NCBI GenBank assembly: GCA_009379915.1
Contig: WHSV01000031.1
Coordinates: 1-34,502 of the forward strand
Direction of reading: 5' to 3'
Source: Actinomycetota bacterium
GTDB taxonomy: Bacteria > Actinomycetota > CADDZG01 > WHSQ01
Length of the DNA: 34,502 nt
Shown here: positions 1-34,502 of the stretch, one piece after another
How the letters are laid out: each line of letters begins with the position of its first letter
How positions within the stretch are numbered: position 1 is the first letter of the stretch
Notes under the pieces: generated by a model
Databases searched by the model: none
What the model saw: the letters and a program-made list of their open reading frames with translations, nothing else
Told to the model about the DNA's origin: nothing
Position numbers and translations under genes: made by a program

Positions 1-106
1 TCCCGGCAAGTTGCTTCTCGACGTCCACGATCTTCTTGCTCAGCCGGCGGATCTCGCTGATGCAGTCGCGGATCAGATCCGCGCGCACCGTGCGGTCACC
101 GCGCAA
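1..106 (-). pseudogene. IS110-type transposase fragment (partial)
   Basis: On the minus strand one frame is open from about 106 to the left edge and reads as a charged helical segment (RGDRTVRADLIRDC, then SEIRRLSKKIVDVEKQLAG). This resembles the middle coiled region between the N-terminal DEDD domain and the C-terminal helix-hairpin-helix part of IS110/IS116-type transposases. Upstream of about 106 the same frame turns into serine-rich nonsense, while the plus strand becomes clearly coding for a serine recombinase, so similarity stops at a sharp junction. Only about 35 residues are visible and the rest lies beyond the edge. The family assignment rests on remembered sequence character alone. 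It could be another coiled-coil protein. Confidence 0.38.
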
Positions 107-107
107 A

Positions 108-641
108 AGCGAACTCGAAGAGGAGATCGTCGAGCGACAGGCGAGCGCGTGCGAGTTGCGAGCGTCGCTCACCAAGCGCCTCGCTGCACTCGCCGAGGAG
201 CGCCAGAAGCTGCTACGCGCCTACTACGCGAACGCGATCCCACTGGAGCTACTCAAACGAGATCAGGATCGGATATCCGAGGCAGAGGAGAAAGCCAAGT
301 CCGAACTCGCCGCCACAGAGGCGGACCTCGAGAAGTGGCAGGAAGTACTTACGCTCGCCATTGGACTTGCGGGTAGCTGCCACGCCGCGTACCTCAAGGC
401 CAACCCTAAAGTGCGTCGTCGCTTCAACCAGGCTGTTCTGAAAGCCGTCAACGTTGAAGACGGAATGGTCAAGCACGCTGAGTACACGGAGGTCTTCGCG
501 GCTCTCTTCTCACGCCCGAGTTCGAATAAGTGGATCAAGGTGCCCCCGGCAGGATTCGAACCTGCGCACCTCGCTCCGGAGGCGAGTGCTCTATCCCCTG
601 AGCTACGGGGGCCCAGGCGACTGACTTTACGGCATACGTAA
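108..641 (+). pseudogene. Large serine recombinase, C-terminal fragment running into tRNA
   Basis: The frame from about 108 encodes the C-terminal part of a large serine recombinase (resolvase/integrase family that excises and integrates mobile DNA). Visible are a coiled-coil region with the typical YYANAIPLELLKRDQDRI segment, more heptad-like helix, then a Tyr-rich helix and the NPKVRRRFNQAVLKAV segment that usually closes these proteins. The catalytic N-terminal resolvase domain and the zinc-ribbon/recombinase domain are absent; the sequence is replaced at about 105 by an IS110-like fragment on the other strand. The recombinase-like part ends near 525. The frame has no stop there and continues as a translated antisense copy of tRNA-Arg (VPPAGFEPAHLAPEASAL) to a stop at 641. 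An apparent TTG at 36 lies in foreign sequence and is unlikely to be a start. It is probably a remnant of an element integrated at the tRNA 3' end. Confidence 0.75.
541..612 (-). tRNA. tRNA-Arg (anticodon CCG)
   Basis: The reverse strand folds into a full cloverleaf: acceptor GCCCCCG/CGGGGGC with discriminator A, D stem GCTC/GAGC, anticodon stem CTCGC/GCGAG with loop CTCCGGA (anticodon CCG, reading CGG), a 4-nt variable loop, and T stem GCAGG/CCTGC with loop TTCGAAT. CCA is not encoded: CCTT follows the discriminator. A TAAAGT hexamer on the same strand at 624-629 is a plausible -10 element, with no convincing -35. Its 3' end faces the serine recombinase fragment, the usual geometry for an element inserted at a tRNA 3' end. 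Confidence 0.96.
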
Positions 642-715
642 TCCAGGCCTTTTCGGAACTTTGGGTGGGAAAAGTCTCCAATCGTGAGCTTGAAAAGGCT
701 AGGCTCCACACCGAC

Positions 716-1081
716 ATGCCCTCCCAACGGATCCTTATTTGCGACGACGACCCTGTGATCCTGCGCCTGCTGCAGGTCAACCTCGAGCTCGAGGGCTATG
801 AGGTCCTTCTCGCTCACGATGGCGAAGAGGCCTACGACGTGGCCACCAAGGAGGCTCCGGCCCTCGTCATCCTGGACATCATGATGCCCCGTATGGATGG
901 CTATCAGACGGTCGAGGCGCTCAAAGCAGACGAGAAGACGGCCTCGATCCCGGTTGTCTTCCTCTCGGCCAAGGCTCAGCAGTCGGACATCGACCGCGGG
1001 ATGAGACACGGGGTGGCCGACTACCTCACAAAACCCTTCGACCCAAGCGAACTGCTCGACGTCGTGAAGCGCCTCATCTAA
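716..1081 (+). CDS. Single-domain response regulator (CheY-like receiver)
   Basis: This is a 121-residue protein consisting only of a receiver domain. The acidic pocket is D10/D11(D12), the phosphoacceptor is D54 in VILDIMMP, the switch residue is S84 in FLSAKA, and the conserved lysine is K106 in LTKPF. No DNA-binding or enzymatic output domain follows, so it must act through protein contacts or as a phosphorelay intermediate. The ATG at 716 was chosen because the receiver fold begins at once (QRILICDDD) and because TAGGCT at 700-705 would start transcription about 4 nt before it, giving a near-leaderless message. A longer frame from 665 adds only unconserved residues. No histidine kinase is nearby, so the input signal is unknown. 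It lies 64 nt upstream of argS with a GC-rich hairpin between. Confidence 0.92.
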   Translation: MPSQRILICDDDPVILRLLQVNLELEGYEVLLAHDGEEAYDVATKEAPALVILDIMMPRMDGYQTVEALKADEKTASIPVVFLSAKAQQSDIDRGMRHGVADYLTKPFDPSELLDVVKRLI

Positions 1082-1104
1082 CCCCGGCCTCCGGACGACC
1101 GGGG
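1082..1104 (+). terminator. GC-rich hairpin after the response regulator gene
   Basis: CCCCGG (1082-1087) pairs with CCGGGG (1099-1104) across an 11-nt loop, directly after the response regulator stop codon. No T-run follows, so it is at best a weak or Rho-assisted terminator. It separates the gene from the argS promoter candidate. Confidence 0.3.
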
Positions 1105-1131
1105 CGTCACCCACCCCCCAGCCGGCTGGGC

Positions 1132-1137
1132 GACAAT
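1132..1137 (+). promoter_or_regulatory. Candidate -10 element for argS
   Basis: GACAAT lies 8 nt upstream of the ATG at 1146, which would place the transcription start at or within two bases of the start codon. No usable Shine-Dalgarno sequence is correctly spaced: AGGTGG ends only 2 nt before the ATG. This supports a leaderless message. No -35 match was found. Confidence 0.32.
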
Positions 1138-1145
1138 AGGTGGCG

Positions 1146-2804
1146 ATGATCACCAAAACCTTGGCCGACCTCGTTACGGGAGCACTCGAGAAGCTGGGTG
1201 CCGAGGGTGTGCTGTCGATGGACGGCGCGCCCGAGGTGGCCTTCGAACGCCCCAAGCGGCGCGAGCACGGTGACTGGGCTACGAACGTTGCCCTCGTCGC
1301 CGCCAAGGGCCAGGGCAACCCGCGCGCGATCGCAGAGGCCATAGTCGAGCGTCTGCCGGATAACGACATCATCGACCGGGCCGAGGTTGCGGGCCCCGGG
1401 TTCCTCAACTTCCATCTGGCCCCCTCTTGGCTTCACGATGTCGTGCGCAGGGCCACGGACCCTTACTCCGGCTTCGGCCGGCATCGTCTGGGCGAGGGGC
1501 AATCCATCAATGTCGAGTACGTATCGTCCAATCCCACGGGCCCCGTCAACGTCGTAAGCGGCCGCCACGCCGCGGTCGGCGACTCTGTGTCGAACCTTCT
1601 CGAGGCCGTGGGGTACTCGGTAACGCGCGAGTTCTACTGGAACGACATGGGCCGTCAGATCGAGCTCTTCGGTGCGTCCATCGCGGCCCGCTACCTCCAG
1701 CACTTCGGCCTTGAGGCGGATGTACCCGAGGACGGTTATCGCGGCGACTATGTCATCGAGATCGCGCAGGGAATCGCTCGAGAGGTGGGGGACAAGTACA
1801 CCGACGCCGACCCGGCCGAACGCGACCGAGCGATGCGCGAGCTGGGCATGGCGAGGATGCTCGAGGCGGCGAGAGTCTCTCTTGCGCGCTTCGGAACCTC
1901 GTTCGGTGTGTGGACGCTCGAGAGCTCCCTTCACGAGTCCGGCGCCCTCGAAGCGGGGCTTGAAACTCTGCGCCGGGGAGACTGGACCTACGAAGAAGAG
2001 GGAGCACTGTTCTTCAAGTCGAGCGAGCTGGGCGATGACAAGGACAGGGTGCTGGTCCGGTCGAACGGGCAGCCCACCTACTTCGCCGCCGACGTCGCCT
2101 ACGTCCGGCATAAGTTCGAGCGAGGCTTCGACACGCTCATCTATCTGTGGGGTGCCGACCATCACGGCTCCGTGCCTCGTTTCATGGCCGTCGTGGAGGC
2201 CCTCGGTTTCGAGCGCAAGCGCGTCGAGGTCGAGATCGTTCAGATGGTGTCCCTGCTGCGCGCCGGCGAAGCGGTCCGCGCGTCGAAGCGCGCCGGCGTC
2301 ATCGTGAGACTGGACGAGCTCGTCGACGAGGTGGGAGTCGACGCGGCTCGTTATACCTTCCTGACTCGATCCATCGACGCGCCACTCGAGTTCGATATCG
2401 AGCTGGCCAAGGAACAGGCCCCCGAGAACCCGGTGTTCTATGTTCAGTACGCTCATGCTCGCATCTGTTCCATCTTGAGAAGGGCGGCGGGCGAGGGCGT
2501 CGAGGCGACGGTTTCGGATGCTCCTCTCGAGCTGCTGACGCACATCTCGGAGGACGCCTTGATGAGGAAGCTCGACTCGTTCGAAGTGGTCGTCCTGGAG
2601 GCCGCCCAGAGGCGTGCTCCACAGAGGGTCGCCCGCTACGTCGAGGAACTCGCCTCGGCCTTCTCGGGTTTCTACCGGGACTGTCAGGTGCTCACCGAAG
2701 ACGAGCGTTTGACGCACGCGCGCCTGGCTCTGTGCGTTGCAACCAAAACCGTCATAGCCGATGGCCTTCACTTGCTCGGCGTTAGTGCCCCGGAGCGTAT
2801 GTAG
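1146..2804 (+). CDS. argS: Arginyl-tRNA synthetase (class I) with altered HIGH signature
   Basis: Charges tRNA-Arg with arginine in the cytoplasm. About 552 residues, normal for bacterial ArgRS. The N-terminal tRNA-recognition domain occupies roughly residues 1-110, the Rossmann catalytic core follows, and the C-terminal DALR anticodon-binding domain includes FYVQYAHARICSILRRA. The core shows SSNPTGP, then NVVS (residues 135-138) where class I enzymes normally have HxGH, then GRHAAVGD. The second signature is RASKRAG (residues 378-384) instead of KMSKS, a common relaxation in ArgRS. GTG at 1140 is an alternative start two codons upstream; ATG 1146 fits a leaderless start. It is the first gene of the conserved argS-lysA-hom-thrCB order. 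The phzF gene starts on the base after its stop. Identity is secure from overall similarity; the NVVS variant is discussed in the findings. Confidence 0.95.
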   Translation: MITKTLADLVTGALEKLGAEGVLSMDGAPEVAFERPKRREHGDWATNVALVAAKGQGNPRAIAEAIVERLPDNDIIDRAEVAGPGFLNFHLAPSWLHDVVRRATDPYSGFGRHRLGEGQSINVEYVSSNPTGPVNVVSGRHAAVGDSVSNLLEAVGYSVTREFYWNDMGRQIELFGASIAARYLQHFGLEADVPEDGYRGDYVIEIAQGIAREVGDKYTDADPAERDRAMRELGMARMLEAARVSLARFGTSFGVWTLESSLHESGALEAGLETLRRGDWTYEEEGALFFKSSELGDDKDRVLVRSNGQPTYFAADVAYVRHKFERGFDTLIYLWGADHHGSVPRFMAVVEALGFERKRVEVEIVQMVSLLRAGEAVRASKRAGVIVRLDELVDEVGVDAARYTFLTRSIDAPLEFDIELAKEQAPENPVFYVQYAHARICSILRRAAGEGVEATVSDAPLELLTHISEDALMRKLDSFEVVVLEAAQRRAPQRVARYVEELASAFSGFYRDCQVLTEDERLTHARLALCVATKTVIADGLHLLGVSAPERM

Positions 2805-3671
2805 ATGAAATTCGTCCAGGTGGATGTCTTTGCCGATAGCGCGTACCGCGGCAACCCGCTTGCCGTCTTCCCCGAAGCCGGCTCCTTGGAGACGGCGCAG
2901 ATGCAGGCGATCGCGTCCGAGATGAACTTGTCAGAGACGACCTTTGTGACCTCTCACACGCGGGATTACTACGAAGTCCGGATCTTCACTCCCACCGAGG
3001 AACTGGACTTCGCCGGCCATCCGACGCTTGGCACCTCATGGGTTCTCCGCCAACAGAATCTCGTCGACACGGACGAGCTCACCCAACGTTCACGCGCGGG
3101 AGATACACGCGTGCGACTGGACGGAGATCGAGTGTGGTTCGTCCGAACGGGCACGAGTGGGCAGGACGAAGACGACAGGCATCCGGACTACTCGGTCTTG
3201 CTGGCGCGCGGTCTGGGGCTCCAGGATGGCGACGTCGGCCTGGAGGCGAGGGAGCTCGGGCGCTCCGGTCATCTTCGCCCCGCCTTCGCCGACGGCGGTC
3301 TTCGTCACCTGATGATCCCGCTGCGGAACCTGGACGTGCTCGCGGCGGCACGGCCAAATCCCGCCACGCTTCCCGACGTTCGGCCCGGCGGCTACTACTG
3401 CTTCACGGCTCTCCAGGCTGGTCGTTTCCGGGCCCGCGGTTTCTTCCCGGGTCTGGGCGTCGACGAGGACCCGGCGACCGGATCGGCCGCCGCCAACCTC
3501 GGCCTCTATCTGGCCGATCGCGTAGGGCCGATGGATGCCGAGATCGTCCAGGGAGTCGAGATGGGGCGCTTGTCACGCCTTCTCGTGCGGGCCAAGCCGG
3601 GCGAGGTATACGTCGGTGGGTCCTGCCACCAGGTCTTAAACGGGACGTTGGCGGAGCTTCCCCCAAAGTGA
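2805..3671 (+). CDS. PhzF-family isomerase/epimerase
   Basis: A 288-residue protein of the PhzF fold (two diaminopimelate-epimerase-like halves). Diagnostic features are the N-terminal VDVFADSAYRGNPLAVF segment, MNLSETTF with the expected catalytic glutamate at E44, the glycine-rich ELDFAGHPTLGTSWVL segment, and DEDPATGSAAANLGLYL near the C-terminus. Characterised members include PhzF of phenazine synthesis, but most are of unknown substrate and catalyse isomerisation or epimerisation of small acids. No phenazine genes are nearby. The ATG follows the argS stop with no gap, and the gene ends in a 4-nt GTGA overlap with lysA, so it is translated as part of the argS-lysA unit. Fold similarity to DapF next to a gene using meso-diaminopimelate is suggestive, but it should not be read as a function. 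Confidence 0.88.
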   Translation: MKFVQVDVFADSAYRGNPLAVFPEAGSLETAQMQAIASEMNLSETTFVTSHTRDYYEVRIFTPTEELDFAGHPTLGTSWVLRQQNLVDTDELTQRSRAGDTRVRLDGDRVWFVRTGTSGQDEDDRHPDYSVLLARGLGLQDGDVGLEARELGRSGHLRPAFADGGLRHLMIPLRNLDVLAAARPNPATLPDVRPGGYYCFTALQAGRFRARGFFPGLGVDEDPATGSAAANLGLYLADRVGPMDAEIVQGVEMGRLSRLLVRAKPGEVYVGGSCHQVLNGTLAELPPK

Positions 3672-4978
3672 GCTTCGGGCGACTGCGCTCGATCCTTCCG
3701 ACCACCGCGGCCAAGTCATCCGCGGGTCACCTGGTGGTCGGTGGCTGCGATGTGGTCGAACTGGTCGAGCAGTTCGGCACTCCGCTGATGGTGATGGATC
3801 GGACGACCATCGAGTCCAACGCGGCGAAGGTGATATCCGAGGTGGAGGATGCCGCGCGTGTGTTCTACGCGGCCAAGTCGTTTCTCTGCGTTGCGATGTG
3901 CCAGTTGATCGACGGACTCGGTATGGGGCTGGATGTCTGCACGGGCGGGGAGCTGGAGACGGCTCTACGGGCGGGCTTTCCCGGCGACAGGATCCTCTTT
4001 CATGGCAACAACAAGTCCGCGGATGAACTCGAGGCGGCGCGCGCCGCCGGCGTGGGTCGAATCGTCGTCGACTCATTCGACGAGATCCAGCGACTCACCG
4101 ACGCCGAGATGTCGACGAAGCTGCTGGTACGAATCACTCCGGGGGTCGAGGCGCAGACGCATCAGTACGTGCGGACAGGCCAGGAGGACTCGAAGTTCGG
4201 CTTCCCACTGGGCGACGGAGTTGCCCTCGATGCAGTTCGGCGAGCGATGGAGGTGCCGGGATGCGCATTCGTGGGCCTTCACGCCCACATCGGGTCCCAG
4301 ATCTTCGATCTCGGCGGATTCGACCTGGCCATTAAGCGCATCAGCGATTTCGCCGCGCTCGCGCTGGACAAGCTCGGCGCCGAGATAGTGGAGGTCAACA
4401 TGGGCGGCGGGTTCGGGATCCAGTACGTCGAGTGGGAGGACCCGCTGGCCCTGAACGAGGTCGCGCGTGGGATCGTGCAGGACGTGAGAAAGCAGTTCAA
4501 GAAACGAGCCCTAGGCGAACCCGGCGTGTTCCTGGAGCCCGGTCGGAGCATCGCCGGGCCGGCCGGTTTGACGGTGTACACGGTCGGAACCGTGAAGGAG
4601 CGCTCGGGGGAGCGGAAGTACGCGTCGGTCGACGGGGGCATGAGCGACAACGTCAGGCCCGCCCTGTACGGATCGAGCCACGAGGCGCTGCTGGCCAATC
4701 GCGTGGACGCGAAGGACGACGGTGTCATCTCGATCGCCGGTAAGCACTGCGAATCCGGAGACGTGATCATCCACGATGCAAAGTTGCCCGCGAACCTGAG
4801 CGTGGGCGACCTCGTATGCGTGACCGCAACGGGCGCGTACAACTACTCGATGGCGTCCAACTACAATCGCACGCCGCGCCCGCCCGTGATCCTGGTTGCC
4901 GACGGCAACGCGACCGAGATTGTGCGGCGGGAGACTATCGAAGACATCCTCCGGCTGGACGTCCCACTGACCGGCTGA
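3668..4978 (+). CDS. lysA: Diaminopimelate decarboxylase
   Basis: Decarboxylates meso-diaminopimelate to L-lysine, the last step of lysine synthesis, using pyridoxal phosphate. 436 residues, of fold type III (alanine racemase-like barrel plus beta domain). The PLP lysine is K70 in FYAAKSFLC. HIGSQI, MGGGFGI and EPGRSIAGPAG line the phosphate and substrate pocket. CESGD supplies the residues contributed across the dimer, and TGAYNYSMASNYN closes the active site. GTG at 3668 was chosen because it overlaps the phzF stop by 4 nt (GTGA) and because the frame upstream is only an out-of-frame reading of phzF. Its place between argS and hom matches the actinobacterial block. It is followed by 53 nt and a convergent gene. 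Confidence 0.97.
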   Translation: MSFGRLRSILPTTAAKSSAGHLVVGGCDVVELVEQFGTPLMVMDRTTIESNAAKVISEVEDAARVFYAAKSFLCVAMCQLIDGLGMGLDVCTGGELETALRAGFPGDRILFHGNNKSADELEAARAAGVGRIVVDSFDEIQRLTDAEMSTKLLVRITPGVEAQTHQYVRTGQEDSKFGFPLGDGVALDAVRRAMEVPGCAFVGLHAHIGSQIFDLGGFDLAIKRISDFAALALDKLGAEIVEVNMGGGFGIQYVEWEDPLALNEVARGIVQDVRKQFKKRALGEPGVFLEPGRSIAGPAGLTVYTVGTVKERSGERKYASVDGGMSDNVRPALYGSSHEALLANRVDAKDDGVISIAGKHCESGDVIIHDAKLPANLSVGDLVCVTATGAYNYSMASNYNRTPRPPVILVADGNATEIVRRETIEDILRLDVPLTG

Positions 4979-5031
4979 ATGGCGAGCGGGCGGATCCGAA
5001 AGGACGCACCGACGCCCGAGGTCGCCGCGGA

Positions 5032-5865
5032 CTAGCGAAGCAGACGGGACATCCGTCTGTCGGCGAGAACCTTTCCCGAGGTCTGGCACGCCGGACAGTA
5101 GGTGATCTCGCGGGAGTTGAACGACACGCGTCTCATGGTGTCTCCGCAGCGAGGACAAGCTTGGCCGTGTCGGTTGTGGATCGTGAAGCGGTCGCCCATC
5201 TTGGCCGGAAGACCACCGGCTCGCTCGCGCTCTCGTTCCGTTGCCTCCTCCAACACAGTCGTGGTCGAGTCGTACAGCCGGCGTCTCTCGGAGTCGTCCA
5301 ACTTGGCCAATGCTCCGAAGGGAGATAGACGCGCGGCATGAAGAATGTCGTCTGCGAATCCTCGGCCGATTCCCGCCACGACTTTCTGATCGCGCAGGAA
5401 GGTGTGAAGTTGCCGGCCATCGTCGCCCGAGACGACGACCGCTTCGAACTCGGCGGTGTCGGGCTCGGGCCCCAGACCCTCGAGAGGTCCTTCGGCGTCC
5501 GGCTCGACGACCCAGCAAGCCGCCTTGCGCTCGGTCCCGTACTCCTTGACGAGGACGCTCGGGGCGCCGTCGAAAACCAAGCGGACCACTGCGCCCTTCG
5601 GGCGCGTCTTTTTGGGAGGGTCCTCTATATCAACGCGCCCCCCCTGCGAGAGATGGACCAGAGCACGCGCGACGCCGAAGTCGAACGAAATGTACTTCCC
5701 GCGCCGGCCGACCGAGGCCAGCTCGTTGCCGGTGAGGTCGAAGGGAGACGGTACGACCGTCTTGAGTGCGGAGAACTGCAGAACGTCGAGTGAGCGAAGC
5801 GTCGTGCCGCTCAGTGCATCGTCCAGGCGTTCGGCCAGCGCCTGCAGTTCGGGGAGTTCGGGCAT
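5032..5865 (-). CDS. Fpg/Nei-family DNA glycosylase
   Basis: A 277-residue base-excision repair glycosylase/AP lyase. The N-terminus is PELPEL, giving the catalytic proline and glutamate (P2, E3 before Met removal), and the conserved lysine is K57 in GRRGKY. The helix-two-turn-helix region reads FLRDQKVVAGIGRGFADDIL. The zinc finger has cysteines 237, 240, 257 and 260 (CPRC...CPAC). The GIGN motif usual in Fpg is GIGR here, so it may belong to a divergent actinobacterial branch with another lesion preference rather than classical MutM. It lies 20 nt downstream of a TetR gene on the same strand, so the two are probably co-transcribed, and it converges on lysA. Confidence 0.9.
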   Translation of the reverse strand: MPELPELQALAERLDDALSGTTLRSLDVLQFSALKTVVPSPFDLTGNELASVGRRGKYISFDFGVARALVHLSQGGRVDIEDPPKKTRPKGAVVRLVFDGAPSVLVKEYGTERKAACWVVEPDAEGPLEGLGPEPDTAEFEAVVVSGDDGRQLHTFLRDQKVVAGIGRGFADDILHAARLSPFGALAKLDDSERRRLYDSTTTVLEEATERERERAGGLPAKMGDRFTIHNRHGQACPRCGDTMRRVSFNSREITYCPACQTSGKVLADRRMSRLLR

Positions 5866-5885
5866 CCGAAAAGTCTAGTGGCGAG

Positions 5886-6473
5886 CTAGGTCGAACCGAC
5901 AACCTCCGTGAGCTGTTGCCAGCAGTGATCGGTCAGCTCTGGAAGCGTGCGGTCGCTGTCGCTTCGGAGGGCCATCGCCACGGTCAGCACGTGCACCCCG
6001 GCGCCCGCCAGAAGATGACAGCGTGTGTGGTCACGATCCCCCCCACGCTGCATCAGCTCTTCTGTCAGCGCGAGTCGCCAGTTCTGCAACTCTATGGCGG
6101 CGCGTTCGGCGAGCGTCCGAGCCGTGCGCGAGAGGTGCGCTCTCAAATAAAGCTCCTCACGCTCTTCTTCGAGCAATTCGGAGAAGGAGATGAGAGCCGA
6201 GCGCAACGCGATCGAATTCGACTCGCTGGGGGGGCGATCGCGCAGGACCCGACGAAGTGCGTCAAGGTGCCGGGGCGCATCCTGAAAGACGACGTCTTCC
6301 TTCGTTTCGAAGTAGCGGAAGAACGTGCGCGGCGACATGCTGGCGAGTTGAGCGATTTCGTTGACCGTCGTTGCATCGAACCCGTTCTCTCGGAACAGCT
6401 TCAATGCGGACTTGGTCAGAGCGGTGCGAGCTGCAAGCTTCTTCCGTTCTCGGACCCCCAGCTCAGAAGTCAT
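5886..6473 (-). CDS. TetR-family transcriptional regulator
   Basis: A 195-residue protein with a TetR DNA-binding domain at the N-terminus. The helix-turn-helix spans roughly residues 22-60, including ALKLFRENGFDATTVNEIA and SMSPRTFFRYFETKEDVVF, a near-consensus recognition helix. The C-terminal ligand and dimer domain is helical and unrecognised. It is divergent from hom (105 nt between starts) and sits just upstream of the Fpg-like gene. By the usual TetR logic it would repress its own operon, and possibly hom, through sites in the shared intergenic region, where inverted and direct repeats are visible. The ligand cannot be deduced. Confidence 0.92.
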   Translation of the reverse strand: MTSELGVRERKKLAARTALTKSALKLFRENGFDATTVNEIAQLASMSPRTFFRYFETKEDVVFQDAPRHLDALRRVLRDRPPSESNSIALRSALISFSELLEEEREELYLRAHLSRTARTLAERAAIELQNWRLALTEELMQRGGDRDHTRCHLLAGAGVHVLTVAMALRSDSDRTLPELTDHCWQQLTEVVGST

Positions 6474-6488
6474 TGATTGAGCCTACGC

Positions 6489-6554
6489 CTATCAAGTGGT
6501 CGCCACCCTTGTGTTTGCAGCACATTTTCGCTTGATAGCGTTGGCACTCTTGTG
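6489..6554. promoter_or_regulatory. Repeat-rich divergent region between TetR gene and hom
   Basis: Two repeat pairs interlock here. CTATCAAG (6489-6496) is repeated inverted as CTTGATAG (6531-6538). CACCCTTGTG (6504-6513) recurs directly as CACTCTTGTG (6545-6554), and each of these is itself CAC-N4-GTG. The offsets are 42 and 41 bp, about four helical turns. Such an arrangement is what an operator for a dimeric repressor could look like; the TetR protein encoded alongside is the natural candidate. No tested consensus was available. Confidence 0.35.
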
Positions 6555-6578
6555 GAGTTTCAGTAACAAACCGCACTA

Positions 6579-7895
6579 ATGGCGAGGAATGGAAGGTACG
6601 GGTTGAACGAGGCAATACAGGTCGGATTCCTCGGTTGTGGAGTGGTAGGTGGGGCCGCGGCGCGCATCATAGCGGAGCACTCGCCCGATCTCGAGGAGAG
6701 ATGTGGCGCGCGCATCGAGATCAAACTCATCGCGGTTCGCAGCCTGGCCAAAGACCGAGAGGTGTCGCTTCCCGATCAGTCGTTTACCACCGATCCGTTC
6801 GAGGTGGTCTCGGATCCCGATATACACATCGTCGTCGAAGCCATGGGCGGGATCGAACCCGCACTGGATCTGATCCTCACCGCGATCAAGAACGGCAAGC
6901 ATGTGGTGACGGCCAACAAGGAACTGATGTCGACCATGGGACGCGATCTCGTCGAAGCGGCGGAGAGCGCCGGTGTCGATGTGTTGTTCGAGGCGGCCGT
7001 CGGGGGCGGCATCCCGATAATCAGGCCGATCAAGGAATCGCTGGCGGGCGACCGTATTCGGCGCGTCATGGGGATCGTAAACGGCACCACCAACTACATC
7101 CTCACGCGCATGTCGGAGCGGGGCGAGGGATTCGCCGAAGCGTTGGGTGAGGCCGAGGCGCTCGGATACACGGAGCTCGACCCGACCGCAGATATCGAGG
7201 GCTTCGACGCCGCTCAGAAGACGGCCATCTTGTCGTCCATCGCGTTCAACGTTCTGGTCGTCGCCGGAGACGTTCAACGCGAGGGCATCGCAAGGGTCAC
7301 CGCTCAGGACATCTCCGCGGCGCACGAGCTGGGTTACGAGATCAAGCTGCTGTCGGTGTCCGAAGTCGCGGACGGCGCAATTGCCGCCAGGGTGCACCCT
7401 GCGATGATCCCTCGAACGCATCCCCTGGCAAACGTGCGCGACGTCTTCAATGCAGTCTTCGTCGAGGGCGAGGAGTCCGGGGAGCTGATGTTCTTCGGGC
7501 GCGGTGCGGGTGGAGGACCCACCGGCTCCGCGATCGTCGGAGACGTCGCCGAGGTGGCTCGTCACATCGTCAGCGGCGGCACATCGATCGGGTGGACGCA
7601 CAGAGTACGCGCCCGCATCACGCCACTGGACAACGTCAGGGTCCGGTACTACGTCGTCCTCTCCGTGTTGGATGAGCCGGGAGTCCTGTCTGCTGTTGCG
7701 GGCGTGTTCGCCCACTACGGCGTTTCGATAGCTAGCGTCCGGCAGGAGGGCTCGGGCGACGGTGCGACCCTCGCGCTGATCACTCACGCCGGAACCGAGG
7801 GGCAGCACAGCAAGACCTTCCAGGAACTCCATGCGCTGGACGTCGTAAAAGCCGTCGACTCGCGCATTCGCGTCGTGGGCACCGAAGAGCTGTGA
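6579..7895 (+). CDS. hom: Homoserine dehydrogenase with C-terminal ACT domain
   Basis: Reduces aspartate semialdehyde to homoserine with NAD(P)H, the branch point toward threonine and methionine. 438 residues, the usual size of the ACT-containing form. The Rossmann GFLGCGVVGG nucleotide motif is near the start. TANKELMS, VGGGIPIIRPI, GIVNGTTNYIL and GYTELDPTADIEGFDAAQK cover the catalytic and substrate-binding parts. The ACT domain (YYVVLSVLDEPGVLSAVAGV) near the C-terminus suggests feedback control by threonine. ATG 6579 lacks a Shine-Dalgarno sequence. TTG 6603, in frame and eight codons later, has GGAAGG 7 nt upstream and would start directly before the Rossmann strand, so it may be the real start. 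The stop overlaps the thrC start by 4 nt. Confidence 0.96.
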   Translation: MARNGRYGLNEAIQVGFLGCGVVGGAAARIIAEHSPDLEERCGARIEIKLIAVRSLAKDREVSLPDQSFTTDPFEVVSDPDIHIVVEAMGGIEPALDLILTAIKNGKHVVTANKELMSTMGRDLVEAAESAGVDVLFEAAVGGGIPIIRPIKESLAGDRIRRVMGIVNGTTNYILTRMSERGEGFAEALGEAEALGYTELDPTADIEGFDAAQKTAILSSIAFNVLVVAGDVQREGIARVTAQDISAAHELGYEIKLLSVSEVADGAIAARVHPAMIPRTHPLANVRDVFNAVFVEGEESGELMFFGRGAGGGPTGSAIVGDVAEVARHIVSGGTSIGWTHRVRARITPLDNVRVRYYVVLSVLDEPGVLSAVAGVFAHYGVSIASVRQEGSGDGATLALITHAGTEGQHSKTFQELHALDVVKAVDSRIRVVGTEEL

Positions 7896-8968
7896 GCTCT
7901 GCGGGCCCCCTCACCGTAGCGGGCAAACGCGGCCTCATTCATCGGTGGCGCGAGCATCTGCCCGTTACCGGCGACACCCCGATCGTCACCCTCGACGAGG
8001 GCGACACTCCACTCGTCTACTCGGAGCGGCTGTCGGCCGAGGTCTCTGCCGAGGTATGGCTCAAGTACGAGGGGCTCAACCCGACGGGCTCGTTCAAGGA
8101 CAGGGGCATGACGCTCGCCATCTCGAAGGCTCTCGAGGAGAAAAGCAGGGCGGTGGTGTGCGCATCGACCGGCAACACCAGCGCATCGGCCGCGGCCTAC
8201 GCGGCGCGAGCGGGCCTCGTCTGCGCCGTGCTCATCCCCGAGGGCAACGTCGCCTTGGGCAAGCTCGCGCAAGCGTTGGTGCACGGGGCGCGTGTGCTCG
8301 AGATCGAGGGGAACTTCGACGCGGCGCTCGAACTCACGAAGGAAATGGCGGCCGGACATGCCGTCACGATCGTGAACTCGATCAACCCGTTCCGAGTCGA
8401 GGGACAGAAGACCGCGGCCTTCGAGGTCGTCGAGGCCCTCGGGCGAGCTCCCGACGTTCACGTGATGCCCGTCGGCAACGCCGGCAACATCACGGCCTAC
8501 TGGCGAGGCTACAACGAGGCGCTGGATGAGAAATGGATCGACTCTTTGCCCGAGATGCACGGCTTTCAGGCCGAGGGCGCGAATCCGATCGTGCGCGGCG
8601 AACCGGTGGCCGACCCCCGAACGATTGCGACGGCGATTCGTATTGGGAATCCAGCCTCATGGCGGGGAGCGACGGATGCGGCCACCCTTTCGCAGGGGTC
8701 GATCCGGTCGGTACGCGACAAGGAGATCCTCGAGGCCTATCGCTCATTGGCGCAAGAGGGCATCTTCGTCGAACTGGCCTCGGCCGCGAGCATCGCGGGA
8801 CTCCGCCAGATGAGTGAGACGGGAGCGATCCCCGGGGGGTCCACCGTGGTGTGCGTGCTCACGGGGCACGGTCTCAAGGACCCGGACTGGGCGATTGCGG
8901 GAGCTCCGCAGCCGCGCAAGGTGCCGGCGGCGCTGGGTCCGATTCTCGAGCACCTCGACCTGGCCTGA
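7892..8968 (+). CDS. thrC: Threonine synthase
   Basis: PLP enzyme converting O-phosphohomoserine to L-threonine, the last step of the pathway. 358 residues, typical of the short bacterial class. The PLP lysine is K69 in NPTGSFKDRGM. ASTGNTSASAAAYAA is the phosphate/substrate loop, and MPVGNAGNITAYWRGY provides the glycine-rich PLP-phosphate-binding segment. The GTG start lies in a GTGA overlap with the hom stop, so translation is coupled. In most actinobacteria thrB follows directly; here two small membrane genes intervene. Confidence 0.97.
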   Translation: MSSAGPLTVAGKRGLIHRWREHLPVTGDTPIVTLDEGDTPLVYSERLSAEVSAEVWLKYEGLNPTGSFKDRGMTLAISKALEEKSRAVVCASTGNTSASAAAYAARAGLVCAVLIPEGNVALGKLAQALVHGARVLEIEGNFDAALELTKEMAAGHAVTIVNSINPFRVEGQKTAAFEVVEALGRAPDVHVMPVGNAGNITAYWRGYNEALDEKWIDSLPEMHGFQAEGANPIVRGEPVADPRTIATAIRIGNPASWRGATDAATLSQGSIRSVRDKEILEAYRSLAQEGIFVELASAASIAGLRQMSETGAIPGGSTVVCVLTGHGLKDPDWAIAGAPQPRKVPAALGPILEHLDLA

Positions 8969-8973
8969 CGGGC

Positions 8974-9252
8974 GTGAACGATCGGACGCCGGACGTCGAA
9001 AAGACGAATGTGGTCGCTGTGGTTGCGCTCGTCTGCGGCGCGCTCGGGTTCATCGCCGTCCCCATCGTGGGGTCGATCGCGGGCCTCGTTTTTGGACTTC
9101 GGGCCAAGCGTTCGATCGAACGCTCGGAGGGCAAGGAGGGGGGCCGGGAACTGGCGGTCGCCGGCATCGTCTTAAGCTCGGTCGGGCTCGCTGCGTGGAG
9201 CGGGCTGTTGCTGTTCGGTTTCGGGATCGACGTCCTGCGTTCCATCTTCTAG
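8974..9252 (+). CDS. Small DUF4190-type membrane protein
   Basis: A 92-residue protein with a short charged N-terminus and two hydrophobic helices: roughly residues 14-40 (VVAVVALVCGALGFIAVPIVG) and 65-90. They are joined by a basic-acidic loop, FGLRAKRSIERSEGKEGGRELA, with the small-residue-rich pattern typical of DUF4190 proteins. GTG 8974 is 5 nt after the thrC stop. A longer frame upstream would only re-read thrC. Function is unknown; the loop and helix pattern recur in the next gene, so the two are probably paralogues. Confidence 0.72.
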   Translation: MNDRTPDVEKTNVVAVVALVCGALGFIAVPIVGSIAGLVFGLRAKRSIERSEGKEGGRELAVAGIVLSSVGLAAWSGLLLFGFGIDVLRSIF

Positions 9253-9265
9253 GAATGGACTACTC

Positions 9266-9769
9266 ATGACCAACGAACCTCAACCACCCACCCGATCCGA
9301 GGACTCCGCTCAGCCACCGATGCAGCCGCCTCCCCCTCCCTCGGCGCCGGCGACGGATCCGCAGGCATTTTCGGAGGAGCACGCGCACAAGACTTGTCCC
9401 GCATGCGCCGAGTGGATGCCGAACGAGGCGTTCGTCTGCCGGATGTGTCGCTACGACCTTCGCAGGGAGGCGTTCGCCGATGCTCGGCCCCGCACGAACG
9501 GGCTTGCGGTTGCGTCTCTGATCATGGGCCTCGTGGCGTTGATGATCTTTCCACTCATCCCCCTCTCGGCTCTGGGAGGTCTGCTGGCGCTCGTGATGGG
9601 AGGCGTGGCGAGGAGGCAGATAAAGAAGTCCGAGGGGGCGATGTCCGGGGTCGAAATGGCGCGCTTCGGTTTGTGGCTCGGCCTGGTAGCGGTGCTGGTT
9701 GCGTTGGGACTGACGATCGCTGCCTACGTGTTGGACGTCGAGGTGATCGACGTCGACCTGTCGACTTGA
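9266..9769 (+). CDS. Zinc-ribbon plus DUF4190-type membrane protein
   Basis: A 167-residue protein in three parts. First is a proline-rich, low-complexity cytoplasmic N-terminus (about residues 1-40). Next is a zinc-ribbon with cysteines 44, 47, 58 and 61 (CPAC...CRMC). Last is a membrane part of two hydrophobic stretches separated by ARRQIKKSEGAMSGVEMARFG, the same loop type as the preceding gene. It sits 13 nt after that gene and before thrB, in the same direction. A link to threonine synthesis is not evident. Proteins of this build are common in actinobacteria without known function; roles in envelope stress or as membrane adaptors are only guesses. Confidence 0.8.
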   Translation: MTNEPQPPTRSEDSAQPPMQPPPPPSAPATDPQAFSEEHAHKTCPACAEWMPNEAFVCRMCRYDLRREAFADARPRTNGLAVASLIMGLVALMIFPLIPLSALGGLLALVMGGVARRQIKKSEGAMSGVEMARFGLWLGLVAVLVALGLTIAAYVLDVEVIDVDLST

Positions 9770-9839
9770 GCGGCCGCGGCAGCAGGGCCCGCGTGAGCAT
9801 GTCATCCTTTTTCGCAGGACGAGCTAAGGGGCGCGCGCA

Positions 9840-10754
9840 ATGTCTGCATCGGTGAAGGTTCGAGTACCGGCGACGGTGGCCAATCTGGGCCCCGGCTTCG
9901 ACGCGCTGGGTGTTGCGATCCGCATGCATCTCGAGATCGATATCGAACCGCGACGGGATTCCGTCGAGATCATGGTCGAGGGCGAGGGGGCCGAGCAGCT
10001 CCCCGCCGACGACACGAACCTCGTCGTCCACGCGATGAACGTGTTCTTCGATCATGTCGGCCGGCGACCCTCCGGGTACGCCGTGCGTGTGAAGAACCCC
10101 ATTCCATTGGGAGCCGGCCTCGGCTCCTCGGCCGCCGCGGTGGTCGGAGGCATCATCGCGGCGCGCTCGCTGACCAATAGGACCGTGTCTCAGGTCGAGA
10201 CCATGCACCTCGCGAACGAGCTCGAGGGACATCCCGACAACATTCTGCCCGCGCTTCTCGGAGGGCTGGTGGTCTGTTACAGATCCAGCGAGACCGGCGA
10301 GCTTCGCCACTACCGGACCGAACCGAGCGACAGGCTCGTGCCCATCGTCGCCGTCCCCCGCGAGGGCTATTCGACGGCCGAGGCGCGCAAGGCGCTTCCC
10401 TCGGATGTGGCATTTTCCGACGCTCAGTTCACCGCCTCGCGCGCGGCTCTGCTGGTCGCGGCGATGTCCCAGGGCGCGGGCGCGGAGGTTCTCGCCGAGG
10501 CGATGAACGACCGGTTGCACGAGCCGCACCGGTTGAAGCTGATGCCCGAGACCTTCGCCGTCCACTCGGAGCTCCGCAAGGCTGGCCTCGCGGTCGCCCT
10601 AGCGGGGGCCGGGCCCTCGCTGCTCGTGGTCGTCCCTCGTCCCGAGGCCAGGACCCGCGCCGAACAGGTTCGGAGGGTCTGCCGCGCCCGCAACGCGGGC
10701 TGGCGCGTCTTCGTCAGCGAATGGGAGTCTTCGGGCGCGACGACGGTGCCCTAG
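9840..10754 (+). CDS. thrB: Homoserine kinase
   Basis: GHMP-family kinase phosphorylating homoserine to O-phosphohomoserine, the substrate of thrC. 304 residues. The N-terminal VPATVANLGPGFDALGVA segment and the ATP-binding loop PIPLGAGLGSSAAA (from residue 87) are classical, ELEGHPDNILPALLGG is the substrate region, and ALAGAGPSLL is the third GHMP motif. AAGGGG lies about 8 nt before the ATG. It is 70 nt downstream of the second DUF4190-type gene, so it may share the hom-thrC transcript or have its own start. It converges with the reverse-strand membrane protein gene, 15 nt apart. Confidence 0.97.
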   Translation: MSASVKVRVPATVANLGPGFDALGVAIRMHLEIDIEPRRDSVEIMVEGEGAEQLPADDTNLVVHAMNVFFDHVGRRPSGYAVRVKNPIPLGAGLGSSAAAVVGGIIAARSLTNRTVSQVETMHLANELEGHPDNILPALLGGLVVCYRSSETGELRHYRTEPSDRLVPIVAVPREGYSTAEARKALPSDVAFSDAQFTASRAALLVAAMSQGAGAEVLAEAMNDRLHEPHRLKLMPETFAVHSELRKAGLAVALAGAGPSLLVVVPRPEARTRAEQVRRVCRARNAGWRVFVSEWESSGATTVP

Positions 10755-10769
10755 CCGGGCTGCTCGCCC

Positions 10770-11519
10770 TCAGCCTCCCCTCGGCCCGGTCGTCTGACCC
10801 GGAGGTGGAGGAGTGGCCGCCGGGGTAGCGGGGGTCTGCCTCCGCTCATCAGCGCGCTGGGACAGGCGTCGGCGCTCTTCTGCAGCCCGGCCGTCGTCCT
10901 CGTGACGCCGGTGGTCGCCGGTGTCGCGGACCACGTTCTTCTCGGCGGCGCGGCGCTCGAGTTTGGTGTGCCACCGGGCTCCGAGCATTCCTCCGACGAT
11001 CGCTCCGAAGAACATTGCAACCAGGACCGCGATTCCGATTCCCGTGCCGACGTCCACCAGGTTGCTCTCTTCGACCGGCAGGCGCACGGTACCGAGTGGG
11101 TTGTTGAACTCGGCTTCGGCCCCCAGCGCCGAAGCAATCGCCCCCACCGCGAGCAACAGGACGACGGCGACGACCGGGACCAGCAATCCGTTGAGTAAGC
11201 CGGCGCCCCTGCCCATGCGGCCGGCCGTGTAACCACCCCACATGTAGGCGAACAACCAGGCGATGACGAGCACGACGCCCGCCACGGCCCCTGCGGTGAC
11301 GGCAACGGCATCCTCGCCGGAGACGTTCGTCACATCGTCGATGGTGTCGGTCGCAGCCAGTATTCCGCCGGCCAGAGCAAGCAGGAGGGTGAGGGCGCCG
11401 AAAGCCACCACTACTCCCGTCAAGATGGCTCCGATCGAGACTCCGCCCCTCGCGAGCGGCACCCGTTCTTGGGTGACGACCGCGCGCGAGCGAGTGTCGT
11501 CCTTCTTCCTGCCGAACAT
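10770..11519 (-). CDS. Predicted four-helix membrane protein, unknown function
   Basis: A 249-residue protein. A short basic N-terminus (MFGRKKDD) is followed by about four transmembrane helices: GAILTGVVVAFGALTLLLAL, a second around VAGVVLVIAWLFAYMWGGY, a third around LLVPVVAVVLLLAVGAIASA, and a fourth around IGIAVLVAMFFGAIVGGMLG. A long arginine/glutamate- then proline-rich cytoplasmic tail follows. The GGYTAGRMGRGAGLLNGLL segment after helix two is a recurrent pattern in actinobacterial membrane proteins with glycine-zipper character. There is no signal peptide or catalytic motif. It is divergent from the cDPG synthetase gene. I do not recognise a function. Confidence 0.78.
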   Translation of the reverse strand: MFGRKKDDTRSRAVVTQERVPLARGGVSIGAILTGVVVAFGALTLLLALAGGILAATDTIDDVTNVSGEDAVAVTAGAVAGVVLVIAWLFAYMWGGYTAGRMGRGAGLLNGLLVPVVAVVLLLAVGAIASALGAEAEFNNPLGTVRLPVEESNLVDVGTGIGIAVLVAMFFGAIVGGMLGARWHTKLERRAAEKNVVRDTGDHRRHEDDGRAAEERRRLSQRADERRQTPATPAATPPPPGQTTGPRGG

Positions 11520-11559
11520 CCCTGCACCCCCTAGACGTGTAACTTCACTAGCTCTCTTA

Positions 11560-12972
11560 ATGTCCCCATTCGGGAGGCGTCCTAACTCTCTTTGTGGGAA
11601 GGAAATCTCGATTCGCTGCGTTGCAGTCGTAGACGGAGAGCACTACCCACCGGTGGTCGAGGGGGCCCTCGAGGCCTACAGGGCAGCCGGCCACGAGATT
11701 CTGGCCGCGGTCATGGCCGGCGGCACCGAGAAGATCGGTATCGAGGGGCTCGCCACGATCGGGCGGACCGAGGTGCGGACGTCCAGCGACCCGAGAACGG
11801 CTTTGGCCCAGGCCATAATCGAGCTGAAACCCGAGGCGATTCTCGATCTCTCCGACGAGCCCGTGCTGGACTACCGGCGGCGTCACGAGATGGTGGCGGT
11901 GGCCCTGTGGTACGGCGTGGCCTACGAGGGCGCCGATTTCCGTTTCACGCCGCCTCGGAGGCCCGAGCTCGCCGCCAAACCATCGATGGCGATCATCGGG
12001 ACCGGGAAGCGCACGGGCAAGACCGCGGTTGCGGGTTTCGCGGCCCGGACACTCAGCGCAGCCGGCCGGCGACCCATCGTGGTCGCAATGGGGAGAGGCG
12101 GCCCGGCCGAGCCCGAGATCCTGCGTGGCGATCGAATCGAGCTCACGCCGGAGGACCTGGTGGAGCTGGCCGAGGCGGGCCGGCACGCCGCGTCGGACTA
12201 CATCGAGGACGCCCTGCTCGCCCGGGTACCGACCGTGGGTTGCAGGAGGTGCGGTGGGGGCCTGGCAGGAGGGGTCGAGATAACGAACGTTCCCGAGGGC
12301 GTGGCCCTCGCGAACGAGCTCGAAGGGGATTTCATCATCCTCGAGGGCTCGGGCGCCTCGATCCCGCCCGCCCGGGCGGACGTCACGGGGCTGGTTGTTC
12401 CGGCGAGCGTGCCGCTCGAGTACCTGATTGGGTACATGGGTCCCTACAAGCTGTTGCTTGCGGACTTCGTGGTGGTTACTATGTGCGAGAGCCCCTTCGG
12501 GTCCCCCTCCCAGATTTCTTCGATCTCCGCTGTGCTCGACAAGGCATGGCGTGGCCCGGACCCCGGGGACGGGGCACGGGAGGCGCTCAAGGTGGTTCGC
12601 ACCGTGTTTCGGCCTACCCCCGTCCGCGACATCGAAGGAGCGGATGTTTTCGTAGCCACCACCGCTCCCGAAGCGGCGGGCGAGGCCTTGATCAAGCATC
12701 TGGCCAACGAGCACCGAGTCACGGTGGTCGGCATCTCTCACTCATTGTCCGACAGAAAGAGGCTGCAGACAGAGCTTGAAGACCTGGGACGAGCCGATGT
12801 TTTGCTGTGCGAGATCAAAGCGGCGGCGATCGACGTGGCAACCAAGCGAGCCCTTGATGCAGGACTGGAGGTCGTCTTCATGGACAACGTTCCAGTCGGG
12901 ATCGATGGCGACGACCCGGCCCACGTCATCGAGTGGGGGACACAACTTGCAACCGCACGGTTCGGGGCCTGA
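11560..12972 (+). CDS. Cyclic 2,3-diphosphoglycerate synthetase homologue
   Basis: Predicted to close 2,3-diphosphoglycerate to cyclic 2,3-diphosphoglycerate with ATP, as in Methanothermus. The family N-terminus is clear (RCVAVVDGEHYPPVV). A P-loop GTGKRTGKTAV lies at about residue 130 counted from 11611, and MGRGGPAEPEI, a CRRCGGG element, ILEGSGASIPPA and YMGPYKLLLADFVV follow, all in family order. Length is about 453 residues from 11611, matching the family. ATG 11560 is the only standard start that covers the conserved domain, but the 17 residues it adds look unconserved. ATT 11611 has GGGAAGGA ending 7 nt upstream and begins exactly at the conserved core, so it may be the true start. The 2-phosphoglycerate kinase gene follows 12 nt later. 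Family assignment is from recall; bacterial activity is inference. Confidence 0.82.
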   Translation: MSPFGRRPNSLCGKEISIRCVAVVDGEHYPPVVEGALEAYRAAGHEILAAVMAGGTEKIGIEGLATIGRTEVRTSSDPRTALAQAIIELKPEAILDLSDEPVLDYRRRHEMVAVALWYGVAYEGADFRFTPPRRPELAAKPSMAIIGTGKRTGKTAVAGFAARTLSAAGRRPIVVAMGRGGPAEPEILRGDRIELTPEDLVELAEAGRHAASDYIEDALLARVPTVGCRRCGGGLAGGVEITNVPEGVALANELEGDFIILEGSGASIPPARADVTGLVVPASVPLEYLIGYMGPYKLLLADFVVVTMCESPFGSPSQISSISAVLDKAWRGPDPGDGAREALKVVRTVFRPTPVRDIEGADVFVATTAPEAAGEALIKHLANEHRVTVVGISHSLSDRKRLQTELEDLGRADVLLCEIKAAAIDVATKRALDAGLEVVFMDNVPVGIDGDDPAHVIEWGTQLATARFGA

Positions 12973-12984
12973 GGAAAGATCGTG

Positions 12985-14013
12985 ATGAAGGAACCACGAC
13001 GCAAGCAGATTGTCATCGCCGAGAGCGAGCACGGGCTCCCGTACTCGAAGGGTTTGACTGCGTCCTCTCTGATGATGACGGGTCTCGGACCCGGCCGCTC
13101 CTATCAGGTGGCGAACAAGATCGAACAAGAGATGGTGGCGGGCGGGCTCGAGCAGGTGAGACAGGATCAACTCGTCGACATCACGCTCGAGGTGCTACGC
13201 CGAGAGGCCGGGGATGAGTACGCGGAGGCTTTCATCAAGTGGCAGTCCGTCGCCGAGCTCGATGTGCCCCTCATCATCCTGATCGGTGGGGCGACGGGAG
13301 TAGGTAAGTCGACGGTCGCGACCCAACTCGCGTCTCGTCTTGGGATCACCAGGGTCGTATCAACGGATGCGGTACGCGAGATCTTGAGAAGCGCTTTCAC
13401 GCCCGAGATGTTCCCCACGCTCTACTCTTCGAGCTTCGAAGCCGATAAAGCGGTACGGCAGCCCATACCGCACTCGGGAGACAGGCTCATCATCGGTTTC
13501 CGCGAGCAGGCGGCGGCCGTCGCCGTGGGGGCACAGTCGCTGATCAGCCGGGCGATCGCCGAGGGAACGGACCTCATCCTCGAAGGAGCGCATCTCGTTC
13601 CCGGCTTCATCGAGTCCCTCGACGAGATCGATGACGACAAAGCCGTCGTGGTGTCGGTCTTGATCAGCGTCGACGACGAGAAGCTTCACCGTAGTCATTT
13701 CTTCAGACGCAACACGGACACCAGGCATCGGAGCGAGCAGCGTTATCTCGCTAACTTCAAGAAGATCAGAAGGATTCAGAAATACATGGTCACTTCAGCA
13801 ATGATGCGCGGGGTGCCGATCATCTCGCACTACGACCTCGATCGGACGCTGTCCGAGACCATCGGCCACGTCGTCGCGCAGGCGCTGAAGTCGGTCGAGC
13901 GAGGCAAGGCAACTGACGACACCGGCGAGGACGACGGGATGCTGAACCGTGCCGTCGGCGTCCTCGACCGCGAGAATCGAGAGGGGAGCAGTTCGCATGA
14001 AGCTGTTTCTTGA
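12985..14013 (+). CDS. 2-phosphoglycerate kinase
   Basis: Predicted to phosphorylate 2-phosphoglycerate to 2,3-diphosphoglycerate, the substrate of the preceding enzyme. 342 residues. The N-terminal part (about 1-90) is ATP-cone-like, with LPYSKGLTASSLMMTGL. The P-loop kinase domain begins at IGGATGVGKSTVA (residues 100-112) and continues with VVSTDAVREILRS and LILEGAHLVPGF. A basic region, HRSHFFRRNTDTRHRSEQRY, is typical of the family's lid and substrate part. GAGGAAAGA is well spaced for either ATG 12985 or GTG 12982. The end overlaps the transaldolase start by 17 nt, implying translational coupling. Pairing of this family with a cDPG synthetase is strong context for the cDPG pathway. Related P-loop proteins of unknown role exist in plants, so the substrate remains inference. 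Confidence 0.85.
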   Translation: MKEPRRKQIVIAESEHGLPYSKGLTASSLMMTGLGPGRSYQVANKIEQEMVAGGLEQVRQDQLVDITLEVLRREAGDEYAEAFIKWQSVAELDVPLIILIGGATGVGKSTVATQLASRLGITRVVSTDAVREILRSAFTPEMFPTLYSSSFEADKAVRQPIPHSGDRLIIGFREQAAAVAVGAQSLISRAIAEGTDLILEGAHLVPGFIESLDEIDDDKAVVVSVLISVDDEKLHRSHFFRRNTDTRHRSEQRYLANFKKIRRIQKYMVTSAMMRGVPIISHYDLDRTLSETIGHVVAQALKSVERGKATDDTGEDDGMLNRAVGVLDRENREGSSSHEAVS

Positions 14014-14677
14014 CACGGCAAGCCTCGAGGAGATCCGCGAGGGAGTTCGCTGGGGGGTGCTCGGCGGGGTAACCACCAATCCCACCCTCATCGGCAAGGA
14101 GAGCTCGGATTTCCTTCCGCGCGTCAAAGAGATCTGCTCGATCGTGGATGGCGACGTCTCGATCGAGACGGTCGGCGACGACACCGACAATCTGATTCGT
14201 CAGGGGCGAGAGATAGCGCAGATCGCCGATAACGCCGTCGTCAAGGTGGCGACGACGCCCAACGGGCTGGGGGCAACGCGCGCCCTGACCGACGAGGGCA
14301 TCAAAGTGAACATGACGCTGAACTTCAGCGCCACGCAGGCGATTCTGACCGCCGAGGCGGGTGCGTACATCGTTTCCCCATTTTTGGGTAGGCTTGACGA
14401 CATCGCAACGGACGGCCTCCGGCTCCTGTCCGACATCTGCGAGATCTACGCCGTTCAGGGCTATACGACCAAGGTTCTGGCCGCGAGCCTGCGTCATCCC
14501 CTCCACGTCGTAGAGGCGGCCCGTATGGGTGCGGACATCGCGACGATGCCGTTCAAGGTTTTTGAATCACTTGTGAAACACCCGCTCACCGACGCGGGGT
14601 TCAAGCGTTTTTCCGATGACTGGAAAGAGGCCATGCCTCACCTCGGCGAGCTACTTCCATCAATGCAGGAGGCCTAA
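13997..14677 (+). CDS. tal: Transaldolase, small MipB/TalC type
   Basis: Class I aldolase-type enzyme of the pentose phosphate pathway (or fructose-6-phosphate aldolase, which has the same fold). 226 residues, the size of the short TalC/FSA subfamily. MKLFLDTASLEEI starts the barrel, GVTTNPTLI is the first conserved motif, the Schiff-base lysine lies in AVVKVATT, and LNFSATQAILTAEAGAYIVSPF and ATMPFKVFESLVKHPLTD complete the barrel. ATG 13997 was chosen because the fold begins there and GGGGAG is about 8 nt upstream. It overlaps the kinase gene by 17 nt, and rho begins on the base after its stop. Transaldolase versus F6P-aldolase activity cannot be settled by eye. Confidence 0.93.
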   Translation: MKLFLDTASLEEIREGVRWGVLGGVTTNPTLIGKESSDFLPRVKEICSIVDGDVSIETVGDDTDNLIRQGREIAQIADNAVVKVATTPNGLGATRALTDEGIKVNMTLNFSATQAILTAEAGAYIVSPFLGRLDDIATDGLRLLSDICEIYAVQGYTTKVLAASLRHPLHVVEAARMGADIATMPFKVFESLVKHPLTDAGFKRFSDDWKEAMPHLGELLPSMQEA

Positions 14678-16456
<1,779 letters not shown>

Positions 16457-16478
16457 CGGCGAACGACTAGGGACCCGA

Positions 16479-16742
16479 GTGCTCTTCGGTTTGGGCTTAC
16501 CCGAGTGGCTGACTATCATCGGACTGCTCGGGGGGCTGATCTTGACCTTTTACATAATGGCCAGGGCATCGGTTGCCTACGAGGCCAAGCGGAAGGCACG
16601 CGAGGCCGGCTCGGCGGGATCGCAGGAACGAAACGAGGCCGGCTCGGCGGGATCGCAGGAACGAAACGAGGCCGCCTCGGAGGAACGGGTCGAGCAACGG
16701 GAACAAGAGAATCAGAAGGCGGAGGAAGAGAGCGGAACATGA
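16479..16742 (+). CDS. Small membrane protein with 11-residue tandem repeat
   Basis: An 87-residue protein: one N-terminal transmembrane helix ([20 protein letters not shown]) and a highly charged, alanine/glutamate/glutamine-rich cytoplasmic tail. The tail contains two perfect copies of [11 protein letters not shown], encoded by a 33-bp tandem repeat, and a degenerate third. The GTG start lies 22 nt after rho. The TGA stop overlaps the rpmE ATG by 4 nt (ATGA), so it is co-translated with rpmE. Its small size and expanding repeat could argue against a gene, but the membrane helix, operon spacing and overlap support one. Function is unknown. Confidence 0.62.
16602..16690 (+). repeat. 33-bp tandem repeat, two perfect copies plus a degenerate third
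   Basis: Copy 1 is 16602-16634 and copy 2 is 16635-16667; they are identical base for base (each starts GAGGCCGGCTCGGCGGGATC). A decayed third copy runs from 16668 to about 16690. The unit is a multiple of three, so copy-number change keeps the reading frame of the small membrane protein that contains it. Confidence 0.93.
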
Positions 16743-17011
16743 AGACCGAAATCCATCCCGAGTACGTCGAGACGCGCGTGACCTGTTCGTGCGGCAACAC
16801 GTTTGTGACTCGCAGCACCAAAGGCGAGTTGCACGTCGAGCTGTGTAACCAGTGCCACCCCTTCTACACGGGCAAGCAGAAGCTTGTGGACACCGGTGGA
16901 CGGGTCGAGCGTTTCCAGCGCAAGTACGCGAAACACGCCCAGGCAACGGCCCCCGTGCAGCCGGAGCCGGCCTCCGAGGAGTCCTCCGAGCCGAACGACG
17001 AGAGCAAATAG
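16739..17011 (+). CDS. rpmE: 50S ribosomal protein L31 (zinc-binding type)
   Basis: Large-subunit ribosomal protein at the central protuberance. 90 residues. MKTEIHPEY opens the protein, the zinc ligands are C16, C18, C36 and C39 (CSC...CNQC), [20 protein letters not shown] is diagnostic, and an acidic, serine-rich tail of about 20 residues extends beyond the usual length. The four-cysteine form is the zinc-containing (C+) paralogue that is typically exchanged for a zinc-free form under zinc starvation; no zinc-free copy is in the window. ATGA overlap with the upstream gene. Placement after rho matches actinobacteria. Confidence 0.96.
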
Positions 17012-17048
17012 GACGGCTCGCCGAGATGACCGGGGGATCTTGACGCGG

Positions 17049-18062
17049 ATGTCCGACGACACCACCGAGCAGCCGCGTAGGGGACCCGAACAGACCCGGG
17101 TCGAACCCCCAGTCCACGGACATGGTCCCCGACCTTCGATCGGGGGCCAGGCCGTTCTCGAGGGAGTGATGATGCGCGGCCCGGTCTCGTGGTCGGTCGC
17201 CTGCCGTAAGCCCGACGAGACCATTGCGATCGAGAAGCGTCCTCTTCCGGGCCTCGCCGAGCGCCACAAGTGGCTCAAGTGGCCACTCGTACGCGGGGTG
17301 CTGGTGTTGGGAGAGTCACTCGCAATCGGGATCAAGGCTCTGATGATCTCGGCCAACCACTCGCTCGACGAGGACGAGGAGGAGTTGACCAACAGGCAAC
17401 TCGGTTGGTCCCTCGGCACGACCATGATCCTGTTCTCCGCGGTGTTCATCGCACTACCGGTACTCGGGGCGCGCCTGGTCGAAAGCTTCATCGGAGGCTC
17501 GGACGGCGATCACCCGTTGGTGTTCAACCTGATCGAGGGGACCTTCCGCCTTGGGATATTCGTGGGCTACCTCTACCTCATCAGCCTGTTCAAGGACATC
17601 AGACGCGTATTCCAGTATCACGGCGCGGAACACAAGACGATCTACGCCTACGAGAACGGCGATCCGCTCGATCCCGCGCTGATCGACCGCAAGTACTCGA
17701 CCCTGCACGTTCGGTGCGGGACGAACTTCCTCTTCATCGTTCTGTTCCTGACCATCGTGGCGCACTTCTTCATGGACCTCGCGCTTACGGGGGCCGGGCT
17801 CGTCCCGCGCATCGCAATCAGGATCGCGGCGATCCCCGTTCTCGCCGGCCTCTCTTACGAGGCCATCAAGCTCGCGAGCCGCAACGAGGACTCGTTGTTC
17901 TTCAAGATCTCGATGCTTCCAGGGCTTGCGCTCCAGCGAATCACCACCAAGCCCCCGACGCTCGATCAGATCGAGGTTGCAATCGTCGCGATGCAGGCCG
18001 TCGCCGCAGACGTCGACTCGCCCAGGAAAGCGGAAGAGGGCCCCGAAGCTCCGGTCTCCTGA
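17049..18062 (+). CDS. DUF1385 family membrane protein
   Basis: A 337-residue protein of the DUF1385 (YqhQ-like) family. A disordered proline-rich N-terminus (about residues 1-28) leads into IGGQAVLEGVMMRGP, the family's signature start. A hydrophobic middle with about four membrane helices follows, then FQYHGAEHKTIYAYENGDPL and LHVRCGTNFLFIV, both highly conserved. The function is not established in any organism I can recall; the His/Glu and Cys positions hint at an enzyme or metal site at the membrane. ATG 17049 is used; TTG 17040 with GGGGGAT close upstream is possible. It lies between rpmE and prfA, a common neighbourhood for this family. Confidence 0.9.
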   Translation: MSDDTTEQPRRGPEQTRVEPPVHGHGPRPSIGGQAVLEGVMMRGPVSWSVACRKPDETIAIEKRPLPGLAERHKWLKWPLVRGVLVLGESLAIGIKALMISANHSLDEDEEELTNRQLGWSLGTTMILFSAVFIALPVLGARLVESFIGGSDGDHPLVFNLIEGTFRLGIFVGYLYLISLFKDIRRVFQYHGAEHKTIYAYENGDPLDPALIDRKYSTLHVRCGTNFLFIVLFLTIVAHFFMDLALTGAGLVPRIAIRIAAIPVLAGLSYEAIKLASRNEDSLFFKISMLPGLALQRITTKPPTLDQIEVAIVAMQAVAADVDSPRKAEEGPEAPVS

Positions 18063-18102
18063 GACCTCGCCCCCCAGCCGTATCCTCTTCTAGGGAGCGC
18101 AG

Positions 18103-19158
18103 TTGCAGTTACCCGAGACGAAACTTAAAGAGATCGAGGCCCGCTTCGAGGAGGTCGAGCGGGCGCTGGCCGACGCGCGGCCGGACGAGCTCAAGAAACT
18201 CGGCCGGGAACACGCCGAGCTACGCGACACCGTCCAGATGTGGCGCACCTACAGGCGCGCTGCGGACGACCTCGAGTCGGCGAAGGCCATGCTGTCGGGA
18301 AGCAAGGGCGAGGAGCGCGACTACCTGCAGCAGGAGATGACCGAGCTGCAGAAGACCATCGAGGAGCTGGGCGAGAAGCTGATCGAGGCTCTGACGCCCA
18401 AGGATCCCAACGACGAGCGGGACGTCATCATCGAGATACGAGCGGGGGCGGGGGGAGACGAGGCGGGGCTTTTCGCCGCCGAGCTGTTTCGCATGTACCA
18501 GCGGTACGCCGAGGAGCACCGCTACAAGACCGAGGTGCTTACCTCGAGCGAGTCCGGAATTGGAGGCTTCAAGGAAACGACGTTTGCCGTCAAGGGCAAG
18601 GGCGCATACAGCCGGCTGAAGTTCGAGGGGGGCACGCACCGGGTTCAGCGCGTGCCATCCACGGAGTCCTCCGGCCGTATCCACACCTCCACCGCGGGAG
18701 TGGTGGTTCTACCCGAAGCGGAGGAGGTGGATGTCGAGATCGATCCAAAGGACCTCAAGATCGACGTGTATCGCTCGAGCGGACCGGGGGGACAGAGCGT
18801 GAACACCACCGACTCGGCGGTTCGCATCAAGCACCTGCCCACCGGGATCGAGGTCGCGTGCCAGGACGAGAAGTCACAACTCCAGAACAAGGCCAAGGCT
18901 CTGCGGATCCTGCGCGCCCGGCTACTTCAAGCAGAGCAGGAGAAGGCTGCCGCGGCGCAGGCCGAGGCCCGGCAGGCTCAGGTTCGAACCGCGGATCGCT
19001 CCGAGAAGATTCGTACCTACAACTTCCACGAGAACCGCGTAACCGACCATCGCATCGGCCTGACGTCGTACCGGTTGAACGAGATCCTCAGCGGCGATCT
19101 CGACGAGTTCATCGATGCGCTCACCGCTTCCATGAGGCCCACCGACGGCCGCGCCTGA
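18103..19158 (+). CDS. prfA: Peptide chain release factor 1
   Basis: Recognises UAA and UAG stop codons and triggers peptide release. 351 residues. An N-terminal coiled-coil domain is followed by the codon-recognition domain with the tripeptide PST at 185-187 (PxT class, so RF1 rather than the SPF of RF2). The catalytic SGPGGQSVNTTDSAVR loop carries GGQ at residues 229-231. TTG start at 18103 with AGGGAG 5 nt upstream. The prmC gene, whose product methylates the GGQ glutamine, begins one base after the stop, so modifier and target are co-expressed. Confidence 0.97.
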   Translation: MQLPETKLKEIEARFEEVERALADARPDELKKLGREHAELRDTVQMWRTYRRAADDLESAKAMLSGSKGEERDYLQQEMTELQKTIEELGEKLIEALTPKDPNDERDVIIEIRAGAGGDEAGLFAAELFRMYQRYAEEHRYKTEVLTSSESGIGGFKETTFAVKGKGAYSRLKFEGGTHRVQRVPSTESSGRIHTSTAGVVVLPEAEEVDVEIDPKDLKIDVYRSSGPGGQSVNTTDSAVRIKHLPTGIEVACQDEKSQLQNKAKALRILRARLLQAEQEKAAAAQAEARQAQVRTADRSEKIRTYNFHENRVTDHRIGLTSYRLNEILSGDLDEFIDALTASMRPTDGRA

Positions 19159-19159
19159 G

Positions 19160-19963
19160 TTGCGCTCCCGGATAGCCGGCGTGCTGGCCTCGGGTCGAGT
19201 CGAGATCGGCCCTCGTGAGGCAGACTGGGTGCTCGAGGCGGCCGAGAGCCGCGCGTCGACGGACCGCGAGGTCGAGCGCATCGCCCTGGAGCTCGCCGAG
19301 CGCCGCGCCGAAGGGGAGCCCCTTCAGTACGTGCTGGGAACGGCCGCGTTTCGACACCTCGAACTATCAGTCGGGCCCGGCGTGCTGGTCCCACGTCCCG
19401 AGACCGAAGTTCTCGTGGAGCGCGCGCTGGATCGACTTCCACCGGGAGGCGCCATCGTGGACGTGGGCACCGGTTCGGGCGCGATCGCTCTGGCGATCGG
19501 GCAAGAGCGACCGGACGCGCGCGTTTGGGCGACCGACGATTCCGCGGAAGCTCTGCGCTACGCGCAGGACAACAGGGCAGGATTGGACCTCGACGTCGAG
19601 ATTCTGCGTGGCAGCCTGTTCGAGCCTCTCCCCGGTTCGATGCGCGGCCGCTTCGACGTCGTCGTGAGCAACCCACCCTACGTTTCGGAATCCGAAACCC
19701 ACCTCGTCGGACGCGACGTCCTCGATCACGAGCCGGACCACGCGGTGTTCGCAGGGCGCGATGGCCTGAGTATCGTGACGCAGCTCGTGGGCCAGGCGGT
19801 CTCCTGGCTGCGACCCGGAGGATGGCTCGTCTGTGAGATCGGGCAAGGCCAATCGGAGACGGTCGTGGAGTTGTTCGAAGTTGCCGGCTTCGTCCATTCC
19901 GGTGTCCATAGGGATCTCGCCGGATGGGACCGCATCGTCGAGGGACGCAAGCCACAACCATGA
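19160..19963 (+). CDS. prmC: Release factor glutamine N5-methyltransferase
   Basis: S-adenosylmethionine-dependent enzyme methylating the GGQ glutamine of release factors. 267 residues. The N-terminal helical domain contains GEPLQYVLG, the linker LVPRPETEVLVE is family-specific, the SAM motif is IVDVGTGSGAIALA, and the catalytic NPPY is at residues 171-174. The TTG start lies one base after the prfA stop. The gene ends in an ATGA overlap with the tsaC-like gene. prfA-prmC-tsaC is a widespread operon order. Confidence 0.96.
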   Translation: MRSRIAGVLASGRVEIGPREADWVLEAAESRASTDREVERIALELAERRAEGEPLQYVLGTAAFRHLELSVGPGVLVPRPETEVLVERALDRLPPGGAIVDVGTGSGAIALAIGQERPDARVWATDDSAEALRYAQDNRAGLDLDVEILRGSLFEPLPGSMRGRFDVVVSNPPYVSESETHLVGRDVLDHEPDHAVFAGRDGLSIVTQLVGQAVSWLRPGGWLVCEIGQGQSETVVELFEVAGFVHSGVHRDLAGWDRIVEGRKPQP

Positions 19964-20544
19964 GCGACGAGCTCGAGGCCGCATCGGGGGCTCTGAGAAG
20001 AGGCCGGCTGGTCGTCTTGCCGACCGACACGATCTACGGAGTCGGGGCGCTGCCGCGTTCGCACGGAGGGGTCGCGGAGATCTTCGCGGCCAAGGGCCGC
20101 CCGATGGACAGGCCGATACCGATCCTCGCGGCAAACGCAGAGGACCTCTTCGACGTCGTGGTCTTCGATGAGCGGGCGCGCGCGGTGGCCGCGGCTCTGT
20201 GGCCGGGCCCCCTCTCTATTGTGCTTCCCCGCCGCTTCGACTGGCCCTACGACCTCGGAGGCGATCGGGCGACCATCGCCGTCCGCGTGACCCGCAACGA
20301 GGTGGCACGCCGGTTACTGGAACGGACGGGGCCGCTTGCGGTCACGAGCGCGAACCTCTCGGGCAGCCCTCCGGCGGTTACCGTGGCCGAAGCGCGCGCC
20401 GCGCTTGGAGACCGGGTGGCGGTCTACCTCGATGGGGGTCCGTGCTCGGACCCACCCTCGAGCGTCGTCTCGCTCGCCGGCGAGGTCCGAATGTTGCGCG
20501 AGGGAGCTATTTCCCTAGAGCAAGTTCAGAACGTGATCGAGTAG
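19960..20544 (+). CDS. tsaC: L-threonylcarbamoyladenylate synthase (Sua5/YciO/YrdC family)
   Basis: Makes threonylcarbamoyl-AMP from threonine, bicarbonate and ATP for the t6A37 modification of tRNAs reading ANN codons. 194 residues, one YrdC domain without the extra Sua5 C-terminal domain. LPTDTIYGVGA, the basic KGRPMDRPIPIL loop, WPGPLSIVLP and AVTSANLSGSPP are all present. ATG 19960 overlaps the prmC stop by 4 nt. The last 19 nt overlap the convergent M32 peptidase gene. Use of threonine next to threonine-biosynthesis genes is likely historical rather than regulatory. Confidence 0.94.
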   Translation: MSDELEAASGALRRGRLVVLPTDTIYGVGALPRSHGGVAEIFAAKGRPMDRPIPILAANAEDLFDVVVFDERARAVAAALWPGPLSIVLPRRFDWPYDLGGDRATIAVRVTRNEVARRLLERTGPLAVTSANLSGSPPAVTVAEARAALGDRVAVYLDGGPCSDPPSSVVSLAGEVRMLREGAISLEQVQNVIE

Positions 20545-22025
20545 ATGTCCGAGTACTTGCCCTTGAGGTAATCGAGCAACGGTTGGGCGGAGGGCTGCTC
20601 GCCGAGAACCTTGGTTGCCAGGTCCTTGGCATCGAGCATGTGGCCCTTGCTGTGGATGTTGGTCCGCAGCCAGTCGAGCAACCGTGAGGTCTCGCCCTTG
20701 CCGAACTCACCCTCGAGCCCGCCGAGATCCCGGTTCGCTTTGTCGAACAGGGCCGCGGAGTAGATGGTACCCAGGGAGTAGGTAGGGAAGTAGCCCTGCA
20801 TGCCGCCCGCCCAGTGCATGTCCTGAAGCACTCCCTCCCCGTCGTTGCCGGGACGAATGCCGAGATGCTGCTCCATCTTGACGTTCCAGGCCTCAGGGAG
20901 ATCCGCAACCTCTAGCTCGTCGCGGAAGAGCGCGAGCTCGAGCTCGAACCGCATCACGATGTGCAGGTTGTAGGTGAGCTCGTCGGCCTCGACTCGAATC
21001 ATGGAGCGCTCGGGATAGTTCACTCCCTCGAAGAACTCGTCGGGGGTAACCGAGCCAAGTTCGGTCTCGAACAGCTTCTTCAACTCGCGCAGCATGAACG
21101 AGGCGAAGTCGCGGCTTCGACCGACCTGGTTCTCCCACATGCGCGATTGCGACTCGTGCATGCCAAGCGATGCGTAGCTGCCCACGGGGAGGTCATGCCA
21201 CCGTTCTGGGAAGCCCTGGTCGTACAGCGCATGCCCTGTCTCGTGCAGGGTTGCGTAGATGGACGAGGGGAGGTCCGACTCGTTGTACCTAGTCGTCTGC
21301 CGGATGTCTCCTTGACCGACCATGATGGTGAACGGATGAGGCGAAGTATCGAGCCGACCCGCGTCCGCGTCGAAGCCGATGTGGCGCGTCAGCCATTGGC
21401 TGAAGCGTTCCTGTCTGTCGACCTCGTAGTTGCCCGACAGGAACTCGGGCCGGGGCGCTCTGGCATCGAGAACCGTGTCGACCATCGGGCGGAGCCCCTC
21501 GACGAGCTCCTCGAACATCGTCTCGACCTCGACCGACGTCATCCCGGGCTCGTAGAGATCGAGAAGTGCGTCGTAGCGCTCGCCCTCGTAGCCGATGGCA
21601 TCCGCCTGCTCCTTCTTGAGCTCGACGACCTTCTTCAGATGAGGCTCGATGGCCGCGAAATCCGAGGCGGGTTTCGCTTCCGTCCATGCCTGGTAGGCGA
21701 AGTTCGTCGTCTCGGTGAGCTCGCGCACCAGCTTGGCGGGGACCTTCGTTTCGCGGTCGTACTCGCGCCGGAGCAGCTCCACGCTGCGGGTCTGGACGTC
21801 GTCCAGTGAATCGTCTGCCTCGAGCTCTCCGAGCAGGTCGCCGACGGCCGGATCCGTGAGGCGGGCGTGCATGATCCCGCCGATCGTCGCCGACGCTCGC
21901 GCGCGACTTGCTCCGCCCTTCGAGGGCATGAGCACGGCTTGGTCCCACTCGACAAGGCCGGCAATCCCGTAAAGGTCGGTGAGCTCCTCGAGCCGCTCTA
22001 CGAGCTTGTTCCACGCGTCGGTCAT
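20526..22025 (-). CDS. M32-family metallocarboxypeptidase (carboxypeptidase Taq type)
   Basis: Zinc carboxypeptidase that trims C-terminal residues from peptides; 499 residues, exactly family size, cytoplasmic (no signal peptide). The HExxH metal site is H261-E262...H265 in HETGHALYDQG. Other family blocks are LVEWDQAVLMP near the start, HESQSRMWENQVGRS containing the third metal ligand region, and VEADELTYNLHIVMRFELE. Start ATG at 22025 has AGAGAGG 7 nt upstream; a longer open frame above it has no conserved residues. It is the only reverse gene between tsaC and wecA, overlapping tsaC tail to tail and facing away from the phosphatase gene, so it looks like an insertion into the conserved block. 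Confidence 0.95.
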   Translation of the reverse strand: MTDAWNKLVERLEELTDLYGIAGLVEWDQAVLMPSKGGASRARASATIGGIMHARLTDPAVGDLLGELEADDSLDDVQTRSVELLRREYDRETKVPAKLVRELTETTNFAYQAWTEAKPASDFAAIEPHLKKVVELKKEQADAIGYEGERYDALLDLYEPGMTSVEVETMFEELVEGLRPMVDTVLDARAPRPEFLSGNYEVDRQERFSQWLTRHIGFDADAGRLDTSPHPFTIMVGQGDIRQTTRYNESDLPSSIYATLHETGHALYDQGFPERWHDLPVGSYASLGMHESQSRMWENQVGRSRDFASFMLRELKKLFETELGSVTPDEFFEGVNYPERSMIRVEADELTYNLHIVMRFELELALFRDELEVADLPEAWNVKMEQHLGIRPGNDGEGVLQDMHWAGGMQGYFPTYSLGTIYSAALFDKANRDLGGLEGEFGKGETSRLLDWLRTNIHSKGHMLDAKDLATKVLGEQPSAQPLLDYLKGKYSDIYSITF

Positions 22026-22112
22026 TCGTCTGCCTCTCTGATGCACCGGGGACCGCTGAGAAGGAGCCGACACTAACGCCCTCGCACTCGATTTCGTGTA
22101 ACGCTCCACGGT

Positions 22113-22670
22113 ATGAAGGTTCTCTTCGTCTGTACCGGAAACCTGTGCCGTTCGCCCATGGCCGAGGTGTTGCTGAAGGACGAGCTTCGTCGCCGGGGCC
22201 GCACCGACGTCGAGGTGGCGTCGAGGGGGACCTGGGGGATGGACGGTTCTCCCGCGATGCCCGAAGCCGTGGAGGCGGTGGGGGAGCTCGACATCGATCT
22301 GAGGAACCATCGGGCTCGTTCGCTTGACGTTGACGAGGTGCGCGCATCCGACGTCGTGGTCGCGATGACGAGCGTCCACGTGCGCGAGATCATCCAGATG
22401 GTTCCAGAAGCCGAACCGAAGGTGGTGCTGCTCAAGCAACTGAGGGACACCGAGGTCGCACCTCTTGCCGCCGATGTGGGCAATGCCGAGCGCATCGAAG
22501 CCCTGCTAACGGGCCGGAGACCCGCAACGGTTCGGGCCCACGACGTGGACGACCCCATGGGCATGCCGCTCGGCACCTATCGCCGGACCGTGACCGAGCT
22601 GCTGGACGGGGTCGAGCGCCTGGCGGACCTGATCTGCGGCCCCCGCCCGGATGCACCCTCGTCCTCCTGA
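22113..22670 (+). CDS. Low-molecular-weight protein phosphatase (YwlE/Wzb type)
   Basis: A 185-residue phosphatase of the low-molecular-weight class acting on phosphotyrosine or phosphoarginine. The catalytic P-loop CTGNLCRSP sits at residues 7-15, with nucleophile C7 and the R13 phosphate clamp. The general-acid aspartate lies in DDPMGMP near residue 150. About 30 residues longer than the minimal family, in the region between the P-loop domain and the acid loop. Related genes stand near tsaC and rpiB-glyA in many Gram-positives (ywlE). Tyr versus Arg specificity, set by a residue in the P-loop, is not assigned here. 87 nt separate its start from the divergent M32 gene. Confidence 0.93.
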   Translation: MKVLFVCTGNLCRSPMAEVLLKDELRRRGRTDVEVASRGTWGMDGSPAMPEAVEAVGELDIDLRNHRARSLDVDEVRASDVVVAMTSVHVREIIQMVPEAEPKVVLLKQLRDTEVAPLAADVGNAERIEALLTGRRPATVRAHDVDDPMGMPLGTYRRTVTELLDGVERLADLICGPRPDAPSSS

Positions 22671-22709
22671 CGGCCACCGATGCTCCGCGACCGCGACCCC
22701 CGCCTGCCC

Positions 22710-22715
22710 TAGGAT
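22710..22715 (+). promoter_or_regulatory. -10 element TAGGAT for leaderless rpiB
   Basis: TAGGAT fits the actinobacterial TANNNT -10 pattern and lies exactly 6 nt before the GTG at 22722, putting transcription start on the first base of the start codon. No Shine-Dalgarno sequence is present. The same hexamer recurs at 26786-26791 before the atp operon. Confidence 0.45.
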
Positions 22716-22721
22716 GCGAAC

Positions 22722-23207
22722 GTGCGCATCGCCCTGGGTTCCGACCATGCCGGATACGAACTGAAGACGGTCGTCGCCAAGCACCTCGTGGAGCAGGGGC
22801 ATGAAGTGGTCGACTTTGGTAGCGATTCAGACGAGTCGGTCGACTACCCGGCTTTCTGTGCCGCGGTGGCGAGATCGACCGTGTCCGGCGATGCCGTTTT
22901 CGGGATCGTGCTCGGAGGCAGCGGCCAGGGCGAGCAGATCGCCGCGAACAAGGTCCGCGGAGCGCGCGCCGCACTGTGCTCCAATGAGTTCATGGCTCGG
23001 CTCGCGCGCGAGCACAACGATGCGAACGTCCTGTCGCTGGGTGGCAGGGTGCTCGGCGACGAACTGGCGCTGGCCGTGGTGGACACGTTCCTGACCACGG
23101 GCTTCGAGGGCGGGCGTCACGCGCGCCGACTGGGACAGATAGCGGACATCGAACGCGAGGAATGCAGCGGGATCGACGGTTCCGCAGAAGAGAGAGGATT
23201 GAAGTGA
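22722..23207 (+). CDS. rpiB: Ribose-5-phosphate isomerase B
   Basis: Interconverts ribose-5-phosphate and ribulose-5-phosphate in the non-oxidative pentose phosphate pathway. 161 residues, RpiB/LacAB family. [13 protein letters not shown] carries the catalytic histidine and ring-opening residues. [21 protein letters not shown] is the anion-hole loop, here with Glu in the place where E. coli has Ser, as in the mycobacterial type that uses a glutamate base. [13 protein letters not shown] is typical. GTG 22722 is supported by the leaderless -10. The end overlaps glyA by 4 nt (GTGA). With the transaldolase upstream it provides pentose phosphate functions. Confidence 0.95.
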
Positions 23208-24469
23208 GCGATCCGGGTTGGTCCGACTGGGCGGCGGTGGCCAAGATCGACCCCGCGGCGGCTGAGGCGATTCTTGCGGAGGTCCATCGGCAGAACACAA
23301 AGATCGAGCTCATCGCGTCCGAGAACTTCGCCTCACCGGCGGTGCTGGCGGCGCTCGGCTCGCCGCTGACCAACAAATACGCCGAGGGGTACCCGGGACG
23401 GCGCTACTACGGCGGTTGCGAGTTCGTCGACATCGTCGAAGAACTCGCCATCGAACGGGCCAAGCAGCTCTTCGGCGCCGAGCACGTGAACGTGCAGCCG
23501 CATGCGGGGGCCCAGGCGAACGCCGCGGCCTACTTCGCCTTTCTCGAGCCCGGGGACACGTTCATGGGGATGGAGCTCGCTCATGGTGGCCACCTCACGC
23601 ACGGGTCGCCCGTGAACTTCACCGGCAAGTTGTTCAACGTCGTGTCCTACGGAGTGCGCAAGTCCGACGAGCTCATCGACTACGACGAGTTGCGAGACAT
23701 CGCCAAACGGGAACGCCCCAAAGCGATCGTCGGCGGAGCGACCGCGTATTCGAGGCCCTGGGACTTCGAGGTGCTCAGGGCCATCGCGGACGAGGTCGAA
23801 GCCATCCTCATCATCGACGCCGCCCACTTTGCAGGCCTCGTCGCCGGGGGAGTGCACGACAACCCGGTCGAGTACGCGGACGTCGTGACCTGCACCACGC
23901 ACAAGACCCTGCGCGGCCCCCGGGGGGCCATGATCATGTGTCGCGAGGAGTACGCCAAGGCAATCGACAAGAGCGTCTTTCCAGCCTGGCAGGGCGGACC
24001 GCTCATGCATTCCATCGCGGCCAAAGCGGTTGCCTTTGCGGAGGCCCTCACCGACGAGTTCAAGGACTATGCGGCTCAGGTGGTCGCCAACGCACGGACC
24101 ATGGCTTCGACTCTGACGGACGAGGGGCTGAGGATCGTCTCGGGTGGCACGGACAACCACCTGATGCTCGTCGACCTGAGGCCCGTGTCGCTGACCGGCA
24201 AGGAGGCCGAAGCTCGTCTCGACGCCGTCGGGATCACCGTGAACAAGAACGCGATCCCGTACGATCCGGAAAAGCCCTTCGTCGCGTCCGGGATCCGCGT
24301 GGGGACTCCGGCCATTACGACCTGCGGGATGAAGGAAGACGAAACGGCCGAGGTCGCGCGGCTCATAGCGCGCACGCTCAAGGATGATTCACCTGCTGTT
24401 GCCGACGAGGTCCGAGCCGCCGTAGCGAAACTGACCGGCCGCTTCCGCCCCTACCCAGATGCCGGCTAG
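23204..24469 (+). CDS. glyA: Serine hydroxymethyltransferase
   Basis: PLP enzyme converting serine and tetrahydrofolate to glycine and 5,10-methylene-THF, the main one-carbon source. 421 residues. [27 protein letters not shown] and the PLP lysine segment [11 protein letters not shown] are invariant family motifs; [11 protein letters not shown] and [14 protein letters not shown] also match. GTG 23204 lies in a GTGA overlap with rpiB and has AGAGAGGA upstream; a frame extending back to 23162 only reads rpiB. The last 11 nt overlap the wecA start, so rpiB-glyA-wecA is one unit. Confidence 0.97.
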
Positions 24470-25613
24470 GAGCTCCTCCTTCGTGGTCCCATACCTGCTG
24501 GTGGGCATCTGTGCGCTGGTGATCACGTTCATGGTGACACCCATAGTGCGGTGGGGAGCCGTGCGAATGGGGGCGGTCGACCGGCCGAGCGACCGCAAGG
24601 TCCACGCCCACCCCACGCCCACTCTCGGTGGATTCGCTATGGCCCTCGGAATCTTGGGGGCGGGATTGCTCGCGTTCTACATGCCCGAGTTCAGGGCCAA
24701 ATTCGTGGACAGCTCCGAGCTGCTCGGCATCGGAGCCGGTGCGATCGCCATTTTCTTTCTGGGGGCGGTCGACGATCTCCACGACCTGCCGGCTCCCGTG
24801 AAGCTGGCCGGGCAGATCTTCGCCGCCGGCATCGTCTTTCTGTCCGGTGTGCAGATGCGGTTCCTTCTGTTGCCCGGCGGTGACGTGCTGGCGCTCTCGG
24901 ATGACTTCTCCGTGCTGCTGACCATCGCCTGGCTGGTGGCGATGATCAACGCCGTGAACCTCGTGGACGGGCTCGATGGGCTCGCGGCAGGGCTCGTCGC
25001 CATCGCGGCCGCGTCGTTCTTCGTCTACACCTTCAACCTCGAGGTCGGAGGCTTCAACGTCGCGCAGTCCTCAGCGCCTCTCGTCGCCATCATCATTGTC
25101 GGAGTAACGCTCGGTTTCCTGCGACACAACTTCTTTCCGGCCAAGATCTTCATGGGGGACTCGGGGAGCATGCTGCTCGGCCTCATCCTGGGTGGCGCCA
25201 CCGTTGCTGGCATCGGCTCGCAGGGAGTCGGAGTATCCACCGCCGCTGCCAACCCGACCTCGCAGGTGTTCCTGGCGTATTTCCCGCTGCTGATCCCGCT
25301 GGCCGTCATCGCGATTCCCCTGGCCGACGCGCTCTTCGCCATCATTCGCCGGGCGAGAAAACGCAGGAGCGTTTTCCACGCCGACAAGGAGCACCTGCAC
25401 CACCGGCTGATGGACCTGGGCCACGGCCACCGTCAGGCCGTAATCGTGATGTACATCTGGTCCGCGCTGGCGGCGGGGGCCGGGCTGGCGTTCTCGTTCC
25501 TCGATCGATCCGAGGTCATCTTCGCTCTGCCCATCGCCGTGGCCGCGATCGTCCTCTACACGGTCTTCCCGGTCATTACCAAGGCGATCCAGGACCGCAC
25601 GACGCCGAGCTAG
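24459..25613 (+). CDS. wecA: WecA/TagO-type polyprenyl-phosphate GlcNAc-1-phosphate transferase
   Basis: Polytopic membrane enzyme of the MraY/WecA/TagO family that transfers a sugar-1-phosphate from a UDP-sugar to a polyprenyl phosphate, starting arabinogalactan, teichoic-acid or other glycan synthesis. 384 residues, about 10-11 helices. Motifs are [18 protein letters not shown], the Asp pair in [43 protein letters not shown] and the cytoplasmic [11 protein letters not shown] loop. The last separates the WecA/TagO class from MraY. The position directly before the atp genes equals that of mycobacterial wecA (rfe). The ATG overlaps glyA by 11 nt. The donor sugar is inferred from the family. 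Confidence 0.93.
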
Positions 25614-25628
25614 ACGCCCCACCGAGCT

Positions 25629-26612
25629 TCATTCGACCTCTGCGGTCGCCCAGCGACCGGATTTGTCGAACGGACCCGTCAGCCCAAGCTCGAGCTGGCG
25701 GACCCTTGTCTCGATTGCGGCCAGAATCTGCTTCGCAACCCACTTGGGGCGATGGGTCACATCGTCCCATTCGAATCGGAGAACGAGCCAGCCCCGCGCG
25801 GCCAGCAAGTTCTGACGACGGTTGTCCCGATGGATGGCTCGCAGCCCCGAATGCCAGTGCACGCTGTCGATCTCGATCGCGATCCTGAGCTGCGGATAGG
25901 CGAAATCCACTCGGATGTCGGGCGAACCCGGAATCGCAACGACGTGCTGAACGACCGGCCGGGGAAGATCGAGGGAACGGATCACTCGGAAGACTCGCGT
26001 TTCAACGACGCTCTCGGGGGGTCGCTTAAGCGGTGCCCGTTCTTGGATGAGCGTTCTGAGCACGGCCGAACCTGGGGTTCCTCGGCCACCGGAAGCATCC
26101 AGCAGCGCAGCGACCCGATCGACGAGGGTCAGACCTTGACGCAGAGCGCTGTCCAGCGCGATCTCGAGAGACACCTCGTTGAGGGTTCCGGCGAGATCGA
26201 GGATCGTCTGCTCGATCGTCGTAGCCGGGAGAGGGCCGAAGTGCTTGCGGCGAAGGATCGCCACCTTGCGCTGGTGAACGGCGAGATCCTTCGACCGCAA
26301 CCGACGAGGGGTTGAAATCTCGATGCGGGAGCTGGGGATCCCGTCCAGTCCATGGAGCCGACCTGCGCTCCCGTGGCTCAACAGGGAGTCGGGGCCTGCG
26401 TAGAGGTGAGCCGCCATAGCCCGCCGCTCGAAGGTGTCGGGGTAACCGGCGATGCTAACGACACCCGGATGCATCCTCTGCCACCCACGCTTGAGTCTCC
26501 GACTGATGGCCCGCGCGTTCAATCCAAGCTCGGTCGCTTGCCGCACATGGACCACACCGAATTGCGATGACGCAAGATCGAGCGCGGCCAGCTCCGCATC
26601 GGAGGTGTTCAT
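25629..26612 (-). CDS. AbiEi-like winged-helix plus DUF559 nuclease-fold protein
   Basis: A 327-residue protein. The N-terminus (about 1-60, SSQFGVVHVRQATELGLNAR then AISRRLKRGWQRMHPGVVSI) resembles the winged-helix domain of AbiEi-type proteins. The C-terminal third (about 215-305) resembles DUF559, a Vsr-like PD-(D/E)xK fold: IRVDFAYPQLRIAIEIDSV with the acidic pair, then WHSGLRAIHRDNRRQN and GWLVLRFEWDDVTHRP. Such proteins are frequent and patchily distributed in actinobacteria; function is unproven, with nuclease or defence-related roles suggested by the fold. ATG 26612 was chosen at the point where similarity starts; no good Shine-Dalgarno sequence is seen. It lies antisense between wecA and the atp promoter, an insertion relative to the usual wecA-atpI junction. 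No toxin partner is adjacent. Confidence 0.8.
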   Translation of the reverse strand: MNTSDAELAALDLASSQFGVVHVRQATELGLNARAISRRLKRGWQRMHPGVVSIAGYPDTFERRAMAAHLYAGPDSLLSHGSAGRLHGLDGIPSSRIEISTPRRLRSKDLAVHQRKVAILRRKHFGPLPATTIEQTILDLAGTLNEVSLEIALDSALRQGLTLVDRVAALLDASGGRGTPGSAVLRTLIQERAPLKRPPESVVETRVFRVIRSLDLPRPVVQHVVAIPGSPDIRVDFAYPQLRIAIEIDSVHWHSGLRAIHRDNRRQNLLAARGWLVLRFEWDDVTHRPKWVAKQILAAIETRVRQLELGLTGPFDKSGRWATAEVE

Positions 26613-26716
26613 CTCGAGAGGGGAGCATGTCGGCGGAGGGTCCGCAGTGACGAGCGTCACACTATTCCCGGCCACCACGGGCATTTTTGGGGCGTCAAAT
26701 TATGGTTTTCGGACGG

Positions 26717-26745
26717 TTGAAGATATGGGTTGGATGGGCTACCTT
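26717..26745 (+). promoter_or_regulatory. Candidate promoter P1 of the atp operon
   Basis: TTGAAG (26717-26722) and TACCTT (26740-26745) are separated by 17 nt, in an unusually AT-rich stretch for this genome. The -10 hexamer overlaps the left arm of the CRP-type palindrome, so binding there would block this promoter. Confidence 0.38.
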
Positions 26746-26763
26746 GTGAAAAGATTCACAAGG
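26742..26763. promoter_or_regulatory. Perfect CRP/GlxR-type operator upstream of the atp operon
   Basis: CCTTGTGAA (26742-26750) and TTCACAAGG (26755-26763) form a perfect 9-bp inverted repeat around AAGA. Inside it is TGTGA-N6-TCACA (26745-26760), the exact consensus for CRP-family regulators, including mycobacterial CRP and corynebacterial GlxR. The centre is 26752.5. It overlaps one possible -10 and lies 33.5 nt before the first base of a second (TAGGAT 26786-26791). Confidence 0.62.
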
Positions 26764-26785
26764 AACGGCAAGGAGTCGAGAGGGT

Positions 26786-26791
26786 TAGGAT
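26786..26791 (+). promoter_or_regulatory. Candidate -10 element P2 of the atp operon
   Basis: TAGGAT, identical to the -10 in front of rpiB, would start transcription near 26798. That is 24 nt before the GTG at 26822. The CRP-type site would be centred at about -45.5, slightly further out than the usual class II position. Confidence 0.38.
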
Positions 26792-26821
26792 GCAGCGCTA
26801 TCCCAATCGAGAGAGTCTGCG

Positions 26822-27115
26822 GTGCGGCGCGCCCCCCTGTACGGAGCGCGCACCGCGGAAGGTGACGAGGAACTCAGGGGGATCGCCCTACAGGTGAGTG
26901 ACAATCGCGGCAGGGACATCATGAAGGCCGGCATGGCGAAGGGCATGTCGCTGGCCTTCGAGTTCGCAGGCGCGGTGTTCCTCTTCTGGTTCCTCGGACG
27001 ACTGGTTGACAACTGGCTCGGTATCGAACCATGGGGGCAAGTCGTGGGGGCCGTCGTGGGTTGGATAGGGGGCACGCTTCACGTGTTCTACGCAATGCAA
27101 AGGGGGACTAGCTGA
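26822..27115 (+). CDS. atpZ: AtpZ/AtpI-like small membrane protein
   Basis: A small two-helix protein of the AtpZ type encoded at the head of atp operons and thought to help ATP synthase assembly or ion supply. Helix 1 is LAFEFAGAVFLFWFLGRLVD, followed by the short loop NWLGIEPWG, then helix 2 VVGAVVGWIGGTLHVFYAM. Three starts are possible: GTG 26822 (purine-rich GAGAGAG upstream, 97 residues), GTG 26894 (AGGGGG 11 nt upstream) and ATG 26921 (AGGGA 4 nt upstream, 64 residues). The N-terminal residues before 26921 are polar and unconserved to my eye. The longest frame is reported, but the shorter ones are as likely. The stop is directly followed by the GTG of the next gene. Confidence 0.72.
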   Translation: MRRAPLYGARTAEGDEELRGIALQVSDNRGRDIMKAGMAKGMSLAFEFAGAVFLFWFLGRLVDNWLGIEPWGQVVGAVVGWIGGTLHVFYAMQRGTS

Positions 27116-27553
27116 GTGATCGAGCAACTCATGGTCAGGCGCATGGCCAAACGTGCGGTACTCGTGGGGCCCGTACTGGTTGGGCTCCTGTGGGTGCTGG
27201 GGAATCTCGACTACGCACTGTCGGGGGCCGTGGGAATCGCCATGACTCTGCTCAACCTCTGGATCGCGGCGCGTATCATCGGCACTGTGGCCGAACGCAG
27301 TCCGCACCTGCTGATGCCAACTGCACTGGCGACGTTCGCCCTCGGCCTCATACTGTTGACGGTCATCGCGTTTGCCCTGCAGTACTTTGATGCCATCGTC
27401 TTCCCCGTGACCGGTCTGGTCCTAATCGGGAGCCACCTCGGCCTCGTGCTATGGGAGGCTGCTGGGGCACATGCGACTCCGGGGTCACTCGGAGAGTCAA
27501 CCAAAGATGCAAACTCCCTGAGGTCAAAGGAGCCGAAGAATGCAGGACTTTGA
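27116..27553 (+). CDS. atpI: ATP synthase protein I-like membrane protein
   Basis: A 145-residue protein with about four hydrophobic helices (VLVGPVLVGLLWVLGNL; ALSGAVGIAMTLLNLWIAA; MPTALATFALGLILLTVIAF; AIVFPVTGLVLIGSHLGLVL) and a polar tail. This is the layout of AtpI/Rv1303-type proteins in front of atpB, implicated in c-ring assembly in some bacteria. GTG 27116 abuts the previous stop. The last 14 nt overlap atpB. Sequence conservation in this family is low, so the name rests on topology and position. Confidence 0.78.
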   Translation: MIEQLMVRRMAKRAVLVGPVLVGLLWVLGNLDYALSGAVGIAMTLLNLWIAARIIGTVAERSPHLLMPTALATFALGLILLTVIAFALQYFDAIVFPVTGLVLIGSHLGLVLWEAAGAHATPGSLGESTKDANSLRSKEPKNAGL

Positions 27554-28379
27554 TGTCAACCACCTGTTCTTCTGGGAACCCATCGTGTTCGGGGGGACGC
27601 CGTTCGCGATCAACCGCGTAGTCGTCTTGATGTGGATTGCCTCGATCCTGTGCATGGCTTTTCTCGTGGCTGGGGCCCGCCGTGGGAGTCTCGTCCCCAA
27701 ACGCGTGCAGTACATGGTGGAGACGGCCTATCTCTTTGTCCGCAACAACATCGCAATCGACGTGATCGGGCCCAAGGATGGCCCCAAGTACGCCCACTAT
27801 CTCGCGACTCTGTTCTTCTTCATCTTCTTTTCCAATCTGCTCGAGATCGTCCCCGGGATCAACTTCCCCGTGACCTCTCGGATGGCGATTCCCGCCGCTC
27901 TTGCGGTGCTCACCTGGATCGTTTTCAACGTCGTCGGCATCGTGAAACAAGGCCCCCTGAACTACGTCAAGGGAATCGCCTTCCCGCCGGGGGTGCCCAA
28001 GCCCATCTACGTCCTCTTAACGCCCATCGAGATTCTGTCCACGTTCATCGTGAGGCCTTTCACGCTCGCCATTCGACTCTTCGCCAACATGGTCGCGGGC
28101 CACACCCTGTTGGCCATCTTCTTTCTCTTCACCAACGACTTTCTAAGAGAGAACGTCTCGATCGCATCGCCGTTCGGCCTGGTCACCCTGTTGATCTCCT
28201 GCATCCTGATCGTCTTTGAGTTGCTGGTGATCAGCCTTCAGGCCTACATCTTCACCATGCTTACTGCGTCTTACATCGGCGAGGCGGTGCATGGTCACGG
28301 TGAGGAAGACGAAGAGGAATCCGAAGAAGTGTCCACCCGTCAGAGGACTCAGCACGAGACCGAGGGAATAGCCGCGTAG
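27540..28379 (+). CDS. atpB: ATP synthase F0 subunit a
   Basis: Membrane half-channel subunit for proton translocation. 279 residues. The essential arginine is R179 in RPFTLAIRLFANMVAGH; LATLFFFIFFSNLLEIVPG precedes it, and FELLVISLQAYIFTMLTASYIGEAVH forms the last helix. An acidic C-terminal tail (GEEDEEESEEVS) of about 35 residues is longer than in E. coli. ATG 27540 has AGGAG 7 nt upstream and overlaps atpI by 14 nt. Confidence 0.97.
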   Translation: MQDFDVNHLFFWEPIVFGGTPFAINRVVVLMWIASILCMAFLVAGARRGSLVPKRVQYMVETAYLFVRNNIAIDVIGPKDGPKYAHYLATLFFFIFFSNLLEIVPGINFPVTSRMAIPAALAVLTWIVFNVVGIVKQGPLNYVKGIAFPPGVPKPIYVLLTPIEILSTFIVRPFTLAIRLFANMVAGHTLLAIFFLFTNDFLRENVSIASPFGLVTLLISCILIVFELLVISLQAYIFTMLTASYIGEAVHGHGEEDEEESEEVSTRQRTQHETEGIAA

Positions 28380-28688
<309 letters not shown>

Positions 28689-28690
28689 CC

Positions 28691-29263
28691 ATGTCGGAAA
28701 CCGGGCTGTACGCGCTACTCATAGCTGCCGAGGAGGAGCGCAGCGGTATCGACCTCATCATTCCCGACCTCGCCGAGCTGATATGGGGCATCGTCTCCTT
28801 CGTGATCGTTTTTGCTGTACTGAACAAGTTCGCGTTGCCCCGAATCAAGGAGATGATCGACAAACGGTCCGATGTCATACAGGGCAACCTTCAGGACGCC
28901 GAAGCGTCCAAGACCGAGGCGCAGGGCATGCTTGACGAGTACAAGAAGCAAATGGCCGACGCACGCGCCGAGGCCAACCGCGTCATCGAGGAATCGCGGC
29001 AACAGGCGGAGCAGGTCCGTAAGGACATCATCGCCAGGTCAGAGAAAGACGCCGAGTCCATCGTGGCCCGCGCCCAGGAGCAGATCGAAGCCGAGCGGGC
29101 ACGCACCGTTTCCGAGCTCCAGGGCACCATCTCGACGATGTCGATTGAGCTAGCGGAGAAGGTCGTGGGACGCACCATCGATGCGGCTACGCAGAAGGAA
29201 CTCGTCGACGACTACATCCGTGACGTCACGACGATGAGCTCTAATGGAGGTCGAAGCAACTAA
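28691..29263 (+). CDS. atpF: ATP synthase F0 subunit b
   Basis: Peripheral stalk subunit. 190 residues: a short N-terminal segment, one membrane helix (LIWGIVSFVIVFAVLNKFAL) and a long charged helix (about residues 55-165) that dimerises and reaches F1. Unlike mycobacteria, which have an extra fused b-delta protein, b and delta are separate genes here and only one b gene is present. It starts 2 nt after atpE, and the TAA shares its last base with the atpH ATG. Confidence 0.95.
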   Translation: MSETGLYALLIAAEEERSGIDLIIPDLAELIWGIVSFVIVFAVLNKFALPRIKEMIDKRSDVIQGNLQDAEASKTEAQGMLDEYKKQMADARAEANRVIEESRQQAEQVRKDIIARSEKDAESIVARAQEQIEAERARTVSELQGTISTMSIELAEKVVGRTIDAATQKELVDDYIRDVTTMSSNGGRSN

Positions 29264-29799
29264 TGTCTTCCGACGAGCTCATCAGGGGTTACGCCGAAGC
29301 GCTTTTCACCGTCGTCAAGACCGAGGGCGACCTCGAGCGGGTCGAGGACGAGCTCTACCGGTTCGGCAAGCTGCTGCAGTCGAACAACGACCTCAAGCAG
29401 GCTCTGTCCGACTTGAGTGTCGACCTTTCGCAGCGCGTCAAGGTGCTCGAGGACATTCTCGCCAACAAGGTGTCGCCTCACACGCTCGGGTTGATCACGT
29501 TCGTCGTGGCGCAGGAGCGCGGGCGTCAGCTATCTCAGATCCTGGAGGAGCTCAGTGAGCTCGCGGCCGAGGCTCGCAAGTCGGTCGTGGCGGAGGTTCG
29601 CAGTGCCACGCCGCTGGACAACAGGCAGCGCAATGCCCTTGAAAAGGCCCTCGGCGAGGCAACGGGAAAAAAGGTCGAGGTCAAGGTACTCGTCGACCCG
29701 TCGATCATCGGCGGAGTCGTCGCAAAGATCGGAGACACCGTCATCGACGGCAGCGTGAAACGCCGTCTACAACAACTAAGGGAGCAGGTGAACGCGTAG
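29263..29799 (+). CDS. atpH: ATP synthase F1 subunit delta
   Basis: Connects the peripheral stalk to the alpha3beta3 head. 178 residues, normal for unfused delta. The N-terminal helical domain starts [15 protein letters not shown], and the C-terminal part contains [19 protein letters not shown] and [15 protein letters not shown], the family signature. ATG 29263 shares one base with the atpF stop, and its TAG shares G with the atpA GTG (TAGTG). Confidence 0.95.
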
Positions 29800-31472
29800 T
29801 GGCTGAACTCACTATCAGGCCGGAGGACATCTCCTCCGCACTGAGGCGCCACGTCGACGACTTCAGACCCACGCTCGAGCGCGAAGAGGTCGGCCGCGTG
29901 GACGAGGTCGGTGACGGAATCGCGCGCGTTACCGGGCTTCCCGGAGTCATGGCCAACGAGATGCTCGAGTTTCAAGGTGGCATCGTCGGGCTGGCGATGA
30001 ACCTCGAGGAACGAATGATCGGAGCGGTCATCCTCGGTGAGGCGAGCCACGTCGAAGAGGGCGGCGCGGTCAAGCAGACACACGAGATCCTCTCGGTCGG
30101 GGTCGGTGACGGGGTGCTCGGTCGCGTCGTGGACGGGCTTGGCACTCCGCTCGACGGGAAGGGCCCCATCAAGGCGGAGGCTCGCCGTCCGCTCGAGGTC
30201 CAGGCCCCCGGCGTGACCGCACGGCAACCCGTCAAGGAGCCGTTGCAGACCGGCATCAAGGCCATCGACGCGATGACGGCCATCGGCCGCGGTCAGCGTC
30301 AGCTCATCATCGGTGACCGGCAAACGGGCAAGACCGCGATCGCGATCGACGCGATCGTGAACCAGCGCGAGAACTGGGGCACGGACAACGCTGTCAAGTG
30401 CATCTACGTCGCCGTAGGCCAGAAGGCGTCGACCGTCGCCGAGGTCGTTGGCTCGCTCACCGAGCAGGGCGCGATGGAGTACACGACCATAGTCAACGCC
30501 GCGGCCTCCGACCCGGCCGCGTTCCAGTACCTCGCCCCCTACGCCGGCTGCGCCATGGGCCAGCACTGGATGGAGAAGGGCGAGCACGTCCTGATCATCT
30601 ACGACGACCTCAGCAAACAGGCCATCGCCTACCGGCAGTTATCGCTGCTGCTGCGTCGTCCCCCCGGCCGAGAGGCGTACCCGGGAGACGTGTTCTACCT
30701 GCACAGCCGTCTCCTCGAGCGTGCTGCCAAGCTGAGCGACGACAGAGGCGGCGGTTCCATGACCGCTCTGCCCATCATCGAGACCAAAGGTGGAGACGTG
30801 TCGGCGTACATCCCGACCAACGTCATCTCCATCACCGACGGCCAGATCTACCTCGAGTCGGACCTTTTCTTCTCCGGTGTGCGGCCGGCCATCAACGTCG
30901 GAATCTCGGTCTCACGAGTGGGTGGTAACGCACAGGTCAAGGCGATGAAGGCCGTCGCCGGCCGTCTGCGACTCGACCTCGCTCAGTACCGTGCTCTCGA
31001 GGCATTCGCCGAGTTCGGTTCCGAGCTCGACAAGGCCAGCCAGGCGCAGCTCGAGCGCGGTGCACGCGTTGTCGAGATCCTCAAGCAGAAGCAGTTCGCG
31101 CCGTATCCGGTGGAGGACCAGGTGCTGTCGATCTGGGCGGTTTCGAACGGCTACCTGGACGACCTTCCCGTCGAGCAGGTGCAGAACTTCGAGCGCAAGT
31201 TCCTCGACTTCATGCGCAGCCGCTACGCCCAGATCGGCGAGACGCTGCGCGACACCGGCGTGCTCGAGGACGACATAGTCGAGAAGCTGAGGTCCGCGGC
31301 CGATGAGTTCAAGCAGTCCTACCTCGACTCCGAGGATGTCGAGACCGTCGAGACCGTCGCCGCCGAAGAGGGCGTACCGGAGGCGAGCGCGAGTCCCGCC
31401 GCGGAGGGTGGCGAAGCCGGTCAACCCACGACCGAGCAGCCCGAGCCGACCAAAGAGGAGGCCAGCACCTAG
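29799..31472 (+). CDS. atpA: ATP synthase F1 subunit alpha
   Basis: Non-catalytic nucleotide-binding subunit of the F1 head. 557 residues. The P-loop is [10 protein letters not shown] (K178); [20 protein letters not shown] carries the regulatory arginine region, and [18 protein letters not shown] is the ATPase alpha/beta signature. Beyond the normal end at about residue 515 there is a disordered, Glu/Ala/Pro-rich tail of about 40 residues. Mycobacterial alpha also has a C-terminal extension, which suppresses ATP hydrolysis; whether this unrelated-looking tail does so is open. GTG start in a TAGTG overlap. Confidence 0.97.
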
Positions 31473-32375
31473 GTGGCCCAGCAGCTTCGTGCGATCAAGC
31501 GACGGATCTCAAGCGTCAAGTCGACGCAGAAGATCACGAGCGCCATGGAGCTCATCGCGTCGTCGCGTGTGGTCAGGGCCCAGCAACGAGTCGAAGCGGC
31601 GCGCCCCTACGCCGAGGAGATGCGACGCCTCATGACCTCGGTAGCGGCGAATGCGGGTCGAGTCGATCACCCGTTGCTCAGCCCGCGCGACGAGGTCGAC
31701 ACGGTCGCCACGATCGTCGTGACCTCGGACAGGGGCCTAGCGGGCGCCTACAACTCGAATGTTCTGAGGTTTGCCGAGCGCGACATGGAGAGGCATGGGC
31801 ACAACCACAGCCTCTACCTCGTCGGCAAGAAGGCGATCACGTACTTCAAGTTCCGGGGTTACGAGTTCGACGAGGCCAACACCTGGCAGGGCATCTCCGA
31901 TCGGCCCGGCATCGATGACGGACGCAACGTCGCCCGGGCCGTGACCGAGGCGTTCCGCGATGGCCAAGCCGACCAGGTCCGGCTCGTCTACACGAAGTAC
32001 GTGTCGGCGCTGACGCAGCGACCGACCGTTACGCAGCTGCTTCCTCTCCCCAAGGAGGACCTCGATGAGATGGCCGAGGAGTCCCGGGAGCAGGGACGAG
32101 GTCCGAGCTACGAGTTCGAGCCCGATCCCGAGGAAATCCTGGGATTGCTCGTCCCGCGTTACGTCGAGGGCAACATCCTCCAGGGCCTCCTCGAGTCCGC
32201 GGCCTCCGAGCACGCCGCACGACGCCGCGCGATGAAGGCTGCAACCGACAATGCATCGGACCTCATCGACGATCTGACCCGTGTCTACAACCAAGCGAGA
32301 CAGGCCGAGATCACCACCGAGATCATGGAGGTCATCGGTGGCGCCGAGGCCCTGTCCTCCGAAGGCAGAGAGTAG
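31473..32375 (+). CDS. atpG: ATP synthase F1 subunit gamma
   Basis: Central rotor shaft. 300 residues. The N-terminal helix AIKRRISSVKSTQKITSAME and the C-terminal helix AATDNASDLIDDLTRVYNQA form the coiled-coil shaft, with a Rossmann-like domain between (VVTSDRGLAGAYNSNV). GTG follows the atpA TAG with no gap. The domain layout and length are ordinary. Confidence 0.97.
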   Translation: MAQQLRAIKRRISSVKSTQKITSAMELIASSRVVRAQQRVEAARPYAEEMRRLMTSVAANAGRVDHPLLSPRDEVDTVATIVVTSDRGLAGAYNSNVLRFAERDMERHGHNHSLYLVGKKAITYFKFRGYEFDEANTWQGISDRPGIDDGRNVARAVTEAFRDGQADQVRLVYTKYVSALTQRPTVTQLLPLPKEDLDEMAEESREQGRGPSYEFEPDPEEILGLLVPRYVEGNILQGLLESAASEHAARRRAMKAATDNASDLIDDLTRVYNQARQAEITTEIMEVIGGAEALSSEGRE

Positions 32376-33823
<1,448 letters not shown>

Positions 33824-33824
<1 letters not shown>

Positions 33825-34273
33825 TGGCAACCCAGATGAGTGTGTCGATCGTGTCCGCAGAGGAAGCGGTGTGGCGCGGTGAGGCCGAGATGGTCATCGC
33901 CCGTTCGCCGGAAGGTGAGTTCGCCATCCTCAACGACCACATCCCCTTTTTGGCGGCGCTCGTCCCCGGCCGGGTCTCCATTGTCTCGGGCAACGAACGT
34001 ACCGAGTACTTCGTCTCGGGCGGCTTCCTCGAGGCCTCCCGCGGGGTGGGCTCGGCCAAACCGCAGAACGACGGTGGTGAGGACCACGAGTATCACGTCA
34101 TCGTGCTGGCGGACGACGCCGAGGACCTGAGCCAGATCGATGCGGCCGAGGCACGCCGCCGCCTCGAGGAGGCTCGGGCAGAGGCTGCAGAGGCCGGCGA
34201 CGAGAGGGCAGAGGCGCGCATGCGAATAGAGATGGCGCGCGTCGAGCTGGCCGAGTCTGGTCACGGATCGTAG
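33824..34273 (+). CDS. atpC: ATP synthase F1 subunit epsilon, with an insert
   Basis: Rotor subunit linking gamma to the c-ring and modulating hydrolysis. 149 residues. The N-terminal beta sandwich shows SVSIVSAEEAVWRGEAEMV, GEFAILNDHIPFLAALVPG and YFVSGGFLE. Between GGFLE and VIVLADDAE, where family members usually need only a few residues, there is an insert of about 15-20 residues (GVGSAKPQNDGGEDHEYH). The C-terminal helical hairpin (about residues 105-145) is present and alanine/glutamate rich. GTG start in a TAGTG overlap with atpD. Confidence 0.94.
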
Positions 34274-34276
34274 AGT

Positions 34277-34288
34277 TGCCGATCGGCA
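34277..34288. repeat. 12-bp perfect palindrome after atpC
   Basis: TGCCGATCGGCA is a perfect palindrome three bases after the atpC stop and 9 bases before the next start codon. It has no T-run and a zero-length loop, so it is a poor terminator; a protein-binding site or chance are both possible. Confidence 0.25.
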
Positions 34289-34297
34289 CCCGTAAAC

Positions 34298-34502
34298 ATG
34301 ATGGAGGAACCACAGGGCCTGAGGAATCGAGTGTTCTGCTCGTCCTGCGGTTCGTCCGCAACGAGACGCCGGAGCATGGTGCCCATCGGATGGCAAGAGA
34401 TGCCCGATGTGAACGATCGTCGGATCTCACTCTGCCCTGAATGCGTGCGGCGCAATCTATGGCTGATCGAAGCACGTCTTGACATCGATCCCGGTTCGGG
34501 CT
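34298..34502 (+). CDS. Zinc-ribbon protein, N-terminal part (cut by window edge)
   Basis: An open frame from ATG 34298 (ATG 34301 also possible) runs off the right edge with 68 codons and no stop. It encodes two CxxC knuckles: CSSC near residue 14 and CPEC near residue 52. Between them is a Trp- and Asp-containing loop, and LWLIEARLDIDPGSG follows. The paired CxxC motifs indicate one zinc ribbon. The frame starts 24 nt after atpC in the same direction, so it may be the last gene of the atp transcript. In mycobacteria the gene after atpC encodes a DUF2550 membrane protein, which this is not. Function is unknown. Confidence 0.7.
   Translation, partial: MMEEPQGLRNRVFCSSCGSSATRRRSMVPIGWQEMPDVNDRRISLCPECVRRNLWLIEARLDIDPGSG

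Follow-up and report, generated by a model that had tools for sequence, protein, structure and literature searches.

Truncated recombinase gene and tRNA-Arg(CCG) in the window

The window, by which we mean the whole stretch of 34,502 nucleotides analysed here, starts at a contig edge with the remainder of a serine recombinase gene, whose reading frame runs into the 3' end of an oppositely oriented tRNA gene. The features of this locus are as follows.

108..542, forward strand: C-terminal portion of the body of a large serine recombinase, ending at the core; the 5' part is absent at the contig edge
521..526: element-side TTCGAA, T-loop-like, within the recombinase frame
539..612, reverse strand: tRNA-Arg(CCG), the attachment target (ARAGORN, Rfam RF00005)
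540..541: inferred crossover dinucleotide GT, inside the core GGTG (539-542)
543..641, forward strand: chromosome-encoded antisense tail of the open frame, with its stop
555..560: T-loop TTCGAA of the tRNA, in antisense reading

The open frame spans positions 3..641 (+), crosses the antisense tRNA-Arg(CCG) in phase, and terminates at TAA 639-641, 27 nt past the 5' end of the tRNA gene. No stop codon was present in this frame of the window sequence ahead of the tRNA. An earlier reading of the locus (the sequence-only reading) had claimed that a recombinase without its own stop before the tRNA continues through the whole antisense gene; this held, and the read-through is a genuine observation.

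The 5' part of the recombinase gene is missing, and recombinase homology first appears at about base 108, near which the gene was cut short either by an insertion or by the assembly, both being possible. Positions 1-107, at the contig edge, are not recombinase-like and carry a minus-strand open frame without a Pfam family above cut-off. A Pfam search with the window fragment alone matched no family. The closest intact relative, P0001 from genome G007, to whose C-terminus the fragment is approximately 92-94% identical, possesses Resolvase, Recombinase, and Zn-ribbon domains in that order (Pfam), and a search of 41 related genomes with the fragment gave a match in 12. Over the last 400 nt before the joint, the window and P0001 are identical at 376 positions, and the two sequences part at GGTG. 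As part of the main reading developed below, the window very likely holds the right end of a decayed mobile element that integrates at tRNA 3' ends.

Read-through across the recombinase family

At least 83 relatives were confirmed, of which at least 80 loci came from a genome scan and three from a scan of viral contigs; relatives were present in 38 of the 396 genomes of the phylum searched. We examined 104 junctions, comprising 82 of the 83 scan loci (L134 was excluded as a distant recombinase) and 22 others. No tRNA was found at 13 junctions and no T-loop match at two, which left 89 scored junctions with 12 kinds of target: tRNA-His (31), Val (15), Ala (13), Arg (6), Pro (5), Leu (5), Ser (3), Ile (2), Lys (2), Met (2), and Glu (1), and tmRNA (4; L015, located via Rfam, and L261, L268, and L283).

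The recombinase frame had the same phase at the joint in 88 of the 89 junctions, so the read-through is not due to chance, and it was both in phase and open up to the joint in 87. Among the 81 scored loci with an NQAFF motif (eight without it were left out), the distance from motif to joint took 21 different lengths, all of them in phase. Many insertions and deletions have therefore taken place with the frame preserved, from which we argue that the frame is translated across the joint. Read-through is a rule of this recombinase family, with the reservation that shared descent lowers the number of independent cases, and the suggestion that it is a recurrent design held.

The length of the antisense tail is set by the tRNA. 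Stops lie at +39 in 13 of 15 tRNA-Val junctions and at +3, three bases past the G of the core, in 21 of 29 tRNA-His junctions, and the span before the stop ranges over the scored junctions from one codon to several hundred. The claim that integration attaches a chromosome-encoded tail to the enzyme was thereby borne out, with a length that depends on the tRNA.

Position and symmetry of the joint

From sequence alone, the joint is inferred to be the GT within the antisense CCACC at the tRNA 3' end. Near-identical recombinase genes adjoin different targets (L061 a tRNA-Val, L112 a tRNA-Lys, and L064 another element), and their DNA is common only as far as GGGTGG. In 41 of 46 non-redundant loci, a TTYRAR-like motif precedes the T-loop motif of the tRNA by 34 bases; over these loci, the next best offset scored 9 and the median offset 1. 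The midpoint of the two TTCGAA motifs falls between the G and T of GGTG, and in the window the motifs at 521-526 and 555-560 are symmetric about GT 540-541, which is also where the window and P0001 diverge. The core shared between element ends measures only 3-13 bp.

All tRNAs, and tmRNA as well, share the T-loop and its spacing from the 3' end. A landmark so constant would allow a single enzyme family to act on any tRNA or tmRNA. That the recombinase contacts the T-loop and TTCGAA motifs is inferred, and since the element-side motif is also coding sequence, its conservation possibly reflects protein conservation in part. An argument from two different phases was dropped, as the phase difference of the tRNA-His loci is accounted for by GTG being displaced by 2 bp with respect to the dyad.

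Empty site and search for direct repeats

In Leucobacter chironomi (G055, locus L073), a 44-kb element lies between a thrS-like flank, which we take to be thrS from a reading of its translation, and tRNA-Val. When the two flanks were joined and searched for in 25 genomes, among them G055, every genome matched. In G468 the flanks are contiguous, with a terminator-like stretch passing directly into GGTGGGCG of the tRNA, and this constitutes an empty site. The tRNA 3' end is thus the attachment site at the sequence level, as the sequence-only reading had supposed. The expectation that the tRNA 3' end would recur as a direct repeat at the far side of the element failed for a long repeat: flanks of up to 10 kb at the 69 loci tested contained none, except at L123, where the copies lie in neighbouring tRNA genes. 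A long tRNA-end repeat as attachment core was consequently rejected in favour of a short one.

Insertions recur at the site between the thrS side and tRNA-Val, a hotspot that is empty in G468 and holds inserts of approximately 0.2 to 42 kb in relatives (genomes examined beside tRNA-Val: G468, G461, G462, G466, G464, G465, G454, and G457; loci L326-L333).

Helix-turn-helix module at the far end of the element

Two recombinase frames, L064 and L107, run on past the joint into an extra domain, and this module matched 30 of the 49 genomes or records searched. It begins in frame at the core GTG in all 11 close loci, behind either unrelated DNA or a recombinase. More divergent versions of the module share contig and strand with a recombinase located 5-64 kb away. 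Both ends were retrieved for 31 pairs, of which 24 shared a core and seven had none. Joining the ends in silico produced a single frame in 18 of the 24 pairs with a core. For the six out-of-frame pairs we can offer only after-the-fact reasons: G068 was anchored on GTG, though GGGGT fits in frame; G080 has a frame change close to the module start; G059 has an early stop; G063 is a nested remnant; and the ends taken from G070 and G087 are unlikely to be genuine left ends. More generally, the helix-turn-helix matches in G070, G072, G075, and G087 are likely not left ends.

Natural fused ORFs of 754, 642, 647, and 650 aa were found in G079, G048, G065, and G067, respectively. They occur at tandem elements, where the recombinase of one element meets the left end of the next. 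The claim that excision would give the recombinase a different tail therefore held at the sequence level, as the other end joins in frame both in silico and in these fusions.

Distances between bodies and between tails co-varied across the 5-64 kb that separate them (Mantel r 0.75, n = 23 elements, p 0.0001), and did so after near-duplicates were collapsed (n = 19, r 0.70, p 0.0001). G070, G072, G075, G087, G097, G059, G084, and G080 were dropped before the test, and G085 lacked a fetched right end. An exception was observed in G066 (C149; L215, L235; G066a), where a body of one type accompanies a tail of another, possibly through exchange at the core.

Pfam assigned the tail module to helix-turn-helix families, with two copies in the longer forms. 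In many Actinomycetota, the missing 3' end of the gene thus encodes one or two helix-turn-helix domains. This sequence-level result corrects the sequence-only reading, which had spoken merely of another tail: the alternative tail in many Actinomycetota is a DNA-binding module. The AlphaFold model of the G079 fusion (705 aa, mean pLDDT 74, pTM 0.38) predicted two three-helix groups, at residues 606-642 and 654-690, behind the recombinase part. Sequence comparison of the tail with solved structures returned only general DNA-binding and other proteins (best E 1.6e-5).

Of the five tRNA-His-type left ends inspected, four lack an in-frame ATG, GTG, or TTG for 43-66 codons past the core, and the fifth (G052) has a TTG at codon 21. 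The lack of a nearby start codon makes it unlikely that the module is a separate gene in ends of this type. Phage and plasmid collections searched with P0001 and the helix-turn-helix tails contained no continuous gene and no close relative, the tails giving one weak plasmid match. No sequenced circle was seen; the fused ORFs come from tandem junctions.

Probable alternative tail in the branch of the window

The window's own branch yielded no helix-turn-helix left ends; a pattern scan for them at 16 loci (window-branch and other recombinases; 214,923 bases upstream) gave two unconvincing matches. Past the joint, P0001 reads VLLTGHYSNLPDLRFRGGNS and then stops. With up to three mismatches, the DNA GTGCTCCTAACAGGWCACTATTC was located in 12 places in 8 of 31 genomes, behind varied upstream DNA, and its reversed control gave zero matches in the same 31 genomes. 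One place is in the window's own genome (C100:10720-10742); the element-like stretch around it has a recombinase of a different type at its opposite end, at tRNA-Arg(CCT).

The VLLTGHYSN residues align with the start of the helix-turn-helix-type left ends, both ending in asparagine. We first read the P0001 tail as an IS110 insertion and reinstated it because of this alignment and because it recurs elsewhere. VLLTGHYSN is likely the native alternative tail in this branch; for the window itself, this is inferred from its relative P0001.

Repeated units opening with GTGCTCCTAACAGGACACTATTC and having a common downstream sequence were observed at L340, L345, and L347 (G002 and G020), with an IS110 transposase next in G020. 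At L279 (G453:C64), a recombinase end without a tRNA continues as VGRSECSSNMLPDADSPLNG, with asparagine at the ninth residue, and runs on to a stop; this could be another tail type.

Proposed mechanism and alternatives

In our main reading, which we consider very likely (probability approximately 0.85), the attachment site lies within the recombinase gene and integration at the tRNA 3' end splits that gene. At the sequence level it is supported by the shared phase, the symmetry, the paired ends, the natural fusions, and the empty site. Against it stand the absence of any observed circle or of a continuous gene in the phage and plasmid collections, the failure to find helix-turn-helix tails in the window's branch, the six of 24 pairs that join out of frame, the seven pairs without a core, the IS110 transposase that follows VLLTGHYSN in G020, the shared descent of the cases, and the absence of activity data.

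In the circular element, the whole gene would consist of the catalytic body, the core, and a C-terminal tail whose coding sequence lies at the opposite end of the element; that the circle makes this long form is inferred. The tail would be one or two helix-turn-helix domains in many Actinomycetota and probably the short VLLTGHYSN type in the window's branch. Recombination at the GT of GGTG would cut the gene, leaving the body with its own start. Once integrated, the body would end in antisense tRNA residues or, in most tRNA-His cases, at a stop formed by the joint, while the detached tail would remain at the far end, mostly without a start codon near the joint in the tRNA-His-type ends examined. 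The target would be chosen by recognition of the universal T-loop at its fixed distance from the tRNA 3' end, a contact that is inferred. The simplest use of the arrangement, again an inference, would be that the integrated enzyme is unable to perform, or is poor at, the reaction that the circle needs.

The sequence-only reading had proposed that the integrated and free forms of the enzyme differ, which held for their sequences; a difference in behaviour is inferred, without activity data. A difference in activity between the two forms, by which integration itself would limit further recombination, may or may not prove true, and we see no clear balance either way. We are similarly undecided on a bolder reading, in which the T-loop is the target motif and integration is a one-step protein switch between a long, tailed circle form and a shortened integrated form. 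If that reading is true, the enzyme's own sequence records whether and where the element is integrated.

The strongest alternative is a neutral overlap, in which attP merely lies in the recombinase gene, the circle gives a working enzyme, and the tail swap has no regulatory role. In its favour, tails vary freely with the tRNA, from one codon to several hundred, there are no activity data, and a similar 'trivial' reading, of the McMurdie type, was offered for the DsiB recombinase (PMC3146451). However, what is lost is a conserved DNA-binding module, one that varies in concert with the body, so its loss probably matters to the enzyme, and we lean slightly against neutrality.

A second alternative holds that VLLTGHYSN is the left end of an IS110-type transposon at the joint, in which case the real alternative tail of the recombinase in the window would be another, unknown one. 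It is favoured by G020, where the VLLTGHYSN start precedes an IS110 transposase, and by the sequence downstream of that start, which occurs twice in G020 and once in G002. We regard it as unlikely, as no IS110 transposase was recognised among the nearby ORFs listed in G007 and G000:C100, the P0001 joint is exactly the core of the family, and the P0001 tail shares the conserved asparagine with the left ends to which it aligns.

That the left-end helix-turn-helix module is a separate gene, such as a directionality factor merely adjoining the core, is very unlikely: the core GTG could serve as a start codon in GTG-phase types, but four of the five tRNA-His-type left ends lack a nearby start, conservation reaches right to the core, fused ORFs are known, and the upstream DNA is host sequence that cannot hold a selected ribosome site.

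Relation to known systems

There are precedents for a recombinase gene split by integration, in the tyrosine recombinase IntP of Mx8 and the serine recombinase DsiB of Dehalococcoides, the latter at tmRNA. In the Dehalococcoides ssrA islands described in 2011, the dsiB gene overlaps the attachment site and runs antisense into ssrA or the next island, and its authors suggested that DsiB perhaps reaches full function only on the circle or next to an island carrying the 3' fragment (PMC3146451). In the present family, the serine recombinase frame likewise runs antisense into tmRNA at L015, L261, L268, and L283. DsiB, which has DsiA as a companion, uses ssrA alone, with a direct repeat of 20 bp, an insertion point inferred to lie in the T-loop, and no identified tail domain (PMC3146451), whereas the present family has 12 target kinds, a short core at the 3' end, and a helix-turn-helix tail. 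A DsiB-like direct repeat of approximately 20 bp of the target 3' end was absent from the 69 loci, apart from the copies in neighbouring tRNA genes at L123.

Mx8 integrase is a tyrosine recombinase of a Myxococcus phage. Its attP lies in the integrase gene, and integration is reported to give a new 3' end and to modify activity (review PMC6070905). The present family resembles it in having attP within the recombinase gene and a product altered by integration, here at the sequence level, and differs in that P0001 has serine-recombinase domains. Both Mx8 and SSV integrases extend across attP (Islander, PMC4383910). The archaeal SSV-type integrase gene is cut near its 5' part, and these enzymes are of the tyrosine type, unlike the present family. 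In mycobacteriophage integration-dependent immunity, attP also lies in a gene and the viral and prophage C-termini differ, but that gene encodes the repressor and the integrase is of the tyrosine type (PMC8092301).

As of 2014, only tyrosine integrases were stated to be known to target tRNA genes (Islander, PMC4383910), and serine integration at tRNA genes had been called rare in 2011, with phiRSM1 and Mycobacterium AICEs cited (Ghinet 2011, PMC3218068). The phiRSM phages and these AICEs likewise have serine recombinases acting at a tRNA gene (PMC4471427, PMC3218068), but each uses one tRNA (Ser and Leu, respectively), and the phiRSM attP lies between genes, outside the integrase gene. We found no description of a split-off helix-turn-helix tail of a serine recombinase or of the T-loop symmetry, and no published account of such a breadth of tRNA targets for a serine recombinase family, in the literature searched (including PMC10083194, PMC12884075, and PMC12424338); most subscription journals were outside its scope.

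Genomic-island tools have reserved tRNA genes for tyrosine integrases, and the present family places serine recombinases at 12 kinds of tRNA or tmRNA gene. It offers a simple recognition rule, a T-loop at a set distance from GT. It also implies that annotated integrated copies fall short of the full protein, and cloning from integrated genomes would miss the tail. The natural long and short forms make the control of recombination direction testable.

A second recombinase type in the same genome

The genome of the window also holds a second serine recombinase type, with approximately 25% identity to P0001, at L009 (G000:C113, 9621-11387) and L041 (G000:C100, 126-1910, reverse strand), and this type also ends in VPPAGFEPAT. 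The C100 copy enters tRNA-Arg(CCT). The C113 copy enters a 29-31 nt copy of a tRNA 3' end and not a full tRNA, with tRNA-Arg(CCT) located 974 bp beyond. Contig C113 carries a perfect 83-nt inverted repeat at its two ends (1-83 and 12415-12497 at L009), which may be an assembly effect.

Follow-up and report, generated by a model that had tools for sequence, protein, structure and literature searches.

The inverted repeat located upstream of the ATP synthase operon is very likely a Rex operator, Rex being the repressor that senses the NADH/NAD+ balance. This assignment, made from sequence comparison, is based on the exact match of the site to the Rex operator, the intact Rex gene of the same genome, the conservation of the site in front of the atp genes and its absence where Rex is absent. 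By analogy with other members of the Rex family, binding, repression and relief by NADH would be expected at the atp site.

The palindrome and its genomic context

In the window, the whole stretch of 34,502 nucleotides that was analysed, the inverted repeat CCTTGTGAA-AAGA-TTCACAAGG spans positions 26742-26763, ahead of atpZ/I-B-E-F-H-A, and is formed by two perfect 9-bp arms (26742-26750 and 26755-26763) separated by a gap of 4 nt. The preliminary description had drawn attention to this repeat and to the TGTGA-N6-TCACA motif, and the coordinates of both were confirmed in the sequence; the motif (26745-26760) is the only match without mismatches in the window. The predicted Rex operator, to which no strand is assigned, is the 18-mer TTGTGAA-N4-TTCACAA at 26744-26761, with 0 mismatches to the Rex consensus. 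By itself, a perfect repeat with two 9-bp arms and a 4-nt gap is unremarkable, about 0.26 being expected in DNA of the size of the window, but the exact TTGTGAAN4TTCACAA is rare, being expected from base composition 1.2e-5 times per window and 1.2e-3 (about 0.001) times per genome. The genome of the window contains one exact copy and nine sites with at most two mismatches, against two for a reversed control pattern.

The palindrome sits between a divergent gene with a DUF559/AbiEi domain and the atp genes, identified by Pfam as a PF09527 gene, ATP-synt_I and atpB, E, F, H and A. The divergent gene, on the minus strand, occupies 25629-26613 (its reading frame is open to 26684, an ATG at about 26613 being the likelier start). 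The atp operon opens with an AtpZ-like PF09527 gene (plus strand, 26894-27115), whose reading frame is open from 26822; the GTG at 26894 is the likely start of the gene based on the comparison with G012, in which the ATG of the atp leader gene is found 6 nt past a TAGGGT box (L143). Since this distance is so short, the atp mRNA of G012 may be leaderless. The remaining genes of the putatively controlled operon, atpI, atpB, atpE, atpF, atpH and atpA, extend over 27116-31472 of the plus strand, and the operon continues downstream. A hairpin considered in the leader (26816-26859) was discarded, as the leader folds no better than shuffled sequences (z = -0.27).

The genome encodes a single Rex (342 bits for NF003992, cut-off 226), which combines the winged-helix N-terminal domain PF06971 with the Rossmann NAD(H) domain PF02629. 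Both its recognition segment, VRKDLSYLGSYGTRGVGY, and its Rossmann glycines (GxGxxG) align with those of solved Rex proteins, and hemA directly follows rex.

Co-occurrence with Rex and the CRP-type core

The preliminary description had proposed looking for the palindrome in front of the atp genes of relatives, and there it is indeed present: an operator with 0-1 mismatches is located 682-929 bp 5' of atpB in all 13 testable genomes of the family, i.e. those with at least 900 bp readable before atpB. Outside the family, an operator with 0 mismatches occurs in one other genus of the class (G019). In an alignment of seven genera the operator is the sole conserved block of the region upstream of atp; the close relatives named in the alignment search are all unclassified Actinomycetota MAGs. 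More broadly, a site with at most two mismatches precedes atpB in 21 of 37 Rex-bearing genomes, the other 16 showing none at this threshold, and in 0 of 12 Rex-lacking genomes whose region before atpB could be read (Fisher p = 0.0004, related genomes being treated as independent). Outside the family the corresponding counts are 8/24 and 0/12 (p = 0.03, shared ancestry ignored). The sharpest comparison comes from one family of the class, in which Rex and a perfect site occur together in G019 and are both missing from G017, G018, G020, G022 and G023. G044, a positive control, carries TTGTGATACGGTTCACGA, letter-identical to the Rex-footprinted atpI operator of Streptomyces avermitilis.

The same site had been described as CRP/GlxR-type, and it does contain TGTGA-N6-TCACA, a perfect CRP-type core; in addition, a search for CRP-family regulators, proposed along with that description, returned three proteins above the Pfam cut-off in this genome. 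In order to avoid circularity, sites were also chosen by the bare CRP motif, which is silent on the four further positions of the Rex operator (0, 6, 11 and 17), and these positions were still T in 14/14, A in 14/14, T in 13/14 and A in 14/14 genomes, respectively. Conservation is thus not confined to the CRP core but takes in, with hardly an exception, the positions that set a Rex operator apart. Likewise, the distribution of the site does not follow that of CRP-family proteins: each of the 24 genomes examined has matches to the CRP-family HTH, whether it carries the site or not, and this holds for seven Rex-lacking genomes of the class, all of them siteless. The Rex reading therefore accounts for the distribution and the CRP reading does not. 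On the grounds of column conservation and genome distribution the CRP/GlxR identity was rejected, and it is highly improbable that a CRP-family protein responding to cAMP or to redox state reads the site. The preliminary description had also considered a redox-sensing member of the CRP family; the redox sensing is probably right, as a response to NADH/NAD+, the regulator being Rex instead of a CRP-family protein. Because the Rex operator holds the full CRP core, crosstalk at atp between Rex and a CRP-family protein sharing the site may be conceived. Both kinds of protein are encoded in the genome, the site at the rex promoter itself retains only the CRP core and the outer T/A, and one CRP-family protein is encoded about 3.5 kb away. 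The pattern of sites among relatives, however, requires no second protein and follows Rex alone, which makes such sharing improbable.

The genome-wide search for the palindrome that had been advised as a check on the CRP-type reading yielded 17 TGTGAN6TCACA sites, most of which are TGTGACGNNCGTCACA and many of which are found at AbiEi/DUF559 genes; consequently they lend no support to a CRP regulon, and this interpretation of the 17 sites was abandoned, seven of the nine AbiEi_4 genes having such a palindrome just upstream. These palindromes are placed about 60-110 bp 5' of the HTH codons in those seven genes, the one on contig C133 having a variant core, and are probably autoregulatory operators of AbiEi/DUF559 genes. 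With at most one mismatch, 15 are present in the genome of the window, against 0-3 per relative; besides the window, they are found on contigs C41, C57, C95, C105, C133 and C155 of the same genome (G000). The one in the window, AGTGACGAGCGTCACA at 26646-26661 (no strand assigned), which the preliminary description does not list, belongs to a different class of palindrome, outside the Rex system, and is probably the operator of the divergent DUF559/AbiEi gene.

Candidate promoters and predicted mode of regulation

Two candidate promoters on the plus strand had been proposed around the operator, and their boxes are all present in the sequence: TTGAAG (26717-26722) followed after 17 nt by TACCTT (26740-26745), and TAGGAT (26786-26791). 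The upstream promoter (26717-26745), whose -10 overlaps the operator, is weak and not conserved as such, and -10 look-alikes 5' of the operator occur in 6 of 14 genomes, a count whose significance against chance was not assessed. TAGGAT is the candidate counterpart of the -10 of the downstream promoter conserved in relatives: in 10 of 14 genomes a TANNNT box, mostly TAGGAT or TACGAT, is located 13-16 bp 3' of the operator (shuffled sequences giving a mean of 0.3 and a maximum of 3/14). Since this box follows the operator at such a distance in most relatives, the right half of the operator, TTCACA, is likely to be the -35 hexamer. In the window, TAGGAT lies 24 bp past the operator, compared with about 13-17 bp in relatives, and the geometry of the promoter is therefore unlike theirs. 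A sigma-70 scan reported no promoter at the TTGAAG, TACCTT or TAGGAT boxes, and no -35-like hexamer is found in the window 16-18 bp 5' of TAGGAT. Given the 24-bp spacing, either the upstream TTGAAG-17-TACCTT or a downstream promoter poor in its -35 would be in use, and with either candidate Rex would sit on or adjoining the promoter.

Based on these positions and on the known behaviour of Rex, we hypothesize that, when NAD+ is dominant, a Rex dimer would occupy TTGTGAA-N4-TTCACAA and cover the atp promoter, so that RNA polymerase would be kept out and atp transcription low. As NADH rises, Rex would take up NADH and leave the operator, and the ATP synthase operon would be derepressed along with complex I (nuo) and rex-hemA. 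A switch between two promoters, in which Rex shuts the upstream one, with its -10 inside the operator, and TAGGAT stays active, or the reverse, appears unlikely. Candidate boxes do flank the operator on both sides in the window, in G011 and in G015 (TAGGAT on both sides), but the upstream ones are restricted to the six genomes mentioned above, the downstream -10 of most relatives is close enough to the operator to be blocked as well, and TAGGAT lacks a -35 partner here.

Other putative Rex targets and known Rex systems

Upstream of rex, an operator-like site, TTGTGATTGCACTCACAA, is found 14 bp from the gene with two mismatches, and in nearly all genomes of the family a site is located 14-22 bp 5' of rex and mismatched at one or both inner positions. 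These sites (L102-L115) retain the CRP core along with the outer T/A and deviate at the inner positions; the atp operators, by contrast, are perfect. In the account of Staphylococcus aureus Rex (PMC2883068), mismatches of this inner-position type accompany a lower affinity for Rex. By analogy, the inner mismatches upstream of rex would fit a weak autoregulation, and a hierarchy of affinities between the imperfect rex sites and the perfect atp operators is possible.

An operator also precedes a geranylgeranyl-reductase-like gene in 11 genomes, including G019; in the genome of the window, nuo genes (nuoB, C, D and L) come after this gene. In 10 genomes of the family (L202, L304 and L311 among the loci) an operator is located about 100-210 bp upstream of a YgjP-like metallopeptidase gene, with two mismatches in the genome of the window; this gene, absent from the passages on Rex targets in the literature consulted, is a possible Rex target. 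Further operators are found at sufD/EamA and gmd/rpf in several family genomes. Locus L027 (579-4745) encodes a B12-dependent ribonucleotide reductase with an intein-like insert.

TTGTGAAN4TTCACAA is given as the Rex operator of S. avermitilis, where Rex binds in front of and represses atpIBEFHAGDC, nuoA1-N1, cydA1B1CD and rex-hemAC1DB, with a footprint at atpI from -50 to -22 (PMC5355995). The system described here shares with it the type of 18-bp operator, atp as target operon, nuo and rex-hem as partner targets and, in most relatives, the probable location of the operator over the -35 region. It differs in that the atpI site of S. avermitilis, TTGTGATACGGTTCACGA, has two mismatches and the window site none, in the longer distance between operator and -10 in the window, and in that no cyd site is among the operators seen here (cyd itself was not a search target). 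The same source reports that in S. avermitilis oxygen limitation lowers atpI even in the absence of Rex, which is therefore not the sole input (PMC5355995). The S. aureus operator, TTGTGAAW4TTCACAA (PMC2883068), has identical arms and a preference for an A/T-rich spacer (AAGA in the window, 3/4 A/T). In contrast, Rex governs fermentation and nitrate respiration in S. aureus, and a text search of the paper found no mention of ATP synthase. With CRP/GlxR sites, TGTGA-N6-TCACA, the window site has a 16-bp core in common, but the outer T/A and inner A/T conserved in it are specific to Rex and its distribution does not track CRP proteins. With a perfect CRP core inside the Rex operator, the two are easily confused by motif readers, and a plausible misassignment, CRP, is here corrected to Rex.

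It is tempting, if rather speculative, to regard the Rex of this family as governing a compact and conserved energy regulon (atp, nuo and rex-hemA, joined in many genomes by suf/EamA, the YgjP-like metallopeptidase and gmd/rpf), the control of ATP synthase by Rex being common across the phylum and lost together with Rex, and the changed spacing in the window creating two promoters of which Rex would silence one start only. That operator and regulator are missing together in relatives lends independent support to a control of atp by Rex in this lineage. Since the wiring of Rex to atp is already known in Streptomyces, the present site is almost certainly, as far as comparative evidence goes, a well-supported ordinary case of it in a little-studied, uncultured lineage of Actinomycetota. 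The control of ATP synthase by the NADH/NAD+ balance found in Streptomyces would thereby extend to a lineage recorded only in metagenomes.
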